Made by a program: the position numbers and the translations under genes
Shown: positions 1 to 64,000 of the stretch, piece after piece
How the letters are laid out: each line of letters starts with the position of its first letter
How positions within the stretch are numbered: the stretch's first letter is position 1
The notes under the pieces: model-generated
What the model saw: the letters and a program-made list of their open reading frames with translations, nothing else
Databases searched by the model: none
Told to the model about the DNA's origin: nothing
NCBI GenBank assembly: GCA_020851635.1
Contig: JADZCJ010000055.1
Location: 1 to 64,000 of the forward strand
Reading direction: 5' to 3'
DNA: 64,000 bases
Source: Anaerolineae bacterium
GTDB lineage: Bacteria > Chloroflexota > Anaerolineae > UBA4142 > SHND01

Positions 1-122
1 ACTATCTTGCTGACACACCTTACATTCGCACGCATGAAGTGGACGGATTGAAGTGGACATGCTCATCCTCGCAACAGAATTTCGCTGAGTATAGCATGTT
101 CGGGAACTTATTGTTTAACGAA

Positions 123-238
123 CCCTAGTAGTGCAACAACATGAGATTGCGGCGATGAAGTTCATCGCATAGAGTATCCGGTTTTACAACTCGCGCGCCA
201 GCACTTGACTCGGCAATTTCATCATGTTGTTGCGCTAG
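123..238. repeat. Palindromic structured repeat, copy A
   Basis: This is one of three copies of a roughly 100-bp element in the window; the others are at 2511-2601 and 45270-45378, in the same orientation. Positions 133-144 pair perfectly with 222-233 (12 bp). Inside lie a hairpin 152-158/162-168 and a shorter one 172-175/189-192. The stretch from about 193 to 222, containing CCAGCACTTGACTCGG, is the best-conserved sequence between copies. It follows directly after the last gene of the glycan locus, whose stop is at 257. There is no T-run, so it is not a classical terminator. Positions 1-122 hold no gene I can support, only a short direct repeat (GAAGTGGAC, twice). Confidence 0.8.
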
Positions 239-256
239 GTATCAGTGAAAAATGCC

Positions 257-2512
257 TCAACGTCCGGACATTGAGCCGGGATCCAAGGGAGCTGCAATTA
301 CCCGATAGCCGTGCTGAGTGATGGACGGACCTTCAACAATCCAGATGTTCCGATCCGGATACGATCTCGACACTGCGATTCGAGTTTCTGCGTCCGGAGA
401 CCAGGCATAAATCGGAGCTGCGCTCGTCCAGTCCAGAGGGTTGTAAACAAGCGTCGAGGCATAATCTGGAAATTCATTCCCCTGCACCAGGACCAGTCCC
501 CCGGAGAATTGATGCTGTTCCGCCAGGCGGATAATGTCGGGACGCATCCCAAGATAGTGGTGATACTTGTCCAGAGTGCGCCAGGGGATATAGTTGACGA
601 ATGCCACGAGCGACGCCACAAGGACTGCTGCCAACACATGGGCGCCCGGACCCGTCCGTCTTGCATACGAGTCGAGTTTGGTTTGTGTCAGCTGCATGCC
701 ACGGATCGTCAACACAATGCAGGGAAGCAGAATCAAGTACCAATAGCGCGCTCCAAAGTCGGGACCACCGCTGTACCAGTAAAGACCAAACACACCTACC
801 GTTACAAGCATGACCGCGAGCAGCAGGTAATCACTGCGCTTTAGCTCGCGCGAGACGAGAAACAGCGTCAGAAACAAAAGCGACCCGATTGTCCACCCAA
901 AAAGCTCGATATTCAGAGAGAATGTATTGAGCGCCGTGTTGATGAGAGCGCCAAGCGGACTGTGTCCAGGAAGTGGCTGGAGCGCCCAGCCATACCCGCG
1001 ATTTTCGCCAAAGCCAAGATCATTCTTGCCGGGACCGAACTGTTCGTCGAGATAGGCATTCAGCGGGAAGGTCGTCGCACTGCCGGTGAGCGCAAGGTTA
1101 TAGGGCAGCACCACCGCGCCGACAAGGACGGCGCCGACGAGGAATGCCGAACCCAGGAACACACGCATGCGCCAGCCGCGAACCGTCAAGAGCCAAACCC
1201 CCAACAGCGCCGCCACAATCAAGCCATCCAGCGGACGAATCAAACTGCCCATGCCAACGAACCCGCCTGCCAGAAACGCCCAGAAAATCTGACCGCGGCG
1301 TCTAGACCATGCGACCAGAACGGCGGCTGCCAGCGCGCAGGCGAGTGTAAATGTGTGGGTCATGAAATTCATGCCCATGAACAAAAACCAGGGTGACACG
1401 CACAGAAACAGCACGACGAGACGAGCCATGCGCCGATCATACAATTCTTGAACCAAAAGATAGGCGAGCAGAGCGCATATGCCAGCCAGTACGGGGTTGA
1501 CAAGCCAGGGCACACCTAACCGAACTCCGAGCGCGAGCATTGCGGGCCATCCGGGCGGTGTCGGTATGAACCACTCGTCACCGCGAAACTGGACCAGATA
1601 TGTTCCAAATGCTGCGGGCACTTGCGGACCCGGCAAGGTCCATGCGCCTGCAGCCAAGAACCGCGCATGCAGCAGATAGGCAACCTCATCCGGCACATGC
1701 GGATGTTGTTGATAGCCAAAAATGGCGAGCAGCGCAGCGATACCTGTGACCCAGAGAGCGGCGATCCATGCAAAGCGGTCGAGTGTGCTGTGCTTGGCGG
1801 CATCCGGCACAGCCGGCTCACCCAACCAGGCATCGAACTTGAATTTCAGCGCCGCGAGCGCCCCTTCAGGCAACGCCCAAACAACGAGGACCAAATTTCC
1901 CAGACTGACCAGTTGAATCCACGCCGCACCTGCGATTTCAAAGAGATATCCGCTTGTATTTCGCGATAGCGCCGCCGTTGACAACACAAACACAAGGAAA
2001 ACGACGGCGAGCTGCCACGGGCGAAACGCATATCTCAGCCATGACCGGATAACGGTCAAACGACGCGCAAGCGCGGCGATCACGAGAACAGATTGAAAAA
2101 CGAGGAACAAGACGAGCCACGGCGATTCACGCAACACAACATCAAGCGGCTTGAGGTGCTGGTAATGAATCAGCGGTCCCGCATCCACCAGCTGTAGAGC
2201 GACGGCTTGTCCAACCAGCGCCAGAGAAATCCACGCGGCAAACCCTTTCCATGTCGTTCCTACCGCCCATGCCAGTGCCAACAGACTGACGCCGGTGACA
2301 ATCGGCAAGCAGATCGTACCCAGCGGAAATCCTTCGTAATCGCGGAAACGCGCGTCCGTGACCGCCCAAAAGAGGATTCCCAGACCAATCAGAAAAAGCG
2401 AGACCTGGAGCGCGCGCAAACCCACCCATTCGAGTCTGGAGCGACCCGTCTCGCGCAGTGCTGTATCCGATTGTGGCAGCCATGCTGCAGTCTTTAGATT
2501 CTTTTCTGACAT
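257..2512 (-). CDS. GT-C family membrane glycosyltransferase (ArnT/PMT-like)
   Basis: A 751-residue multi-pass membrane protein. About six hydrophobic segments fill the first 260 residues. A loop with Asp275-Glu276 (in HVPDEVAYL) then matches the acidic first external loop typical of GT-C enzymes, which move a sugar from a polyprenyl-phosphate carrier to a glycan or lipid outside the membrane. Many more membrane segments follow up to about residue 640, with a soluble tail. The ATG at 2510-2512 has no clear ribosome binding site and lies inside the left edge of repeat copy C. It is the last gene of the minus-strand locus and the only one with a palindromic repeat on each side. The donor and acceptor cannot be told from sequence. 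Confidence 0.8.
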   Translation of the reverse strand: MSEKNLKTAAWLPQSDTALRETGRSRLEWVGLRALQVSLFLIGLGILFWAVTDARFRDYEGFPLGTICLPIVTGVSLLALAWAVGTTWKGFAAWISLALVGQAVALQLVDAGPLIHYQHLKPLDVVLRESPWLVLFLVFQSVLVIAALARRLTVIRSWLRYAFRPWQLAVVFLVFVLSTAALSRNTSGYLFEIAGAAWIQLVSLGNLVLVVWALPEGALAALKFKFDAWLGEPAVPDAAKHSTLDRFAWIAALWVTGIAALLAIFGYQQHPHVPDEVAYLLHARFLAAGAWTLPGPQVPAAFGTYLVQFRGDEWFIPTPPGWPAMLALGVRLGVPWLVNPVLAGICALLAYLLVQELYDRRMARLVVLFLCVSPWFLFMGMNFMTHTFTLACALAAAVLVAWSRRRGQIFWAFLAGGFVGMGSLIRPLDGLIVAALLGVWLLTVRGWRMRVFLGSAFLVGAVLVGAVVLPYNLALTGSATTFPLNAYLDEQFGPGKNDLGFGENRGYGWALQPLPGHSPLGALINTALNTFSLNIELFGWTIGSLLFLTLFLVSRELKRSDYLLLAVMLVTVGVFGLYWYSGGPDFGARYWYLILLPCIVLTIRGMQLTQTKLDSYARRTGPGAHVLAAVLVASLVAFVNYIPWRTLDKYHHYLGMRPDIIRLAEQHQFSGGLVLVQGNEFPDYASTLVYNPLDWTSAAPIYAWSPDAETRIAVSRSYPDRNIWIVEGPSITQHGYRVIAAPLDPGSMSGR

Positions 2513-2601
2513 GAGAAAGCAAAGGGTTTCATCGCATCAACTATCGAGTTCTATAACTCGCACGCCAGCACCTGACCAGGCATCTTTACCATGTTGTTGC
2601 G
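2511..2601. repeat. Palindromic structured repeat, copy C (left arm degenerate)
   Basis: Aligned with copies A and B it keeps the ATGAGA core (2511-2516), the TTTCATCGCAT segment and the hairpin CGAGT (2545-2549) with ACTCG (2556-2560). It also keeps the CACGCCAGCACCTGAC block and the right outer arm ATGTTGTTGC (2591-2600). The left outer arm is replaced by the first codons of the minus-strand gene ending at 2512. The element therefore fills the gap between the last two genes of the locus. Confidence 0.75.
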
Positions 2602-4203
2602 CTAATTCAGAAATGTTGCAGCAGCCCGCTTCGAATGCCGCGTCCAAAAATAGGGGACCCACAGACCAAAGAGGAGCGCCGTCACCAACAAAAGAATCGG
2701 GAGCGGAGAAACCCCTGCGGCAAAATAATCGCCATACGTGCTCCCCATCCGTGACAGGGTCGTCAGCCAGGGTAGTTGCAGCCCCCCTGTAAAGACATGC
2801 AACAGGGGTTCCAACAAACCAAAACCGCGTTCGACATCGCGATACATGGCGAGCGACCACGAGAGGACAATCGAAAAAACGCTGATGAAATAGATGGCAA
2901 ATCGGGGCAACCGCATCAATACGACCGCTGTGGGTATAAAGAAAAAAGGAATGATCGCAGTCAGATACCGAATGCCCGTATTAAATTCCAGGCGGGTATA
3001 GTTATTGCCGCTAAAAAAGACCCATGCCGCGAGCGTCAGCCCCAAAATCGTCCCCAGCTCGAGTTTGGCAAGCACGCGACCCGGTCCGCGATCAAGAAAT
3101 GGGGCAGCAAGCCCGAGCAAGAGCAGAGGGCATGAAGTAAATAGCCCCGTGCGATAATCCACCGCTAACGTCCGGAGCAAATCGAGCTGCGGCAAGGCAT
3201 AGCCGCGATAACCCATATCGCTGTAGGCAACATTCGGCATCCAAAACTGCGCCGGCAGGAACGGATTGCCGAAACTCGCCCATTGATAAAACCAGAGCAG
3301 TCCGATGGGTCCGACCGCGCCGAGAATATATGCAATGCTCGGACGGAAAACCCCGGTCCAAGTTCCCACGCGCAGCTGTTTCAACACCCCATAGATAAAG
3401 AGACCCGCCAAAAAAATGACGCCGCTGTAATCAAACAAAAGGGCGGTCCCGCCTGCGACACCGCCAAGAAAATAGCGCACTGATAGAGCGGGTCTTGAGT
3501 TTGCGCCGGGATTCCACATTGCGACAAAACCCATAAAGGCAAAGATGCCCAGCATGAGGTTGTGATTGAGATACCCCGTGCGAAAAAAGACAGGGGTGCC
3601 AAAAGCATAGAGCAGCGCCAAGCCCAGCGCGGTCAGATCGGAAGCAAACAAAATACGCAGCGCGTAAAACATGACCACGGCGCTCAGGGCGGTGATGGGC
3701 GCCATCGCAAACACCTGCATTACAAACGCTGCCATTCCAAATTTGATGTCATAGCCGCGACGCCAGGCGGTCGCATAAAACTCGCGCGCCATGGGCCACG
3801 GCGAGCTGTAGGAAGGGGGCTCTTGCAATCCCGATGCCGCGCGTCTCTGGTTTACAATGCCAACGACGGTGTCAATTGCGGGTCGCGCAAGCGCATACGG
3901 GACCGCCGCGAGCATGGAAACGCCCGGATTATTGTTGATGTGCCAACCATATCCCGGGGTCTCGAACAAGTCCGGATGCATGTTGGCGTATTCATCCACC
4001 CGGAACGACAAATGGTCGCCAAGCGCGAGCGCCGGATAGATCTCGCGCGGAATATTTGTGGCAAAGTGCAGAGCATAAATCAGCCAGCACGTAAAAAAGA
4101 GACGCCACGCCATGCCGCGTGTTGACATCTGTCGGTGGCGCGGCACAGCCACATTTTCCACACGGGGCAAACGCACGGTATTAGAGACCCTGGTTTTTTC
4201 CAT
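2602..4203 (-). CDS. Multi-pass membrane protein, probable GT-C-like transferase
   Basis: A 533-residue protein with about ten hydrophobic segments and an early loop containing VDEY, resembling the acidic loop of GT-C transferases. I do not recognise a named family. A longer reading frame extends upstream but would overlap the small gene 4248-4493. The ATG at 4201-4203 (MEKTRV) leaves a 44-bp gap and is preferred, although no strong ribosome binding site is visible. Its position among glycosyltransferase genes suggests a role in glycan assembly at the membrane. It could also be a non-catalytic membrane component. Confidence 0.65.
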   Translation of the reverse strand: MEKTRVSNTVRLPRVENVAVPRHRQMSTRGMAWRLFFTCWLIYALHFATNIPREIYPALALGDHLSFRVDEYANMHPDLFETPGYGWHINNNPGVSMLAAVPYALARPAIDTVVGIVNQRRAASGLQEPPSYSSPWPMAREFYATAWRRGYDIKFGMAAFVMQVFAMAPITALSAVVMFYALRILFASDLTALGLALLYAFGTPVFFRTGYLNHNLMLGIFAFMGFVAMWNPGANSRPALSVRYFLGGVAGGTALLFDYSGVIFLAGLFIYGVLKQLRVGTWTGVFRPSIAYILGAVGPIGLLWFYQWASFGNPFLPAQFWMPNVAYSDMGYRGYALPQLDLLRTLAVDYRTGLFTSCPLLLLGLAAPFLDRGPGRVLAKLELGTILGLTLAAWVFFSGNNYTRLEFNTGIRYLTAIIPFFFIPTAVVLMRLPRFAIYFISVFSIVLSWSLAMYRDVERGFGLLEPLLHVFTGGLQLPWLTTLSRMGSTYGDYFAAGVSPLPILLLVTALLFGLWVPYFWTRHSKRAAATFLN

Positions 4204-4247
4204 ATCACTGCAGCTCGACAACCCGAATGCGGCGCATTGCGTTTGTC

Positions 4248-4493
4248 TTATAGAGCTTTTTGAATTGGTTCTGCAACATTCTCCGGATCCCTGGGGGACA
4301 TTGTCAGTTCGAGTGTGCGTGAAGCGGGCGGCAGACAATTCTTGATCAACAAATAGTCTTCGTAACTGATCAAAACCATCATCGGTCTGCCAAAAGTCTG
4401 GACGATAAAACGTTCGCCCCTGAATTTAACGCGTTCCATGAAATCACGCAGATACAAGCGCAAAAATGTCGCCTGGATCGTTTCCGCCTCCAT
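4248..4493 (-). CDS. Phd/YefM-like antitoxin-type small protein
   Basis: Encodes 81 residues. The central stretch, RDFMERVKFRGERF followed by GRPMMVLISYEDYLLI, matches the pattern of Phd/YefM antitoxins (a helix, a GERF/GERI turn, then GKPVAxLVSxEDYxxL). The family binds DNA as a dimer and neutralises a Doc or YoeB-type toxin through its C-terminus. The start at 4491-4493 is supported by a very strong GAGGAGG site 5 nt upstream; the frame is open further upstream but that extension lies in the end of the preceding gene. No toxin gene lies next to it, because both neighbours are glycan genes. It may be an orphan antitoxin or a repurposed regulator. Confidence 0.6.
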   Translation of the reverse strand: MEAETIQATFLRLYLRDFMERVKFRGERFIVQTFGRPMMVLISYEDYLLIKNCLPPASRTLELTMSPRDPENVAEPIQKAL

Positions 4494-4524
4494 AATTCCT
4501 CCTCGAGGTCTGCGCAGCAATGCG

Positions 4525-5952
4525 TCAGTCTTCGACAACATGAGTCTCGAAAATCTGCCGAAACGCCTGCCATTTGCAGAGGTCAAACCGACCATCGGCG
4601 TCAAGACATTTGACGGCAGAATAAGCCATATAAAGTGCGTGATGTGTATTGTCGTGCGCAAATAGACCCTGCCGCCCGAAGGTCAGCAGCCCGCCAACGC
4701 CCCCGATCAACCGGTCGAGTTCGCGAAACGGCTCTTCGTAGCATTTGCGATAGATGGGATAGGCATAGCGCAGACGGCGGGTGACAATCTGCTGGACCGG
4801 CGCTTGAATGGGTATACCCGCTTTCGCAAGCGAATCCTTGAGCAACTCACCCAATGACTCGTCAGTCATCTTCCATACGGCGTCATCCGAGGAACAGGGC
4901 AGTTCCGCACACAACACGGTCCGATTGCGGGGCCCATATCCGCCGCAGTAATTTTTTGGTTCAGACAGTCTGGTAATGGGGATAAACTCTTCAGAAAAAT
5001 AGTGTGCGTCGTATTCGCTGAAGCGGGGCTGTGCGAGCACGGCATAGATCAGAATCATGGAGCGAAATTCCAGTGAACGCGCGGCATCCAGAAGATGGCG
5101 GGGAGGACGCGGTAGCAAAAGATTGGTCAGAACCGTGAGCGGAATCGTAGACCAAACGTGATCAGCGGGAACCGAGCGCTCCTGCCCTTGATACATATAT
5201 CGAACGCCCATGATCTGAGCATCGCATGTATCCACCGCCTGAACGTCCGCGCCAAGCAAGACCTGCGCGCCGGCGCGGCGGGCGGCATAGTGATACGCTT
5301 CGGCAATTGCCCCAAAGCCAAAGCGCGGATAATAGAATCGTCCCTTGCCTGTGTTTTTCTTTGCCGAGATGCCCGATAGGGCTTTGCGAAACATTTTTGC
5401 GATCGAATTGGCGCCGACGCGCCGCTTGCCCTGTACCGGCGAGAGCTCTTCCGGGTCCAAACCCCAGATCTTGCGCGCATACGGAAAATAAAACTCGCGC
5501 GTTATAGTTTCGCCCAATCCCCCGCTCAGCACGGTGGCAAAGTTCTGTTCCTCACTTGTGCGCTTGCCATACCCCACCAATTTTTTCGCAGTATCTTGCA
5601 ATACTCCGAGACTAAACGAAGGAGACAGGTGAAACGCCAGATCGGCAGGTTTGAGCGGAAAGTGAATCCAGCGTCCTTGCAGACGAATCCTGCCGTGTCT
5701 CGGGCGGTCCATCAGGTCGTCGCCGAGCAATTCTCGGATATCTGCCAGAACCTCGGGATCACAGGAGGGATGGAGCCGATGGCTGCCAAAATCCACGGGC
5801 ATGCCGGCTACGAGATGACTGCCGGCGTTGCCGCCCACCATCGGGTTGCGCTCCAACACAACCACGTCCGCAAATTTGTGACGCGCCAGCTGATAAGCGG
5901 CTCCCAAACCTGCGGGACCGGCTCCCAAAATAACGATTTGCGGTTTTGGCAT
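4525..5952 (-). CDS. FAD-dependent amine-oxidase-like protein (UDP-galactopyranose mutase/protoporphyrinogen oxidase fold)
   Basis: A 475-residue protein that begins with a dinucleotide-binding motif (GAGPAGLGAAYQLAR, Gly10-Gly12-Gly15). This is followed by VVVLERNPMVGGNAGS, the usual second FAD contact, and VDFGSHRLHPS. This class of FAD protein in polysaccharide loci acts on nucleotide sugars or polyprenyl-linked substrates, but the substrate here is unknown. It is immediately upstream of the small antitoxin-like gene and 3 bp downstream of the ICMT-like gene, so it is probably in one transcript with that gene and the GT2 at 6524. The ATG at 5950-5952 gives the canonical N-terminus. Confidence 0.75.
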   Translation of the reverse strand: MPKPQIVILGAGPAGLGAAYQLARHKFADVVVLERNPMVGGNAGSHLVAGMPVDFGSHRLHPSCDPEVLADIRELLGDDLMDRPRHGRIRLQGRWIHFPLKPADLAFHLSPSFSLGVLQDTAKKLVGYGKRTSEEQNFATVLSGGLGETITREFYFPYARKIWGLDPEELSPVQGKRRVGANSIAKMFRKALSGISAKKNTGKGRFYYPRFGFGAIAEAYHYAARRAGAQVLLGADVQAVDTCDAQIMGVRYMYQGQERSVPADHVWSTIPLTVLTNLLLPRPPRHLLDAARSLEFRSMILIYAVLAQPRFSEYDAHYFSEEFIPITRLSEPKNYCGGYGPRNRTVLCAELPCSSDDAVWKMTDESLGELLKDSLAKAGIPIQAPVQQIVTRRLRYAYPIYRKCYEEPFRELDRLIGGVGGLLTFGRQGLFAHDNTHHALYMAYSAVKCLDADGRFDLCKWQAFRQIFETHVVED

Positions 5953-5955
5953 TGC

Positions 5956-6522
5956 TCAATACACAAAGGGAATGAATCGCTTGGTCTGCGCCTGATATGC
6001 CGCATAGCCGTCAAACGACCGGGCGAGCATTTTTTCTTCTGCGAGCGCCTGGCGCACAAAAACGGCAATCGGGATAATGGTCGCCAGCACGAGCCACGAA
6101 TTCAACGCCAGTTCCAACCCAACCAGGAGCAGACTATCACCGACATAGATTGGATGTCGCACATAACGATAGATTCCGGAATGCACAAGCGCTTGTTGAC
6201 CATGCACCTGAGCGTCTTCCAGATTTGCCCAGTTTTTTCCCAGCTGGACTCGACCCGCGATGGCGATTGCCAAGCCCGCACAATAGACCACAAAACCGAT
6301 GCGGGTCAATCCGAACGGAGTGTCCGTAATTGGAAGAATATCCAAGAACAGGGTTTGCACCAGGAGAAAAGCGAGAACGACGAGTTTGATGGCTTTGAAA
6401 GCAAATGCGGCAAGCCCGGGGCGAGCCCCCTTTGTCGTTTTCGGCGTCCCTATTTTGTAAACTTCCCAGATGATTTTATGGAGGACGAGTCCGCCAAAGA
6501 GAACAAGACGTAGTGGGTCCAT
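5956..6522 (-). CDS. Isoprenylcysteine carboxyl methyltransferase-like membrane protein
   Basis: A 188-residue integral membrane protein with four or five hydrophobic segments. The C-terminal pattern YRYVRHPIYVGDSLLL, then an E-E-K motif (ALAEEKMLARSF) and YAAYQAQTKRFIPFVY, is the SAM-binding signature of the ICMT/PEMT superfamily. Members methylate prenylcysteine, phospholipids or other membrane substrates; here a lipid-linked or hydrophobic acceptor is likely but unproven. The ATG at 6520-6522 follows the GT2 stop (6524-6526) after one base, so translational coupling is likely. A longer frame upstream is discounted because it lies inside the GT2 gene. Confidence 0.75.
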   Translation of the reverse strand: MDPLRLVLFGGLVLHKIIWEVYKIGTPKTTKGARPGLAAFAFKAIKLVVLAFLLVQTLFLDILPITDTPFGLTRIGFVVYCAGLAIAIAGRVQLGKNWANLEDAQVHGQQALVHSGIYRYVRHPIYVGDSLLLVGLELALNSWLVLATIIPIAVFVRQALAEEKMLARSFDGYAAYQAQTKRFIPFVY

Positions 6523-6523
6523 G

Positions 6524-7543
6524 TTAATCCGTGAGAACCGTGTCGCGTTGGCGCGACGGCGCGAATGGAGACGCTTCGACCACGCGCACACCATGCGATG
6601 GGACGAGCGGTCCGTTGTGCTGCGCAATCCGGCGCAGCGCGCCATCCGCAACCATGCCGATGAGCAAGAGCTGTAACCCGACGATCAGCAAAAGGACCGC
6701 CGACGTCGAGAGGACCGGCAAGACCAAAAGCTCCCAGCCAAACGTTCCGGTACGTGGATAAATCGAGACGACGTCAAACAACATCTTGACCAGCCCCAGT
6801 CCGATGCAGCCGACCGCCAAAGGCAAAAAGATTTTCATCGGCTGGAACAACATTGCCATGCGCAGGACGAGCATCATGAAATCCATAAAGTGCCGCGCCC
6901 TGATCTTGGACTGTCCGACACGGGCATAATAGTCTATCGGGTGATAGACGACCCGATAATCGTCCGCCATGAGAGCGAGGGTCGAGGTGGTTGTGAACGA
7001 AAAACGATTCGAAAGAATCGGAAAGTACTGCCGAATGCAATCGCGCCGAAAAGCGCGCAGACCCGAATTGAGATCAGGGATTTTGCGTCCCGCGATTTGG
7101 TCTGCGAGCCGGCCGAGAATCCATTTTGCCGGGCGCCGAATGAGGGGAATGTGAGAGATTTGGGTTGTGCGTGCGCCGACGACCATGTCCGCCGTCTCGA
7201 GCTTGGCAATCAAGGCGGGGATTTCGTGGGAGGGATAGGTCCCATCCGCATCGCTGATCACAATCGTGTCATAATGCGCCGCATCAATTCCCGTTTTGAG
7301 GGAAGCGCCATAGCCGCGATTTTCAAGATGGCGGAGCACCCGCGCGCCGGCTTGAATGGCATGCTCTGTGGTGTGATCATGCGAGCCATCGTCTACGACA
7401 ATGATTTCATGGGGAATTCCTTCCGCTTCGAGCACTCGGGCAATCGAATGCACCTGCGCGCCCACCGCCTGTTCCTCGTTGTATGCGGGAATGATGACGG
7501 AAACAGGCGCGGTCACGAATTGGTCTTGAAACTTTAGTTCCAT
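6524..7543 (-). CDS. GT2 glycosyltransferase with C-terminal membrane segments (DPM1/GtrB-like)
   Basis: A 339-residue protein. The N-terminal GT-A domain has VSVIIPAYNEE, VVDDGSHD and the metal-binding SDADGTYP. Two hydrophobic hairpin segments follow at about residues 237-310. This architecture is that of polyprenyl-phosphate glycosyltransferases, which load mannose, glucose or similar sugars onto a lipid carrier for the GT-C enzymes in the locus. A GGAG site sits 7 nt before the ATG at 7541-7543. It is followed by the coupled ICMT-like gene. The sugar cannot be assigned. Confidence 0.85.
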   Translation of the reverse strand: MELKFQDQFVTAPVSVIIPAYNEEQAVGAQVHSIARVLEAEGIPHEIIVVDDGSHDHTTEHAIQAGARVLRHLENRGYGASLKTGIDAAHYDTIVISDADGTYPSHEIPALIAKLETADMVVGARTTQISHIPLIRRPAKWILGRLADQIAGRKIPDLNSGLRAFRRDCIRQYFPILSNRFSFTTTSTLALMADDYRVVYHPIDYYARVGQSKIRARHFMDFMMLVLRMAMLFQPMKIFLPLAVGCIGLGLVKMLFDVVSIYPRTGTFGWELLVLPVLSTSAVLLLIVGLQLLLIGMVADGALRRIAQHNGPLVPSHGVRVVEASPFAPSRQRDTVLTD

Positions 7544-7558
7544 GAGTTTGCTCCCCGA

Positions 7559-9025
7559 CTAACGCCCGGACTGAATCGCCGTGACGTGGTCAAAGCGCGT
7601 CACCATGATTGCGCCGTCGCCGACCGTGCCGTCAAACGTCCGGACCAATTGGAATTCATTTCGCACCAGTTCCAAAATGTCGGGCGAATCCGCCGCGAGC
7701 ACATTCGGAAAAGTATAGACAAACCAGGTCCGCGAAGCCGATTCGCTCAATGCTTTGAGCTCTTTGGCATCCTCCACCACCGTCCAATTGGTTTTGTAGA
7801 ATTGAGAGGGCAGCACAGTCAGTCCTGCGGTTGTCACAACATCGCCCGGCTGCAAATTTGCTTGAATGAATGCGGACGCCGACACATAGTCTTGTTTTGG
7901 ACCATACACCATCGGGACCGAAGCTGCCGCCGCCAGCACCAGCGCCACCCCGCACACACTGCTGACCGCAAAGGGGATGGGTTCCTTCCACTTGAACACG
8001 CGCCCGGCAATCCACTGCGCGATGACGATGGTTCCCCGCACCGCCACGAGCGCCGCAAAACCGATCTCGAAAAAAAAGAAGCGGGGCCAAAGATGATGCC
8101 CAAGCGCAATTACAACACCGGCGCACAAGATGGTTGGAATGAACAAAAGTCCGAGGACAACCGGTCTGGTGCGCGCATAACTCCACAAGCCCGCGCCCAC
8201 CCCCGCCAATGCTGCCACCACCGCAATCCCGCCTCCAAAATTGAGTTGGATGCCGCTTGCCAGTTCGGCAAGGGTCCACAGGGGATTTTTCCAGGCCTGG
8301 ACCAGACTGGTTTCTTGACCCATCCCCGTGAACAGCTGGGGAAGCACGGGTAGATAGAGCAAGAGCGTAAACAAGCCCGCCAGCCCAAAACCGACAAATA
8401 GCCCGGTCCACCGCGAGCGCCATACTTGGGCGCGCCGGACCCACATGTACACGAGATAGAGCAGAAATTGAGCGACGATGACAAAGAGCATCGTAAAGTT
8501 GGTGTAGGTGCCGAGAGCAGCCGCCACGGCGTACCAGACCCAATATCTGAGCCGGGAATCATCCACCCCGCGCAGAAACAGCCAACTTGAAATCAAAGTC
8601 CAAAACAAAAGACCCGTATAGCCGCGCGCATTTTGGCTGAACCAGATGTGTTGATATGAAACGGTCAACAGCGCGGCCGCAAGCAGACTCTCCCGGACGC
8701 AGGTGACGGTGCGTCCGACAAGATACATTGCGCCAATGCTCGCCACCCCGAACATGACGGCAGGCAAGCGCAAAGCCCAGGCGCTGACGCCAAAAACCTG
8801 ATAAGAAAAGTAAGCGAGAATGGTGTATAAAAAATGCTGGTTCTCGCTTTCAAAGGTCGTGACAATGACACCCAGCGGTTGGCGGACATTAAGCATATCC
8901 GTCAGAATTTCATCCAACCACAAGCCCTGGTCCAATTTATAGAGCCGCAGTGCCGTTGCCAGAATCAGTAACGCGGCGAGGCACAGCCAGATGAGCGTAT
9001 GTTTTTGGCGCACGAGTGAATTCAT
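7559..9025 (-). CDS. GT-C family membrane glycosyltransferase (PMT_2/ArnT-like)
   Basis: A 488-residue protein. An N-terminal membrane segment is followed by GLWLDEI (Asp38-Glu39), the acidic loop of GT-C enzymes, then about ten more membrane segments. A soluble domain of about 100 residues closes the protein, beginning near YVSASAFIQANLQPGDVV, as often found in bacterial PMT_2 proteins. It lies 15 bp upstream of the GT2 gene, which could supply its polyprenyl-phosphate-sugar donor. The start ATG is at 9023-9025. Confidence 0.8.
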   Translation of the reverse strand: MNSLVRQKHTLIWLCLAALLILATALRLYKLDQGLWLDEILTDMLNVRQPLGVIVTTFESENQHFLYTILAYFSYQVFGVSAWALRLPAVMFGVASIGAMYLVGRTVTCVRESLLAAALLTVSYQHIWFSQNARGYTGLLFWTLISSWLFLRGVDDSRLRYWVWYAVAAALGTYTNFTMLFVIVAQFLLYLVYMWVRRAQVWRSRWTGLFVGFGLAGLFTLLLYLPVLPQLFTGMGQETSLVQAWKNPLWTLAELASGIQLNFGGGIAVVAALAGVGAGLWSYARTRPVVLGLLFIPTILCAGVVIALGHHLWPRFFFFEIGFAALVAVRGTIVIAQWIAGRVFKWKEPIPFAVSSVCGVALVLAAAASVPMVYGPKQDYVSASAFIQANLQPGDVVTTAGLTVLPSQFYKTNWTVVEDAKELKALSESASRTWFVYTFPNVLAADSPDILELVRNEFQLVRTFDGTVGDGAIMVTRFDHVTAIQSGR

Positions 9026-9054
9026 AAGTGTCTGTTGGGAGAAAAAAGCGCGTT

Positions 9055-9657
9055 TCAGGCGGCGTTCAAGACAACAGGCGATTGTCGCGGGCGCGCCGCC
9101 ACGACAAACTGTCTCAACGCGGTAGAAATTGCATGGGTTAAAATGAGGTGCGCATCTTCAACCTGCTCCATCGAATTGCTGGGGACGACAATGCAAAAAT
9201 CTGCAAGCCCTTTTAACTTGCCCCCATCAAAGCCCGACAACCCGATGGTCAGCGCCCCCTCCTGACGCGCGCAGCGAATCGCGTTGAGCACATTGCGCGA
9301 GTTACCGCTGCCGCTGATGCCGATAACAATGTCGAGCGGCTGGACATAATTTGCGAGTTGTGAGGCGAAAATATTCTCGTACGTCGAATCATTTGCCCAC
9401 GCCGTCATCAACGGGACATTGTCGGTCAGTGCGATAGCGCGCAAGCGCGGCAAGGACTCGGCAAGCGTCCCCTTGCAAAGGTCATTCGCCCAATGTGAGG
9501 CGGTTGCCGCGCTGCCTCCGTTCCCACAAAGATAGACCGTATGACGGTTCATGCGCGTGTCATGCAAGAGGTTGACGATCCGTTGAATATCGCCGGCAGA
9601 AATCTTGCCGAGAAGGGATTGGACCCCTGTCAGATAATCGGAAATATGGTTGGGCAT
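9055..9657 (-). CDS. SIS-domain sugar isomerase, GmhA-like
   Basis: A 200-residue SIS-domain protein with CGNGGSAATASHWANDL, the phospho-sugar loop of sedoheptulose-7-phosphate isomerases, plus GISGSGNSRNVLNA and GLSGFDGGKL, all typical of GmhA. That enzyme makes D-glycero-D-manno-heptose 7-phosphate, the substrate of HddA/HldE kinases, and a HddA-like kinase is encoded at 44081-45070. The ATG at 9655-9657 has an AGGTGA site at the right distance, so the longer upstream frame is not used. It is 13 bp downstream of the ParA-TPR gene. Confidence 0.8.
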   Translation of the reverse strand: MPNHISDYLTGVQSLLGKISAGDIQRIVNLLHDTRMNRHTVYLCGNGGSAATASHWANDLCKGTLAESLPRLRAIALTDNVPLMTAWANDSTYENIFASQLANYVQPLDIVIGISGSGNSRNVLNAIRCARQEGALTIGLSGFDGGKLKGLADFCIVVPSNSMEQVEDAHLILTHAISTALRQFVVAARPRQSPVVLNAA

Positions 9658-9670
9658 AGGTTCACCTGCG

Positions 9671-11368
9671 CTAGCGGATAATCGTAAATAGGAAAAAAGC
9701 CAAAAGCAAAATGCCCGCAATTGCCAGCAGAACCGAAATCAGGTGGAGCGGCTTGAATTCGAATCGCTCGACGGTGGGCTGCCAAAGCCAGCTATGGATT
9801 TCGCGCGCTTCAGCATTGTTGGGATTGAGCTTGAGAGCTTGTTGAACATACCACAGGGACTCGTCCGTATTCTCGCTCGTGCGCGCCAAGCCGATATATG
9901 CACGTTCGTTTTTGGGGTCCAATTCCAAAACTTGCTCGAACCGGGCGCGTGCCTGCGCTCGCATACCTTTATGCGACATACTTTCGCCATCGAGCACCAG
10001 CGTAAGAATCTGTGCTTGCAGCTGTTGCGTCGCAACCTCGTTCGACTGGAGTGATTGACTGTTTTCAGGGTTCAACTCGCGCGCACGCGCCAGCTCTTTT
10101 AACTTGTTTTGCAGGTTCTTGCTCGTTTGCGCTCTGCCCAGCCAGGCCTCTTCGTGGTCGGGATCGAGGACCGTGACACGCTCATAGGCGCGGTGCGCCT
10201 GGTCTGCAAGCCCACAAGAGCGCAGCAAGTGCCCAACTGCCATGAGCTCTGGAATATCTTGCGCGGTGCATTCTGCCAAACCAGCCGTCAAACCTTTCTC
10301 AAGCCCCTCTTGCACCTGGGTCGAATCCGGGACGAGCATATAGGCCTGCGCCAAACTCGAAACGCGCTCTGACCAGTCCGGCGCCGCTTGTGCTCTGCCA
10401 ATCCAGCCCTCTGGCATTTGAGGCGCCATGATGGTGGCTTTCTGAAACGCTGCGAACGCCGACGCGCGGTCGTTTGCCTGCAGTGCGGCAGTCCCCCGCC
10501 GTATCTCGGCAAATGGATCGTTGATGACCCGTTCAGAAATTCCGTGCTGCACTTCTCTCGCCAGCAGACGATATGCTTCAGCCGGAGGACTCTGGGGGGC
10601 ATAGCGCAAGACACTCTGCGAACGTTGTGCCGCTTCTTTGATGATCTCGGTCTGGTTCACCGTCGCCGTGAAAAAAGGCAGATCCATACCAAAGTTCTTT
10701 TTGACGTCAGCAATAATCTCGCGCCCGTGAAGCGGGTCATACATGGCAATGAAAATCCCCGCCAGCACCAGACTCGGATTCACTTTTTGACGAACTTCTT
10801 TGGCGATCTGGATGAACCAGCTCAAGGCGTGGTACGCGAGATAGTCCGCGGGAAAAGGAATGATCAACTCATCCGCCGCCGCCAGCGCGTTGCCGGTCAA
10901 AATGCCCGCATTTGCGGGGCAGTCGAGCAGGATATAGTCGTATTTGGCGCGTTCCGGTTCCAACACATTGTCGAGCGCGAGAATACGCAACTTGCCGTTC
11001 TGTAATTCGCGTTCGGTCTCGTACAAGTCGTGCGTTGCCGGGACCAGATTATAGTTTTCGCTTGTCTCTACGGTGACAGAATCAATGGGGGAAGATGAAA
11101 CCGAAAGCGCATCCGAAATGGATCGGCTGAGGTGACGATGTCCATAACCGACGGACAATGTCAGGGACGCTTGCGGGTCCAGATCAACCACCAACACCTT
11201 GCGCCCTTGCTCGGTCAAGGCAGCCGCCAGATTTGTCGTAGTTGTCGTTTTCCCAACTCCGCCTTTGACGTTTCCGATCGCGATGATGCGGGCAGCGCGC
11301 GGCAATTCCGCTTTTGGCATCATCCGGAACTGTACGGCAGAGGAAGTAGGCAGCAGAGATGTAATCAT
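9671..11368 (-). CDS. ParA/MinD-type ATPase fused to TPR repeats and a C-terminal membrane anchor
   Basis: 565 residues. At 30-280 lies a Soj/ParA ATPase domain with deviant Walker A KGGVGKTTTT (35-44), Walker A' VDLDPQAS (61-68) and Walker B YDYILLDCPAN. Residues of about 290-530 form a helical repeat region with TPR-like units, such as AYERVTVLDPDHEEAWLGRA and ARFEQVLELDPKNERAYIGLA. A single hydrophobic helix near 542-563 ends the chain. ParA ATPases position plasmids, chromosomes or protein complexes. Here, between a BY-kinase locus and a GmhA-like gene, I infer a membrane-tethered ATPase that positions or regulates the glycan machinery. I know of no characterised protein with this domain order. 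Confidence 0.8.
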   Translation of the reverse strand: MITSLLPTSSAVQFRMMPKAELPRAARIIAIGNVKGGVGKTTTTTNLAAALTEQGRKVLVVDLDPQASLTLSVGYGHRHLSRSISDALSVSSSPIDSVTVETSENYNLVPATHDLYETERELQNGKLRILALDNVLEPERAKYDYILLDCPANAGILTGNALAAADELIIPFPADYLAYHALSWFIQIAKEVRQKVNPSLVLAGIFIAMYDPLHGREIIADVKKNFGMDLPFFTATVNQTEIIKEAAQRSQSVLRYAPQSPPAEAYRLLAREVQHGISERVINDPFAEIRRGTAALQANDRASAFAAFQKATIMAPQMPEGWIGRAQAAPDWSERVSSLAQAYMLVPDSTQVQEGLEKGLTAGLAECTAQDIPELMAVGHLLRSCGLADQAHRAYERVTVLDPDHEEAWLGRAQTSKNLQNKLKELARARELNPENSQSLQSNEVATQQLQAQILTLVLDGESMSHKGMRAQARARFEQVLELDPKNERAYIGLARTSENTDESLWYVQQALKLNPNNAEAREIHSWLWQPTVERFEFKPLHLISVLLAIAGILLLAFFLFTIIR

Positions 11369-11375
11369 ATTGGCG

Positions 11376-13466
11376 TCACGGCTTTACCCAGATCGGATCA
11401 AATTCCGAGAATAGATTCGCGCTCAGATTGATCAGGTTAGATCCATCCGCATTCATGCGATAGATTTGAGTGCGTGTGACATCATCACGATTGGTTTTGA
11501 ACACGATCTTTTGGCTGTCAGGAGACCATGATGGACGCTGATTATAGAAATCGGATCCGGCAGTAAATGTGATTTGGCGCGAGGCCTTGGTCTCGAAATC
11601 ATAGATATAGATTTCCGTAATCCCAGTCTGCGACGAGACATACGCAATGTATCTGCCATCGGGCGACCAGACCGGGTCATACGAGATTCCGCGCTTGCCT
11701 GTAGTGATCCGGGTTTGAGTGTTTGAGTACAAATCGAGCACCCAAATCTGCAAAACGCCCTCGGCGTCGCGCGCCACAATTGCCCGGCTTTTGCGGTCCG
11801 GGGAAAAGCTTTCACGCGCAGCTGCCGCATCATAGTACGCGGCGGTGGAGAGAATCTCATTCACCACGCCGTTTTCGTCCATCACGATGGGAAGACCTGC
11901 ATAATTGGCGCCCAACCGATTCGACAGGACCAGAATCTTGTTGACAAGCGATCCCGGAATTGGCGTAGCAAAGTAATCCACGTTTACGTCGCGCGGAGTC
12001 GGCGTTGCAGCCACAACCACTTGGTCCATCCTGATAATGGCCGGGGTCGCAGTAGGATAGGCAATGACCACATTCGGCGGGGTCGGTGTGAACGTGCCCG
12101 TGGTGACTGCCACAGCAGTTGCATACACGCTGTCTGCCACGCGGGTTGACGCATTGGCGGCGGTCGGAGGCGGCGGCACAAAGATTGGAGCGGGCTGTCC
12201 GGTTGCCGTCACGATCCCGACAGGCAGCGGGGTCGGGGTCCCGAATTTCTGCGCGCTGGCAGTGGACCGGAATGCTTGTGCCGCAGCGGTAAGCACGTTT
12301 GTGGGCACGGGGGTGTTGGTGACGACAAAATACGTCCCGGGAACGGCAACCAGATAAAGCGTGGGCGCATCCAACTGCCCCGAACCGCTGTTGCCCGAAT
12401 CCCAGTTGAATAGACTATTCCCCTCCACGTCGGTCGCGCGCACGATAAAGTCCAATTCTCCCTTTGCCAGTTGGCTTTCGAGAAGCGCGCGGCGTTCGCC
12501 ATCAAATTCAAAGCGATTGACACCGCGTTCTCCAAGTTCCGACACGGACAGGGGGCGCCCAATAGTTCCGAGCGACACGACGTTGTCAATTTCGGCCCCG
12601 GCATGGCTGAACCAATCCGGGTCGTCGCGCGTATCAATCAACTCGAGATGCCATTGCCCAGTCTTGCCCAGTTGACTCGCATCTCTGCCGGTCAATTCGA
12701 GCGCCGCAAAGAGGATTTTCGAATCTGCCGGAAGATTAGGTAATTTGAATCGCAAGACCGACGCATAGTCTTTATCTTCGGCGGTTCCGGCGAGCAGATA
12801 GCGTTCTCCCCAATGCGGCAGGGTCTCTCCGTCTGCAACCCAGCCGGTGCCCGCGGGGTCCGCCAAGAGATTCAAGACCAAGCCATCGGGAGGCGGCTGC
12901 GGAATCAAGAGAGGCACCGAAGTCGGAATTGGTTCGATTGACGGAGTAGGCAGTTCGGTGGGGGTTGCAGTCAAGGTTGCGGTTGGAGTTGGGCTTGGAG
13001 TTTGGGTAGGTCTCTTGACAAACGCTACGCTCGTCGGCGGAGGGGCAAGCATTGGCTCTGCCAAACCGGTCAACAGCGGCAGCGCCGCATAGAGCGCAAC
13101 AAGTCCCAAAATCAGCGCTGTGATCCACAAAAAAACTTGCAAGGACCCGCTGCCCGCAAAGCGGGCAAGCGCCGTGCGCGAGTCGCGGCGCATAGGCGCC
13201 ACAGGCGGGCGCAACGTAATCTGCGTAGGCGCGGGTTCGCGAATCGCTGAAACCGGGATGAGCGCCTGTGTCTGGGGCACGGCTTGATAGCGTTTGCACT
13301 GCGCAAATGAACTCGAAAAACAGACAGCTTGCTGGTAATCAATCTCGACCTCACCCGGATCAAGAGGCGAGTAGCAGCGATGCGCATCCGATGGCTCGAG
13401 ATAGCGCGATGCCTGTTCATTCCGCAGTCCCAGATGTGGGCAAGCAATTGGATTTGGTTTTTTCAT
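11376..13466 (-). CDS. Membrane-anchored protein with N-terminal Cys motif and extracytoplasmic TolB-like propeller
   Basis: 696 residues. The first 60 hold a Cys/His pattern (Cys9-Pro-His-Leu-Gly-Leu, His29-Arg-Cys31-Tyr, Cys49, Cys57) that I associate with many Chloroflexota envelope proteins and that may bind a metal. A membrane helix at about 106-135 follows, then a Thr/Pro linker (about 150-190). Next comes a beta-rich region resembling DNRLRE domains (DYASVLRFKLPNL), a second Thr/Pro-rich stretch, and PD40/TolB-like propeller units in the last 150 residues (YDPVWSPDGRYIAYVSS, RPSWSPDSQKIVFKTN). Catalysis is not evident, so a binding or scaffold role outside the membrane is likely. Its 8-bp gap to the ParA-TPR gene suggests the two are co-expressed. 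Confidence 0.7.
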   Translation of the reverse strand: MKKPNPIACPHLGLRNEQASRYLEPSDAHRCYSPLDPGEVEIDYQQAVCFSSSFAQCKRYQAVPQTQALIPVSAIREPAPTQITLRPPVAPMRRDSRTALARFAGSGSLQVFLWITALILGLVALYAALPLLTGLAEPMLAPPPTSVAFVKRPTQTPSPTPTATLTATPTELPTPSIEPIPTSVPLLIPQPPPDGLVLNLLADPAGTGWVADGETLPHWGERYLLAGTAEDKDYASVLRFKLPNLPADSKILFAALELTGRDASQLGKTGQWHLELIDTRDDPDWFSHAGAEIDNVVSLGTIGRPLSVSELGERGVNRFEFDGERRALLESQLAKGELDFIVRATDVEGNSLFNWDSGNSGSGQLDAPTLYLVAVPGTYFVVTNTPVPTNVLTAAAQAFRSTASAQKFGTPTPLPVGIVTATGQPAPIFVPPPPTAANASTRVADSVYATAVAVTTGTFTPTPPNVVIAYPTATPAIIRMDQVVVAATPTPRDVNVDYFATPIPGSLVNKILVLSNRLGANYAGLPIVMDENGVVNEILSTAAYYDAAAARESFSPDRKSRAIVARDAEGVLQIWVLDLYSNTQTRITTGKRGISYDPVWSPDGRYIAYVSSQTGITEIYIYDFETKASRQITFTAGSDFYNQRPSWSPDSQKIVFKTNRDDVTRTQIYRMNADGSNLINLSANLFSEFDPIWVKP

Positions 13467-13481
13467 GCCTCAACCAATCTC

Positions 13482-15101
13482 TCAAACGGGTTCGCCGGTA
13501 ATATTGGCGGCGGGAACGGGTTCACCGCGCGCCTTTTGTTTCGACTTGGAGCGCGCATTGGCATAGTAATAATAGTTGTCGCCGCTTTCGCGGCTCTTGA
13601 AGCGGTTAAGCACCACTCCGAGAAGGTGCGTGCCCGTATTTTCCAGGACCACTTTTGCCCGTTGAGCGGAAGCCCGGCGCGTGCGCGTTGAATCAATCAC
13701 GAGCACCACTCCGTCCACCATGCGCGCCAAAATAGGGACGTCTGCCAGCGGAATGGTCGGCGGGGCATCAAAGATCACAATATCCGCATCTGCTTCCAAC
13801 TGCTGCTTGAACGCCTGCATCTTGGCGGAGGCGAGCACTTCGGCGGGATTGGGAACAGCCGTACCGGCAGTCACGATGCGTAAATTTCCAATCAAGGTGG
13901 GTCGAGCAACCTGGTCAACCTCCGCCTGGGTGATCAGACCATTGGTCACGCCGACATCGTTCGACTGGTTGAACAGGACGTGTTGGGATGGTTTTCGCAA
14001 ATCAGTGTCCACCAGAATCGTGCGCAAGCCGACGATCGCCATAGTGACCGCCAAATTTGCCGCCGTAACGCTCTTGCCCTCACCGGGACCGGGGCTTGTG
14101 ACCAGGATAGACCGGATAGGTTTGTCCAGACTCGCAAATTGAATATTTGTGCGTAACACCCGGTATGCTTCGCTGATGGATGAACCCGGGGCGATGGTCG
14201 TGACAAGTTTCTGATTTCCGCTGCCCGGGATGCGCGCAATAGAACCAATGAGCGACAGTTGCAGCAGTTGAGATACATCCTCAGCAGATTTGATGGAATC
14301 ATCCAGATACTCGAGGAGAAACGCCCCACCCAAACCAAGGAGCAAGCCCAGAGCCGCGGCGATAAATAGATTTTGATTCGTGTTGGGGCCGATCGGGTAT
14401 AGGGGCAGCCGGGCAGGTTCGAGGATGGAGAGATAGTTGGGCGATTGAGGCGCCAGAAACGCAAGCAAGCTGGCATACGTTTGCTGCCAGACTGCAATTT
14501 GCCCCTGGAGTGTGGTTATTTTTTGCTGATTGTCGAGGATCGCGCGCGCGCTCGCCGTGACCGATAATGCCTTTTGCAGTTCTGCGGTCTCTTGATTGGC
14601 GGCGTGAATTTTGGTTTGCAGTTCATTCACTTGCTGCTGGACAAAGGCAATTCGCTCCTGCTCCTCCTGATTCGAAGCGGCAGGACCTTGAAGCGTAAGC
14701 TGATAGGCGAGCTCGTTGGCAAGCGCCTCGGCGCGTGCCGGGTCTGTGTCAATCACGCTGAGCTCGATCAGCTGGGTGCCCTGAACGATGTTTGCACTGA
14801 CCATGCCGGATAACTCATCGGGCGACATGTCGAGTCCCAGCGCATCAATCGTCGCCTGAAAAAATGGCAGCGTTTGCGCGATTTGGATATAGGTCAGAGC
14901 CAGCTGTTCACTGGTAAAAAGGTCCTGAGAATTTGGATTGGCGTTTTGAATACTCTGCCCGACCAACAGTTTGGCGGACGCCCAATAAATCTTGGGCTGC
15001 CGGGAAGTAATGACATAGCTCACTCCCACGGCGATGGCGGTAGAAAGCGCCAAGAGCCAAAGCCATTTCCAGACGATTCCGAGATAATGTTTCAATTCCA
15101 T
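13482..15101 (-). CDS. Wzz/BY-kinase: polysaccharide chain-length regulator and tyrosine autokinase
   Basis: 539 residues. Membrane helices at about 12-32 and 245-264 enclose a coiled-coil-rich external Wzz domain. The cytoplasmic kinase has Walker A SPGPGEGKS (336-344), Walker A' VDTDLRKP (364-371) and Walker B DIVIFDAP (440-447). A tyrosine cluster YYYY (510-513) near the C-terminus is the expected autophosphorylation site. Both halves sit on one chain, as in Wzc. The protein controls length and export of polymer made by the Wzy-type polymerase. The ATG at 15099-15101 has an AGGGA site. A longer upstream frame is rejected because it runs, out of frame, through the end of the sugar-phosphate transferase. 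Confidence 0.9.
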   Translation of the reverse strand: MELKHYLGIVWKWLWLLALSTAIAVGVSYVITSRQPKIYWASAKLLVGQSIQNANPNSQDLFTSEQLALTYIQIAQTLPFFQATIDALGLDMSPDELSGMVSANIVQGTQLIELSVIDTDPARAEALANELAYQLTLQGPAASNQEEQERIAFVQQQVNELQTKIHAANQETAELQKALSVTASARAILDNQQKITTLQGQIAVWQQTYASLLAFLAPQSPNYLSILEPARLPLYPIGPNTNQNLFIAAALGLLLGLGGAFLLEYLDDSIKSAEDVSQLLQLSLIGSIARIPGSGNQKLVTTIAPGSSISEAYRVLRTNIQFASLDKPIRSILVTSPGPGEGKSVTAANLAVTMAIVGLRTILVDTDLRKPSQHVLFNQSNDVGVTNGLITQAEVDQVARPTLIGNLRIVTAGTAVPNPAEVLASAKMQAFKQQLEADADIVIFDAPPTIPLADVPILARMVDGVVLVIDSTRTRRASAQRAKVVLENTGTHLLGVVLNRFKSRESGDNYYYYANARSKSKQKARGEPVPAANITGEPV

Positions 15102-15162
15102 AGGTCCCTCGGTAAACTGCTTGATAGTCGGGTTGCTTGTGCCTGGGGTTGTCTCGAACAAT

Positions 15163-15294
15163 TCAATACGCTCCGGTTCCGGACAGAACAACGGGCACAG
15201 TCTGCGCCAGAATTTGCAGGTCCAGCCAAATCGTATAGTTGCGAATATAGTACATGTCGAGTCGGACACGCTCGTCGTACGAGAGGTTGCTGCG
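15163..15294 (-). pseudogene. Orphaned C-terminus of the sugar-1-phosphate transferase, beyond an in-frame TGA
   Basis: Reading on in the same frame after the TGA at 15295-15297 gives [19 protein letters not shown], then [18 protein letters not shown] and SGTGAY, ending at a second TGA (15163-15165). These are exactly the conserved last 43 residues of bacterial polyprenyl glycosylphosphotransferases, which follow GLWQVxGRS. The stop occupies the place of the conserved Gly, so one G-to-T change (GGA to TGA) explains it. No frameshift is needed. The downstream sequence keeps full coding quality, so the lesion is recent, or it is read through, or it is a sequencing error. Confidence 0.85.
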
Positions 15295-16635
15295 TCACTT
15301 GACCTGCCACAAGCCGGTTAATCCGGGTTTCACTGTCAGCAGATTGAATTTCCATTTTCCATATTTTGGGGTCTCCTCCGGAGAGATCATCCGAGGACCC
15401 ACCAAACTCATCTGCCCCCAAAGAATATTCACCAGCTGAGGCAGCTCGTCGAGAGAGCAACGACGCAGCCAGGCGCCAATACGAGTGATGCGCGGATCAT
15501 CCTTGACCTTGTGATTGAGTTCCAGTTCATGCGCCTTTTCCGGATACTGCTGCAAAATCTCGGCGCTATTCGTATACATGGTTCGAAATTTGAGCGCGTC
15601 AAACGGCTGCCCGCGATGTCCCAATACCCGGCGGCGATGGATGACAGGTCCCGGTGAATCGAGTTTGATTAGAACAGCAAGCAGCAGATACAAAGGGGAC
15701 AAGAGAACCAACAAGGCGAACGAGACGGTCTTGTCAATCACCGTTTTGATCGCACTCTCGATGGGGTCAAGGCGGAGCTTGTTCATACTGACAAGCGGGA
15801 CCTGGCCCACCTCTCGCACACTCATCCCCGTGGTAAAAAGTTCATACAGCCCAGATGAAAAGCGCACCTCAACCCGATCCGAGTTGGCAAAAGTCTGAAA
15901 AATGTTTAGTAATTCCCCCCGATGCAGACCTGCCGTCGAAACAATCAGCTCGTTGACATCATAGCGCTCGACGAGCTCCGGCAGTGTCTCGATGGTCCCT
16001 ACGACCGAAAGGGGCGAGTCTATCCGGGTTTCGGACAGGGGACCTTCGGCGACAAATCCTACGATCTGAGCGCCAATGGTCGGCGCACTCTGCAGCTGTT
16101 GAGCAATGGCGCGAGCTTCACCATCAACCCCCACAATCACTGTTTTTGACTTGAACCATCCATGCCCGCGCAAGAAATAGGCGGCGCGTCGGAGAAAAAA
16201 CCTTTCGACGCCCAAAAAAATGACTGCAAAAATCCATGCCAATGTGATGGCGCCGCGAGAGATACGGACAACCGGCACGAAAAAGGTGAGCAAGACAAAG
16301 AGACACGTCGCCACGGCGCAGGCATTGAAAATACTCGCATATTCTTTGGTCCCGCCAAGCAAATTCTGCAAGTCATAGAGGCGAAAAGCTGCCAGGACGA
16401 CAATCCAAAAGATGATGATCGGCGCTACGATCTGCCAATCCGGCGCGAGAAATGGCTCGACATCCTCAAAAAACGCAATGTCGGTGTAAAATCGAATGAA
16501 ATAAGCCAGCCCGAGCGCAAGCGTCAGAGCCAGGACGTCACCCACCAGGAGGGCAACAGTAAAAAGTCGCTCTTGTGACTGGCGACCGCGCAGTGACTCT
16601 AGAGAGCGGGTTTGATCGAGCGCAATGGTGGACAT
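15295..16635 (-). CDS. Polyprenyl-phosphate sugar-1-phosphate transferase (WcaJ/WbaP type), truncated by a premature stop
   Basis: 446 residues as encoded. Four or five N-terminal membrane helices are followed by a CoA-binding-like Rossmann domain (TVIVGVDGEARAIAQQL). A fifth hydrophobic segment and the catalytic bacterial-sugar-transferase domain follow, with LDSPGPVIHRRRVLGHRG, FDALKFRTM, RITRIGAWLRRCSLDELPQL and VGPR. The family transfers a sugar phosphate from a UDP-sugar to undecaprenyl phosphate and thereby starts each repeat unit. The frame stops after GLWQVK, 43 residues short of the usual end, at a TGA (see 15163-15294). An AGAGGA site precedes the ATG at 16633-16635. If the stop is real the locus may lack its initiating enzyme. 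Confidence 0.85.
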   Translation of the reverse strand: MSTIALDQTRSLESLRGRQSQERLFTVALLVGDVLALTLALGLAYFIRFYTDIAFFEDVEPFLAPDWQIVAPIIIFWIVVLAAFRLYDLQNLLGGTKEYASIFNACAVATCLFVLLTFFVPVVRISRGAITLAWIFAVIFLGVERFFLRRAAYFLRGHGWFKSKTVIVGVDGEARAIAQQLQSAPTIGAQIVGFVAEGPLSETRIDSPLSVVGTIETLPELVERYDVNELIVSTAGLHRGELLNIFQTFANSDRVEVRFSSGLYELFTTGMSVREVGQVPLVSMNKLRLDPIESAIKTVIDKTVSFALLVLLSPLYLLLAVLIKLDSPGPVIHRRRVLGHRGQPFDALKFRTMYTNSAEILQQYPEKAHELELNHKVKDDPRITRIGAWLRRCSLDELPQLVNILWGQMSLVGPRMISPEETPKYGKWKFNLLTVKPGLTGLWQVK

Positions 16636-16647
16636 TTTCCGATTCCT

Positions 16648-17895
16648 CTATCCGGCTTTTGTGGCTTTGGGAGCAAAGAAACGCAGGCGGGAAGCAACGG
16701 TGCTTGCCGCAAACCCGGCAAAAACCATAAGGATGGCATCACTTGGCAGACGATAACGCGGCGCAGACCAGGATGCCAGACAAAACAATGCATCACATGC
16801 CACATAGAGATAAAGGGGCAGGCACCACCGCCATTCAGAACGCGACAGGTAAAGCCCATACAACATAAATGGCAAATACAAGCCAAAAGAGAGCAAACGG
16901 GATAGATTGCTCAGCGCGGTCGAGTCGTCCGAGGGAAGCAGCCAGAAATAATCATTCAGTCTGCTCAGACTCAACAGCAAAAAGCGTCCCGGATCGGCAA
17001 TGACGAACTCTAGTCCTGCTCGATACAGCGCCCTGTCAAGCGCAGGTTCACCCAACGCCAGCATGGAATCGGGGATGACCGCCTTGAAAGTCGGGTCAAA
17101 GTTGGTCCCCTGGTCCGGGTGATTTGAGGAATAGAACCAGTACCCGCCGTTCGAATTCAAGAGCAAAAAGTCGTCAAAGACAAGATAATTGCGGACTGTC
17201 CAAGGCAGCACAAAGAGCGCAATGACTGCGCCGACAAGCGCCAACCCGAGCAGCGTCCTGGGTTTCGTCGCGGGTTGTTCCGCGCGGTCTGACTTCCACC
17301 AGATCCATCCGAATAACAGGGGGGTGAACAAGAGCAAGCTCTGGCGAAACAGCACCCCCAAACCCAGAACGATTCCCAGCAGCAACCAGCGCATCCAACC
17401 GGGTCTTTGAGCAAGCCCAATTGCCAGTTCCAGACTCGCCAGGACACAGAGAATATAAAAGGTCTGCGTCATGAGTGACGCGTTAAACAGGATCAAGTAC
17501 GCGTAGCACGCCGCAAGCGCAGCCCCCGCCAATCCGGCAGATGCGCCAAACAACCTTTTTCCGAGTCGGTAAATCAGCCAGATACCGATCAGCGAAATGA
17601 GGACCTGGACCAGCCGCGCGACCAGAGGATGATGACCAAAAACCGTGTAAACACCGGCGAGGTAAAGGGGATAGAGAAATGACCAGACAGCTGTGGGCGT
17701 ATCCGCGCGGATAAAGGGATACCATTCGATGGGAAAACTAAAGCCATCACCAGCTACAACCCGCTGCGCAAGCATGTCGTATGCGATTTGGTCAAATGTT
17801 CCGGAAACTTCCTGGACCTCTTCGCCCAGCCCAATAGCGGTCAGACCTCGCAGCGCCAACGCCAACAGCACAATCAGCACCAGGTAACGATTCAT
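16648..17895 (-). CDS. GT39/GT-C family membrane glycosyltransferase
   Basis: A 415-residue protein with an N-terminal helix followed by SGTFDQIAYDMLAQRVVAG (Asp35 in the first loop), the PMT_2-like pattern of GT-C transferases. About ten more membrane segments follow. It would use a polyprenyl-phosphate sugar on the outer membrane face. The ATG at 17893-17895 begins a normal hydrophobic N-terminus. It lies 12 bp upstream of the sugar-phosphate transferase gene. Substrate unknown. Confidence 0.75.
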   Translation of the reverse strand: MNRYLVLIVLLALALRGLTAIGLGEEVQEVSGTFDQIAYDMLAQRVVAGDGFSFPIEWYPFIRADTPTAVWSFLYPLYLAGVYTVFGHHPLVARLVQVLISLIGIWLIYRLGKRLFGASAGLAGAALAACYAYLILFNASLMTQTFYILCVLASLELAIGLAQRPGWMRWLLLGIVLGLGVLFRQSLLLFTPLLFGWIWWKSDRAEQPATKPRTLLGLALVGAVIALFVLPWTVRNYLVFDDFLLLNSNGGYWFYSSNHPDQGTNFDPTFKAVIPDSMLALGEPALDRALYRAGLEFVIADPGRFLLLSLSRLNDYFWLLPSDDSTALSNLSRLLSFGLYLPFMLYGLYLSRSEWRWCLPLYLYVACDALFCLASWSAPRYRLPSDAILMVFAGFAASTVASRLRFFAPKATKAG

Positions 17896-17977
17896 TGTCG
17901 GGTCAAAGCAGACACCTGAATTTCAACCGCCCGCAGCAGAAATTGCGCGGGCGCGTCGGGGCAAGCTCCCGGAGACG

Positions 17978-18928
17978 TCATTCGAGATGCCAGCAAAGCC
18001 GCAGGACATCGAGATTCGAGCGCAGCTCTTGCTGCGCGATGCCCTGCCGACTGGGGATCACAAAACTAACACCCCACGCCAGTGTCTTGGCGAGGGTGAG
18101 AACACCAAACATCATTCGCAGACCAAACGCATTCAGTTGACTGTAGCGTTTTTTGTAAAAGAGCATTTTCCCGCGATAGACCAACATGCGCCGTCGCCAA
18201 CGATTCAAGCTGCGTCCGCCATAATGGATGATGGTGACGTGCGGCAGGTAATAAACCTTCCAGCCCGCATGTTTAAGGCGATATTGAAGATCGGTTTCGT
18301 CGCCATAGACAAAATATTGTTCGTCCAGCAAGCCAACCTGATCCAACGCTGTCCGACGAAGCAAGAGACAAGCCGAGCTGAGCCAGTCTACGACCTGTAT
18401 GTGGTCGCTGTGTCCATGCGAAGGATAGCCCGCCCAAATGTGTTCCCCCAGATTGCTCGCAATCAAAAACTCTTGGGTCAGCGATGAAAAGCTGGCGTAA
18501 CCGGACTGGAACGAGCCGTCGGGGTTGAGCAAACGCCCTCCCACTGCTCCGGCGTCGGGATGGCTGTCCATAAATTCCACCATTGCATCCAGAGACTCGC
18601 CATTCACAAGAGTGTCATTGTTGAGCAGCAAGATGTAACGTCCCCGGGAGGATTGAATACCCTGGTTGCTCGCTCGGCTCAGCCCAACGTTTTCATTGTT
18701 TTGGATCAACTGCACCTGCGGAAATTTTTCCGCAAGCATTGCCTGGCTGCCGTCGGTTGAGCCATTGTCCACAACCAGAGTCTCAAACCGCGCTTTTAAC
18801 GCGCTCTCGTATAGAGAACCAAGACAGGGTTCGAGATATTGATTGTTGTTCCAGCACACCAGAACGACCGACATATCGGGAGCACAGCGCCCGGGCACGG
18901 TTTCGATAGCGGATGGTTGAGCGATCAT
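17978..18928 (-). CDS. GT2 glycosyltransferase (WbbL/rhamnosyltransferase-like)
   Basis: 316 residues. A GT-A domain has MSVVLVCWNNN, VVDNGSTDGS, NVGLSRASNQG and the metal motif LLNNDT. The later YGDETDLQYRLKHAGW is a typical acceptor-side motif of WbbL-like enzymes. Two weakly hydrophobic C-terminal segments may touch the membrane. Two ATGs occur close together; the one at 18926-18928 is chosen because GGGAG lies 9 nt upstream, while the earlier ATG directly abuts that site. It probably adds one sugar to the lipid-linked repeat unit in the cytoplasm. Confidence 0.85.
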   Translation of the reverse strand: MIAQPSAIETVPGRCAPDMSVVLVCWNNNQYLEPCLGSLYESALKARFETLVVDNGSTDGSQAMLAEKFPQVQLIQNNENVGLSRASNQGIQSSRGRYILLLNNDTLVNGESLDAMVEFMDSHPDAGAVGGRLLNPDGSFQSGYASFSSLTQEFLIASNLGEHIWAGYPSHGHSDHIQVVDWLSSACLLLRRTALDQVGLLDEQYFVYGDETDLQYRLKHAGWKVYYLPHVTIIHYGGRSLNRWRRRMLVYRGKMLFYKKRYSQLNAFGLRMMFGVLTLAKTLAWGVSFVIPSRQGIAQQELRSNLDVLRLCWHLE

Positions 18929-19101
18929 GGTTGACATCTCCCAAAACACATCGTAAAGCACACGTTTGTATCTTGACGCAAGCGAGTGCACACGGGAGAC
19001 AGCGAGCTGTGGAATTGTTTGAACGGTTTAGTGAGGGGGTTTAGCAAGAGAGAGCGGGAGAATACCGGTTTTTGTGCGGTTCACCGCACACCGTTCCCAA
19101 C

Positions 19102-19941
19102 TCAGGGTTCGCGGGAACTCGGAACGCCGGGCAGCGGCGAAACGGTGGGCAATCGCAGGGGAGGCAAGCCCGACACTACAAGGGCAGGTTGTTCCTCCCG
19201 CAGACGCTGATCCATTTCGGCTATTTCCTCATACGTGCCGAGATCAACATAGTTGCTGCCGGGCATACGCACGCCGCGAAAACAGAGCCCGGCCTGGATT
19301 GCGCTGTTCATGACTTGGGCAAAGTCTCGAATATTGTGTTTTTGAAGACACGTGCGCAGATGTTCGGTGAACGACGCTCGCCAGACAATGCAGCCCCACA
19401 TTTCAGTCAAGTCTGTCGTGCGCGGCTTGTCAACGATTTCCAGCACGCGATCATTCGCGTCAAGTCGCACCATGCCAAACTTTTCTGGACGCGTGGTCGA
19501 AAAGAGCGCCAACGCCACATCGTCCTCACACTGCATCTCGCTATACACACAACGAAATACATCTGTGGGAAGCATGATAGTATCTGCCATCCCGAAAAAG
19601 ACGGTCTTGCCGCGCGTGAGATGATAAGCCGAGTCGAGGGCATGGGCGAGACCGGGTGAGGTAGAAGAGCCATTCTCATTGCTCGGTTCTTGCACGACAT
19701 AACTGATATCAATGCCAAACCGATGCCCATCCCCAAAATAGCCCAGCAGTTGATGCTTGGTCTCGTTAATCACAAAGACCATATGCGGCACCTGGGCAAT
19801 GGTCAGGTTCTCTACCACGTACTGCGCCACAGGGCTGTACCGGTTGTCACGAATCAGCGGGTAAAGTTCTTTGGGATATGGTAACCCAAGTCTCAAACCC
19901 TTGCCCGCCGCAGGCACAAGCCCGATCAGCTCTTGATTCAT
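19102..19941 (-). CDS. Sugar-1-phosphate nucleotidyltransferase (RmlA-like fold)
   Basis: A 279-residue protein that opens with LIGLVPAAGKGLRLGLPYPKEL, a variant of the GGxGTRLxPxTxxxPK nucleotide-binding loop. It continues with FFGMADTIM, KFGMVRLDANDRVLEIVDKP and a C-terminal GSNYVDLGTYEEI. These match glucose-1-phosphate thymidylyl/uridylyl/guanylyl transferases. The enzyme makes an NDP-sugar for the locus; nucleotide and sugar are not determined. A purine-rich GGGGGAG site precedes the ATG at 19939-19941. It starts 2 bp after the polymerase gene ends, so the two are probably co-transcribed. Confidence 0.8.
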   Translation of the reverse strand: MNQELIGLVPAAGKGLRLGLPYPKELYPLIRDNRYSPVAQYVVENLTIAQVPHMVFVINETKHQLLGYFGDGHRFGIDISYVVQEPSNENGSSTSPGLAHALDSAYHLTRGKTVFFGMADTIMLPTDVFRCVYSEMQCEDDVALALFSTTRPEKFGMVRLDANDRVLEIVDKPRTTDLTEMWGCIVWRASFTEHLRTCLQKHNIRDFAQVMNSAIQAGLCFRGVRMPGSNYVDLGTYEEIAEMDQRLREEQPALVVSGLPPLRLPTVSPLPGVPSSREP

Positions 19942-19943
19942 AG

Positions 19944-21380
19944 TCAGCTCCCCCTCGGATCGAGGTCCATTGCAACTTTATCCCCTGAAACGCCTGTCAT
20001 TCTTGCCAACCCCACCATTGCACCCATAAAGAGCCACGCCAAGATGCTTGCCCGAAAACCATTCAAACCTATGTTGTATACAAAAGGCAACAGCCAGTCT
20101 GCCAACCAAGAAGCTACAAGCGTCCCCGCCAAACCGCCGAGACAACCATTGACATAGCCCGCCGCAAAATCACCGTCAAATCGTTTGCGTAACTGCAAGC
20201 CCAGACGCCCCACTGCAACCACTCCCCACAAAAAGCATGCGAACCCGAGGATGCCCGTCTGCAAGAGAATGTCAACATAGTTATTGTGTGAATTAAAACT
20301 CACATACCATCCGAGGATCGGGTACAACGGCGTGTACCAATAATAATTGGCAGGTCCCAAACCAAACACCGGGCTAAGCGGCAGAATCTGGAACAGGAGA
20401 ATATCGCGCGCCGCATCACGGGTGGACAGACTGTATGCCTCACCGCCTTGCAGGCGGGCCAAAATCTCGGGCTGCGACGTCCAGACATAAATGACTGCAA
20501 CAAGCCCGAGCAGTAACGCGAGCCGCCAGGAACGAAGGAACACGATCGTTCCGAGCGCAATCATGGGCGGAAGCCACCCCGAGACCCAAGAACGGGCTTG
20601 AAACCAACCTATGCCGACCACCAAAAGCACCAGCGCCGCGAGCGCGAGCTGTTCCGGTCGCCGTAGTTCCTGATTGAAAACGAGCTGCCCAAATGCCAGC
20701 GCGACAAGCCAAATCCAAAAAATACTGCCGTCAGAACCCATTCCGTTCATGAGCGATGAAAGTCCAAATAATCCCGAACCAACACGGTCAAGCATATAGA
20801 TGGCGCCAATGCCGAAAAAAACATAGGTCAATATTTTGAGCCAGCGTATATCATCGAACTGGTGCGCAGCAACAATAAAAACGCCGACCGAAAACACAAT
20901 GACAGCCCAGCCACCGAACTGCGCCGTCAGCGGCGCAGTTCTGGCAAAGAGGTTCCACGGCAATTGTCCCGCCATAAAAGCAAGCGTCGCAACCACCGCA
21001 AAGGCGATGAACGGCACAAGCACACGCGGCGCGGTGAACCGAAAATTGCGTGTTCGAAGCAGACCCAACAGCCAGATGCCAAAAAGGACCGGAATCAGCA
21101 CCAGCGAAATGTTGAGCGGCGTCTGCGAAGACGTTGCCAAGGCAAAGGGGACAGCCAGACTCGCCACCAAGAGCGCAATCAACCCGAGCGGCGGCAAGCG
21201 CAATAGAACGATCAGTGCGCCGAGACCGATGGCAAGCAAGAGGTCATTCTCGGATGACCGTCGCGCAAGATACGCGCTTGACAACAGCACGGTGCCAACG
21301 ACGCCCAAGCGCAGCAAAAGACCGGAATGCTGTTCCAGGCGACGAACCAGGGCATTACTGCGAACGAAATCAAGTGTCAT
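19944..21380 (-). CDS. O-antigen ligase/polymerase family membrane protein (Wzy_C)
   Basis: 478 residues with about twelve membrane segments. The large loop before the last helices contains GLGPANYYW and SFNSHNNYVDILLQTGILG, the diagnostic His-containing motif of the O-antigen ligase/Wzy family. It polymerises or ligates lipid-linked repeat units outside the membrane, working with the BY-kinase at 13482-15101. The ATG at 21378-21380 (MTLDFV) is preferred to a much longer upstream frame, which would run through the preceding GT2 gene and looks non-coding there. No flippase of Wzx type is seen in the window. Confidence 0.85.
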   Translation of the reverse strand: MTLDFVRSNALVRRLEQHSGLLLRLGVVGTVLLSSAYLARRSSENDLLLAIGLGALIVLLRLPPLGLIALLVASLAVPFALATSSQTPLNISLVLIPVLFGIWLLGLLRTRNFRFTAPRVLVPFIAFAVVATLAFMAGQLPWNLFARTAPLTAQFGGWAVIVFSVGVFIVAAHQFDDIRWLKILTYVFFGIGAIYMLDRVGSGLFGLSSLMNGMGSDGSIFWIWLVALAFGQLVFNQELRRPEQLALAALVLLVVGIGWFQARSWVSGWLPPMIALGTIVFLRSWRLALLLGLVAVIYVWTSQPEILARLQGGEAYSLSTRDAARDILLFQILPLSPVFGLGPANYYWYTPLYPILGWYVSFNSHNNYVDILLQTGILGFACFLWGVVAVGRLGLQLRKRFDGDFAAGYVNGCLGGLAGTLVASWLADWLLPFVYNIGLNGFRASILAWLFMGAMVGLARMTGVSGDKVAMDLDPRGS

Positions 21381-21427
21381 GTGTTGAAAGGAATTTGACA
21401 GAACGCAAGCGCGCGTCGTGTTGCGTC

Positions 21428-22348
21428 TCAGGATGAGGATTTGACTCGTGCCGGGCGCATTCCCATTCGATGGTGCGCGAAATCCAGCAAACCCTGCCAC
21501 ATTGCATCGCGGTGCTCGCGCATCGAGCGCCATTTCGGTTTGACCGTCCAGCTGACCAGTGTGCGCAGCGTCTGCAACAAAGCGGCAACACGGGCATGAA
21601 TTGGCGCATGATGTTTTGCCATCATTCGTAGTCTGTTTCGAGTCATGTAATAGGTAAAAGTTGGCGTAGGGCGATAGTTGCGCTGGACTCCTTTGTGCCA
21701 GAGTTTTGCCGCCGGAGCATGAACGATGCGCCATCCCGCTCTTTGTGCGCGCACGCACCATTCGGTCTCTTCAAAATAGATGAACAATTCTTCGTCCAAC
21801 ACGCCAATTTGCTCGATCACCGCGCGGCGGACCATGATTGCGCACCCCGTGAGCCAATCCACCTCTTGGGGACCGTCGAACTGCCCAATATCCCGGTCAT
21901 CCTTGCCGCGATGTTCCGAGTCCCAGCTGTCTGTCAAGACACCGCCTGCGGATTGAATCGTATCGGGCTCGTCAAAATGATAGACCATTGGTCCGACCAT
22001 CCCAATCTGCGGGTCCGATTCGCCCACGCGAACCAATTCGGTCAGGCAGCTGGGGTCAAGGATTGTGTCCTCGTTCAACACCAGGACCCAGCCCGCCCGG
22101 CGGTCGAGCGCCGCGCGGATGCCGACGTTATTGTTGCCCGCGTATCCGCGATTCCGTGACAATTCAATCGTTTCGACGTCGGGAAATTCTGCGCGGACCG
22201 CTTCCAAAGAACCATCGGTCGAGTGATTATCGAGAACTATGGTCTTGTGATTATGGTAGTCACTGCGCGCCAGTGATTCGAGACAGGCGAGGGTATCGGT
22301 CCGTCGGTTTGTGTTCAAGACGACGCCGATGACAAGCGGTTGGCTCAT
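21428..22348 (-). CDS. GT2 glycosyltransferase
   Basis: 306 residues of the WbbL-like GT2 group: VIGVVLNTNRR, VLDNHSTDGS, NRGYAGNNNVG, VLNEDT and YFEETEWCVRAQRAGW appear in the usual order. The frame can be extended to a TTG at 22378, but the ATG at 22346-22348 gives the canonical N-terminus. Neither has a clear ribosome binding site. It is a cytoplasmic or membrane-associated enzyme adding one sugar to the repeat unit. The homologue at 17978-18928 has the same layout. Confidence 0.85.
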   Translation of the reverse strand: MSQPLVIGVVLNTNRRTDTLACLESLARSDYHNHKTIVLDNHSTDGSLEAVRAEFPDVETIELSRNRGYAGNNNVGIRAALDRRAGWVLVLNEDTILDPSCLTELVRVGESDPQIGMVGPMVYHFDEPDTIQSAGGVLTDSWDSEHRGKDDRDIGQFDGPQEVDWLTGCAIMVRRAVIEQIGVLDEELFIYFEETEWCVRAQRAGWRIVHAPAAKLWHKGVQRNYRPTPTFTYYMTRNRLRMMAKHHAPIHARVAALLQTLRTLVSWTVKPKWRSMREHRDAMWQGLLDFAHHRMGMRPARVKSSS

Positions 22349-22393
22349 ACGACTTGAGAGAGGGATGCCGACTGGCAATTCCTATAATACAGT

Positions 22394-23428
22394 TCAAATG
22401 CTGTATGCCGGCACGGCAGCTTCCATCCGGTCTTGGAGCCATGCCCGGGGAAAGTTTTTGGTCACTTCGATGTCTTTGAACTTTTGACTGGTCCGCGCGC
22501 CGTTTTGCTTGACCCAGACCGCCATCCGTTCCAGCCCTGTTTCCAGGCTCGTCGTCGGATATTCGCCCAGGACCTTGCGAATTTCCGTATGCGAGGAAAA
22601 AGCAAGCTGCACTTCGTGCCGTGCGGGCAGGTACTCGATGCTCGGCTCGACTCGCATCACACCGGCAACAGAACGGGCAAGTTCGTTCACCGTGTAGGGG
22701 TGGTCCGCGCCAATGTTAAAGACCCGGTTGTAGGCAGTCGGCTTGGAGATCGCATCCGCCATGACCGGCGCGATATCCCCAATGTAACTGAACGCGCGCA
22801 TCTGTGTGCCATCACCAAACACGGTCATGGGACAGCCCTGCAGGATCTGATTCATAAAGATGCCCACGACGTTGCGATACTTGTCACCGATATTTTGTCT
22901 CTCGCCATATACGTTATGGGGACGAAAGATCATATAGTCCAACCCAAACATCTCCCGGCATGCTTTGAGTTCTTGCTCAACCGCCAGTTTGGCGATTCCG
23001 TACGAGTCTTCGGGATGAGGTTCTGTCTCTTCGGTCATGGGGAGCACCGGAGAGGCGCCATACACCGCAATGGATGAAGTAAAGACAAAGCATTTCACAT
23101 CCGCGCGAATTGACGCGTTGATAAGATTGACACTGCCGATCAAATTGTTGTTATAGTTAAAGCGCTTGATAAAATGACTCAAGCCCTCTGCCGCATAGGC
23201 AGCGAGGTGATAGACATACTCGAAATGTTTCTGCTCAAAAAGGTCGTCAATCAACTGCCAATCACAAATACTGCCCTCGACAAACTCGGCGCCCACAGGG
23301 ATATTCTCGACAAAGCCGCCGCTGAGATCATCCAGCACGGTTACATGATGACCACGCTTGACCAGTTCCTCGGCTACATGCGAGCCGATAAAGCCCGCGC
23401 CGCCCGTCACAAGAATCTTGTTCTTCAT
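22394..23428 (-). CDS. NAD-dependent nucleotide-sugar epimerase/dehydratase
   Basis: 344 residues of the extended short-chain dehydrogenase family: VTGGAGFIGSH for NAD binding, HLAAYAAEG, FTSSIAVYG and the catalytic SYGIAK (Tyr-xxx-Lys) near residue 150. RPHNVYGERQN and FGDGTQMRAFSYIGD follow. The closest named activities are UDP-glucose 4-epimerase or a related epimerase/dehydratase making an NDP-sugar for the locus. Start and upstream stop overlap as ATGA with the GT4 gene at 23425, so translation is coupled. GGAG lies upstream of the ATG. Confidence 0.85.
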   Translation of the reverse strand: MKNKILVTGGAGFIGSHVAEELVKRGHHVTVLDDLSGGFVENIPVGAEFVEGSICDWQLIDDLFEQKHFEYVYHLAAYAAEGLSHFIKRFNYNNNLIGSVNLINASIRADVKCFVFTSSIAVYGASPVLPMTEETEPHPEDSYGIAKLAVEQELKACREMFGLDYMIFRPHNVYGERQNIGDKYRNVVGIFMNQILQGCPMTVFGDGTQMRAFSYIGDIAPVMADAISKPTAYNRVFNIGADHPYTVNELARSVAGVMRVEPSIEYLPARHEVQLAFSSHTEIRKVLGEYPTTSLETGLERMAVWVKQNGARTSQKFKDIEVTKNFPRAWLQDRMEAAVPAYSI

Positions 23429-24810
23429 ACAGGTTTCTCCGCAAAAGCAGTGTTTACAGGACCGGTCGCCGCTTTTGATTTCTGCGCACGCTCATAGATT
23501 TTGACCAGCTTGACCACCTCGCGGTCCATTGTCCAGACCGGTTGAATGTTGTCACGCAAGCGGCTGAGCAAACCCTCTTGTTCAATGATCCGTCGCATCT
23601 GCCGCGACAGGTCCGTCGAATCCCCACCTCGATACAACAAGCCATTTATTTCATCTTGAACCGATTCGGGAATTGCGCCCACGTTACTGGCAATCACGGG
23701 TGTCTGCGTTGCAAACGCTTCGTGAATGACAAGCCCATAGGGCTCGTTCCATGTGGAACCAAAGACGAACACATCAAAATTTGCGAGGACCTCCGCCAGC
23801 TCGGACCGCTTGTACGGTCCTTTGAAATGGATATTCGAGTGCCCCGCTGCCATTTGCTGCAGTTCAGCCACATAAGGATCATTCTGGCGCAAGGGACCAT
23901 AGATATACAGCTCGGCAGGGAGTTCCGGCGGCAGCGCGAGGAATGCCCTGACAATGACATCAACTCCTTTAAAGGGGAGAATTTGACCAAGATACCCAAA
24001 ACGAGTTTTCTCAGATCGGGTCTTGCCTTGATACGCCGACAGCCATCCCAGGTCGTCGCCGAGAGGCGTAATCTGGATGGGCACATTGAAATCGTTTAAT
24101 TCAAACGCGCGTTTTACATGTGCGCTGGGCACAATGCAATAATCGGCTTGGTTCAGAGCGTGGTGCAGCATTTCGCGCCGGTCCTTGATATCCAGCGCCA
24201 TTCCGCGCAGTCCCCGCCGGCGCGCGAGCCACCATTGGCGGCTCAATCCCGTGAGAAATTTCTGATGAACGGTCGGCGGCAAGAGCGCATGTGACAAGCT
24301 ATAGATTTTGGTCCCACCAAGCATACATTCGGAACATTCGTGCGCTTGAACCCGACCGTCGCAGTTCTCTCCATCGCTGCGTACCAATGTCACCCTCGGA
24401 CAGATAAACCAATAGTCGGCGAGGGTTACAACTACCGGGAACCCTAACTGCTTTGCAGTTGTAATGATGCTTGTCGAGAGAGTCTGGCACGATGTAACGT
24501 GAACAATGTCCGGCTGCCATTCCTCCAAATATCCTTGCACTCGCTTTGCAATGACAGGATTGTCATAGAGTTGGCGATTGACATCTTGCGCTTGGGTCCA
24601 GTTAAGAGCAAGTCGCCGGACGGGGACATTTTCATAGATTTCATCAATGTGTCCGTTCCAGTATGCTTTACCCTGTCCCCAATTTTCGGCGCACAATACC
24701 CGGACCTGATGCCCCGCTTTTTGTAATGCCCGCGCCAGAGCGTGAGTATAGATTTCTGTTCCACCAATGTGCGTCGGAGGATAAAAGATTGTCGCGAATT
24801 GAATTTTCAC
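23425..24810 (-). CDS. GT4 glycosyltransferase
   Basis: 461 residues with a GT-B fold. The N-terminus FYPPTHIGGTEIYTHALARAL is the GT4 acceptor-side glycine loop. The C-terminal half has FGYLGQILPFKGVDVI and then NEPYGLVIHEAFATQTPVIA, the retaining-enzyme E-x7-E-type donor motif. I place the start at GTG 24808-24810 (VKIQFATIFYPP), because sequence before it has no family resemblance and overlaps the preceding gene. A cluster of Cys residues (CDGRVQAHECSECMLGG) suggests a possible metal site, seen in some GT4 enzymes. It overlaps the epimerase gene by ATGA. Confidence 0.8.
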   Translation of the reverse strand: MKIQFATIFYPPTHIGGTEIYTHALARALQKAGHQVRVLCAENWGQGKAYWNGHIDEIYENVPVRRLALNWTQAQDVNRQLYDNPVIAKRVQGYLEEWQPDIVHVTSCQTLSTSIITTAKQLGFPVVVTLADYWFICPRVTLVRSDGENCDGRVQAHECSECMLGGTKIYSLSHALLPPTVHQKFLTGLSRQWWLARRRGLRGMALDIKDRREMLHHALNQADYCIVPSAHVKRAFELNDFNVPIQITPLGDDLGWLSAYQGKTRSEKTRFGYLGQILPFKGVDVIVRAFLALPPELPAELYIYGPLRQNDPYVAELQQMAAGHSNIHFKGPYKRSELAEVLANFDVFVFGSTWNEPYGLVIHEAFATQTPVIASNVGAIPESVQDEINGLLYRGGDSTDLSRQMRRIIEQEGLLSRLRDNIQPVWTMDREVVKLVKIYERAQKSKAATGPVNTAFAEKPV

Positions 24811-24824
24811 AAGGAGAAGAATGC

Positions 24825-26084
24825 TTAGCGAGGGGCAATTGCCTGTACGGGACCAAGCCCGCCGGGTTTCCGTTGCTTGCGCCATGCATCCAAAAGGCGA
24901 TTGCCAACAAAACTCTTCCAGAACGGACCATGCCATCGCGCATCTGAAACCAGTTTGGGCTGCGCGGCGGCAGCGGCGAGCAAATGACGGCGCGCCTTGC
25001 CTAACTGACGCTTTCGGTATGCAATCAGTCCCAATGCAAAATTAGCCAGGGAATACGCGGTCTGCCGATTGGCTTGGAGCCGCTCAGGGATGGCAGCATC
25101 GTCAAAGATGCTGTGCAGAGACGCAAAAAGATTTTGCTCATTCTGCTCTAGATGCAATGTTTCCAGGTCCCCCACATATCCCGGTGGTTGGTTGGCGCAG
25201 ACAAGCATATAAAAAGTGTCAATGCTCTTTGCCAAATCGGGGTTGGTCGTGAATGCGCGATTGACCAAATGCTGTCCGGTCTCGTGATCATTTCGCTGGA
25301 AATGCGCCAGACCCAACCAAAAGTAAACTCCCGCAAACGCGCGCTGGCGTTCATTCGACCAGGTCTGCAGCTCGCCCTCTGCGTCGCCAAAATGTTTGCG
25401 CAAAACTTGAAACATACTTGCTTGCATGCGCGCCAGGTCGCGCGTCATGTTGTTCCCGTGCATGCGATATAGCGCCAGCGGTTGTGGGACGCCGCCAAAC
25501 GGAAATTTCGCCGAGATGCGTAGCCACATGTCCCAATCCTCGACCGCGCGCAAGCTTTGGTCAAACGTCCCGACCCTTTCGAGAGCAGTTCGGCGCACAA
25601 GCACTGCCGATGGAGGAAAGAATTGTCCGTCCAACAAAATCTCATGCAGCACCGTCGGCGGAGCGAGTTTGTTTACAACCTGATAGAGTAGTTTACCGCG
25701 CTCATCAATAAAGTGATTGCCGCAATACACAGCGCCCCAGCCCGGGTTGCTGTCCAGGGCGCCCGCGAGGGTTGCCAAAAACTCGGGTCGCCACAGATCA
25801 TCCGCATCAAGAAATCCGATATAATCGCCAATCGAATTTGCGATTCCCGTATTGCGCGCTGCCGACAAACCCGCGTTTTCCTGATAGATGTATTTGACGC
25901 GAGGTCCGAACGACGCAGCCACTTGCGCGGTATCATCGGTCGAGCCATCATCTATGACAATAATTTCAGCCGCGGGAAGGGTCTGCTCAAGCGCGCTTGC
26001 CACCGCAAGCGGCAAATAATGCGCATAGTTGTAGCAGGGAATGACGATGCTCGTGCGAGAACTCTCGAGATTCAGGTTAGACGT
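24825..26084 (-). CDS. GT2 glycosyltransferase with C-terminal helical region; no standard start codon
   Basis: The GT-A domain is clear: SIVIPCYNYAHYLPLAVAS, VIDDGSTDDTAQV, LSAARNTG and LDADDLW. From about residue 260 the helical VYFWLGLAHFQRNDHETGQ and LALGLIAYRKRQLGKA-type stretches are TPR-like. The conserved first strand (SIVIPCYN, 26028-26057) lies upstream of the first usable TTG (26013-26015). The only upstream candidates are ACG at 26082-26084, 7 nt after an AGGAG site, and an ill-spaced CTG at 26073-26075. The frame is closed at 26100-26102 by the stop of the upstream GT4, which is in the same frame. I use the ACG, which would be an ATG apart from one base. Confidence 0.7.
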   Translation of the reverse strand, partial: TSNLNLESSRTSIVIPCYNYAHYLPLAVASALEQTLPAAEIIVIDDGSTDDTAQVAASFGPRVKYIYQENAGLSAARNTGIANSIGDYIGFLDADDLWRPEFLATLAGALDSNPGWGAVYCGNHFIDERGKLLYQVVNKLAPPTVLHEILLDGQFFPPSAVLVRRTALERVGTFDQSLRAVEDWDMWLRISAKFPFGGVPQPLALYRMHGNNMTRDLARMQASMFQVLRKHFGDAEGELQTWSNERQRAFAGVYFWLGLAHFQRNDHETGQHLVNRAFTTNPDLAKSIDTFYMLVCANQPPGYVGDLETLHLEQNEQNLFASLHSIFDDAAIPERLQANRQTAYSLANFALGLIAYRKRQLGKARRHLLAAAAAQPKLVSDARWHGPFWKSFVGNRLLDAWRKQRKPGGLGPVQAIAPR

Positions 26085-26099
26085 AAGCGTTCTCCTCGC

Positions 26100-27473
26100 T
26101 TAACCGGACTGCGCCTGTCGGGCTGAAATCACCCGGCGAAAGACCCCTTCAAGCCGGGTAACATATTGGTCCCAGGAATGGTTTTGCACGGCGTCGTTGC
26201 GAGCGCGAGACCCCAATCGTACGCGCAAATCGGGGTCTCCAAGCAAAGTGTTCAACGCGTCGGTCAATGCCGCCGGATTCCCCGGTTCTACCAGCAAGCC
26301 ATTTTTCCCATCCTGAATAATCTGCGCGACCTGACCCACCCGTGAGGCAATGATCGCCGTTCCCGATGCCATATACTCAAATAGCTTGAGCGGAGAGAGC
26401 CACAACTCGCGAGTCATGACGGGGTACGGGGCAACCGCCACGTCCGCCGCCCCAAGCAAGGCCGCCACACGATGGTGTGGGAGCAAGCCCGGAAAATGCG
26501 CTGCCGTCCCAAGCCCCAACGCGGTGGCACGCTCCATCATTGCCGAACGCTGACGCCCCTCGCCGAGGAGAACGAGTTGAGCGGACGGATGCCGTTCCAA
26601 CACCGTAGCAAACGAGTCCAAAAGGGTTCCAACGTCATGCCATTCAAAGAAACTGCCCGTAAAGACGACCAGCGGACCATCGCTCAATTCCATTTCCGCG
26701 CGCACCCGGCGCTTGTCTTGACTCGAAAGGGGACGAAACCGCTCGACGTCCACCCCGTTGGAAAAGACCAAAACTTTGTCGGGCGGGACATTCCAGGTTT
26801 GGAGCAAGTTTGTTTTGGCAGGTTCTGAAACGGTAATGATACAGTCCGCCGCATTCAAGTTGTAGCGCAAAATCTGATCGGCGCGATGTCTCAGCAAGCC
26901 CGTCAGCGGCTTGCCCATGAATTCCAGCTCCATGATCTGGTCAGCTTCGAAAAAAACAACATACGGGAGTTCCAGCTTTTTGCACGCCATGGCAACGCCG
27001 ACGTTATAGAGACCGTTGCGCTCATAGACCACATCATGCCCGGGGAGGCATTGCAAGCACGCGTCATACAAGCGATAGTTGGAAAAAACATTCAGATACG
27101 GCAGACCAACCCTTTGTTGAATGCGCCATGCGCCCCTGGCAAAATAGTCGAATCCGCGGCTTGTGGTCCAGGTGCGGGGTGCGACCAAGGGAAATTGCGG
27201 ATCGGTCGCATACTCGACCTGTTCGAGATTGCGCGGCGCCACGCAAGTCACACAGTTCCCACGCGTCAATAGGGCTTTGACAATCGAGCCCTGAACGATG
27301 TACGTCCCATCCTGAACCGGCTCGCCCCGCAGCATCCCGGCGAGGGGTGCGAGCTCTTGGAGGCAATAGCCGATCTTGAGCTGGTTCGCTGCGAATATCG
27401 TAGCTCTCTGGTTCGCGCTTGTCCGTTCCGGCCCCTGTAGGGAAACATCAACGTAGGATGCCATACCGATCAT
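26100..27473 (-). CDS. GT4 glycosyltransferase
   Basis: 457 residues, GT-B fold. The N-terminal domain contains IGYCLQELAPLAGML and GHDVVYERNGLYNVGVAMA. The C-terminal half has VFSNGVDVERFRP, VVFTGSFFEWHDVGTLLDSF and the donor motif SPLKLFEYMASGTAIIAS. This is a typical sugar-nucleotide-dependent retaining transferase of the locus. Two ATGs lie 9 bp apart (27471-27473 and 27462-27464) and neither has an obvious ribosome binding site. Its TAA is in frame with, and only 15 bp before, the ACG of the next GT2 gene. Confidence 0.85.
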   Translation of the reverse strand: MIGMASYVDVSLQGPERTSANQRATIFAANQLKIGYCLQELAPLAGMLRGEPVQDGTYIVQGSIVKALLTRGNCVTCVAPRNLEQVEYATDPQFPLVAPRTWTTSRGFDYFARGAWRIQQRVGLPYLNVFSNYRLYDACLQCLPGHDVVYERNGLYNVGVAMACKKLELPYVVFFEADQIMELEFMGKPLTGLLRHRADQILRYNLNAADCIITVSEPAKTNLLQTWNVPPDKVLVFSNGVDVERFRPLSSQDKRRVRAEMELSDGPLVVFTGSFFEWHDVGTLLDSFATVLERHPSAQLVLLGEGRQRSAMMERATALGLGTAAHFPGLLPHHRVAALLGAADVAVAPYPVMTRELWLSPLKLFEYMASGTAIIASRVGQVAQIIQDGKNGLLVEPGNPAALTDALNTLLGDPDLRVRLGSRARNDAVQNHSWDQYVTRLEGVFRRVISARQAQSG

Positions 27474-27508
27474 GGTTCAAGAAAGCAAGTTGCTCTGCGT
27501 ACCCGACT

Positions 27509-28861
27509 CTACGGTTGGGCGCGGTCGGGGATTGTTGCCCCGAAGGACGGTTGAAAAGCGTCGTGCTGTCGCAGCGCATTCTTGTAGATTGCGACCAGCT
27601 GATTGCAGACGGCTTCGGGTTGGAATGGTCCCGACAAATACGACTTGCGGGCCGCCCGTCCCAAACTCGCCCTCTGTTCGTCATTTTCGATGAGCTGTTG
27701 AATCTTGGCGGCAAGACAAGCGGGGTCTTTTGGCGGACACAACAACCCATTCACACCGTCCTGAATCAGTTCGGGGATTCCTCCCACGCTGGTGCAGACG
27801 ATGGGACGACCATACGCCATTGCTTCGACAATGCCCAGTGGTTGTCCTTCAAGGACCGAGGCCATTACAAAAAGGTCCGTCCGCGCCATGATGTGCGAGA
27901 GCGCCTGGCGGTCTGTAAATGGGCCGGGAAAGATGGATTCGCCATCCAATCCGAGCTCGTTTGCGCGCCGGCACAGGTCTTGGTGCAAGGGACCATCCCC
28001 ATACACACGCAGCTGCACATCCTGAAACCTGGATTTGACTTGGGCAAATGCCTCAAGCAAATAATCGAGTCCTTTGGTCGCGTGGAGCCGCGCCACCGTG
28101 GTCAATCGGAACGGCGCCGATCTCCGTGATTCCGATGTCTCATTCTGCCAACCGGAGGCGAGCGGGTCGGGCAAGAGCGGGCTTCGGACCACCATCGGAA
28201 CGGTTACGCCGCAGACCGTGCGGAGCGCCTGTGCGCTCTTTTCTGAGACGGCGACCACTGTCGTCGCCTTGTTGATAACTCGCCCAAACTCACGCCACCA
28301 ATCGAACTGCGCATCCGGCGTTTGATGTTCTTCATAAACGATTGGGATACCCCTGTCATGCAGCCACTCGATGACAAAGAGCAGATTACTTGTATATCCC
28401 TGTAGGTGATAGACGTCGGGTCGTCCCCGGAAATATCCCCATCTCAAAAGTAGTCGCGCGAACGGCTTGCGCCAATCCTTTGCAATCAACCGCCGCGTAA
28501 GCTGCTCCCTCAGCCAATTTCGCGCACTCGTAACCGATTTTGCCCACGAGCCGCGCTTGACCAGCACACGTATCGCCGCGAACCCATAGACGAGTGAAGA
28601 TAACAGTCGAACGGTTTTGGCAAGGATTTTCTCTTTGGTATTCCAGTCCGATGCCGGGAGCGAGAGCCAGCGTGGGAGCTGCAAAACGGGCACATTTGCC
28701 GCCTGCAGCCGCAGTAGATATTGGTTGTCGGGAGGGATCCATGCTGTTGAAACCGCACTCACCTGATGACCCGCTTGCGCCAGCCCAACGGCAAGAGTCG
28801 CAGCATATTCTTCCAAACCACCGCACGTCTGCATATCATAAAAGACCATGCAAATTTTCAT
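27509..28861 (-). CDS. GT4 glycosyltransferase
   Basis: 450 residues, GT-B fold. The start MKICMVFYDMQTCGGLEEYAA has the glycine loop of GT4 enzymes. Later come RLTTVARLHATKGLDYLLEAF, LRVYGDGPLHQDL and then LEGQPLGIVEAMAYGRPIVC with VGGIPELIQDGVNGLL. Together these are the full GT4 donor-binding signature. It acts in the cytoplasm on a lipid-linked intermediate. A basic middle region (about 100-150) may bind the membrane. The ATG at 28859-28861 is the only sensible start. Confidence 0.9.
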   Translation of the reverse strand: MKICMVFYDMQTCGGLEEYAATLAVGLAQAGHQVSAVSTAWIPPDNQYLLRLQAANVPVLQLPRWLSLPASDWNTKEKILAKTVRLLSSLVYGFAAIRVLVKRGSWAKSVTSARNWLREQLTRRLIAKDWRKPFARLLLRWGYFRGRPDVYHLQGYTSNLLFVIEWLHDRGIPIVYEEHQTPDAQFDWWREFGRVINKATTVVAVSEKSAQALRTVCGVTVPMVVRSPLLPDPLASGWQNETSESRRSAPFRLTTVARLHATKGLDYLLEAFAQVKSRFQDVQLRVYGDGPLHQDLCRRANELGLDGESIFPGPFTDRQALSHIMARTDLFVMASVLEGQPLGIVEAMAYGRPIVCTSVGGIPELIQDGVNGLLCPPKDPACLAAKIQQLIENDEQRASLGRAARKSYLSGPFQPEAVCNQLVAIYKNALRQHDAFQPSFGATIPDRAQP

Positions 28862-28883
28862 AGTGTGCCAGCAAAAAAGAACT

Positions 28884-29570
28884 TTAGTTCATTTGCCGGA
28901 GAGCATAGCTGAGCTGCCGGTGACTTTCGTGAGTCAAATAAATCAGCTCAAACCGATTCTCCTTGCAGAATGTATGAACGGCGGGAATCACCGCATAGCG
29001 TTCATCGTTCAACCAGGAACCTGTCGTGTAATTCGCCCCCGCAATGATGCCCCTCGCTTTGACTTTGTGCTTGGCGGCAGCAAGCGCGCGCACGGTCGAA
29101 TCAAAAGAGCAATCCGTGTTCAGATAAACCCAATCAAACAAATGATCATCAAATTTCTCAAATTCGCAGAGCGCATCACCGGGCAAAATAGAGACCTGGT
29201 CGGTGCTTGCTTCTCCCGAGAATCTGCTCTCAATGACTGTCATGGCACCATTCCCATGGTCTAACCAGGAATCAAGGAGATACAGTTTTCGGGGACGCGT
29301 AATTGCAAGAATCCGATTTGAGACATGCCCCTGTCCTGCGCCAAGCTCTGCGACAATGCCGTTGCACGGCATTCGCTGAAACAGCTCGTTTCGGTTCATT
29401 ACGATTTGGAGGTTCGCAATATAGATCGAACCAAGCTCGGACTCGGGAATTGATTCATGAATCGCGCGCCGTGTTTTGGCTTGCTCTGCGACGAACAGCT
29501 CATGGTGCATCCGATAGATTCTAGTTTTGACAGAGCGTGGAACCAGAATCTCGTATAGTTTTCGCTTCAT
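28884..29570 (-). CDS. SAM-dependent methyltransferase (class I)
   Basis: 228 residues. The Rossmann core shows IVAELGAGQGHVSNRIL (motif I), LYLLDSWLDHG, VSILPGDALCEFEKF and FDWVYLNTDCSFDS, an arrangement like Methyltransf_24/TylF-type enzymes acting on sugars or small molecules. The ATG at 29568-29570 lies 3 nt after GGAG. An upstream TTG extension is not needed. Among glycosyltransferases it is likely to O-methylate a sugar of the repeat unit or cap the chain end; the latter would fit with the neighbouring ABC exporter. This is inference only. Confidence 0.7.
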   Translation of the reverse strand: MKRKLYEILVPRSVKTRIYRMHHELFVAEQAKTRRAIHESIPESELGSIYIANLQIVMNRNELFQRMPCNGIVAELGAGQGHVSNRILAITRPRKLYLLDSWLDHGNGAMTVIESRFSGEASTDQVSILPGDALCEFEKFDDHLFDWVYLNTDCSFDSTVRALAAAKHKVKARGIIAGANYTTGSWLNDERYAVIPAVHTFCKENRFELIYLTHESHRQLSYALRQMN

Positions 29571-29621
29571 CCTCTCCAAGCCCAAACCATCAACGAAATG
29601 CACACAAACAGCCAACGCGGC

Positions 29622-30683
29622 CTATGCCAGAATATGTTCGTATACGCGGCTCATTTGCCGTGCTACTTGGCGCCAATCAAATTCAAGTGCTCGCTCGCGC
29701 GCACAGATTGACATACGTCGGCGCCTGGCAGGATTGTTGACCAGATCGATGATTTCAAACAACATCGCCTGCGCATTGAACGGCGGGACCAAACTTGCAG
29801 AATCCTCATCTACATAATCTCTGACCGCGCCTACATCACTTAGCACCATCGGCAGCCCGCATGCCATACCCTCCAGAACAGCAGTGTTGGCAACGGCATC
29901 CACCAGTGGTTCGATCAAGAGCGTTGCGCTCTGATAGAGACCCAGCAAATCGCTTTCTGTCAGATCCGTGTGAATCACGAAATTGCCCGCAAGTCCCTGA
30001 AACTCGCGTAGGTCATCAGGGCGAACGACAAGGCGAAATTCGAGGTCGGGGGCTAGAATTTTTGCGTCCTCAATGACCAATCGCAGTGTCTCGAAATCAC
30101 GCAGGTGAGCGCCAACAAAAAGGCAAAGATGGGAACGTCGTTCTGAAAACTCGGCAGGAGGAGTAAAAAAATCGGTTTCTACGGCATAGGGAACCCGAAA
30201 CAAACGCTCCGGCGGCAAGAGCCCTTGAAACGAGGGATATTGGTTGTTGCCCAACAAAATAGCAGCCGAGAGGCGAGAGACTGTCTCTTTGGCTCCCACC
30301 CAATCGGCAAACTTGCGGGGGGGGTGATGAAATGAGGCAACAACCCGGTGGCCGCGCCAACCATCCAGCTGGCCCAGATAGTTGTAACAGTTGTCGCCAT
30401 ACAAGACGTGATAGAGGCAGTCGCGGTGAAGTGCCATGTGTTGAGTGGCAAGCAATTCAAGCGCGACCCCACCGCGATCATAGCCCGCCATGCCTCGCAT
30501 CACGCGTGGCATGAACCGGTCTGGCAACAGCCGCTCTGAAATTGGTTTGGCTGCCAACGGACGTCCCACAAAACTACCCAGCCTGTCATATCCCGAGTGG
30601 TCAGAATGATGATTCCAGCGCCGGGATAGTAGGAACACTCTTTCAGACAATCGGCTCGAAAGTGGCTGTGGGAACTCTGCCAT
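29622..30683 (-). CDS. GT4-like glycosyltransferase
   Basis: About 353 residues. The N-terminus (RRWNHHSDHSGYDRL) replaces the usual glycine loop. The C-terminal half retains LCLFVGAHLRDFETL, a Leu/Ile-rich donor domain and VANTAVLEGMACGLPMVLSDVGAVRDYV, which is the GT4 donor motif. The ATG at 30681-30683 overlaps the end of the ABC ATPase gene by 41 bp. A TTG at 30648-30650 would give an 8-bp overlap and is an alternative. It follows the Wzt gene, so it may act on the chain destined for ABC export. Confidence 0.7.
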   Translation of the reverse strand: MAEFPQPLSSRLSERVFLLSRRWNHHSDHSGYDRLGSFVGRPLAAKPISERLLPDRFMPRVMRGMAGYDRGGVALELLATQHMALHRDCLYHVLYGDNCYNYLGQLDGWRGHRVVASFHHPPRKFADWVGAKETVSRLSAAILLGNNQYPSFQGLLPPERLFRVPYAVETDFFTPPAEFSERRSHLCLFVGAHLRDFETLRLVIEDAKILAPDLEFRLVVRPDDLREFQGLAGNFVIHTDLTESDLLGLYQSATLLIEPLVDAVANTAVLEGMACGLPMVLSDVGAVRDYVDEDSASLVPPFNAQAMLFEIIDLVNNPARRRRMSICARERALEFDWRQVARQMSRVYEHILA

Positions 30684-31911
30684 TTGGAATTCGGTGCAGT
30701 GAAACTTGCGCCCCCAGCGCTGCCACGCCCTTGGCTCCATTCGAGCCGATAACGGAAAATGCCAGCGCGCGCTCCAGACGATCAAAGAAATGGGTCAAGT
30801 CGGAGGAGGCAATGTCAACACCCAGCTCGTACGTGCCCTCAAGTAGCGCCAGCTTGATAGCAAACTCGACCCGACAGTGTTCACCTGCGTCAAAATCAGG
30901 AGTGGTAATACCCATCCAACGGGTAGTGATATTGTAAATCAGCTGCCCATCCAGAGTGCGAATTGTAAAAGCAAACAGCGGTCGGCTCACTGCCTTGTTA
31001 AAGCGAACCTTGATCACAACGGTGGCGGACGCGCCCGATTCGAGGACAGTTGCCGGTCTCATGTCCGCGTCACAAATGCTGACCTGTTCCACTTCGGCGT
31101 CAAAAGTCATCACCCGCTGAGCCAGCCCATCCTCGGTAGGCACAACAACAGGCAACTCGCGGGCTGCCTGTCGCAGAGCATCGGAATACGCGACGACAGC
31201 TTCAGCTGCGGAACCTTGAAAAATTGCGCGACCGCGATACAAGACCAACCCTCGGTTACACACCTGCCGCACTGCTTCCAGATTGTGTGATACAAATATG
31301 AGCGAGGTGCCACGCGTCCGGAGTTTGTCCATATGCGCATAGCATTTCATCTGAAACGCGTAATCGCCGACGGCTAACACTTCGTCAACCAACAAAATCT
31401 GCGGATCAACATGTGCAGCGATTGCAAACCCCAACCGCGCATACATCCCGGACGAATAGTGCTTGACAGGAGTGTCCAGGAACGCGCCAATACCTGCAAA
31501 TTCGACGATCTCGTCAAAGCGAGCTTTGATTTCGGCTCTGGACATGCCCAAAATCGTACCGTTGAGAAAGATATTGTCCCGCCCACTCAGATCAGGGTGA
31601 AAGCCGGCGCCCAATTCAATTAGCGCGGAAAGCCGGCCATTAACGTGCAGTTCGCCGCTCGTCGGTTTTGTGACTCGAGAGAGAAGCTTGAGGATGGTTG
31701 TCTTGCCGGCGCCATTGGGGCCAATGATGGCAAGTGCTTGTCCCGGCTCAAGCTCAAAGCTGACGTCTTGAATTGCCCAGTGATGTTCCTCCCCTACTGC
31801 CCTCCCATTCTTGCTTCGTGCTTTGGCAGCAAGCACGGCGCGCAAGCTGCGTGAACCCTGACCGATACGATAGCGTTTCGATAAATTCCTGACTTGAATC
31901 AACGTTGTCAT
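30643..31911 (-). CDS. wzt: Wzt: ATPase of polysaccharide ABC exporter with C-terminal carbohydrate-binding domain
   Basis: 422 residues. The nucleotide-binding domain has Walker A GPNGAGKT (64-71), signature YSSGM (152-156, the form used by polysaccharide exporters), Walker B ILLVDEVLAVGD (172-183) and the switch His209. From about residue 265 to the end lies a beta-rich domain of the Wzt C-terminal type (VVIKVRFNKAVSRPLFAFTIR), which in characterised systems recognises the finished, capped chain. With the permease 8 bp upstream it forms a two-gene ABC-2 exporter that moves lipid-linked polymer across the membrane. Confidence 0.9.
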   Translation of the reverse strand: MTTLIQVRNLSKRYRIGQGSRSLRAVLAAKARSKNGRAVGEEHHWAIQDVSFELEPGQALAIIGPNGAGKTTILKLLSRVTKPTSGELHVNGRLSALIELGAGFHPDLSGRDNIFLNGTILGMSRAEIKARFDEIVEFAGIGAFLDTPVKHYSSGMYARLGFAIAAHVDPQILLVDEVLAVGDYAFQMKCYAHMDKLRTRGTSLIFVSHNLEAVRQVCNRGLVLYRGRAIFQGSAAEAVVAYSDALRQAARELPVVVPTEDGLAQRVMTFDAEVEQVSICDADMRPATVLESGASATVVIKVRFNKAVSRPLFAFTIRTLDGQLIYNITTRWMGITTPDFDAGEHCRVEFAIKLALLEGTYELGVDIASSDLTHFFDRLERALAFSVIGSNGAKGVAALGAQVSLHRIPNGRVPTATFEPIV

Positions 31912-31919
31912 GGCCCGGG

Positions 31920-32735
31920 CTAGATCAGATCCGCAAACTGAAATTCAACCCGCTTGAAAAACCAATAGCCGATTGCGAGAGCGCAAAACGAAAGAAAAGC
32001 GGACAATCCGAGAGCCGGTCCGGGAAAAGTTCCATAGAGCAAGACAGCTCGATATGATTCAACAATACCCGCCATCGGATTGAGAAAATAGTACGGCATC
32101 AATTTTTCGGGCACGGAAGAGACGGGGTAAATTATGGGTGACGCATAGAGCAAGATCTGCAGCCCCAGCACCAACAGGTATTTGATATCGCGGAAAAACA
32201 CGTTCATAGCTGCGCCTGCCAAGCCCAAGCCCGCAACCAGTGCAAGTTGGATGAGCAGAATGAGCGGCAAGACAATCAGCGCAGGTGAAAGGAGGGGACG
32301 TTGAAAATAAAGAACCATTGGCACAAAAAGCGCCAGCGCAATCCCAAAATCCAACACTCGAGCCAGCAGCGCCGCGAGCGGAATAATCTCGCGCGGGAAA
32401 TAAATTTTTGTTACCAAATTCATGTTTTCCACAATCGAGTTTACCATGTCCGTCAACCCATTTGAGAAAAGTGTCCAGGGAACCAGGGCAACATAAGAAA
32501 ACAAGATATACGGCACATCGCCCGTGTTGACGTCAACAAAAAACGTAAAAACAACACTAAAGATGATTGCAGTTGCGCTCGGTTGGATGAGTGCCCAGAG
32601 AATCCCGAGCGCCGATTGTTGATAGCGAGCTCGCACAATGCGCGCGGTCCAGACCACCAAAAATTCGAAAAAGTGAGTTTGAGTTTTCGTCCGCGTTGGC
32701 AATTTGCCGGTGATCATTGGGTCCAATAGAGACAT
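31920..32735 (-). CDS. wzm: Wzm: ABC-2 permease of polysaccharide exporter
   Basis: 271 residues with six membrane segments. RARYQQSALGILWALIQP near the N-terminus is the amphipathic element typical of polysaccharide ABC-2 permeases. FPREIIPLAALLAR and VFFRDIKYLL are also family features. ATG at 32733-32735 is chosen; a longer frame would overlap the preceding gene's end and adds Cys-rich, non-homologous sequence. No convincing ribosome binding site is seen for either. It pairs with the ATPase at 30643-31911. Confidence 0.85.
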   Translation of the reverse strand: MSLLDPMITGKLPTRTKTQTHFFEFLVVWTARIVRARYQQSALGILWALIQPSATAIIFSVVFTFFVDVNTGDVPYILFSYVALVPWTLFSNGLTDMVNSIVENMNLVTKIYFPREIIPLAALLARVLDFGIALALFVPMVLYFQRPLLSPALIVLPLILLIQLALVAGLGLAGAAMNVFFRDIKYLLVLGLQILLYASPIIYPVSSVPEKLMPYYFLNPMAGIVESYRAVLLYGTFPGPALGLSAFLSFCALAIGYWFFKRVEFQFADLI

Positions 32736-32763
32736 AACTTTTTGGGTCGGTCCACTGTGTCCG

Positions 32764-34296
32764 TCAGTACGCGCGGCGCACACCTCGCACCAAGAGCAAC
32801 AGCCCAATCAGCAGCACGACAGGCAGAACGGCAAGCAAAAGAACCAGGTTAGGGTCCATTTGCGCCGCTGTCTCGACGGGTAACTTGCTGTCGAAATTCG
32901 CCGCGGGCACGGCAATGGGAGTGCGTGTCGGTTCGATAACTTGCTGCGGCAGAGGCGTTGATATGACCGTGGGCGCTAGAGTGACCGTCGGTAAGGGGAC
33001 AAGCGGCAATGGGCGAGCATCAAGCTCGGCAAAAGAATACCAAACGCCGTTTCCGATTAGACCCGGATCCTGGCGCCACAAAGTCAAGAACTTGTTTCCT
33101 TGAACAATGACCGCTTTGGGCCAGGCAGGGTCGAATTTGGACGACGCGGGACCTGCGATGATAGCTTCGGGTTCGGTCCAATGATCATCCTGCCACACAC
33201 TGTGCCAAAGGCCGTGCGTGACGTCATCCAGTGTGCGATTGGCAAGAATCATGTGCAAGTTATTTCCGCCGTCAACTGCGAGGACCGGATGCCCGTTTTC
33301 TCCTTTGAGTGTGGGTATTGCTTTTGTCGGTGGTGACCATGTGCTTCCGCCATCGCTCGAACGACGCATCCAACGGAAGGGTGGAAAACCATAATTATAG
33401 ATAACAAAGAGTTCATCGTTGTAGGGAATTATAGTCGCCCAATCTGCTTCATAGTCATTCCCTTTGGTATCCTGCAGTGTAATGGGCAAACCCCACTCTC
33501 GCTTGTCTGATTCAAATCGAGCGTAATAAACAGATTCTCCATTGCCCGCCTTGTTCACAACGGTCCACACCGCGTGGAGCTGACCATGCGCATCCAGCGC
33601 CGCCTGAATACCAAAGGCCCATAATGAAGTGCTGTTGGTCAGAAAGCCCTTGAGTGGCGCGGACCAGGTTTCCCCTCCATCCCGGGATACAACCACATAA
33701 ATGCCGTTCCCTTCCGCCGTGCCGCTGTATACTGCATAGAGGTTCCCCTTGTCATCTCCCGTGATGATCCCGGAACTTGGATTTGATGCGCTTGGATCGA
33801 GTGAGACAGGTGTTGACCAGGCAGGCGCCTGACCCGCATTGATCGCAGGCGCTCGCGTGTAATAGAGTTCTCCCCCTGTGTTGTTGCCGCCAAAAAAGAT
33901 CACATGCATCATGCCCCTGGAATCCAGGAACGCGCTCATGATTTCGGCGCGCTGTGCTTTCGGAGACAAGATAACGTCAATTGGCTCTGACCAACCCTCT
34001 TTGGGTGTCCAGCGATTGTAGAAAATTGCGTACTCGGCGCCGATGAATTGAGAGCCAAACGCGTGAACCGTGAGGTTGTTGTCGGCGACAAGCACGGGAG
34101 CCGACGATTCATCGGCATATCCCGGAACACGGCGCGCAATGGACCAACGCAAACTTGATTGCGCAGACAAGGGCAGCGGCAGTGCGGTCAGAATGAGTCC
34201 GACCAATACAATCAGCAAAACAAAAGCAGAGAACAAGACGGTCTTGTTTCGACCGCGAACCAGTACCATGGTACTGGAGTTAGATAACTGTCGCAT
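32764..34296 (-). CDS. Secreted BNR/sialidase-like propeller with C-terminal membrane anchor
   Basis: About 510 residues. After a short N-terminus a signal/anchor helix ends near LSAQSS. The main domain has BNR/Asp-box-type repeats (VVSRDGGETWSAP, RRSSDGGSTWSPP) and other propeller blades (HVIFFGGNNTGGELYYTR). A Thr/Pro-rich linker and a C-terminal helix with basic end (LLLVRGVRRAY) anchor it outside the membrane. Asp-box propellers bind or cleave glycans, but sialidase catalytic residues are not obvious to me. ATGs at 34269, 34296 and 34332 are all possible. It is divergent from the plus-strand gene at 34528; the 231 bp between them should hold promoters, although I see none that is convincing. 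Confidence 0.7.
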   Translation of the reverse strand: MRQLSNSSTMVLVRGRNKTVLFSAFVLLIVLVGLILTALPLPLSAQSSLRWSIARRVPGYADESSAPVLVADNNLTVHAFGSQFIGAEYAIFYNRWTPKEGWSEPIDVILSPKAQRAEIMSAFLDSRGMMHVIFFGGNNTGGELYYTRAPAINAGQAPAWSTPVSLDPSASNPSSGIITGDDKGNLYAVYSGTAEGNGIYVVVSRDGGETWSAPLKGFLTNSTSLWAFGIQAALDAHGQLHAVWTVVNKAGNGESVYYARFESDKREWGLPITLQDTKGNDYEADWATIIPYNDELFVIYNYGFPPFRWMRRSSDGGSTWSPPTKAIPTLKGENGHPVLAVDGGNNLHMILANRTLDDVTHGLWHSVWQDDHWTEPEAIIAGPASSKFDPAWPKAVIVQGNKFLTLWRQDPGLIGNGVWYSFAELDARPLPLVPLPTVTLAPTVISTPLPQQVIEPTRTPIAVPAANFDSKLPVETAAQMDPNLVLLLAVLPVVLLIGLLLLVRGVRRAY

Positions 34297-34527
34297 GACC
34301 AGATTCAATTTGGCGATATTCCGACTTGACATTAAACTGGTGGCACATTCAGACAATGCACTTGATCCTTTTGCTCCGTACTCGCCTTCCGCATCTTTCG
34401 TCCACGCTCGACAAGCAATTTTCCGTCGCATCCGCCCGACACAGCGCCCATCACATCGCGCGCTGAGGCAATAGCGCCTGCTTGTTCATCGAGCAGATCT
34501 CGCAGCAGGTCTTTCTGAAATTTCCTT

Positions 34528-36093
34528 ATGCTTGACACCGCAAGACGATGGATCGCCTGCGTGTTAGCGGTCCTTGTCATGAGCATTCTCTGGCATGGCA
34601 TGACCGATCCGGTACGGCGCAGCACCGCCTATGCTTTTGTCCATACCCAGGCAACTCTTTCTCACCGGGTCTATTTGCCTTTGATGGTCAATTCTGCGTC
34701 GGACACGATTCCTACTCAAACGACGCCACCCTCACCCACACCATCCCTTACGCCGTCACCCTCGCCGAGCGCAACTCGCACGATGACGCCTCTGCCTCCG
34801 ACAGGACAGGTGCGGCGACTCTATGCGCCAAATTTTCAGAACGGGGAAATCAAATATCCCGAGACCGCCGTCCTTTGGCTCGGCAAAATCAGCTCGCAAC
34901 AAAACTATGCCGATGTTCGCGTCGGCTATAACAATCAAAAATTATTTGTTTCGCTCAATATCGTTGACCGTACGCTCCGTTACAACCCGGCTGCCGGCTC
35001 CGGTCCTCTCACCGCGTGGGACGCCGCCACACTCTATCTTGATCTTGATGGCAATGTTGGGTCTGCGCCGGGAACAAATGCATTCCGCCTAGATGGGCAG
35101 CTGAACTGGTGGGAGCCGCGTGCGGACTATCAGGCAGCGTTTCGCGGCAGCGGCGCGAGTTGGGTCCCTGTCCCGGTCTCGTTTTCGACCGTTACGAGTT
35201 GGCGCGGGAATGCGCCGAATGACGACCTGGATGATGCGGGCTGGCGAATAGATTACGAGATTCCGTTCAGCAGTCTCGGGCTTGCGGGTCCACCACCGAA
35301 AGGCGCCGTTTGGGGGTTCGGGGTGGCAGTTTACGACCGTGATGCGACAACCGCATCGGCGGCCCCGCCCGAAACCTGGCCCGAAACTTTATCTACAACA
35401 GCACCCTCGAGCTGGGGACAATTAGCTTTTGGCTTGCCAACATACGAAACACCACAGGTCAGCGGGACGGGAAACGTCAAAATTCGACACGGGCTAAATG
35501 GTTCGGTCGTCCCTGACGCGGCGGTCGGAGGAACGTTCGGAAACCTTTGCGGCGGGACTAACGCCTCGTGGGACGAGTGGGGCAACCAGAACTATGCCGG
35601 AGCGCCGCGTTTCAACATTCAAAATCAAGCTGACGTTGCGGATTGGTGGTGCTTTTCAAAATACTTTGTGACGTTCCCGCTTGACAAAATTCCCCCGGGC
35701 AAAGTAATCGTTTCCGCAAACCTGACCTTGCACGAATTTGGTAATTCCGGACAGCCAAACCTGGCATTGCCTTCTCTGATCCAGGTGTTTACTCTGGACA
35801 AAGACTGGAACGAAGCGACGCTGACGTGGAATAATGCCCCACTCCCAACGGAAAACACGAGTCAAGCGTGGGTCAATCCGATTGTAACGTTTCCCGGCTG
35901 GCCCGGTGTGCCGTGGAGTTGGGATGTCACACGCGCCGTCGCCAACGCGTATGCCGATGGGATTCCCTTACGTCTTGTGCTCTACGAGGCAGACGCAGCG
36001 CTGCACAGCGGCAAATACTTTGTCGGCTCGGACGAGCCGGATTGGAATGCGGCGGGCAGACCGACCCTGGATATTGTCTGGGGAAACCCCTGA
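34528..36093 (+). CDS. Secreted protein with CBM9-like and DNRLRE-like domains
   Basis: 521 residues: signal peptide (about 1-38), the motif HRVYLPLMVN (about 46-55), a Thr/Pro/Ser linker to about 90, then two beta domains. The first (YADVRVGYNNQKLFVSLNIVDRT, WDAATLYLDLDG) looks like a CBM9/DOMON-type sugar-binding domain. The second (KYFVTFPLDKIPPGKVIVSANLTLHEFG, WNEATLTWNNAP, GRPTLDIVW) looks like a DNRLRE domain, a surface adhesion fold. No enzyme motif is seen. It is on the plus strand, opposite to the surrounding locus, and is followed by another secreted protein with the same N-terminal layout. It probably binds the surface glycan. Confidence 0.75.
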   Translation: MLDTARRWIACVLAVLVMSILWHGMTDPVRRSTAYAFVHTQATLSHRVYLPLMVNSASDTIPTQTTPPSPTPSLTPSPSPSATRTMTPLPPTGQVRRLYAPNFQNGEIKYPETAVLWLGKISSQQNYADVRVGYNNQKLFVSLNIVDRTLRYNPAAGSGPLTAWDAATLYLDLDGNVGSAPGTNAFRLDGQLNWWEPRADYQAAFRGSGASWVPVPVSFSTVTSWRGNAPNDDLDDAGWRIDYEIPFSSLGLAGPPPKGAVWGFGVAVYDRDATTASAAPPETWPETLSTTAPSSWGQLAFGLPTYETPQVSGTGNVKIRHGLNGSVVPDAAVGGTFGNLCGGTNASWDEWGNQNYAGAPRFNIQNQADVADWWCFSKYFVTFPLDKIPPGKVIVSANLTLHEFGNSGQPNLALPSLIQVFTLDKDWNEATLTWNNAPLPTENTSQAWVNPIVTFPGWPGVPWSWDVTRAVANAYADGIPLRLVLYEADAALHSGKYFVGSDEPDWNAAGRPTLDIVWGNP

Positions 36094-36201
36094 TCATATC
36101 GTCTGCAAGATCTGCTACCACTCCAACCGCATTTGGGTTTCGCGCCAACGCCTTGCAGACGACCCATCGCAGCGCGAGCCAGCTAACTTGACAACTCTAT
36201 T

Positions 36202-39153
36202 ATGACCAAATCTCACCGATACAATTATTTCGCTGCCTTTTTCTGGCTTGCAATTCCTGTTCTCCTTGTCATAGGAATCGGACTGGGGCAGGCACAAGTC
36301 CAGGCAGCTCCTCCCAATGCAGTTACCGCCACACGACAAATCTATTTGCCGCTGATCAATCGTCAACTAGACTCTCGAGCCGCGACGCCAACCCCTACGC
36401 TCACCGAGACTCCGAACTCTGTTCCTACGGCAACCTCTACTCGAACCGCTACGCCGAATACACCACCGACAGCGCCTCCCCCGTCAGGTAACGGATGGAC
36501 AATGTTGGCGGCAAACCCACAGCGGACTTCATGGACCCCGGAAGAGGTGCGCGGCGAACTCCAAGTCGAGTGGTATCATCCGATCGAGCCATATATCCCC
36601 TACAAAATTCAACCCATTGCCGCCAACGGAAAAATCTATGTCGCAACTGCGCGCGGGCTGTTTGCTTTTGATGCTTCAAACGGCGCACTCTTGTGGGTAT
36701 ATGGCACAGAAATGCCGCTGGGACACTCGCCAACCATTGCGACCGTGAACGGCAAATCGGTTGCGTATGTCGGCGGCATGGATCATCGCGTTCATGCGGT
36801 TGACGCGAATTCCGGTCAAGCCCTGACTGGCTATACACCGTTCGAAGCTGGTTCCGGGTACGACACCAACCCGCTGGTGATCCAAGACTCGTTTACATCC
36901 AATAAACCCATCATTCTGATAGGCAATCGAGATGGATTCTTTTACGCTCTCGATGCCGTTACGGGCGCCAAGCTCTGGTCGTACCAGACACAAGGTCCAA
37001 TTTCGTACTCGGCTGCCTATAAAGACGGGCACGTCTATTTTGCTTCGAATGACAACAAAGCGTATGCGTTGAACGTGGCGAACGGCTCGCTCGTCTGGAA
37101 AAAAGGTGGCTTTCCCGGTTCCGGTTTCTATTCGTATTGGCCCGTCATCTATACCCACAAAGCGACAAGCAAAGATTATGTAATCTTTAACAGCGGAGAA
37201 AACTACCGGCAAACAGAACAGGCAGAACCTCCCTCGCAGCTGGAGACCCGCGCTCTAAACGCATACAACCTGCCGGGAGGGACACTTCCCAGAACCAATC
37301 CACCAGTTCCCGGCGACTGGGCATCGGGAACAGCGACATTGGATGGAAGCTCGCTCACCAACTATTTTGCTTACAATTCCCGGAAACGGGTTTCATTTGT
37401 CCTCGACGCCGCAACGGGTCAAGAGTTTACGTTTGCCGATCCGTCGGGCGGTGGTACAACCTTTGCGCCTTTTGGACAATCCGGCATCACCGGCTCGGGG
37501 TCAAAATTCCCGCCGATTATCAACAGGATGGATGGCGTGTACTATCAGCAGACCGCATACAGTGACTTTAATATGTGGGTGAGCAGGGGTTCCGCCGTGG
37601 GTTGGAAATTTGGGACCCAACATCTCAGCCTGGTTTCGGACAGAACATTTGCGGGCGATGAACCAACTGCGTATGCATCGGGTGGGCGTCTCATCTATTG
37701 GGCATTATGCTGTGACCGCGCGGCAGGCGCGTTTGATGTTTCAATTCCGTACGGTCAACCCAATCGGGGCTGGTTCTATTTCGATCAGGGCGGCTCGCTC
37801 TTGCCCAACAAGGCTCCCGGATACGACCAGTACATGATTCCCGGCAGTGTTTATGATTGGGATATGTATGGCGGAGTCAACGGAGTTTATGGCAAGCATG
37901 GCAGTAATCAATCTCCGCCGATCCCTTATCAGGGCAAAGTGTATATGCTGAGGGGGAATACTCTGCTCGCGTTTAGCAATACAGCAACTGCTATCAAGTT
38001 ACCACTCGCCACTGCACCTGCCGCTCAACCCGCGCAGATTTCTAAAACAACCGCTCAACTGAGGCAAGCGCTGGAAACCCAGGTTCAAAAAATGCTTGCC
38101 GTCGGACCACTTCGCCCCGGCTACATGTCGGTTGGAATTCTGGATGTGTATGGTCAAGGCGGTTGGGGCAGCGACGAGAGAGGTTTTGGGGAAATCTTTG
38201 ATTATTTTCAGAACCCCGCCGATACGGTTTATACGCTGCTGCTCGCGTATCCACATCTCTCAGCCGGGACGCAAGCACAAGTCAAAACCTATCTGCAAGA
38301 CCATTACGGTCCCGGCAAGACATACGACTTGACGAGAATTGTTCACACTGGGTGGGGCAATGGCGCCGCGCGCGAAGTGTTTTCGATTCCTCCAGAGGAT
38401 TTTGCGATTTTTGGGACGCCCTACAAACCGCCGCTGAACCCCTCTGCCCAACCGATCTGTGGCGGATGTGGATATTGGCAGAACTTTCCGCCGTTTTCGT
38501 TCTATGCGGCGTGGAAGTATGCCCAGATCGTTGGGAACAACGACCCCAATACCGCCAAAGCGCTGTTCAACGCCATGAGCTCAAGAATCGAAGCGCCCAT
38601 GGCAGACAATTATCTCATCCACAAGCCGTATTTTATCAATCTCTATGCCGCGGGCTATTTGGGATATTTGAATCTGAAACAGTTGGCGGGCTTGGGTGGT
38701 GACCCAACGGTTCAGGGCTACTATGATCATATGCTTGCGCTGCGGGTAAATGCGTTCGCACAAGACACGCCCTACGTACCCGACAACACCTGGATCCCGG
38801 ACTGTCTGGGCGTTTGTGCCAACTATCAACGCACCCTAAGCGTAGCCCGTAACTTTATGTTTCTGACGCCGGAAATTGCAGACTATATGCGACAGCAGAT
38901 TGGGAACAGTGTGCAGAGTGCAGTGACGGATTATCAACATGCCGCTCCGTACTGGTTCGTTTCCAAGTTCGACAATACAACGGGCGAGGGCACCATTCAA
39001 CCGCTATACGATTATCCCGCGCTGTTTCAAGCCAAAGCATGGATTCTAAAACAACCCTACAACGAACTTGTAAAATGGCTGGATGTGCCTGCCTTTGATC
39101 GAGGCGACCTCTTTTACATTCAAAATCTGGTCGCCGCCCTCGACGCACAATGA
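36202..39153 (+). CDS. Secreted PQQ-like beta-propeller protein with a C-terminal domain of unknown function
   Basis: 983 residues: signal peptide, then IYLPLINRQ, a Thr/Pro linker (about 55-95), then a propeller of PQQ-type repeats (GKIYVATARGLFAFDASNG, DGFFYALDAVTGAKLWSY, HVYFASNDNKAYALNVANG). It lacks the residues of true PQQ dehydrogenases, so the repeats are probably structural. The C-terminal 350 residues (from about 615) are helical, with a conserved-looking CGGCGYWQNFPPFSF and repeated Tyr/Trp-rich segments, resembling an alpha/alpha-barrel of the polysaccharide lyase or glycosidase kind. I cannot name the family. It ends 30 bp from the convergent radical SAM gene. Confidence 0.7.
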   Translation: MTKSHRYNYFAAFFWLAIPVLLVIGIGLGQAQVQAAPPNAVTATRQIYLPLINRQLDSRAATPTPTLTETPNSVPTATSTRTATPNTPPTAPPPSGNGWTMLAANPQRTSWTPEEVRGELQVEWYHPIEPYIPYKIQPIAANGKIYVATARGLFAFDASNGALLWVYGTEMPLGHSPTIATVNGKSVAYVGGMDHRVHAVDANSGQALTGYTPFEAGSGYDTNPLVIQDSFTSNKPIILIGNRDGFFYALDAVTGAKLWSYQTQGPISYSAAYKDGHVYFASNDNKAYALNVANGSLVWKKGGFPGSGFYSYWPVIYTHKATSKDYVIFNSGENYRQTEQAEPPSQLETRALNAYNLPGGTLPRTNPPVPGDWASGTATLDGSSLTNYFAYNSRKRVSFVLDAATGQEFTFADPSGGGTTFAPFGQSGITGSGSKFPPIINRMDGVYYQQTAYSDFNMWVSRGSAVGWKFGTQHLSLVSDRTFAGDEPTAYASGGRLIYWALCCDRAAGAFDVSIPYGQPNRGWFYFDQGGSLLPNKAPGYDQYMIPGSVYDWDMYGGVNGVYGKHGSNQSPPIPYQGKVYMLRGNTLLAFSNTATAIKLPLATAPAAQPAQISKTTAQLRQALETQVQKMLAVGPLRPGYMSVGILDVYGQGGWGSDERGFGEIFDYFQNPADTVYTLLLAYPHLSAGTQAQVKTYLQDHYGPGKTYDLTRIVHTGWGNGAAREVFSIPPEDFAIFGTPYKPPLNPSAQPICGGCGYWQNFPPFSFYAAWKYAQIVGNNDPNTAKALFNAMSSRIEAPMADNYLIHKPYFINLYAAGYLGYLNLKQLAGLGGDPTVQGYYDHMLALRVNAFAQDTPYVPDNTWIPDCLGVCANYQRTLSVARNFMFLTPEIADYMRQQIGNSVQSAVTDYQHAAPYWFVSKFDNTTGEGTIQPLYDYPALFQAKAWILKQPYNELVKWLDVPAFDRGDLFYIQNLVAALDAQ

Positions 39154-39183
39154 TGCAGACGGGAATTCGAGACAAACCCGGCT

Positions 39184-40881
39184 CTATTTGACAGCCGAGT
39201 TCACAGGTACGCCGGGAGCTTGCCGCGGCGAAACATTAACGTGGCTGTCAGCCATCGGCGTTTCCCCCATCCAATTTATATGCTGGCGGGCGATGTCGAA
39301 TGCTGACTTGATCCCTTCCCAGCTGTTGAACCCTTTGACAAAGGTCAAGATTGGACCGGGGCGGAATGCCCATTCACGAAACGCGCGCTTTTGCCAATAT
39401 TCGAGCCGCTCGGCGGGCAAATGCGGATAGTCCAGGACCGTCGAGCGGTCCATATCCACCTCTTCCCAACGCGTGCCGGGGCGGAACCATCCGTTCTTGA
39501 CCACCTCAAAGAAAAAGGGTGTTCCGGGATACGGTGCGGCGATATGGAAAAGGGCAATATCCAGAGGCAGCTTTTTCGAGAAACTGATGGTCTCTTGAAT
39601 GGTCTCTTCGGTTTCTCCCGGAAGCCCGATGATGAAATAACCCCAATTCTTGATCCCCGCATCGTGCGACCACTGTAACGCCCGCGCGGCTTTGGCAGGG
39701 TCCGCGCCTTTGCGCGCGTGCTTGAGAATCTCGAAATTGCCCGACTCGATGCCCCAGGCAATCATCCAACAACCCGCTTTGCCCATCAGCGCGAGCATTT
39801 CCTCGTCCACATAATCCACGCGACTGTTGCAGGTCCACTTGATATTCAGTTTTTCCTGAATCATCAATTCGCACAAGCCGACGACCTGATCGCGCGCCAG
39901 CGTAAACAAGTCGGCATACATGTGAATGTAATCAATTCCCAGCCCCTTCAAGACCTTGAGCTCGGCGACGATATTTTCGGGCGAGCGCAGGCGCAAACTC
40001 CATTGATAGCTCACATGCTTGATGCAATACGTGCAGCCCGCGCTGCAACCGCGGCTCGTGACGATGAACGTATACGGCGTCTTCATCATCGGCGCGCGAT
40101 ACTTGTCCAGCGGCAAAAGATGATGCAGCGGAATCGGCAGGTCATCGAGATTGGGAATAAAGGGACGGTCTTGATTGACCACGATCTCGCTGCCCCTGCG
40201 CCACGCCAACCCCTTGATATGAGAGAGGTCTCCCTCTGTTTCGGACACAAAACGTGTGGGAATTTCTGACAGCGTCGTTTCGAGCAATCGGATTGTCTGT
40301 GGGTCGGTGGGCTGCTTTTCTTGAAACGCGTCGATCAGCTCGCGAAGGGTCACATCCGGTTCGCCGCGCAGGATAAAATCGAGCGAGGGGAAAGGCGTCA
40401 TCGTTTCATAGGTCATGGGCGTGACATGGGTGCCGAACGCCATGGTTTTGGCGCCCACTGCCTTGGCAAGAAAGACCCCGTACATGTCATTTTGGAGCGT
40501 GGGGGCAGTGACTTGGGTGATGTAAAAACGGGGCATTTTGACGCGCAGCACCTGTTCAAATTGGGGCCACGTCATGCGCTCGGCAATTGCATCCACGACT
40601 TCTACCTTGTAATCGGCGGCAAGCAACGCTGCCATCTGGGCAAGCGAAACCTGGGGCCAAATCATGTTCTCGCGTGATTTGCGCCCGACGCGATGCTGAC
40701 TGCGGATCCAGATGCCGCCGTCGGGCGATGGTGGATTTACGAGTAGGACGTCCACAGCGGTCGAGGGCCGCTCACGCGGCTGGATATTCTGACGGACCGC
40801 CGCACCGGCATCGGGAAAACGCGGCGGCGGCACGATTTGACGCGTCCGCGTTCCAAGATTCATAGATTTTGTTTCTGCCAT
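39184..40881 (-). CDS. B12-binding-domain radical SAM protein (BchE/HpnP class)
   Basis: 565 residues. An N-terminal Rossmann region (about 43-190: VDVLLVNPPSPDG, VTAPTLQNDMYGVFLAK) has the cobalamin-binding-domain fold. The radical SAM core has Cys279-Cys283-Cys286 (GCSAGCTYC), then MYADLF, GIESGNFEILKHARKG and YFIIGLPGETEETI, typical of the class. Members methylate or rearrange unactivated carbons in lipids, tetrapyrroles and sugars. The ATG at 40879-40881 has an AGGGG site. Its place after a GT2 gene in the glycan locus suggests a lipid-carrier or sugar modification, but the substrate is unknown. Confidence 0.85.
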   Translation of the reverse strand: MAETKSMNLGTRTRQIVPPPRFPDAGAAVRQNIQPRERPSTAVDVLLVNPPSPDGGIWIRSQHRVGRKSRENMIWPQVSLAQMAALLAADYKVEVVDAIAERMTWPQFEQVLRVKMPRFYITQVTAPTLQNDMYGVFLAKAVGAKTMAFGTHVTPMTYETMTPFPSLDFILRGEPDVTLRELIDAFQEKQPTDPQTIRLLETTLSEIPTRFVSETEGDLSHIKGLAWRRGSEIVVNQDRPFIPNLDDLPIPLHHLLPLDKYRAPMMKTPYTFIVTSRGCSAGCTYCIKHVSYQWSLRLRSPENIVAELKVLKGLGIDYIHMYADLFTLARDQVVGLCELMIQEKLNIKWTCNSRVDYVDEEMLALMGKAGCWMIAWGIESGNFEILKHARKGADPAKAARALQWSHDAGIKNWGYFIIGLPGETEETIQETISFSKKLPLDIALFHIAAPYPGTPFFFEVVKNGWFRPGTRWEEVDMDRSTVLDYPHLPAERLEYWQKRAFREWAFRPGPILTFVKGFNSWEGIKSAFDIARQHINWMGETPMADSHVNVSPRQAPGVPVNSAVK

Positions 40882-40925
40882 CAAGTCAGCCCCTTGTCTA
40901 CACTCTCATTCAACGGATGCAATAT

Positions 40926-42179
40926 CTAGATTTGGACTTGAACACTCGGTCCGCCTTCAGACGGCACGCGAATATTTTCCGGTTCTGCATCGCTCAGGTC
41001 TCGCCGCGTCTCATTCTCACGCATCGCCAACCCTTCCAATACCCGCATGACGATCCACGCTGTCCCCAATTGAATACCGATAATGACGAGCATGGCGCCT
41101 ACGAGTTGGTAAAGCCAAAGCCGCGTGATCTCCCAGCCATTGAGACTCAGTACAAGCGCCCCAACACTCAATCCAATGCCTGCCGCCGCGCTCACGCACC
41201 CCATCCACCCAAAATGATGATCGAGCGACGGGTCAAAAATCGGCTTGCCAAAGAGTCCCTGGCGCACCGGGCGCTTGTGAAACAACGCCACCAGATAATT
41301 GAACATCGTCCCGAGCAAAAACAAGCTCAGCCCGACGACCGTCAGAACCGTCGCGAGGAACACCGCATAAACCTGTCCCGCGTTCAGCGCCGTGACTCCG
41401 CTCAGCCGGAGCGCAACGATATAGAGACCAATCAAAGCCGCGACACAGAGAATCGCCAGCGAAGTCAGTCCCAGGATTCTCACAGGGTTATATCCGAGCG
41501 CCGTCCAGACAATCGCGTTCGTAAAACGATACCCATCGCGCACCACGGACAATTTGGAACGTCCCATTCGCTCCGAATAGGCGATAGGCACTTCGACAAT
41601 TTTCAGATTCTCATGAATCGCCCGGGTGCTCATCGCCGGGGTAAACTCCAAGCCATCAGGGAGCGGGTACAGGCGTTCGAGCGCATCCCGGCGCAAGACA
41701 CGCATGCCGCTGGCGGAATCCCGTACCGGAACATTGCCAATCAAACTGAGCAGCGACGCAAAAGCGAAATTTCCGATGCGGCGCGTAACAGGCATTTGGC
41801 TGGCTGCCCCGCTCATCCGCGAGCCGACGACCAGGTCTGCTTTTTCCTGCATGGCAACGGCGCACAATTCCGGAAGACTCTCGGGCGGATACGTCCCGTC
41901 CGCATCCAGAAACGCCAAATAGTCTCCGGTCGCGTGACGAAAGCCCGTCTTGATGGCTGCGCCATACCCGCGATTCTTGAGATGTTGAATCAGACGCACA
42001 TCACGATACTTGCCCACAATCGCGCAGGTCCGGTCACGAGAACCATCATCAACGACCAGAAATTCCAGGCCAATGTTGAGGTTTTCCAGCGCGGGGCGGA
42101 CATTCAGAACACGCTGGATAACCTCTTCAATTCCGCTTTCCTCGTTAAAAGCGGGTATCACAACAGCAAGAGTAGTCAT
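40926..42179 (-). CDS. GT2 glycosyltransferase with multi-helix membrane domain
   Basis: 417 residues. GT-A domain: LAVVIPAFNEESGIE, VVDDGSRDRT, NRGYGAAIKTG and LDADGTYPPESLPEL, then DSASGMRVLRR. From about 225 to 385 come five or six hydrophobic segments, more than in DPM1-type enzymes, giving a GtrB-like or larger membrane module. It probably makes a polyprenyl-phosphate sugar. The ATG at 42177-42179 follows a GGAG site. A very long open frame exists on the opposite strand, but it is compositional: its protein is rich in Arg, His and Gln and resembles nothing. Confidence 0.85.
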   Translation of the reverse strand: MTTLAVVIPAFNEESGIEEVIQRVLNVRPALENLNIGLEFLVVDDGSRDRTCAIVGKYRDVRLIQHLKNRGYGAAIKTGFRHATGDYLAFLDADGTYPPESLPELCAVAMQEKADLVVGSRMSGAASQMPVTRRIGNFAFASLLSLIGNVPVRDSASGMRVLRRDALERLYPLPDGLEFTPAMSTRAIHENLKIVEVPIAYSERMGRSKLSVVRDGYRFTNAIVWTALGYNPVRILGLTSLAILCVAALIGLYIVALRLSGVTALNAGQVYAVFLATVLTVVGLSLFLLGTMFNYLVALFHKRPVRQGLFGKPIFDPSLDHHFGWMGCVSAAAGIGLSVGALVLSLNGWEITRLWLYQLVGAMLVIIGIQLGTAWIVMRVLEGLAMRENETRRDLSDAEPENIRVPSEGGPSVQVQI

Positions 42180-42206
42180 AGACTCCAAAACCTCGGGCTC
42201 GGGTGT

Positions 42207-43214
42207 TTAACAAGCTTCAGCACATGCTTCAAGAATCACTTTTTGCGTTGCGCGAACCATATCTCGGGGATCGAAATTCTCTTCGACAAATTTGCGCCCG
42301 TTGCGCCCCATTTCGATGGCAAGGTCAGGATCGTCTTTTAGTTTGCGGATGGCGCACGCCATTGCGTCAACATCGTGGGGTGGAACCAATATTCCCGTTA
42401 CACCATCAACAACATAGTCAGCCATGCCCTTGGTTTTTGTTGCAATGATCGCTTTCCCTGCCGCAGCAGATTCCAGCGCGGTGGTCGCGCCGGCGTTGTA
42501 CTGGGTGGTAACCACCAGCGGGATTACCACAAAGAGCGCCTGCTCGTACCGGGCGCCAAGTTCGTCGAGTCCGACGGGCGGTTCGATGCTGACCCAGGCT
42601 GGCGGTTTCAACATATTCTCCCGGTACAAGACCGGGTACCGGGTCGACGCGAAAATCTCGGTACGACAATCGGGGAGCTTGCGCAAAGCGAATATCAGCG
42701 TCTCATAATCGCGTTTTGATACGCCAACACTCAAAATCGGTCCTTGCCTGACAGGATCGCCAGGGCGAAATTGTTCAATCGGCGCGGCCAGAAAACGGAA
42801 CAATTTCGGCAAAGAGACATGCAATTCATTGTTTAGAACAAAGCGATCAGCGTCGCACAAATATCCAACACGCTTCCACTTTGCATGGGCTCCTGTCGAG
42901 TAAAACAAGAGTTTTTTTCTTGGAGAGGCAATGTGATGAACAACAGAGACAAGTGGTTTCTTGAGATCAAGAAGAGCAAGTGGGATTCCTACACGTTCAG
43001 AACCCGCCAGCACCAGATCAAACTTTGGGCTGAGAGCCTTTGCCCAAAGCGCAAGCGATAGGTCTAGACGGAGTAGATTTTCAATCTTTCTCAAGTATCT
43101 TGGGAAACCAGCGTAAGCTTGATAGTCAATGGTTATGTCCCACAATTGAGTTCGACGATAACCTGAAGGTGCAAAACTGGTATCAACATGCAATACTCGG
43201 GGATAATGCGCCAT
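42207..43214 (-). CDS. GT4 glycosyltransferase
   Basis: 335 residues. N-terminal YPRVLHVDTSFAPSGYRRTQLWD and the C-terminal donor half GPILSVGVSKRDYETLIFALR, TTQYNAGATTALESAAAGKAIIATKT, then VDGVTGILVPPHDVDAM and FDPRDM place it among GT4 enzymes, although it is short. The middle part between the two Rossmann domains is reduced. A GGAG site precedes the ATG at 43212-43214. It lies between the acyltransferase and GT2 genes in the first block of the locus. Confidence 0.8.
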   Translation of the reverse strand: MAHYPRVLHVDTSFAPSGYRRTQLWDITIDYQAYAGFPRYLRKIENLLRLDLSLALWAKALSPKFDLVLAGSERVGIPLALLDLKKPLVSVVHHIASPRKKLLFYSTGAHAKWKRVGYLCDADRFVLNNELHVSLPKLFRFLAAPIEQFRPGDPVRQGPILSVGVSKRDYETLIFALRKLPDCRTEIFASTRYPVLYRENMLKPPAWVSIEPPVGLDELGARYEQALFVVIPLVVTTQYNAGATTALESAAAGKAIIATKTKGMADYVVDGVTGILVPPHDVDAMACAIRKLKDDPDLAIEMGRNGRKFVEENFDPRDMVRATQKVILEACAEAC

Positions 43215-43243
43215 AAATTTCTCCGATGATCACAGGCGACTGG

Positions 43244-44038
43244 CTATCCTCCACCCATATACACAGTCGAGCCGGGGACCGTCCTATTTTCGTTCGTTAC
43301 CTCCTTTACCACTTTGGCGGGCACCCCGGCAGCAATCGAGTGGGGCGGCACATCCCTGGTGACGACTGCACCCGCAGCAATCACAGCGCCTTTGCCCACG
43401 CGCACCCCATCCAGAATGATCGCGCCCGCGCCAATCCAAACGTTATCTTCGACCACAATCCCCTCTGCCGTAATCCCCTGCTGCGCGATGGGCTTGTCAC
43501 AATCGCTGTAGACATGGTTTACAGCCACCATCTGGACAAACGGCGAGGTGTACACGTTATCTCCAATCGTGATGCCCCCCTGTCCGCGCAAGACGTTGAA
43601 TTCGCTGATCAGGCAGTTCTTGCCAATCGTAATGTGCGCCTGCGGGAGATCGCGGAAATTAAAAACATGCAGCTCAGCGTGATGCATCACATACGTGTTA
43701 TCGCCAATCTGTATACCGCGTGGCATGGCATGGAGATAGACCGATTCGTCAAGATATACATTGCGACCCAAACGAATGTGGTCTGTGTAGCGCAAGCGGA
43801 CATGGTTCTCGATGGCTGCAACCCCATCCATTTTCAGGATGGCGCGATATACGACGGCGCGCAATCCCACACCCACAATGGTGGGAATCCAGCCGAACAA
43901 AGCCAACACACTTTGTTCGAGACAATACCGCCCCAAACCGGATGCCTGCCGATTCAGATAAAGGCGCATACGGCCGGTAGTGCGCAATTGTTCAGTTTGG
44001 GGATTCTGAGAGCGAGTCGCCGGAGAAGCGAGTTCCAT
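43244..44038 (-). CDS. Left-handed beta-helix acyltransferase (hexapeptide repeat)
   Basis: 264 residues. From about residue 85 on, hexapeptide repeats run ([60 protein letters not shown]). This is the signature of maltose/galactoside acetyltransferase-like enzymes that use acetyl-CoA. A His in VAVNHVYSD is a good candidate for the catalytic base. The first 80 residues are basic with one hydrophobic stretch (about 45-65), so it may sit on the membrane. It probably O-acetylates a repeat-unit sugar. Confidence 0.8.
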
Positions 44039-44080
44039 CGCAAGAAAAATTCGAGACGTCGAGGCAGAAGACGCCTGTGT

Positions 44081-45070
44081 TTACCTGTTCTCTTCAACAA
44101 AAACGATCTTGCTGCCTTGAGGTTCAAAGCGAAAATGAATGGGCCGCAGTTCAGGCAGCGCCGCGATAATGTCGGCGTGCCGTTCGACCGGAGCATAAAA
44201 CAAGAGGAACCCACCACCACCCGCGCCCAAGAGCTTGCCGCCAAGCGCCCCATTGCAGCGCGCGCGTTCATACCAAAGATTGATTTTCGCGTTGGTGATG
44301 GTACTCGCCAGACGCTGTTTTTCCGTCCAGCCCTGATGCAAGATTTCCCCAAAACAATCCAGGGTGCCCAGATGAAGCGCCTCGCGCATTTGCGCCGCCA
44401 ATTCGGTCATGATCCGAAGACTCGATTGTGTTGTCTGATTGTCGTGGGTGTTTTGCTGCTGTTCGGACAAGATGTCATTGGCAGACCGGGTCAGCCCCGT
44501 ATACATCATCAAAAGTCGGCTTTCAAGTTTCCGTTTCGTTTCGGTGGCACAGATAATCGGGTCCGCATAGACCGAATTATCGGGGTTGAAGCGAAAATAT
44601 TGCATGTTGCCGTACGCGGCGATGTATTGGTCCTGTTTGCCGATCGGTTTCTTGCAGCGTTCGATTTCAATCTCACATGCTTCGCGCGCCAACCGTTCGG
44701 GTTCTGCGTGATGTCCTTTGTAGGCATACAGTGCGTTCAGCAATCCGACCGTATAAGAGCTCGACGAGCCAAGCCCGGTGCCCTGCGAGGGAATATCCGA
44801 AATCGAGGTAATCTCGATGCCGCTTTCCACGCCGACCAGTTTGAGCGCCTCTCGAATCAATTCATGTTTCAGGTCGGCGATACCGTCAACCATCTCGGTC
44901 ACGGAATAACTGGCGCGAATCCGATGATCGAATTTCCGATTCACCGTAATATAGATGTATTTATTGATGGCTGTGCTCACCACGCCACCGGGTTCGCGCA
45001 AATAAAATGCCGACAGGTCGCTTCCGCCGCCGACAAAACTAATCCGAAGTGGAGTACGTGAGACAATCAT
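44081..45070 (-). CDS. hddA: GHMP-family heptose 7-phosphate kinase, HddA-like
   Basis: 329 residues. The start MIVSRTPLRISFVGGGSDLSAFY and the ATP loop GTGLGSSSSYTVGLLNAL, with CKKPIGKQDQYIAAYG and LLGAGGGGFLLFY, match D-glycero-alpha-D-manno-heptose 7-phosphate kinase and related fucose/GHMP kinases. HddA makes heptose 1,7-bisphosphate from the GmhA product; a GmhA-like gene lies at 9055-9657. No HddC or GmhB is recognisable here, although the nucleotidyltransferase at 19102 could serve. This is the first gene of the glycan locus, downstream of a 340-bp leader, and it has no clear ribosome binding site. Confidence 0.8.
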   Translation of the reverse strand: MIVSRTPLRISFVGGGSDLSAFYLREPGGVVSTAINKYIYITVNRKFDHRIRASYSVTEMVDGIADLKHELIREALKLVGVESGIEITSISDIPSQGTGLGSSSSYTVGLLNALYAYKGHHAEPERLAREACEIEIERCKKPIGKQDQYIAAYGNMQYFRFNPDNSVYADPIICATETKRKLESRLLMMYTGLTRSANDILSEQQQNTHDNQTTQSSLRIMTELAAQMREALHLGTLDCFGEILHQGWTEKQRLASTITNAKINLWYERARCNGALGGKLLGAGGGGFLLFYAPVERHADIIAALPELRPIHFRFEPQGSKIVFVEENR

Positions 45071-45218
45071 TGGGTAACAGAGAAACCCGTTTCGGGGTTG
45101 GGAGATATGTCGCCAGATTCAGAACAGGGTGTGAAAAAATTCACAAAGAACGCCCGGCGACAGGCACGCTCCGCAGTCCTTTAACCCGCTGCTGGATTAA
45201 AGTTCGTCACGGCGCAAA

Positions 45219-45254
45219 AAGGTCAACAGCCCTGCACGCAAGGCAATTGACCTT
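45219..45254 (-). terminator. Terminator-like hairpin in the glycan-locus leader
   Basis: AAGGTCAA (45219-45226) pairs perfectly with TTGACCTT (45247-45254), and an inner GCC/GGC pair shortens the loop. On the minus strand the stem ends in a run of five T, though the stem is AT-rich. On the plus strand it is followed by GGGCTTTTT. It lies between repeat copy B and the first gene of the locus. Confidence 0.4.
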
Positions 45255-45269
45255 GGGCTTTTTACTTAT

Positions 45270-45378
45270 GATGGCGCGCCAACATGAGACTGCGGCGATG
45301 CGGTTCAGAGCATCGGGCATCGAGTTTGATTACTCGCGTGCCAGCGCTTGACTCGGCAATTTCATTCAGTTGGCGCAC
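45270..45378. repeat. Palindromic structured repeat, copy B
   Basis: Same element as 123-238 and 2511-2601. The outer stem GCGCCAAC (45276-45283) pairs with GTTGGCGC (45369-45376), whereas copy A uses GCAACAAC/GTTGTTGC, so both arms changed together. The inner hairpin CGATGC (45296-45301)/GCATCG (45310-45315) and the hairpin CGAGT (45321-45325)/ACTCG (45332-45336) are also kept with different loops. The block CCAGCGCTTGACTCGGCAAT (45341-45360) is nearly identical to copy A. Confidence 0.8.
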
Positions 45379-45410
45379 AAACAAGGTCAAGCAAAATCAG
45401 TCAAAACAAA

Positions 45411-45911
45411 TTATTGCTTTTGAATCAAATTGCGTTCAATGGTGAGCGGCGTTTTCGTTTGAAGAAAGTTTATCAAGAGCCGCACGCGATCACCGGATGA
45501 GAGTCGAGTATCAAAGATTGCCTCATAGCCATCCAAAACTCCCGAAGTAATCTTGACACGGTCGCCTTGCCGCAAGAGATTTCCCGCCCGGTCCCTGACA
45601 CTGTTTTCCAACCGACACACCTGGGTTTGAATACCATTAATCACGGATGGATCAACTTGAATAGGTTTGTCATCGCAGGTAATGACATAGCTGACGCCGG
45701 GAAGATAGTTGAGACTGGACAAACTTGTTGCTTGCCAGTCTACACAGCAAAACATGTAACACGGAAAGTAGGGACGAAGTTTTTTGTCAATGTTGACCTT
45801 GTCCACCGGCTGCCACAGCGGCAGATAGCATTTGATATCCCGCTCGACAAGCTGCTCGCGCACAATAAACTCGTAATTCGGCTTGGTCTTTAGAACATAC
45901 CAACCTTCCAT
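45411..45911 (-). CDS. Specialised NusG paralogue (RfaH/LoaP/UpxY-type antiterminator)
   Basis: 166 residues. The NGN domain begins MEGWYVLKTKPNYEFIVREQL and continues with CYLPLWQPV, RPYFPCYMFCCVD and LPGVSYVITCDDKP. The C-terminal KOW domain is LRQGDRVKITSGVLDGYEAIF. It lacks the extra features of a housekeeping NusG and matches the capsule-locus paralogues, which ride on RNA polymerase and suppress pausing and termination over long operons. The ATG at 45909-45911 is preferred to an upstream frame that overlaps the receiver-GAF gene. It lies directly before the glycan locus on the same strand. Confidence 0.85.
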   Translation of the reverse strand: MEGWYVLKTKPNYEFIVREQLVERDIKCYLPLWQPVDKVNIDKKLRPYFPCYMFCCVDWQATSLSSLNYLPGVSYVITCDDKPIQVDPSVINGIQTQVCRLENSVRDRAGNLLRQGDRVKITSGVLDGYEAIFDTRLSSGDRVRLLINFLQTKTPLTIERNLIQKQ

Positions 45912-45915
45912 AACG

Positions 45916-46935
45916 CTATTCTCCGTTCGGTGGGCGAGCTTGCTCGAGCGACGCCAATTTTTCTGAAATCGAGACTTTATCCAGCGCCATTGCCATGACC
46001 TGTGCCAATGCGACAAGTATCTCTAGCTGGATGGGTTCCTGGCTTGGCTCTATCAAGTGACTGCTCAAAGTGGCGAGGACGCCATAGACAGACCTTTGTC
46101 CGATGAGCGGGACAAGGGCGCAGGACTTGAGGTCAAAGTCTTCCGGCAGTTCCCATTTGTCGAGCTTGTCCGGATAAGAACGCGTCAGCACAATGGGCTG
46201 AAGCGTTTCGATACACTCACGCGCCGCTGCCTCGACAAACTCGGACTGACTCTCGTTGAGCGTTGTGGGCAATAAAAGAGTGCTGTGAGAGCCGACCCGG
46301 ACCAGGTCGGTTGATCTTGGGCTTGTCCCATACATGAGCGCCAGGTCATAATGGACAATTGCCCGGAGATGCGCGAGCGTCTTGTCATAGATCTGGTCCG
46401 GACTGGTGGCGCAAGTGAGCGCAGAGAACAGGTTGTGGAGCCCAACGAGCCGTGTGCGGAGCTGTTTGATTTCACTCTTTGCACTGCGCAATTCAAGCAT
46501 CTGTTGAATCAGATTGCACAACAGCTGCGTGTCGAGGGGCTTGAGCAAATACGCCGATGCACCCTGCCCCAGGGCATTGATCGCCTGATGCAAGGAACGG
46601 GACGACGTAGTCATGATCGCCGAGACCCTCGGATTCATTTTTCGGATGAATGTCCAGGCCTCTGTGCCAAGCATGTCCGGCAGTGAGATCTCGATCAGAA
46701 CCAAATCATAGAGCGGACCCTCCAACAAGCGGAGGGCATCCACAAAACATTCGGCAACCTCGACATGCCAGCCGCGTTCGCCAAACGCCTGAATGCACTC
46801 GCGCATCCCGCGAATATCCGGATCAATGACCAGAATATTTGCGGACGGAATAGCTCTGAGGGCATCGAGACCGATTCTGTCCGGTGTCATGACCGCACTA
46901 ATTTGATTGTGTTGAATGGGTGCGCTGTAGAGCAT
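45916..46935 (-). CDS. Receiver-GAF protein with Glu at the phosphorylation site
   Basis: 339 residues. A receiver domain spans about 31-150 (ANILVIDPD, LVLIEISLPDMLG, IMTTSS, AYLLKPLD) and a GAF domain about 165-325. There is no DNA-binding or output enzyme domain. The usual phospho-acceptor Asp is Glu82, and the acidic pocket is Asp38-Pro39-Asp40. The Thr/Ser (about 109-111) and Lys132 positions are kept. Glu at this place often mimics the phosphorylated state, so signalling may come through the GAF ligand instead. The stop is 4 bp before the NusG-paralogue ATG, so the two should be co-translated and may act together. Confidence 0.8.
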   Translation of the reverse strand: MLYSAPIQHNQISAVMTPDRIGLDALRAIPSANILVIDPDIRGMRECIQAFGERGWHVEVAECFVDALRLLEGPLYDLVLIEISLPDMLGTEAWTFIRKMNPRVSAIMTTSSRSLHQAINALGQGASAYLLKPLDTQLLCNLIQQMLELRSAKSEIKQLRTRLVGLHNLFSALTCATSPDQIYDKTLAHLRAIVHYDLALMYGTSPRSTDLVRVGSHSTLLLPTTLNESQSEFVEAAARECIETLQPIVLTRSYPDKLDKWELPEDFDLKSCALVPLIGQRSVYGVLATLSSHLIEPSQEPIQLEILVALAQVMAMALDKVSISEKLASLEQARPPNGE

Positions 46936-47285
46936 AGACCTGCCCGTTTTCTGCCTGGATCGCAGTGAGCATCTATGCTTATCCTAAGTGTTTGGGAGAA
47001 AAAACTGATAACAAGCGCTGTAACATTAGTGTTACAAATTCATGTTATTCGCTTGTCATGTTTGTGGCGCTTGAAAGGCGTGGCAATTACAGAGAATTCG
47101 TCCGGCATTGGGATGTTCGCCGGGTGATGTTCGTTCGGGGTTTGGTTTGCGGGGGTTGTGCGTGGTTTAACGCTCGTACATCTTGAAAAAGTCTCGCAGT
47201 TTGAGCGAATTGTTCAATATAGTGAATCTTGTCTTGACGGCGGGCGCTATTACAGTTTGCAAACAATTTGGCGAGGCGGGCAAAA
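46936..47285 (-). promoter_or_regulatory. Intergenic region upstream of the receiver-GAF/NusG genes with a nested palindrome
   Basis: No gene is supported here. The strongest feature is a nested palindrome at 47011-47056. TGTAAC (47019-47024) and GTTACA (47031-47036) are separated by 6 bp and lie inside ACAAGCG (47011-47017) and CGCTTGT (47050-47056). It lies about 85-120 bp upstream of the receiver-GAF start. I read it as an operator for the neighbouring OmpR-type regulator. No good -35/-10 pair is visible, as would fit an activated promoter. Confidence 0.4.
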
Positions 47286-47418
47286 CTCGCAAGGCAATTG
47301 GACCGCCGGCAACCCCTGTCACAGGGAACCCGCCATCAACTGGCGGGTCAAGTAGTGAGATGCGAATCGCAAGACTCGAAATAGGGTCGCGCCATCTCAT
47401 ATTGGTGTTTGTGTACAT
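47286..47418 (-). other. Structured 3' region after the OmpR-type regulator gene: three adjacent hairpins
   Basis: Three perfect hairpins lie within 86 nt. They are CCCTGT/ACAGGG (47314-47326, 1-nt loop), CCCGCCA/TGGCGGG (47329-47347, 5-nt loop) and TGAGATG/CATCTCA (47356-47362 with 47393-47399). There is no T-run after them on either strand, so they are not a plain terminator. They could be the 3' UTR of the two-component transcript, a small RNA, or a processed-RNA stabiliser. No protein-coding frame here looks real. Confidence 0.4.
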
Positions 47419-48123
47419 TCAAGGGCAGTCCCGGTCATCCACCTGGAATTTATAACCTACCCCCGGGATGCTCACGATGTAACTCGAGACGCCGGGGGCA
47501 ACATCCAACCTTTTACGCAAACGAGAAATCGTGACCCTGACAACCTCATTATTCTGCTCTCCATCATATCCCCATACGGCGGCGAGCAAATCATGATAGC
47601 TCAGGACGATGTTGTGATTCAGCATCAGATAATTGAGCAATTCAAACTCGATGCGACTGAGCTTGACTTCCAGCCCTGCCACCACTACCTCGCGCGTTTG
47701 GCGGTCCAACATGATCTTGCCATAGACCAGCGGTTTTGCGCCGTTGCGACTCTTTTGACTTTGCGCCGCCGTCCGCCGAAGCAGCGCCTTGATGCGCGCG
47801 CGGAGCTCGCGCGGACCAAACGGCTTGACCATATAATCATCGGCGCCTTTGTATAGCGCGCTCACGATATGGTCTTCGTCACGCAAGGCGCTGAGGATCA
47901 GAATAGGCACATCGGTTGATTTGCGAATATGATCCAGCACCTCCATCCCTCCGGTGGGAGCCATGACCAGGTCGAGGATAACAAGGTCGGGCTGCTCGAG
48001 CTGGAACACCCGGAGCGTTGATTCACCGTCAAAAGAGGTTACGACCGTGTGTCCCTCGCGATATAGACCGTAGCGAATAAGGTCAACCAGGTCGCGATCA
48101 TCGTCAGCTACCAAAATTTTCAT
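47419..48123 (-). CDS. OmpR/PhoB-family response regulator
   Basis: 234 residues. The receiver domain (MKILVADDDRDLVDLI, Asp in VILDLVMAPTGG, then LSALRDED and YMVKPFGPREL) keeps all catalytic residues. A winged-helix Trans_reg_C domain follows from about 135 (RIEFELLNYLMLNHNIVLSY, VVRVTISRLRKRLD, IVSIPGVGYKF). The ATG at 48121-48123 has a GGAG site 6 nt upstream; the longer frame overlaps the kinase gene. It is 19 bp downstream of the histidine kinase gene and is its likely partner. Its DNA targets may be the paired GTTAC sites described in the findings. Confidence 0.9.
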   Translation of the reverse strand: MKILVADDDRDLVDLIRYGLYREGHTVVTSFDGESTLRVFQLEQPDLVILDLVMAPTGGMEVLDHIRKSTDVPILILSALRDEDHIVSALYKGADDYMVKPFGPRELRARIKALLRRTAAQSQKSRNGAKPLVYGKIMLDRQTREVVVAGLEVKLSRIEFELLNYLMLNHNIVLSYHDLLAAVWGYDGEQNNEVVRVTISRLRKRLDVAPGVSSYIVSIPGVGYKFQVDDRDCP

Positions 48124-48142
48124 GCAGACTCCAAATATCAAG

Positions 48143-50356
48143 CTAAACTGCCAGGGGAATACTAAACCAGAAGGTTGCGCCTTGATTGGGGGCGCTCTTG
48201 ACGTCAATATTGCCGCCGTGATGTTCGATGATGGTGCGCGCGAGCGCCAACCCTAACCCAATTCCCAATCCTTCTGCTTCCACACGTTTGCCGCGATAGA
48301 ATCGTTCAAAGATCTGCGCTTGTTCTTCCGGACTGATGCCGGGTCCATGATCTGTCACTTCTGTAATCACAAATCCGTCACGCAGATAGGCAGTGACACC
48401 GATGGGTTTGGATTCACCCCCGTACTTGATTGCGTTCGTAAGCAAATTAAACATGACCAGCACGATCCGCTGCGAGTCGGCAATGACCGGACACGGGGAC
48501 GGCAGATCAATCGCCAAATCAATTTCCGGCAATTTGGCATAGAGAAACGGCTGAAATTGATTGAGCGCTGTATTGAGAATCTTTTTAAAGTCGGTCCGAG
48601 AGGACCGCAGGACAAAGCGTCCGGATTGCACACTGCCGCTGTCAAGCAAGCTTTCGACAAAGAACTGGAATTGAATGAGCGTTCGCTGCATGTTAGCCAG
48701 CAGCGCCAGCTGCTGCTCAAAATTCCGGTCTCGGAACGCTTCATCCAGCAAATCAATGCCGGTCCTCAATTTTGCGACCGGCGTCCGCAGTTCATGTGAA
48801 GCGTACAACATGAACTCGTCTCGCGAACGCCGCAATTCGTCCTCGTACGATTGGTCCAAAAAGATGTGCACCAGACCGGTCGAGCCGTTGCTGGCAGCGA
48901 GGGGGCTGGAAATGAGCGACACTTTTTTGCGGGTGGCTGTCAAAATGCCCGAGTACGCAATGGTTGGCAGAGCCGCGGGTGTGTCTATGCCCCCTTCTAC
49001 GTCGGCCGCAGCATCCAATGAAAGGGGAGCGCCGGCGGATGAATTTATGGCGAGAAACAAGGATTGCCACGATCTGCCTTCGAGTTCTGTTTTTGTCTGC
49101 TTGAGCAGCGCCTCGGCGGCCGGATTCAGCCACACAATTCTCTGGTGCGCATCCGTCTGCATGGCTGCAATGCCCATTGAATTGATAATTCGGGCATATT
49201 CGCGTTCTTGATTCTGGGTATTCTCGAACGCGATCAAATTCTTGCCGCGCACGCGATCCAATTCACCGGCAACATCTCCGATTTCATCGGGACGATCCAG
49301 GAGAATCCGTGTCTTCCAGTCCCCCTCTGACAGACGACGTAATGCGCCCCGCAGTTCCAGCAACCCCGAATCAAAACCCTTGAGATAGTTGAACCCGATC
49401 ACGCCAAAAGCGACAATGACAAGGAAATAGGCAAACGCAATCGGATTGAGCAGCTGCCCCGCCGCTTGCACTGGAGTGATCGGAGGAACGCCAAGACCGA
49501 GCATGACGATCATGGGATCGCCGGGCGACGAAATAGGGGCGAACTTGAACTCGAAAGCGCCCAGAGAAGTATTCAGACTCAAGACATCTGTGGCTTGAGG
49601 TTGACGATATGCCTTTGCCAACTCGGCGTGCGAGAGCTGCCCCATCAAGGGCACACCCTCGCTATCGTCCAATTCTGAGAATACAGTCTGATTGTCCGCG
49701 AGAACAATCACCTGCTGATCCGGCTGAATGACGGGGATTTGGTCAACAAAGCCGTCTTGAAGAAAAAACCCGACGGCGAGAGCGCCCAACAGCTCGTCAG
49801 TGGTGTTGTCATACACCGGCAGGATCAAAACCTGTCGAGCATGTCCCGACGAGTCCACATCAAGCACGAGCGCTTCACGTTCCGAGAGCGCGCGGTCCAG
49901 CGCCGCGGCGACCCGCTCCTGATCGGGGGACATTCCTCCGCTGCCGGCGGATTGGGCAAGGATTTGCTTTTGGGTATCCCAAAACGTGGCAAAAAAGCTG
50001 TCATCCCACGCCTGGACGGATGTCAGAAGCGAATTCAGTCCCTTGCGGTCCCGGGCACGCACATACATTGCCAGAGTACCCGAGCGCGCGAGCGAGTCCG
50101 CGATTACGCGCAGCTGCGCTTTTCGGTCATGAAATATCCCCGCTGCCTGATTTAACGCCTTGTCCAGATTCTGATGAGTTGAACGACGTTCGACAATGGT
50201 TTCGTTTACAGCGAGCGCAAGTGCAATGACCAACGGGACTACAATCGCGAGTACGAGCCAAATCCAAGCCAAATAACCTATCTTGTACCGTTTTCGCTTG
50301 CGACGATCCGGCTGTGACAGTGCAAGTGTCCTTTTATCCCACGACACAGATGCCAT
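48143..50356 (-). CDS. Membrane sensor histidine kinase (external sensor, HAMP, PAS, HisKA, HATPase)
   Basis: 737 residues: membrane helix about 29-50; external domain about 51-300 of Cache-like kind (ending VLGLGVPPITP); second helix about 305-325; HAMP about 327-375; PAS about 385-500. HisKA has His521 in FMLYASHELRTPVAKLR, and the ATPase domain has the N box (NLLTNAIKYGG) and G boxes (DHGPGIS, GLGIGLGLALARTI). It is a complete kinase pairing with the regulator just downstream. A strong AAGGGGGG site precedes the ATG at 50354-50356. A leader RNA with an intrinsic terminator lies upstream, so its expression is probably controlled by attenuation. Confidence 0.9.
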   Translation of the reverse strand: MASVSWDKRTLALSQPDRRKRKRYKIGYLAWIWLVLAIVVPLVIALALAVNETIVERRSTHQNLDKALNQAAGIFHDRKAQLRVIADSLARSGTLAMYVRARDRKGLNSLLTSVQAWDDSFFATFWDTQKQILAQSAGSGGMSPDQERVAAALDRALSEREALVLDVDSSGHARQVLILPVYDNTTDELLGALAVGFFLQDGFVDQIPVIQPDQQVIVLADNQTVFSELDDSEGVPLMGQLSHAELAKAYRQPQATDVLSLNTSLGAFEFKFAPISSPGDPMIVMLGLGVPPITPVQAAGQLLNPIAFAYFLVIVAFGVIGFNYLKGFDSGLLELRGALRRLSEGDWKTRILLDRPDEIGDVAGELDRVRGKNLIAFENTQNQEREYARIINSMGIAAMQTDAHQRIVWLNPAAEALLKQTKTELEGRSWQSLFLAINSSAGAPLSLDAAADVEGGIDTPAALPTIAYSGILTATRKKVSLISSPLAASNGSTGLVHIFLDQSYEDELRRSRDEFMLYASHELRTPVAKLRTGIDLLDEAFRDRNFEQQLALLANMQRTLIQFQFFVESLLDSGSVQSGRFVLRSSRTDFKKILNTALNQFQPFLYAKLPEIDLAIDLPSPCPVIADSQRIVLVMFNLLTNAIKYGGESKPIGVTAYLRDGFVITEVTDHGPGISPEEQAQIFERFYRGKRVEAEGLGIGLGLALARTIIEHHGGNIDVKSAPNQGATFWFSIPLAV

Positions 50357-50634
50357 AGCCCCCCTTCCGAATCAGAAACCTGCAATTCTGGGCGAATTGC
50401 AGCAGAAATGTCTCGAAACAGATCAGCCGAAAAAAAATAAAAACCGGCCATCCACAAGGCAGGATTGGTCGGTCTCACAGTAGCTCGGTGCGGACTTGTA
50501 CCCCTGGGAGTGTGACCGGGGAAGAGGGGTTGCCACACTTCATTGCTCCCAATCGGCTATTGTTTTGAAAATGACGGTTGCCGGAGTGCAGCAAAAAGCA
50601 CATTTTTGCTTGTTTTGCTGCTCGTCATCTTGTA
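50357..50634 (-). ncRNA. Structured leader RNA upstream of the histidine kinase, possible riboswitch/attenuator
   Basis: The region between the promoter (50641-50669) and the kinase start holds no gene. In transcript order it has a strong hairpin GCAGCAAAA/TTTTGCTGC (50588-50596 with 50613-50621). A folded core at about 50460-50545 follows, with GTGTG/CACAC and CCCC/GGGG pairings, and then an intrinsic terminator (50430-50472). In the core, CAAGTCCG and CTACTGTGA resemble two short conserved segments of cobalamin riboswitches, but spacing and the rest do not match. I call it a leader attenuator of unknown ligand. Confidence 0.5.
50430..50472 (-). terminator. Intrinsic terminator in the histidine kinase leader
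   Basis: On the minus strand CCGACCAATCC (50462-50472) pairs with GGATGGCCGG (50444-50453) with one bulge and one mismatch. A T-tract broken by a single A follows (50430-50443). It lies 74 bp upstream of the kinase ATG, inside its transcript, where it can only serve as an attenuator. Confidence 0.7.
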
Positions 50635-50640
50635 ACGGTC

Positions 50641-50669
50641 ATCTTATCAATAAAGCTATCGGGTGTCAA
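50641..50669 (-). promoter_or_regulatory. Sigma-70-type promoter for the histidine kinase/response regulator genes
   Basis: On the minus strand a perfect -35 TTGACA (50664-50669) is followed after exactly 17 bp by TAAGAT (50641-50646). Initiation would be near 50634, giving a leader of about 280 nt. Upstream, at 50699-50715, GTTAC occurs twice as a direct repeat 11 bp apart, the spacing usual for OmpR-family sites, which suggests autoregulation. Confidence 0.6.
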
Positions 50670-50888
50670 GCAAGATTGCGATATATTTGTTTCAGCTGTG
50701 TAACTCTCGCGTAACATCGCTGTTAATCCTGCCCGGACTATATCTCATTCCGAATGCGACCGCCTTGCCTATTTTCTGCGCTGTTGGAAAAATAGTTACA
50801 CCTTGTGCCCGGGACCCTGAGAAAAGTCGCCAATACGGCGCGGTTTTCTCCCGCAATCAAACTAAACCGCCTCGCATTTTGAGATAGT
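50670..50888. promoter_or_regulatory. Upstream control region of the kinase genes and 3' end of the ribulokinase transcript
   Basis: No gene is seen. It contains the GTTAC direct repeat (50699-50715). A hairpin GCGGTTT/AAACCGC at about 50838-50870 lies after the ribulokinase stop at 50889 and might end that transcript, although no T-run follows directly. Confidence 0.35.
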
Positions 50889-52571
50889 TTATGGCTGCTT
50901 GCGCGCGTCCGCAGCAATATTTTTCATCCGTTTCATCACGTCATTCTGCCCCCTGCCAAAATAATCGTGCAACGTCTTGTATTCGCCATATAGGGCGTCG
51001 TAGATTTTTTGATGCGCCGGGACCGGATAAAAGCTCTCCTTTTTCAAGCGCGCCATTTTTTGCGCCGCTTGAACGATCGAATCATAGCCGCCCGCGCGCG
51101 CTCCCGCTGCGACAGCGCCAAACATTGCAGAACCCAGGGCGGGCGTTTGTTTCGAAGCCGCCACCTTGAACTCGCGCCCGGTCACATCGGCATAGATTTG
51201 CATCAGCAGCTTGTTCTTTTCCGGCAGTCCGCCGCAGGCAACCAGTTCATTCACGGGCACGCCGTGAGTTTCCAATGCCTCGATAATCACGCGCGTGCCA
51301 AACGCGGTCGCTTCCAACAGGGCGCGATAAATCTCGGGCGCCCGCGTAGCAAGGGTCGCGCCGACGAGCAGACCGGTCAGATTCGCATCCACCAGCACCG
51401 AACGGTTGCCGTTCCACCAATCGAGCGCGAGCAATCCCGACTCTCCCGGTTTTGATTTGCGCGCCTCTTGTTCCAGCACGCGGTGCAGGTCCAGTCTGCG
51501 CTCTTTTGCCAGGGTATGATATAGGGGCGGCACGGCATGTTCTACGAACCATGCAAAAATATCGCCAACCCCGGACTGCCCTGCCTCATAACCGAAATAA
51601 CCCGGAATGATGCCGTCTTGGACATAACCGCACATCCCCGGCACCACACGCTCTTGCGTGCCGAGCACCATGTGGCACGTGCTCGTCCCCATGACCATGA
51701 CCATTCGTCCGGGTTCGGTGACGGTCGCGGCGGGGACGGACACATGCGCGTCCACATTGGCGACCGCGACGGCAGTGCCCGCCTTGAGCCCCGTCCAACG
51801 CGCGGCGTGAGGCGTCAGTTCGCCCGCGCGAGAGCCAATCGCCGAAATGGACCGGGACATTTTCCGGTCAATCACATGTTCGAGGCGCGGGTCGAGGGCG
51901 GCAAAATATTCATCGCGCGGAAATCCTTCGCGCCGCGCCCACATCGCCTTGTAACCCGCCGTGCACGAGTTTCGCGTCTCTTGTCCGGTCAACTGCCAGA
52001 CCGTCCAATCCGCGGCCTCGATCAAACGGTCTGCCGCGCTATAAATCTCGGGCGATTCATCCAGAATTTGCAGGGTTTTGCTAAAAAACCACTCGGACGA
52101 GATTTTGCCTCCATAACGGTCAAGCCATGTCTCGCCCATTTTACGGGCGGTCGCATTGATCTTGTCCGCTTCGGGCTGCGCGGCATGATGTTTCCAGAGT
52201 TTGACCCACGCGTGGGGATTGCTGCGAAATTCGGGCAAGGCGCAGAGAGGTGTCCCATCCGCCGTAGTGGGCAGCATGGTGCATGCCGTGAAATCAATCC
52301 CGATGCCAATGACATCATTGGCATCAACGCCGCTCAGTTTCAGCACGGCGGGAATGGTTGACTTGAACGCGCGAATATAATCTTCGGGGTCTTGCAGCGC
52401 CCAGTCTGGTTCGAGGCGAACCCTGCTGCCTGGCAGTTTGTCGTCAATTACGCCATGCTTGTATGCATACACTGCTGTGGCAAGCTCCTTGCCGTTTGCC
52501 ACATCCACCAGGACCGCACGTCCCGACTCGGTCCCGAGGTCTACACCAATAGAGTATTTACGTTTTGCCAT
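50889..52571 (-). CDS. araB: Ribulokinase (FGGY family)
   Basis: 560 residues, the usual AraB length. [56 protein letters not shown] and [12 protein letters not shown]-like ([10 protein letters not shown]) are AraB-specific. The C-terminal FGGY part has [15 protein letters not shown] and [17 protein letters not shown]. It phosphorylates L-ribulose to L-ribulose 5-phosphate in arabinose breakdown. The ATG at 52569-52571 has AGGTGA upstream; a GTG three codons earlier is less likely. No araA or araD is next to it, so it is an isolated catabolic gene here. Confidence 0.9.
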
Positions 52572-52705
52572 GTTTTTCACCTGGGCACGCTATCAGCGTT
52601 AGCGTCATCAATCACGTCAACGGTAATAATCGCAAGTCAACAACTCGTCACGACTATTCCATCTAACTTTAATGAGCTGACAAATTCTGTCTCGACCGCT
52701 CGGAG

Positions 52706-52842
52706 GAAAACGCGAATCCTCGCGAATCATTGTTACGCTTTTCGTAACGACGAATAAAGATCAGAATTAGCCCAAATTCGCGCAAGCCGCAGTTTGGCGA
52801 AATTCGCGTTTCCTTGTGTCAGTCAATAAAAGCTACTCGGGA
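52706..52842. repeat. TTCGCG-type intergenic repeats (one inverted, one direct copy) upstream of ribulokinase
   Basis: Positions 52706-52727 are an exact reverse-complement match, 22 nt long, to 56225-56246. Positions 52801-52842 match 56236-56280 in direct orientation: an ATTCGCGTTT core, then TGTGTCAG, CAAT and CTACTCGG at similar spacing. The direct copy runs into the 3' end of the DUF1684 gene. Between them, GTTACG (52732-52737) and CGTAAC (52743-52748) form an inverted repeat. The rest of the gap 52572-52705 shows no gene and no clear promoter. Confidence 0.6.
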
Positions 52843-53363
52843 TAATGGGGTTCGAAATTCTTTTCCCCCGCCTCGATCCTCACGCTCAATCGGTTCTCTG
52901 TCGGCGGAATCGGGCAGCTCCACCGCGCATAGTCATAGACACAATATGGGTTGTAAGCCAGGTTGAAATCCACAAGCAGCCGGTCGTGCCCCACGCGCTC
53001 GGGTTCCAGATAGCGGCCCGCGCCATAGGTTTCGCGAGGCGCCGTCGCGTCAATGAACGGCACAAAATAACTGCCCGGATCGTCCTCAGACTCGTATACC
53101 TGGAGCGACACTTGGTCCTGGTCCACAGAGAATCGTATTTGCCCCACCCGAATATAGTCGCGCACGTCTCCTTTGCTGGTCTGCATTTCGACGTGTTCCG
53201 GCGCCTCATATCGCTCCAGGTCAAGCGTCAAGTTCAATGCGTCATTTTCCGGGAAATAATTCAGCCCGGTGAACGTTTTTTTCAATTCCGGTGACAGCGG
53301 AGACCCGGCATCTTGTCTGAAATGGTCGTCTTTGAGTTTGCGAAATTGTTCCAACGCGGTCAT
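52833..53363 (-). CDS. DUF1684 family protein
   Basis: 176 residues. The C-terminal half has YGAGRYLEPER, VDFNLAYNPYCVYDYARWSCPI and PPTENRLSVRIEAGEKNF, the hallmark of DUF1684, a beta-rich family of unknown biochemical role. The length is shorter than secreted members, and no signal peptide is present. The ATG at 53361-53363 gives MTALEQFRKLKDDHF, a typical N-terminal helix. An upstream extension is not supported. Its stop lies within a dispersed repeat. Confidence 0.8.
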   Translation of the reverse strand: MTALEQFRKLKDDHFRQDAGSPLSPELKKTFTGLNYFPENDALNLTLDLERYEAPEHVEMQTSKGDVRDYIRVGQIRFSVDQDQVSLQVYESEDDPGSYFVPFIDATAPRETYGAGRYLEPERVGHDRLLVDFNLAYNPYCVYDYARWSCPIPPTENRLSVRIEAGEKNFEPHYPE

Positions 53364-53486
53364 GACACACTCTCTTTTGAAAATGTTGTGCAATTCGTCA
53401 CAAACGTCCCCAAATAAGTTACATTTTCGTTGGTTCGGGATGCGCCGTGGCGACATCCGCAACTCTTTTGAGGATACGCAACTGTA

Positions 53487-54401
53487 TTATCGTGCATACA
53501 ATTCTTGGAGCGCCGCTTGAATTGTCGGATACCGAAATTGAAAGCCCAGCTGTTCCAGATGTTCCGGCGCCACACGCTGACCCCCCAATACCAACAACTC
53601 ACCCATCTCACCCAACACGAGTTTCATTGCAAACCCGGGCACGGGGACCGCTGCCGGGCGTCCCAACGCCTTGCCGACTGCCCTTGCAAAATCGGCGTTG
53701 CGGACCGGGTTTGGCGCCGTGAGATTAAAGACGCCGCGCGCCGTTTCGTTCAAGATCAGGAATTTCAGCGCCGCGATTTCGTCCTCGAGGTGAATCCACG
53801 AAAACCACTGTTTGCCGCTGCCCAATTTTCCGCCTACAAACAATCGAAAGGGCAGAGCGATGACCGGCAAAAAGCCACCCTTGCGGCTCAACACAAGCCC
53901 GGTGCGGTAGACGACGCGGCGCACGCCCATTTTTTCGACCGCGGAGGTCGAGTTTTCCCAGTCCAGACACACCGAGGACAGAAAATCAGTGCCCGCGAGC
54001 GACTGTTCGGTCAGCGTCTCGGCGCCGTGAATACCATAATACCCAATCGCGGAGGATTGCACCAGTACGCGCGGTTTTGCGGTTGCGCGCTCTATCGCTT
54101 CCACAATAGCTTGGCCCGCATTGACACGGCTGCCGCGAATTTTTTCTTTGCGGTCGCCGATCCAGGGGACCGGTCCGATCGCTTCGCCCGCAAGATTGAC
54201 AATCACATCGGCGCCGTCAACCTCGCCGCCCCAACCTTGCGCCGTGCGCGCATCCCATTTTACGATGCGTACCCCGGCGGGCAAGCTCTTGACCCGGTCC
54301 GGTGAGCGGCTGGGCACAACAATTTCATGCCTGTCCTTGAGCAGCTCTTGAATCAATGCCGAGCCAATAAAACCTGATCCGCCTGTAATAATAATCTTCA
54401 T
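53487..54401 (-). CDS. TIGR01777-type NAD(P)-dependent epimerase
   Basis: 304 residues. MKIIITGGSGFIGSALIQELL for dinucleotide binding, VNLAGEAIGPVPWIGDRKEKI and SSAIGYYGIHGAETLTE are specific to the TIGR01777/YfcH/SulA group. So are DFLSSVCLDWENS, GKLGSGKQWFSWIHLEDEIAAL and RGVFNLTAPNPVRNADFARA. The C-terminal DUF1731-like segment (VPVPGFAMKLVLGEMGELLVLGGQRVAP) is present, so the protein is complete. The natural substrate is unknown in this family. The ATG at 54399-54401 is chosen by homology; the 262 bp to the divergent MuiA gene holds the promoters. Confidence 0.85.
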   Translation of the reverse strand: MKIIITGGSGFIGSALIQELLKDRHEIVVPSRSPDRVKSLPAGVRIVKWDARTAQGWGGEVDGADVIVNLAGEAIGPVPWIGDRKEKIRGSRVNAGQAIVEAIERATAKPRVLVQSSAIGYYGIHGAETLTEQSLAGTDFLSSVCLDWENSTSAVEKMGVRRVVYRTGLVLSRKGGFLPVIALPFRLFVGGKLGSGKQWFSWIHLEDEIAALKFLILNETARGVFNLTAPNPVRNADFARAVGKALGRPAAVPVPGFAMKLVLGEMGELLVLGGQRVAPEHLEQLGFQFRYPTIQAALQELYAR

Positions 54402-54663
54402 ACTTGGTCTTGGTCTCTGATTTGTCGTCGCCTGCAGTCGGGGCATGGGTTGCTGCTGAATCATGGCGGACAAACGTCAGCGCATCGGATTGCTTGCAAA
54501 ATGTTCTTGTTCAACGGATAATAGATTACGCTGCCGAGCATCGCCGGCCGCAAACATTCTCTACCATTCTTGGTTGATTGTAAATATTTTGATGTTTGTC
54601 ACAACATAACATCATGCGGACAGTGGCTGCTCTTTTGCTTGATTTTTGGACACGAGGAGTTGT

Positions 54664-56223
54664 ATGCCCACTTTGAACACCAAACCGAGCGCCGTCACCG
54701 TTTATCCTGACCGCGCGCGCATCACGCGCGCGGGAACGCTGTCGCTCGAACCGGGAGCGCAGACCATCATCATCGCTCCCCTCCCGTCCAATCTGGATGA
54801 ATCGTCACTCCGCGCCGCGGGCAAGGGAGATGCGCGCCTCACGGGGGTTCAATGCGGGCGGCAGCAGTTGATCGAGCCGGCGCCCGGCGCGGCGCAAAAA
54901 GCACAGGACAAACTTCAGACGCTGTTGGACCAGGACAAGATTTTGAGCGATGAAGAAGAGGCATGGAAACATCGGCTCGGCGTAGTCAGGACGATTGGCG
55001 AACAAGGCGGAGAAAACTTGTCTCGCGCGCTGGCGCGCGGCAAACTATCCCTCGAGAACTTGACCGGTGTGCTGGATTACCTGAGTCAGTCGCACGAAGC
55101 CGCAAACAACATTCTGCGTGAGCTCGCAGTCCGCCGCCGCGAGCTCGCCAAAGAGATCCAAGCCGCAAAACAAGAAGCAGACAAATTGCGCAACGCGGCA
55201 GCCCGCGACACGTACCAGGCGCAGGTGAATCTGGACGTTCGCACCGCGGGCGAGGTAGAAATCGAATTGACCTACACGGTCTATGGCGCGAGTTGGAATG
55301 CGCTGTATGATGCGCGGCTGGATGGGGAAAAATTAGAGTGGAATTATCTGGCACAGGTGCGCCAGCAGACGGGCGAGAACTGGGACCTGCCCTATACCCT
55401 CACCCTCTCGACCGCAACGCTCTCGACGGGTCTCGACAAACCCGAACTGCCGCCGTGGCGTGTGGACGCGTATCGTCCGCCCGAACCGCGCGCCCAAATA
55501 ATGCGAATGGCTGCAACGCCGGGGGGCGCGCAAATGGCTGAGATGGCAGCGCCCGCCCCTGCCGCTGCGCCGCTGCAGGCGATGGCATACGATGCGGCAG
55601 TTGTCGAGAGCAGCGGACCCAGCGTGACCTATCGCATTGCGACACCGCGCGCCATCCCCGCCGACGGCGAGGCACACCAGGTCGCAATCACGACCGTCCA
55701 GACGCAGGCGAACATTGACTATTTTTGCGCGCCCAAAGTGGACGGGCACGCTTTCGTGCGGGCGCAGTTTGTAAACCCGACCGATTATCTGATGCTGGCG
55801 GGACAGGTGAATCTGTATCACGGCGCGGATTTTGTCGGCACGCGCCGTGTCGAGACGATTGTGCCCAAACAAGAGGTCGAATTTTTTCTCGGCGCAGAGG
55901 AACGTTTACATGTCGAGCGCAAAGAAATCAAACGTTCGGTGGACAAGTCTCTGCTCGGCAACACGGGCCGCACCGCGCTTGCGTATCACATCACGATTCA
56001 AAACCCCGCACTGGAGCAGGCAAAACTCACCGTGCTCGATCAGATTCCCGTGTCGGCACATCCCGACATTCGCGTGAAACCGGGACGCATCACACCCGAG
56101 ACCGCGCCAAACGACCGGGGCGAATTGGAATGGCAGATCACGCTCAAACGCGGCGAACAAGCCAATTTTGAATTTGAGGTGACGGTGGAATACCCCAAAG
56201 AACTGCGCGTGGTGGGGCTGTAA
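54664..56223 (+). CDS. DUF4139/MuiA family protein
   Basis: 519 residues. The N-terminal DUF4140 part has AVTVYPDRARITRAGTL, a coiled-coil stretch follows (about 75-185, RRRELAKEIQAAKQEADKLRNA), then the beta-rich DUF4139 domain (YTVYGASWNALYDARL, NWDLPYTLTLSTA, WQITLKRGEQANFEFEVTVEYP). MuiA was named a mucoidy inhibitor, but no biochemical role is established. No signal peptide is present. The ATG at 54664-54666 has GAGGAG 4 nt upstream, which settles the start. It is divergent from the epimerase gene. Confidence 0.85.
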   Translation: MPTLNTKPSAVTVYPDRARITRAGTLSLEPGAQTIIIAPLPSNLDESSLRAAGKGDARLTGVQCGRQQLIEPAPGAAQKAQDKLQTLLDQDKILSDEEEAWKHRLGVVRTIGEQGGENLSRALARGKLSLENLTGVLDYLSQSHEAANNILRELAVRRRELAKEIQAAKQEADKLRNAAARDTYQAQVNLDVRTAGEVEIELTYTVYGASWNALYDARLDGEKLEWNYLAQVRQQTGENWDLPYTLTLSTATLSTGLDKPELPPWRVDAYRPPEPRAQIMRMAATPGGAQMAEMAAPAPAAAPLQAMAYDAAVVESSGPSVTYRIATPRAIPADGEAHQVAITTVQTQANIDYFCAPKVDGHAFVRAQFVNPTDYLMLAGQVNLYHGADFVGTRRVETIVPKQEVEFFLGAEERLHVERKEIKRSVDKSLLGNTGRTALAYHITIQNPALEQAKLTVLDQIPVSAHPDIRVKPGRITPETAPNDRGELEWQITLKRGEQANFEFEVTVEYPKELRVVGL

Positions 56224-56281
56224 AATTCGCGAGGATTCGCGTTTTCATGTGTCAGCCAATGCAACCTACTCGGAATAGTCC
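56222..56281. repeat. TTCGCG-type intergenic repeat, second locus
   Basis: Sits directly after the MuiA stop. It shares an exact 22-nt core with the inverse of 52706-52727. It also shares a longer, diverged match with 52801-52842 (TGTGTCAG, CAAT, CTACTCGG). The matched part includes the position of the DUF1684 stop codon at the other locus. Confidence 0.6.
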
Positions 56282-56311
56282 GGCACAGACAGCGCGCGGC
56301 GCGTTAACACA

Positions 56312-56947
56312 ATGCGGCACAAGATGATGCTCTGGAACACCAAGACCTGCAAGACCTGGCAGGACATACACGACCAATACGAGGCGCTCTTGCTCGCGCA
56401 CGCGATAAACGAACTCGACAAAATTGATGCGTGGTACCGCCGGGAGCTGCCCTCTCTGCTTCAAGAGCGCACGCCGCCGTACGTGACCAAAGACGAGTTT
56501 CTGGAAATCCTACGCTGGAAGATGAAGCGCGGTGACTGGCGCGAATACAATCGGATTCGGATCGTCGAGACGGATGCCCGTATCGTCAAAAAAGCGGCGC
56601 AGGATGCCTTGACACTTGCGCGTGATTTGGACGGCGATATCCCAACAGCATCCAAAGAATACAAAAAACCCGTTCAAATTCTCTGCGAGTTGGATGGCGT
56701 GGGTCCCGCCACCGCTTCGGCGGTGCTTGCACCCCTGCGGCCCGACCTCTACCCGTTTTTTGACGAGTGGATCGGCAAGCAGATCGAGGGTCTAGGCAAG
56801 GTCGCGTTCACACCGTCCTATTATTGCAAGTATGCGGATGCGCTGCGGACAAAAGCGGCGGAACTGAAGAAAAGATGTGGGGACAACTGGAACGCGCAAG
56901 AGGTGGGACAGGCGTTGTGGGTCGCGAGCGGGGGGAAAACAAGATAA
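56312..56947 (+). CDS. Conserved hypothetical protein with a helix-hairpin-helix-like segment
   Basis: 211 residues, soluble and mostly helical. ILCELDGVGPATASAVLAPLRP (about 123-144) reads like a helix-hairpin-helix DNA-binding element, followed by LYPFFDEWIGKQIEG. The N-terminal half (YRRELPSLLQERTPPYVTKDEFLEILRWKMKRGDWR) is well-formed coding sequence. I recall similar proteins in fungi and plants as well as bacteria, all without known function. The ATG at 56312 has no ribosome binding site; a second ATG at 56324 is possible. It converges with the TIR gene, 3 bp apart. Confidence 0.65.
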   Translation: MRHKMMLWNTKTCKTWQDIHDQYEALLLAHAINELDKIDAWYRRELPSLLQERTPPYVTKDEFLEILRWKMKRGDWREYNRIRIVETDARIVKKAAQDALTLARDLDGDIPTASKEYKKPVQILCELDGVGPATASAVLAPLRPDLYPFFDEWIGKQIEGLGKVAFTPSYYCKYADALRTKAAELKKRCGDNWNAQEVGQALWVASGGKTR

Positions 56948-56950
56948 CGT

Positions 56951-58219
56951 TCAATTGACAAGCCAGCGCAGCATATTCTGAAACAATTTCGCATTATCCA
57001 GATCGGGCGCGTTGGTCAAATTCGGCAGCACGAGCTTCCACGAGCCAACGGCGATGATTTTTCCTTTGCCCCGTGTCCAAGCCGCGAACAAGGTCACATC
57101 TTGTTCGTGGTTTATTTTTTTCCATTCGACAATCTGCTGCATCCAACCCCGGGGGTCCTTGGGACCGTACGGCTGCATCACCCCGCCGGAAGTGTGGGTA
57201 ATAAAACATTCGGGAGTAATGGTCGCAACAATGCCGCAGGCGGACAAAAAACCAACCTGCTTGACGCCGTTCAAGAGCGGGTGTGCCCCCAGCGGTCCGC
57301 CGGGCGGATTGGCGACGACAATGAGGCGGCGGTCTTCGCCCTGGCTCCGCGCCTGCACGCGCGCATAGTGGTCGGTGGCAACATCAGGAGGCAGGACAAG
57401 ATTCTCGACAAATTCAAACCCGAGCGTGCGGGCGAGCGCGTTTAGGTTGGACAAATGATGCAGGTCGGCGGTGTAAGAGGCCAAGAGCGCGATCCTGCCG
57501 CCCGCCTGGACCCACTTGCGCACATTTTCGATTTCCTGATCGGTGAGAATCGTGTGGAAAGGAGTCGCGACGATGACCGCGCTCAAGGACTTGAGCGTGT
57601 TTGCCGAAAACGTCTGTCCGGGCATCAGGTTGGTCCACGTCACATCGGGCAAGGTCGCGGCAAATTCGTTGATGGCGGCGTAATACCCGTCCCAACCCGT
57701 AATGAGGTTATCTTGTTGGTTGTGCGCGAAATCAATCGCGATCACGGGTTGGGTGGGAGCTGCGGTCGCCGGTGCGGTAGTTTGCGAGACCGGCGCGGCG
57801 GCGGGCAAGGGCGTTTTGCCGAACGCTCCAATGAGCCGCGCCAGCTGCTTGTCCCAATTCTGCTCTCGCGTAAAATCCACGTAGGTGAGCATTTTGATGC
57901 GCGCGGGTAAATCGGCTTGTTCGCGCACAAGCGGAATCATGCGGGCGCGCCGCCCGGCGGGGTCACTGCCCTGCACCAAAAGCGACTCGAACGCGGTCCA
58001 TTCGCTGTTGATCCATGCAGGCGTAATGACAAGCAGCGTTTTGCCACTCCGCTCGACCGCGTGCTCCATGTTGACGAGACTGGGCACGCCAATCTCAAAG
58101 TCGCGCTCGTCAATGCAGACGGAAATCCCCGCCGTTTCCAGGCGCGGCAATAACCAGTCCCACACCCAATCGCGGTCGTGGTGGCTGTAGCTGATAAAGA
58201 CGTCGTAGGAGGATTGCAT
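56951..58219 (-). CDS. TIR-domain protein with C-terminal glutamine-amidotransferase-like (DUF4350-like) domain
   Basis: 422 residues. TIR domain about 1-135: YDVFISYSHHDRDW, GISVCIDERDFEIG, TLLVITPAWINSEWTAFE. Glu78 of the SEWTAFE motif sits at the catalytic Glu position of NAD-cleaving TIR proteins. An Ala/Pro/Thr linker (about 140-160) leads to an alpha/beta domain with VIAIDFAHNQQDN, LSAVIVATPFH, IENVRKWVQAGGRIALLASY and KIIAVGSWKLVL, which resembles DUF4350/ThuA-like folds. It may be an NADase-type immune or cell-suicide protein, or a TIR scaffold. The ATG at 58217-58219 has no ribosome binding site. An AbrB-type gene is 26 bp upstream. Confidence 0.75.
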   Translation of the reverse strand: MQSSYDVFISYSHHDRDWVWDWLLPRLETAGISVCIDERDFEIGVPSLVNMEHAVERSGKTLLVITPAWINSEWTAFESLLVQGSDPAGRRARMIPLVREQADLPARIKMLTYVDFTREQNWDKQLARLIGAFGKTPLPAAAPVSQTTAPATAAPTQPVIAIDFAHNQQDNLITGWDGYYAAINEFAATLPDVTWTNLMPGQTFSANTLKSLSAVIVATPFHTILTDQEIENVRKWVQAGGRIALLASYTADLHHLSNLNALARTLGFEFVENLVLPPDVATDHYARVQARSQGEDRRLIVVANPPGGPLGAHPLLNGVKQVGFLSACGIVATITPECFITHTSGGVMQPYGPKDPRGWMQQIVEWKKINHEQDVTLFAAWTRGKGKIIAVGSWKLVLPNLTNAPDLDNAKLFQNMLRWLVN

Positions 58220-58245
58220 AGCAGTCGAGCACAAATCGTGAAATT

Positions 58246-58479
58246 TCAGTTTTTGCGCTCGCGCTCCTGTTTCCGTTCTTGCTCAAGCGCCCAAAGCAGG
58301 GACTTGGCTTTTAGCATCCCACGCGATTGCCGGATGGGATTGGACATGGCGGGCACAATTGCCAGGACTCCTCCATAGTCCACCAGCGTAACGCGGGTAC
58401 CTTTTTTCAAATCGTATTTTCTTCGCAGTTCCACCGGAATGACCAGCCAGCCCTTGGCAGATATAGTCGCAGTTGCCAC
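58246..58479 (-). CDS. AbrB/MazE/SpoVT-type DNA-binding protein
   Basis: 77 residues. ATISAKGWLVIPVELRRKYDLKKGTRVTL is the swapped-hairpin AbrB domain, followed by a charged helix. Such proteins act as antitoxins or as autoregulators binding the promoter of their operon. The start is GTG (58477-58479) with an AAGG site upstream. No VapC or MazF-like toxin follows; the next gene is the TIR protein, so this may repress the TIR gene or act as its partner. Confidence 0.75.
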   Translation of the reverse strand: MATATISAKGWLVIPVELRRKYDLKKGTRVTLVDYGGVLAIVPAMSNPIRQSRGMLKAKSLLWALEQERKQERERKN

Positions 58480-58526
58480 AATTACCTTCGTTATACTTTT
58501 ATCCGAAGAAGGATAACGTCAAAGAA

Positions 58527-59579
58527 TCAGGTTGTCAACAACTGCTCCACTCTGTACCCCTTTTCGAGAAAATACCCCAACTCTTCTGCATTGAATTTCA
58601 GGTCAATCGGCGTCGTGCCCGTCACTTTGAAAAACTCGCCTTCGAGTTCGGCGGCGCGCCCGCGCGGCAATAATCCGGCAGGATCAAACGCTTTCCAGAA
58701 TTGATGCCAAATTGTCAGCGCCGAAGCGGGCAGGCGATTGATGTTGACAAACGCGCGCGGGTTCTCCGCGCTCACGGCGGACTCGGAGCGCACCTCGATC
58801 CAGTGATGCTTGAGCGCATCGAGCATCATGTAACCGTGCGTCTCGCCCGCGTCGCGATACTGCGCTCCATACGGCGGCTCCATGCGATAAAACGTCCACG
58901 TATCATCCACCAGCAAATAATACAAATCCCATTCCGGCTCGAGCTGTGCCATCCAGCCGACGCCGAATTTTTTGACCAGATCGAACGGTTCTGAAAAACC
59001 GACGAGCGTCAAATCGGCGGGGTTGTTGGTATAGCCGCTGTAATAGTACGGGACATAGGTTTCGGCGAGTTCGCGCAGGGTAAAGTATTCGGGTTCGCGC
59101 CCGCCGAGATGGGGATACCCCGAATGGGCGTTACAGCCCCACCGCACCGCGTGATGGTCCTGATAGACGATCAGGTTGTGGTCTACATCGCGCGTGCCTT
59201 CCAACAATACCCAGCGCGGCTCGAACCCGTGGAGGTAATTGACCGCATACGCAAACATCGCGCCTTCAAAACAATGCGCCATGCCCGCGCGCAGGACCGT
59301 GCGCGGCGACATGGAGGTTTCCTCTTGATCAACATGACTGTGGTCGTTGTTGTAATACACCTCGTTATCGAGAAACCACTGCACGCGGCGGGGATTGTCG
59401 AGCGCGGCGATAATCAGCACGTCCTCGTCCGAAAAATCGAGGTCCAATTCGCGCACGCGCGTTTGGATTCGCGCAAGCGCGGCAGGATGGACGTGCGTCC
59501 GGATGCGCTGAACATAATACGCGAGCTGCTGTTGGGGTGAAAGATGCGGCGGTGACGGATACGTGTAGAGCTTGCTCAA
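58527..59579 (-). CDS. Conserved protein with a transglutaminase-like Cys/His arrangement
   Basis: 350 residues. AHCFEGAMFAYAVNYLHGFEP followed some 30 residues later by DVDHNLIVYQ and HHAVRWGCNAHSG resembles the Cys-His-Asp order of transglutaminase/NlpC-type folds (Cys in AHCFEGA, His in VDHN). The remainder has no recognised motif. No signal peptide. The start is a TTG overlapping the aldo/keto reductase stop (TTGA), with AAGG upstream in that gene, so translation is coupled. Function unknown; an amide-bond enzyme is a guess from the motif. Confidence 0.6.
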   Translation of the reverse strand: MSKLYTYPSPPHLSPQQQLAYYVQRIRTHVHPAALARIQTRVRELDLDFSDEDVLIIAALDNPRRVQWFLDNEVYYNNDHSHVDQEETSMSPRTVLRAGMAHCFEGAMFAYAVNYLHGFEPRWVLLEGTRDVDHNLIVYQDHHAVRWGCNAHSGYPHLGGREPEYFTLRELAETYVPYYYSGYTNNPADLTLVGFSEPFDLVKKFGVGWMAQLEPEWDLYYLLVDDTWTFYRMEPPYGAQYRDAGETHGYMMLDALKHHWIEVRSESAVSAENPRAFVNINRLPASALTIWHQFWKAFDPAGLLPRGRAAELEGEFFKVTGTTPIDLKFNAEELGYFLEKGYRVEQLLTT

Positions 59580-60514
59580 AAGCGTTGACCTTCCAGAGTC
59601 TCCCTGACCTGGTCAATCTCTTCTTGCGTCAACGTCCAATCACTTGCTTTTGCGTTGACCGAGACCTGATCGGCGTTGGTGACGCCCGAGATGACGGAAC
59701 AGACCTGCGGTTCGCTGAGAAGCCACGCGATGGCGAGATCACTCATCGTGCGTTCGCGCTGCGCGACAAACGCGCGCAAGTGGTCGAGGATTTGAAAATT
59801 TTCTTCGGTCAAGAACGGCGTAACGTAATTCGCCCGTGTCGGACTGATGGCATCCCCCCGGTCATACTTGCCCGTCAAAAGCCCCCCCGCCAGTGGAAAA
59901 TAGGGCACGATGCCGAGATTGGCATAGCGCGCATAGGGAATCAGCTCGCGCTCGAGGTCGCGTTTGAGCAAATGATATTCTTCTTGTGTAACAACAAACT
60001 GACTCCAGCCGCGCATTTCGGCGATGCCGTTCGCCCTCGCCAACTGCCATGCCGTAAAGTTGCTCGCGCCGATATAGCGCACTTTGCCCGAAATGACCAG
60101 GTCCTGCAGGGCGCGCATTGTCTCTTGAATCGGCGTCGTCTCATCCCACGAGTGAATATAGTACAAATCAATGTGGTCGGTCTTGAGTCGGCGCAGACTG
60201 TTCTCGACGCCGTTCATGATGTGATAACGCGATGCGCCCAGATCGTTCACCCCGTCGCCCATCTTGTTACGCACTTTGGTCCCCAGCACAAAACGGTCCC
60301 ACAGCCCCGCCAACGCTTCTCCCAAAACCGACTCGGAAGCGCCCGGCGTGCTGCCATACACATCCGCCGTATCCAAAAAATTGATGCCGAGGTCCAGCGC
60401 GCGCTTGACAAGTTCTTTTGTGCCCACCACATCAACGGTCCGACCGATGCGATTGCAGCCAATGCCGATGACCGAGACCTTGACTCCCGAATTTCCAAGC
60501 GAACGATATTGCAT
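59576..60514 (-). CDS. Aldo/keto reductase
   Basis: 312 residues. MQYRSLGNSGVKVSVIGIGCNRIG, NFLDTADVYG (catalytic Asp and Tyr), FVLGTKV (Lys) and HIDLYYIHSWDE (His) give the full catalytic tetrad. The C-terminal NADPH part has VISGVTNADQVSVNAKA. It reduces small aldehydes or ketones; the substrate is not predictable. AAGGAG lies 8 nt before the ATG at 60512-60514. It overlaps the transglutaminase-like gene by TTGA. Confidence 0.9.
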   Translation of the reverse strand: MQYRSLGNSGVKVSVIGIGCNRIGRTVDVVGTKELVKRALDLGINFLDTADVYGSTPGASESVLGEALAGLWDRFVLGTKVRNKMGDGVNDLGASRYHIMNGVENSLRRLKTDHIDLYYIHSWDETTPIQETMRALQDLVISGKVRYIGASNFTAWQLARANGIAEMRGWSQFVVTQEEYHLLKRDLERELIPYARYANLGIVPYFPLAGGLLTGKYDRGDAISPTRANYVTPFLTEENFQILDHLRAFVAQRERTMSDLAIAWLLSEPQVCSVISGVTNADQVSVNAKASDWTLTQEEIDQVRETLEGQRF

Positions 60515-60558
60515 TGCGTTTGCTCCTTGAACAACTTATAGTTGACATTGAATTAGAC

Positions 60559-60583
60559 AAAAACCCGCGTGACGCGGGTTTTA
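60559..60583 (-). terminator. Intrinsic terminator, possibly bidirectional
   Basis: AAACCCGCG (60561-60569) and CGCGGGTTT (60573-60581) form a perfect 9-bp stem with a 3-nt loop. On the minus strand it ends in five T. It begins at the stop codon of the short nucleotidyltransferase gene and insulates the aldo/keto reductase gene. Confidence 0.85.
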
Positions 60584-60796
60584 CTTTATTTCCTCTACCG
60601 TCAATTCTGTAATATCGTATCCGACCTTTGCGAGCGCGTCGAGCGTGCGTTGGGCGTTTTCACGCGTCGGTTCGATCAATATGTCAACGTCGTTGGTGAG
60701 CCGTAGGTATCCGTGACTTGGAAACGCGCTTGCGCCGATGAGGACGTATCGTATGTGCAGGTCGTTTAACGATTTGAGGAGTTTGGAGATATCCAT
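60581..60796 (-). CDS. Short MNT-type nucleotidyltransferase-like protein
   Basis: 71 residues: LLKSLNDLHIRYVLIGASAFPSHGY, then LTNDVDILIEPT, the GSx...DxD core of minimal nucleotidyltransferases. Relatives of this type, some acting as antitoxin or AMP-transferase partners, run to about 140 residues or more, so the C-terminal half is missing. A strong terminator begins at its stop, which suggests the shortened gene is the real end. The start ATG (60794-60796) lies 113 bp inside the preceding small gene in another frame. Confidence 0.55.
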   Translation of the reverse strand: MDISKLLKSLNDLHIRYVLIGASAFPSHGYLRLTNDVDILIEPTRENAQRTLDALAKVGYDITELTVEEIK

Positions 60797-60938
60797 TGCG
60801 GATCATCCGTTCCACCGCTTCGCGTGAACGTTCAAACATCCATTGATAACGTTCTGCGCTGGTCAGCGATAACAGAAATTCGATCTCAAAATCCAATTCC
60901 CGCTCGGGGTCATGTTCATCCAGAATTAATATCGGCAT
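60684..60938 (-). CDS. Small helical protein paired with the nucleotidyltransferase-like gene
   Basis: 84 residues. The first 50 are acidic and helical (DPERELDFEIEFLLSLTSAERYQWMFERSREAVERMI) and resemble the small partners found upstream of nucleotidyltransferases in toxin-antitoxin-like pairs. The last 35 are very basic (RPHRRKRVSKSRI) and are encoded in overlap with the next gene. ATG at 60936-60938 is preferred. A TATAAT 7 bp upstream suggests a leaderless mRNA. Confidence 0.5.
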   Translation of the reverse strand: MPILILDEHDPERELDFEIEFLLSLTSAERYQWMFERSREAVERMIRNGYLQTPQIVKRPAHTIRPHRRKRVSKSRIPTAHQRR

Positions 60939-60945
60939 TGCGCGC

Positions 60946-60951
60946 ATTATA
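60946..60951 (-). promoter_or_regulatory. Possible -10 element for the small gene pair
   Basis: Perfect TATAAT on the minus strand, ending 7 bp before the ATG at 60938, so transcription would begin at or next to the start codon. The -35 region (CGTTCA, about 17 bp upstream) is poor. Confidence 0.3.
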
Positions 60952-60996
60952 GCATGAACGCCGCGAGCTGAACGCGCAAAAATTGGAACTCGACAA

Positions 60997-61018
60997 GACC
61001 ATCCTTTCAAGGATGGTC
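60997..61018 (-). terminator. Hairpin over the stop codon of the GT4 gene, possible weak terminator
   Basis: GACCATCCTT (60997-61006) and AAGGATGGTC (61009-61018) form a perfect 10-bp inverted repeat spaced by 2 bp. The TGA of the GT4 gene (61007-61009) lies in the centre. Only TTGTC follows on the minus strand, so termination would be weak; it could instead protect the 3' end. Confidence 0.4.
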
Positions 61019-62236
61019 GGCAACGCGGGCGTATCCGGCTATAAATTTTTGCGCCACTCTCTCCCAATTCAAGTTCTCGTGCACGCGCGCCCGCCCGCGC
61101 GCGCCGAATCGTTCGCGCAAATTCGGGTCGTGGGCGAGTCGAACGATTGCGTCGGCAAGCGCGGCAGAGTCTTTTTCGGGCACAAGCAGACCGCTCTCGC
61201 CCTGTTGAATCACATCGGGGAACCCTGCAATATTGCTCGCCACCAGCGGTTTTCCCGCCGCCATGCCTTCGAGGACCACATTCGGCAGACCATCCACATT
61301 TCCTGCTTTGTCGCGCACCGACGGCACGCTGACAATGTCGGCGGCGGCAAAATAGCCGGGGATCTCTGTGCGCGGCACCTGTCCCGCGAACGTCACATGT
61401 CCAGTCAGCCCCAGCGCATGAGACTGCTCCTCCAGCTCCCGGCGCAAGTCGCCATAACCGACCAACACCAGCCGCGCCGAGGGCGCACGCCGCAAAATCT
61501 CCGGCATGGCGTTGACCAGAAATTCAAACCCTTTTTTATACACCATGCGCCCGACGGCGAGAATCATCACATCCTCGCGCTTGAGCTCGAGCTGCGCGCG
61601 CACGCGTTCGGCTTGGCGCGGCTCGACATGGAACGCTTTGGCATCCGCGCCATAGGGAATCAGTTCCGTTTTGTTTTCGTCCGCGCCCAGCGCCAGCGCG
61701 CGCTGCATGAGATCGTCACTGCATGCCGTGATCCACGCGGCGCTGTCGAACGACCGCCGCGCGGCGGAACTAAACACGCGATTTTTTTCCGCCATGAACA
61801 CATCGCTGCCATGCATACTGATGACGAGCGGCAGTTTGCGACGGCGGGCGACCAGCGCCGCCGCGGGCGCGTTCGGCAGGACCCAGTGCGCGTGAATCAC
61901 ATCAAATTTCTCGCGCGCGGTCAGCATCATCAGTTTATCAAACGCGGAAGCGACGGCAAACGGCGCCAGCGCATAGACCCCGCGCTTGAGTTTTACGTCG
62001 CCGCGCAGCGCTTCGGCATACCCCCACAGAGTCCATTCGGGTTTCGGAGCATAGCGATACGGATAAAAATGCACGCCATCTTCGACCGCGCCGCGCCGCA
62101 ACTCGCGATGTTCGGGCAAGACCACATGCACCTCGACGCCGCACGCCGCAATATTCGTGGCGATGGATTCGATAAAGGGGGCAGTCGTGTCGCCGCGGAA
62201 TTTCGGATACGACGAGGTGAGCATGAGGACGCGCAT
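61007..62236 (-). CDS. GT4 glycosyltransferase
   Basis: 409 residues, GT-B fold. N-terminus MRVLMLTSSYPKFRGDTTAPFI, then VIHAHWVLPNA and the donor half VMILAVGRMVYKKGFEFLVNAM, VLVGYGDLRREL, GLPNVVLEGMAAGKPLVASNI. It is complete. A longer frame upstream is rejected because it overlaps the flippase-like gene and is basic and unlike the family. Its neighbours, a LPG-synthase-like membrane protein and a polyprenyl GT2, make a small second glycan or lipid-sugar group. Confidence 0.9.
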   Translation of the reverse strand: MRVLMLTSSYPKFRGDTTAPFIESIATNIAACGVEVHVVLPEHRELRRGAVEDGVHFYPYRYAPKPEWTLWGYAEALRGDVKLKRGVYALAPFAVASAFDKLMMLTAREKFDVIHAHWVLPNAPAAALVARRRKLPLVISMHGSDVFMAEKNRVFSSAARRSFDSAAWITACSDDLMQRALALGADENKTELIPYGADAKAFHVEPRQAERVRAQLELKREDVMILAVGRMVYKKGFEFLVNAMPEILRRAPSARLVLVGYGDLRRELEEQSHALGLTGHVTFAGQVPRTEIPGYFAAADIVSVPSVRDKAGNVDGLPNVVLEGMAAGKPLVASNIAGFPDVIQQGESGLLVPEKDSAALADAIVRLAHDPNLRERFGARGRARVHENLNWERVAQKFIAGYARVADHP

Positions 62237-62273
62237 GAGTAAAAAAAGAGACCGGAGATTTGATGCTTGCTTT

Positions 62274-63233
62274 TTAACTTTTGGCTTGCGCCGAAGTCGG
62301 GTCCGGCGTCTTGGGTTCGAGAATCCATACGGCAAAGCCGACGACGCCATTGACCAGTTGAAGAAACAAGATCAGAGTTGAGAGCGCCAGCGCTTGTGGG
62401 GCAGAAATGCCGATGATGGGCGCAATGAGCAAGAGCGCCGCGTCACGGGTGCCGATACCGCCCATAAACGAAATCGGCAGCAGCGCGGCAATGGTCGCCA
62501 GCGACATCGCGGCGACAAACGGCATCGGCGGCAGCGCGAGACCCAGCGCGCTCGTGAGCAGATACAGCCGCGCATAAACGACCAGAGTTGCCGCGATGCT
62601 CAACAAGAATTGGATAAAGATTTGACGGAGCGTGAGCGGCTGCGGCTCGTATGCTGCGAGCGCATCCTCTTTTTTGCGGACGCGGCGCAGCTGTCTAAAA
62701 AACCAGCGCTGACTGCGCGGGTTGATGACCACAGCAAAAACCACGACGGTCGCCGCAAACAAAAAGCCGATGGCCAGCCACTCGCCTTGAAACAGTTGGA
62801 CAAAAAAGAGCGCGCCAAACCCCGCCAGCAGCACCAGAATCAAAACGTCCCAGAGACGGTCCAGCACAATCGAGATGATAGACTGTCCAAATCCGCGCTC
62901 GCGGAAATAAGCGATTTTGACGGCGTCGCCGATCTGCCCCGGCGTCAACATGCCCGCGCCGAGACCAAGCGCATACAGTCGCACCGCTTCGCGGAATGCA
63001 ATGGGCACGCCCAGATCTGCCAGAATGATCTGCCAGCGCCACGCCTTGATCAACAAAAATGGGACAAAGCCCAACACCGCCAGCCCGACCAGAAACGGAT
63101 TGGCGCTGACCAGAATGGAGAATGTCTCGCGCAAATCAATCCGCAAGAGCAGGATTAGCCCGATCAGCGCGAGAATGCCGACCCAGCGCAGGTAGGGCTT
63201 GAGCTGACGCAGCTGCATCCCGCGCTCAGCCAT
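62274..63233 (-). CDS. Flippase-like membrane protein (UPF0104/YbhN, lysylphosphatidylglycerol synthase TM region)
   Basis: 319 residues with eight or nine membrane segments. AVRLYALGLGAGMLTPGQIGDAVKIAYF and PISFMGGIGTRDAALL are the family motifs. Such proteins are found beside polyprenyl glycosyltransferases and are thought to move lipids or regulate lipid-linked sugars. The ATG at 63231-63233 has a GGGGTGA site and overlaps the end of the GT2 gene by 8 bp, so the two are coupled. Confidence 0.85.
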   Translation of the reverse strand: MAERGMQLRQLKPYLRWVGILALIGLILLLRIDLRETFSILVSANPFLVGLAVLGFVPFLLIKAWRWQIILADLGVPIAFREAVRLYALGLGAGMLTPGQIGDAVKIAYFRERGFGQSIISIVLDRLWDVLILVLLAGFGALFFVQLFQGEWLAIGFLFAATVVVFAVVINPRSQRWFFRQLRRVRKKEDALAAYEPQPLTLRQIFIQFLLSIAATLVVYARLYLLTSALGLALPPMPFVAAMSLATIAALLPISFMGGIGTRDAALLLIAPIIGISAPQALALSTLILFLQLVNGVVGFAVWILEPKTPDPTSAQAKS

Positions 63234-64000
63234 CTTGTTCACCCCGCTCAAAGCGCAGCGCCGCAATCTGTTCGGCGACGAGACCGATCAGGAACGTCAA
63301 AATCCCGATCGTGACGAGCAGCACGGCGGTGTTGGTGATATAGAGACGCTGCGAGAAAAACAAAATATCTACAATGGTGTAAACCAGAGCGATGATGATC
63401 AAACCCACGCTCACCGGCAAAAACAGCTTCATGGGCGCAAACATCGTGCTCATACGAAACGCGATGATAATAAATCGCGAGCCGTCGCGCATGGGTTTGA
63501 TTTTGCTGACGCCGCCCTGCCGTTTTAGCATGGTGGTCGGCACGAATTTGACCGAATAACCCGCCTTGATATACGCCAGTGATGTGGTGACCGGCGTGGA
63601 AAAACCATTGGGCAGGAGGTGCAGAAACTGGACTAATTCTGCGCGCCGCGCAATCCGAAAACCCGAGGTCGCGTCGGGCACGGGCATGCCCGAGAGATAC
63701 GTGGCGAGGGCGTTGAGGGTCAAATGATACGCGCGGCGACCGAAATTCGTCTGCGAATTTTGATCGCGCGCGCCGACGACGAGGTCATATTCGCCGATAC
63801 AATCCGCCAATTTTGCGATATCGTGCGCATCGTGCTGTCCGTCTGCATCAAAAATGACGACCAGTTCGCGCGTCGCATGACGCAAGCCGGTCTTGACCGA
63901 AGCGCCGTTACCTTTGTTATAGGGATGACGCACCACCCTTGCCCCCAGCTCCTGCGCCGCGCCCCCCGTCCCATCCGTTGAGCCGTCATCCACAACGAGA
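63226..64000 (-). CDS. GT2 polyprenyl-phosphate glycosyltransferase (DPM1-like), cut by the window edge
   Basis: The last 258 residues are present; the start lies beyond 64000. VVDDGSTDGTGGAAQEL, NKGNGASVKTGLRHA and FDADGQHDAHDIAKL show the GT-A core, DATSGFRIARR the following motif, and two hydrophobic segments near the C-terminus (VGLIIIALVYTIVDILFF, VLLVTIGILTFLIGLVAEQIAALR) the membrane hairpin. It loads a sugar on a polyprenyl phosphate, as does the homologue at 6524-7543. It is coupled to the flippase-like gene. Confidence 0.85.
   Translation of the reverse strand, partial: LVVDDGSTDGTGGAAQELGARVVRHPYNKGNGASVKTGLRHATRELVVIFDADGQHDAHDIAKLADCIGEYDLVVGARDQNSQTNFGRRAYHLTLNALATYLSGMPVPDATSGFRIARRAELVQFLHLLPNGFSTPVTTSLAYIKAGYSVKFVPTTMLKRQGGVSKIKPMRDGSRFIIIAFRMSTMFAPMKLFLPVSVGLIIIALVYTIVDILFFSQRLYITNTAVLLVTIGILTFLIGLVAEQIAALRFERGEQDG

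Follow-up and report, generated by a model that had tools for sequence, protein, structure and literature searches.

The systems closest to the one described here are built on specialised NusG paralogues. In Bacteroides, UpxY proteins are encoded at the head of capsule polysaccharide loci, and their reported targets are leaders that lie upstream of upxY; for UpxY we know of no comparable element. RfaH of E. coli serves surface-polysaccharide operons and binds a non-template DNA hairpin closed by the C3:G8 pair, with G4 to A7 in the loop, from which T6 is flipped out into a pocket made up chiefly of H20, R23, Q24 and R73 (PMC5995543). LoaP, known from the dfn leader of Bacillus velezensis, is recruited by an RNA hairpin in the leader (PMC12691694). 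A group of RfaH homologues with a monomorphic beta-CTD, which are encoded beside their target operon and lack the ops-contact residues, is reported to be independent of ops (PMC13015549). The literature searched, mostly outside subscription journals, returned no report of an ops or JUMPstart element in Chloroflexi.

The window analysed here is a 64,000-nt stretch of an Anaerolineae genome. The initial annotation had recognised in it a NusG gene of the LoaP/RfaH/UpxY type, and profile searches confirmed this assignment. The gene at 45411-45911 on the minus strand encodes a protein of 166 residues that matches Pfam NusG at 52.6 bits. Among the NCBIfam models, RfaH scored best (TIGR01955 and NF006534, 91.6 and 66.9 bits against cut-offs of 144.5 and 124), followed by UpxY (NF033644, 63 against 100), LoaP (NF033641, 35.8 against 125) and housekeeping NusG (TIGR00922, 34.5 against 135.7); every score was below the curated cut-off, including that of the RfaH equivalog. 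Grouping with housekeeping NusG, which the initial annotation had named as the outcome that would speak against its proposal, was not observed, as the housekeeping proteins formed a 100/100 clade and the window protein was placed outside it, among the paralogues. The one further NusG of the genome is a separate housekeeping copy. By profile and phylogeny, the product of 45411-45911 is thus classified as a specialised NusG. The paralogues of five congeners formed a 99/97 clade that did not include the window protein. Its branch is long and its composition unusual, so it may have been separately acquired or may be fast-evolving. A related-locus search with the window returned one distant relative. 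The protein of L063, an Anaerolineales bacterium, nests among proteins of the same class in the NusG tree.

AlphaFold2 predicted a beta-barrel KOW domain for the window paralogue (pLDDT 92.6) and likewise for the paralogue of locus L035. The models therefore do not indicate RfaH-like autoinhibition for these two proteins, although fold switching is still compatible with the prediction. Of the ops-contact residues of RfaH, K10 is kept in the window protein and H20, R23, Q24 and R73 are all replaced. Upstream on the same strand, at a distance of 4 nt, lies a gene for a response regulator with receiver and GAF domains (45916-46935; Pfam Response_reg, 58.6 bits). Because the gap is so short, the two genes are probably co-transcribed as one operon.

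The 340 nt 3' of the NusG paralogue gene are unusually structured (z -3.87, with 0 of 100 shuffles as stable). As had been described, they contain a repeat called copy B and a terminator-like hairpin (45215-45254, minus strand), which has a T5 tail. The initial annotation had noticed no ops-like sequence, but an ops-like element was located at 45161-45202 on the minus strand. The order in the leader is NusG paralogue, copy B, terminator-like hairpin and ops-like element. No promoter for the leader was identified.

The first gene past the leader encodes an HddA-like GHMP kinase (44081-45070, minus strand; Pfam GHMP_kinases_N and _C; NCBIfam HddA, 143.7 bits, below the cut-off). According to the open reading frames and domain search, it is followed on the same strand (39184-44038) by genes for a hexapeptide transferase (43244-44038), two glycosyltransferases and a radical SAM protein, which completes a first co-directional unit of five genes (45070-39184). 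Two convincing plus-strand genes, with CBM96 and PQQ-type beta-propeller domains, occupy 34528-36093 and 36202-39153 and face the first unit. The locus is therefore not the single 45-kb transcription unit of about 30 genes that had been assumed; a second large minus-strand block extends from 34431 to 257. The HddA-like kinase gene shares the locus with SIS-domain (GmhA-like) and nucleotidyltransferase genes (9055-9720 and 19102-19941), and their co-occurrence suggests that the polysaccharide encoded here contains an activated D-glycero-D-manno-heptose sugar.

The leaders 3' of NusG-paralogue genes were compared in 30 relatives. A hairpin followed after about 3 nt by GGCGGAGC-NYGCC recurs in these leaders and is doubled at some loci. 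The 7-mer shared by most leaders was GCGGAGC. It is present in 17 of the 30, whereas local frequencies predict 1.5 and the opposite strand gave 1; the most reached by any of 200 random sets drawn from these loci was 11, and in the 350 nt upstream of the genes the count never exceeded 6. The exact core is missing from the other 13 leaders. Hairpins upstream of the core are stabler than those at random positions (p = 6e-4). A covariance model built from eight sequences (R2) found further copies in relatives. In an alignment of 38 copies, pairing is kept in 94.6% of stem cells, a figure inflated because the alignment was fitted to the model, although the diversity of the stems is evident from the sequences themselves. 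Six of the eight pairs are changed on both sides, and the covariation score was reached in 0 of 500 shuffles and was lost when the helix was slid. Stem sequences vary widely, whereas the single-stranded GCGGAGC core is nearly invariant; in the relative L062, for example, the element reads CCGGTAGCGGAACGTGCTGCCGGAAG-GGCGGAGCGTGCC. When 400 genomes of the phylum were searched with model R3, 11 of the 29 loci listed (8 genera) had a NusG paralogue within 1.5 kb, against about 0.03 expected by a rough estimate that assumes one paralogue per 4 Mb. Many weaker matches fell inside coding regions and are attributed to chance. Rfam gave no matches in the window and none credible in six loci carrying the element.

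In the window, the element reads CTTTAATCC-AGCAGC-GGGTTAAAG-GACT-GCGGAGCGTGCCTG on the minus strand from 45202 to 45161, with the hairpin at 45179-45202, in the same place as the covarying stem of the relatives, and the ops-like core GCGGAGCGTGCCTG at 45161-45174, which was identified by leader comparison and by pattern and model searches. The resemblance to RfaH and ops/JUMPstart lies in a NusG paralogue associated with surface-polysaccharide genes and in a cis-element that precedes long operons on the transcribed strand and consists of a hairpin and then GGCGG(T)AGCGTG. The hairpin stands just 5' of the core in the window and the relatives as it does in E. coli, where the waaQ leader (CAGGTAGCTGTTGAGCCTGG-GGCGGTAGCGTGC) and the wza leader share with the relatives the layout of a hairpin plus GGCGGTAGCGTG. 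The two cores differ by the recognised T, which is deleted here (GC-GGA-GC versus GC-GGTA-GC in E. coli). Instead of the canonical ops core GGCGGTAGCNTG the window has TGCGGAGCGTGC, with the T missing and the first G replaced, and GCGGTAGC is present in 1 of the 30 leaders of the relatives. Searching with model R3 missed the E. coli JUMPstart, whose additional T and different stem make this unsurprising. Unlike RfaH, the window paralogue adjoins its target, is predicted to have a beta-barrel CTD and has other residues in place of those of the T6 pocket. Since the protein falls below the RfaH cut-off and has four contact residues replaced, and the leader lacks the canonical ops core, we filed the system as a variant of the RfaH-ops/JUMPstart kind and not as a member. 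The beta-barrel prediction, the position beside the target operon and the missing ops-contact residues are shared with the monomorphic RfaH homologues, but in the present case relatives carry a conserved element along with the gene.

On balance we favour the reading that a JUMPstart/ops-like element in the leader recruits the adjacent NusG paralogue, which would act by RfaH-like processive antitermination with a triloop variant of ops. RNA polymerase entering the leader would transcribe the hairpin and then pause in GCGGAGCGTGCCT, the predicted pause site being GCGGAGCGT. The exposed non-template strand could form a 2-bp GC-[GGA]-GC mini-hairpin with a GNA triloop, the counterpart of GC-[GGTA]-GC in E. 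coli, and the middle G of the GGA triloop in GGCGGAGCG would occupy the pocket of the paralogue. Replacement of H20, R23, Q24 and R73 is what would be expected if the factor reads a loop that lacks the flipped T. For GNA triloops, PMC6479982 cites Yoshizawa 1997 as describing a class of DNA mini-hairpins of very high stability. When the core was folded as DNA, no triloop hairpin appeared, with a parameter set that yields no stable hairpin for such short loops. After recognising the mini-hairpin, the paralogue would displace housekeeping NusG and remain on the polymerase, which we infer would thereby resist pausing and termination across the downstream polysaccharide genes. The factor would act on its own locus in the window genome and, in relatives, probably also on polysaccharide operons elsewhere. 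A wider version, which we put forward only tentatively and hold to be somewhat doubtful, is that NusG paralogues with an always-open beta-barrel CTD are recruited sequence-specifically by a GC-GGA-GC non-template DNA hairpin, without a flipped T or a fold switch, and act in cis and in trans on a regulon of polysaccharide genes throughout the phylum.

The conserved and covarying hairpin would also suit a LoaP-like factor that binds the RNA hairpin at 45179-45202 itself, with GCGGAGC serving only as a pause or as part of the RNA site. With LoaP the locus shares a NusG paralogue, a leader hairpin and a leader terminator, and recruitment by leader RNA has a precedent there (PMC12691694). We regard this variant as unlikely: the stems are highly variable next to a near-invariant single-stranded core, LoaP uses a UNCG-type hairpin and the loop in the window is AGCAGC, and the score for the LoaP model is far below its cut-off. 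The window also differs from the LoaP system in that the terminator precedes the element. As a first choice, the LoaP-type RNA-hairpin analogy of the initial annotation is not supported.

In another reading, the terminator (45215-45254) is just the end of the nusG operon, the polysaccharide genes are separately controlled and GCGGAGC in the window is a chance match or a decayed relic. The strong terminator-like hairpin right after nusG is what this reading predicts, and the window copy scores weakly (12.9 bits, E 3.5 in its own genome) because its stem departs from the consensus and T stands in place of G ahead of the core. Matches to the 13-nt pattern GCGGAGCNYNCCT number nine in the genome, not above the reversed control; the other eight are in open reading frames, however, and the window copy is the sole intergenic one, in the expected place and on the expected strand, where about 3e-4 chance matches are expected per 340-nt leader. 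Its hairpin lies directly 5' of the core, as in the relatives. We therefore consider this explanation quite unlikely and take the window copy as a genuine but diverged element. Terminator-like hairpins between nusG and the element were found in the window and, by eye, in the congener L056. Because this hairpin precedes the element, loading there comes too late to suppress it; polymerases that have leaked through may then be made processive, an undetected promoter may lie in between, or the window copy may be a relic.

Copy B (45273-45380, minus strand) had been proposed as a candidate recognition RNA. Repeat alignment and searches of the genome and relatives indicate that it is a divergent copy of a MITE-like dispersed palindrome and falls outside the proposed mechanism. 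At least 41 matches to it, mostly intergenic, are spread over the 5.8-Mb genome. The 98 relatives with the NusG system, among them five congeners, have none, and the palindrome is species-restricted. Aligned copies are 90-105 nt long, bounded by the terminal inverted repeats CTAGTGCAACAACATGA...TCATGTTGTTGCACTAG, and vary in the centre; no open reading frame runs over the repeat in 26 of 28 copies checked, and a T5 tract 60-150 nt 3' of it is present in 4 and missing in 24. The ends of copy B are altered in concert (GTGCGCCAAC / GTTGGCGCGC) and still pair, which could reflect structural constraint, but strand-switch repair of palindromes yields the same pattern. That copy B, which folds and sits between nusG and the terminator with its ends still paired, is the RNA by which a LoaP-like factor suppresses the leader terminator was rejected as highly improbable, given its dispersal, its absence from the relatives, the MITE-typical inverted repeats and the mostly missing T5 tracts. 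An attC/integron reading of the repeat was also discarded, as no cassette arrays were seen. Other copies in the window lie at 137-229 and 2504-2596 (further copies, L002-L030). A second repeat (..GTTCATAGTTAC..CTCTCCGACAACCTG) adjoins some copies. Several copies lie less than 200 nt from contig ends (both ends of C55, and C24, C70, C131 and C5), so the repeat probably breaks the assembly.

Of the processive antitermination originally proposed, the specialised NusG and a leader class with a conserved recruitment-like element stand; the route through copy B and the extension to the whole 45-kb locus do not. Since leaders with this element form a widespread class behind NusG-paralogue genes, to which the window leader belongs, RfaH-type processive antitermination is the likely role of the paralogue. 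In relatives, further strong copies lie in front of genes for ABC-2 polysaccharide exporters, sugar epimerases or a priming glycosyltransferase, or of the NusG paralogue gene itself; these products were named from translations rather than by profile search. Homologues of the hexapeptide-transferase gene of the window adjoin the element in L151, L156, L060, L041 and L047. In several genomes, polysaccharide-gene copies are on contigs other than that of the paralogue, suggesting that the regulon probably includes trans targets. Two hairpin-plus-GCGGAGC copies follow nusG in the leaders of L049 (at 72 and 134 nt), L054 (68 and 120 nt) and L052 (153 and 668 nt) and may be tandem landing sites. The element is upstream, not downstream, of the paralogue in L146, L147 and L150, which belong to one genus of another family of the phylum, and in L103 of genome G001, an arrangement that suggests autoregulation. 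In the same genome, a fragment matching only the C-terminal 48 or so residues of a NusG paralogue (L105; contig C222, 43586-43859) stands just before an element copy and is possibly a relic in which the element has outlived the gene.

UpxY resembles the present system in that its gene, too, stands at the head of a polysaccharide locus and codes for a NusG paralogue; for the paralogue family described here, in what are probably Chloroflexota genomes, a concrete cis-element can now be named. The DNA-hairpin model is testable, and the changes in the recognition pocket match it. The system would offer an independent test case for transcription factors that read the shape of non-template DNA, and the element may serve as a regulon predictor for surface polysaccharides in this bacterial group. 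Since the hairpin-plus-GCGGAGC signal recurs in relatives and resembles a shortened form of the signal that loads RfaH in E. coli, the group probably drives its long polysaccharide operons by an RfaH-like system of its own.

Follow-up and report, generated by a model that had tools for sequence, protein, structure and literature searches.

The leader of a histidine kinase gene in an Anaerolineae genome is, with a probability that we put at roughly 0.86, a c-di-GMP-II / c-di-GMP-II-GAG riboswitch that acts as a transcriptional ON switch. It lies within a 64,000-nucleotide stretch of DNA that we call the window. The basis for this reading is computational and consists of the homology of the aptamer, its covarying helices (including a pseudoknot), the overlap between aptamer and terminator, and the recurrence of the expression platform. 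Going by homology only, the ligand is most likely cyclic di-GMP (c-di-GMP), rather than cobalamin, and the switch would act in the ON direction in the cell. Counting against this reading are a score below the Rfam gathering threshold, the omission of the site by the RF01786 model, a 3-nt linker, a GACCG core, the lack of aptamers directly before the relatives of the kinase in the stretches searched, and a weaker nested fold. A first-pass annotation, made from the sequence, had proposed a riboswitch-type attenuator over this two-component system; the proposal is supported by matches to two covariance models (RF03169 and R2), which also point to a family that can be named, the c-di-GMP-II clan.

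Architecture of the leader

The kinase start codon is located at position 50356, on the minus strand like all leader elements. The first-pass annotation had listed a promoter, a hairpin, a compact folded core, a terminator with a T-tract and the kinase ATG, and we located all of them at precise coordinates and in that order. The sigma-70-type promoter (TTGACA-17-TAAGAT, 50641–50669) had 10 of 12 matches in the promoter scan. On its own it is weak evidence, as chance alone would yield 0.9 equally good sites in the 2 kb that were scanned. The same pattern recurs at other aptamers: a 10-of-12 promoter occurred at most 160 nt upstream of 24 of 86 aptamers, compared with 18 of 1720 mononucleotide shuffles.

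The predicted transcript opens with a hairpin found by folding (50568–50631), outside the aptamer, with an outer stem of 9 bp and an energy of about −22 kcal/mol. It might act as a stabiliser of the 5′ end; that it is a mobile or repeated element was ruled out by its single copy in the genome. The compact core corresponds to the c-di-GMP-II-type aptamer match (50559–50457). Between the expression platform and the ribosome-binding site, both the hairpin scan and folding detected a 9-bp hairpin, CTGCAATTC..GAATTGCAG (50380–50402), and the sequence contains a Shine-Dalgarno-like motif, called strong, GGAAGGGGGG, at 50359–50368.

Folding of the whole leader did little better than expected by chance (z −1.57, with 13 of 200 shuffles folding at least as well), so that the significance of the leader comes from covariance models rather than from folding energy. 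The minimum-energy fold also contained a 10-bp pairing (duplex energy −20.3 kcal/mol) between the ribosome-binding site region (50372–50357, including GGAAGGGGGG) and the aptamer segment CCCCUCUUCC (50530–50519). We do not claim it as a second layer of control, as 72 of 1000 shuffles did equally well.

Identification of a divergent c-di-GMP-II-type aptamer

An Infernal scan against Rfam, the check proposed by the first-pass annotation, was carried out with permissive filters on the 601 bases from 50200 to 50800. The leader core (50559–50457, minus strand) matched RF03169 (c-di-GMP-II-GAG) with 33.9 bits and an E-value of 9.4e-5, and the alignment covered the full length of the model (positions 1–86 of 86). 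The score is below the gathering threshold of 40 bits and, by this cut-off, the copy would not be listed as RF03169. Indeed, no family, cobalamin included, matched anywhere in the 64-kb window under the curated Rfam gathering thresholds. The c-di-GMP-II model RF01786, searched against the genome to which the window belongs, reported four of the five sites found there with RF03169, none of them over its cut-off, and the window copy was absent.

We also built a covariance model, R2, trained on 41 aptamers from the same genome and its relatives and excluding the window copy. The leader core was its sole match in the 64-kb window (31.7 bits, E 3e-7) and had an E-value of 2.8e-5 genome-wide. The training set of R2 had been gathered with RF03169 and the two models are hence not fully independent. 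By structure and homology, the segment 50559–50457 of the minus strand is most likely a divergent c-di-GMP-II-type aptamer that belongs to the c-di-GMP-II clan.

Conserved helices and a compensated pseudoknot

The predicted fold of the window copy contains, in clan order, P1 with 6 bp (GAUUGG at 50549–50554 with CCAAUC at 50468–50463), P2 with 3 bp (AGC at 50545–50547 with GCU at 50484–50482) and P3 with 6 bp (GUGUGG at 50533–50538 with CCGCAC at 50493–50488). P1, obtained by folding this copy, is conserved in relatives, and the fold and the terminator analysis both place its 3′ strand in the 5′ arm of the terminator as well. An extra 6-bp stem, P4 (ACCCCU at 50525–50530 with AGGGGU at 50505–50500), is a peripheral extension that closes the pseudoknot loop and is missing in short-loop relatives. 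The pseudoknot forms five of five pairs between UCACA in the hairpin loop (50511–50515) and UGUGA in the strand that precedes the ACCGACC core (50475–50479); the latter is followed by GACCGACC and its last two bases are shared with the terminator 5′ arm. The linker between P2 and the pseudoknot measures 3 nt in the window copy, compared with 4 nt at 86 of 88 sites and 5 nt at one, a regularity among the copies of this order in our dataset and not a published criterion.

Homologs of the kinase could not serve for judging the conservation of the core. At an E-value of 1e-60, relatives of the kinase were absent from five genomes of the same genus, four (32–41% identical) were found elsewhere in the order, and a scan of genome contigs retrieved distant kinases only (best segments 25–45% identical). 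Relatives of the kinase-regulator pair exist in G013, G008 and G018. The RNA model detected no aptamer directly upstream of the kinase relatives in the stretches searched; for the G010 kinase, cut by the end of its contig, the leader lies outside the data. Conservation was therefore judged on homologous aptamers elsewhere. We assembled 88 of 90 matches, dropping a partial one (G024:C33) and one at a contig end (G043:C102); this set does not comprise four further matches from the 20-genome search described below nor the matches found by R2 only. An alignment (A1) was made with 42 of the 88 sites, namely 38 of the 46 shortest (eight near-copies from G030 were dropped), the window copy and three longer ones, and a second one (A4) was identical but lacked the window copy.

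In the 42-aptamer alignment that contains the window copy, 88.5% of the cells of P1, P2, P3 and the pseudoknot were paired, and 186 cells carried changes on both sides. The controls gave 72.4% when the 3′ letters were shuffled and 30–38% (maximum 38.3%) when the partners were slid by one to three columns. The pseudoknot helix reached 97.6% pairing, with double changes at three of its five pairs, although its pairing had not been used in building or scoring the models. In the full set, 78 of the 88 sites have all five pseudoknot pairs, an approximate count since the strands were picked by an automatic rule that made a few mis-picks (e.g., G014_C57, G001_C139 and G030_C5_2588). The combination found in the window occurs at no other site, the commonest form being ACGCC/GGCGU (52 of 88). 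Since UCACA/UGUGA departs from this prevailing form by compensatory change, the preservation of the helix argues for selection on the pseudoknot.

A predicted expression platform built on the aptamer core

Folding identified an intrinsic terminator (50440–50476; 5′ arm 50476–50462, 3′ arm 50453–50440) with an energy of −15.2 kcal/mol (range −13.9 to −15.6 kcal/mol). It is followed by the T-rich, 14-nt tract TTTTTATTTTTTTT (50430–50443), which shares bases with the end of the 3′ arm. A simple terminator scan had omitted this hairpin because its bulged stem breaks the scan pattern. The 5′ arm takes in the final two pseudoknot-strand bases, the GACCGACC core and the 3′ strand of P1. As it overlaps both the pseudoknot strand (50479–50475) and the P1 strand (50468–50463), aptamer and terminator are mutually exclusive. 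This platform recurs in the other copies: a hairpin of −10 kcal/mol or better running from the core to a T-tract was present at 68 of the 88 sites, compared with 167 of 1760 shuffled downstream sequences.

Nearest-neighbour energies, which include neither the ligand nor a pseudoknot term, were −29.8 kcal/mol for the terminator state and −18.8 kcal/mol for the nested aptamer fold. This gap would fit an ON switch whose default state is OFF, but a decayed aptamer would look the same. The leader might thus be a former riboswitch whose terminator has become constitutive or leaks at a fixed level. The window copy does have the lowest RF03169 score of the five in its genome and a linker one base below the usual length. 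Nonetheless, the compensatory change leaves its pseudoknot fully paired, and P1, P3, the terminator, the T-tract, the promoter and the ribosome-binding site are all intact, so that we regard decay as unlikely.

Under the riboswitch reading, RNA polymerase would start near 50641 and make the 5′ hairpin and then the aptamer. Bound c-di-GMP would hold P1 and the pseudoknot in place and make the strand GAGACCGACCAAUCC unavailable for the terminator, allowing read-through into the kinase and response regulator genes. With no ligand, GAGACCGACCAAUCC would pair with the GGAUGGCCGGUUUUU strand and transcription would stop at the T-tract. High c-di-GMP would then lead to more of the two-component system at the head of the exopolysaccharide-type cluster. 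The same genome encodes four GGDEF domains, one of them with an intact GGEEF motif, and two HD-GYP-type domains, which makes both the production and the removal of c-di-GMP plausible; we found no EAL phosphodiesterases in it.

Unusual core features and the nature of the ligand

Besides its unique 3-nt linker, the window copy carries GACCG, in place of AACCG, directly following the pseudoknot. Among the 88 sites, G precedes ACCG in six (window copy included) and A in 81, the remaining one being ATCCG. All four further copies of the genome have AACCG, so that two aptamer subtypes coexist there, the standard one and the GACCG copy with the shortened linker. In the class II crystal structure, the position before ACCG is a point of contact with the ligand.

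A related riboswitch with an altered ligand preference, for instance for a mixed cyclic dinucleotide, would account for both peculiarities. It has a parallel in class I, where variants bind c-AMP-GMP through one base change (PMC9481103). However, G at this position is the printed consensus of RF03169 itself (GAGACC) and the base is thus not special to the window; moreover, nothing in the gene contexts suggests a different dinucleotide, the open reading frames (ORFs) scanned downstream of the five other GACCG copies having no Pfam family. We consider such a related riboswitch rather improbable. In its broader form, a change of either ligand (e.g., to a mixed cyclic dinucleotide) or affinity in the window copy is also doubtful. 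If true, it would mean that the two-component system in front of the exopolysaccharide cluster answers to another signal or concentration than the one to which the standard copies tie the surface-protein genes. The remaining interest of this leader lies in the divergent linker and core base found beside standard copies in one genome.

That the leader is instead an attenuator controlled by a protein or another ligand such as cobalamin, with a coincidental c-di-GMP-II match, is highly improbable: the Rfam score is indeed under the cut-off, but R2, built without the window copy, recovers the core at E 3e-7, scoring made no use of the pseudoknot pairing or of the expression platform that the copies share, and no cobalamin family appeared up to E 10.

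The first-pass annotation had noticed a resemblance to the cobalamin riboswitch, which did not hold up. The next matches to other Rfam families in 50200–50800, searched up to E 10, had E-values of 3.3 or worse and included no cobalamin family. The likeness is confined to two short words, both of which are part of other elements in the c-di-GMP-II fold, namely the 3′ side of the P4/P3 arm (CAAGTCCG) and the linker together with the 3′ strand of the pseudoknot (CTACTGTGA).

Genes downstream of the probable riboswitch

The controlled gene (48143–50356, minus strand) encodes a 737-aa sensor histidine kinase in which the domain scan recognised HAMP, PAS, HisKA and HATPase_c. Only 19 nt past its stop codon begins the gene of an OmpR-type response regulator (Response_reg and Trans_reg_C domains; 47419–48123, minus strand), and both are presumably carried on one transcript. 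Further downstream on the same strand, the domain scan detected a receiver-GAF protein, a NusG-like protein and a GHMP kinase. The NusG-like protein (46016–45411), possibly an antiterminator of the RfaH type, comes directly after the receiver-GAF protein and heads the glycan cluster. Beyond the GHMP kinase, the ORFs of a putative acyltransferase, glycosyltransferases and an ABC exporter pair can be read as an exopolysaccharide-type locus. We infer that the kinase-regulator pair controls these neighbouring glycan genes.

In this arrangement, an RNA that senses the messenger of the sessile lifestyle would govern a two-component system heading an exopolysaccharide-type cluster, in an order with the riboswitch in every genome examined. 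It offers a testable chain from c-di-GMP through the riboswitch, and then the kinase and regulator, to the glycan.

Comparison with known c-di-GMP riboswitches

Class II c-di-GMP riboswitches of C. difficile are transcriptional ON switches (PMC11477304). One of them, Cdi-2-2, increases transcription of CmrRST, a signalling system (PMC8844915). The first-pass annotation had expected a ligand-controlled switch over a two-component system to be new; in view of cmrRST, a published case of a class II riboswitch over such an operon (PMC8844915), the novelty is limited to this copy, its oddities and its locus. The two systems share a class II c-di-GMP riboswitch (RF01786 in Clostridioides difficile) that raises, or in the window would raise, a two-component-type system. 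They differ in that the cmr locus additionally has a DNA switch subject to phase variation, with two regulators placed around its kinase, and in that RF01786 does not report the window copy. Within a limited literature collection, searched by titles and abstract openings, we found no c-di-GMP-II-GAG riboswitch reported before a histidine kinase. As far as these searches show, what is new is the window copy with its oddities, together with its position ahead of an exopolysaccharide-type locus.

The window copy shares with RF03169 and the other copies of the order a full-length match, P1, P2 and P3, the 3′ core GAGACCGACC as in the model consensus, the pseudoknot and the terminator platform based on ACCGACC. 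In contrast, its score (33.9 vs. 40 bits), the extra P4, the 3-nt linker and the unique pseudoknot sequence set it apart, and it controls a histidine kinase instead of the surface or secreted proteins that are commoner in the order. It is thus an ordinary device for the order, yet an odd-looking copy placed before a signalling gene that adjoins a sugar-polymer cluster.

Other copies in the genome and the order

The genome contains five RF03169 matches, the window copy (the lowest-scoring) and four others with 49.6, 49.2, 41.5 and 39.8 bits; three of the five are over the cut-off. The two best ones form a tandem pair (G000:C92:1539–1643 and 1771–1874) that precedes a gene with a SpaA_4 domain. 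Tandem c-di-GMP-II arrangements are known (PMC9481103). All 20 genomes of the order examined had RF03169 matches (78 in total), compared with none of 14 control genomes, and 24 of 60 genomes of relatives carried copies. Twelve of the 78 matches in the order were below the Rfam cut-off, and the data suggest that the RF03169 threshold misses real copies in this order.

Surface and secreted proteins were the commoner targets in the order, judging from Pfam annotation of 70 ORFs picked by length and distance in two sets of 36 and 34, with some sites outside this tally: DUF11 (3 of 36 and 3 of 34), Big_1 (3 of 36 and 2 of 34), GEVED (3 of 36), thioester domain (2 of 36) and SpaA (2 of 34). Class II copies also lie ahead of surface proteins in C. 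difficile and its relatives (PMC9481103 and PMC11477304). Signalling targets recur too: the copy at G010:C118:17075 is directly followed by a GAF-HisKA_3 kinase, a 7TM kinase lies 543 nt beyond the G019:C155 copy, and receiver-domain proteins come after the copies G008:C32 and G017:C128.

In G013, a radical SAM/SPASM gene comes after the kinase-regulator pair related to that of the window (locus L129, G013:C644:1500–7500), and next in line is a c-di-GMP-II-type aptamer (L129:5847–5948). The same radical SAM family sits behind aptamers in G008 and G009. In three aptamers (G003:C51:33784 and G005:C205:26728 and 30398), the pseudoknot loop is extended on its 3′ side by long insertions, with match lengths of 165–173 nt vs. 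the usual 83–117 nt, indicating that the fold tolerates a large extra arm. Finally, G030, a genome of another family, contains 11 copies in two short stretches (C5:818–2949 and C34:20901–22887), with up to three in a row.
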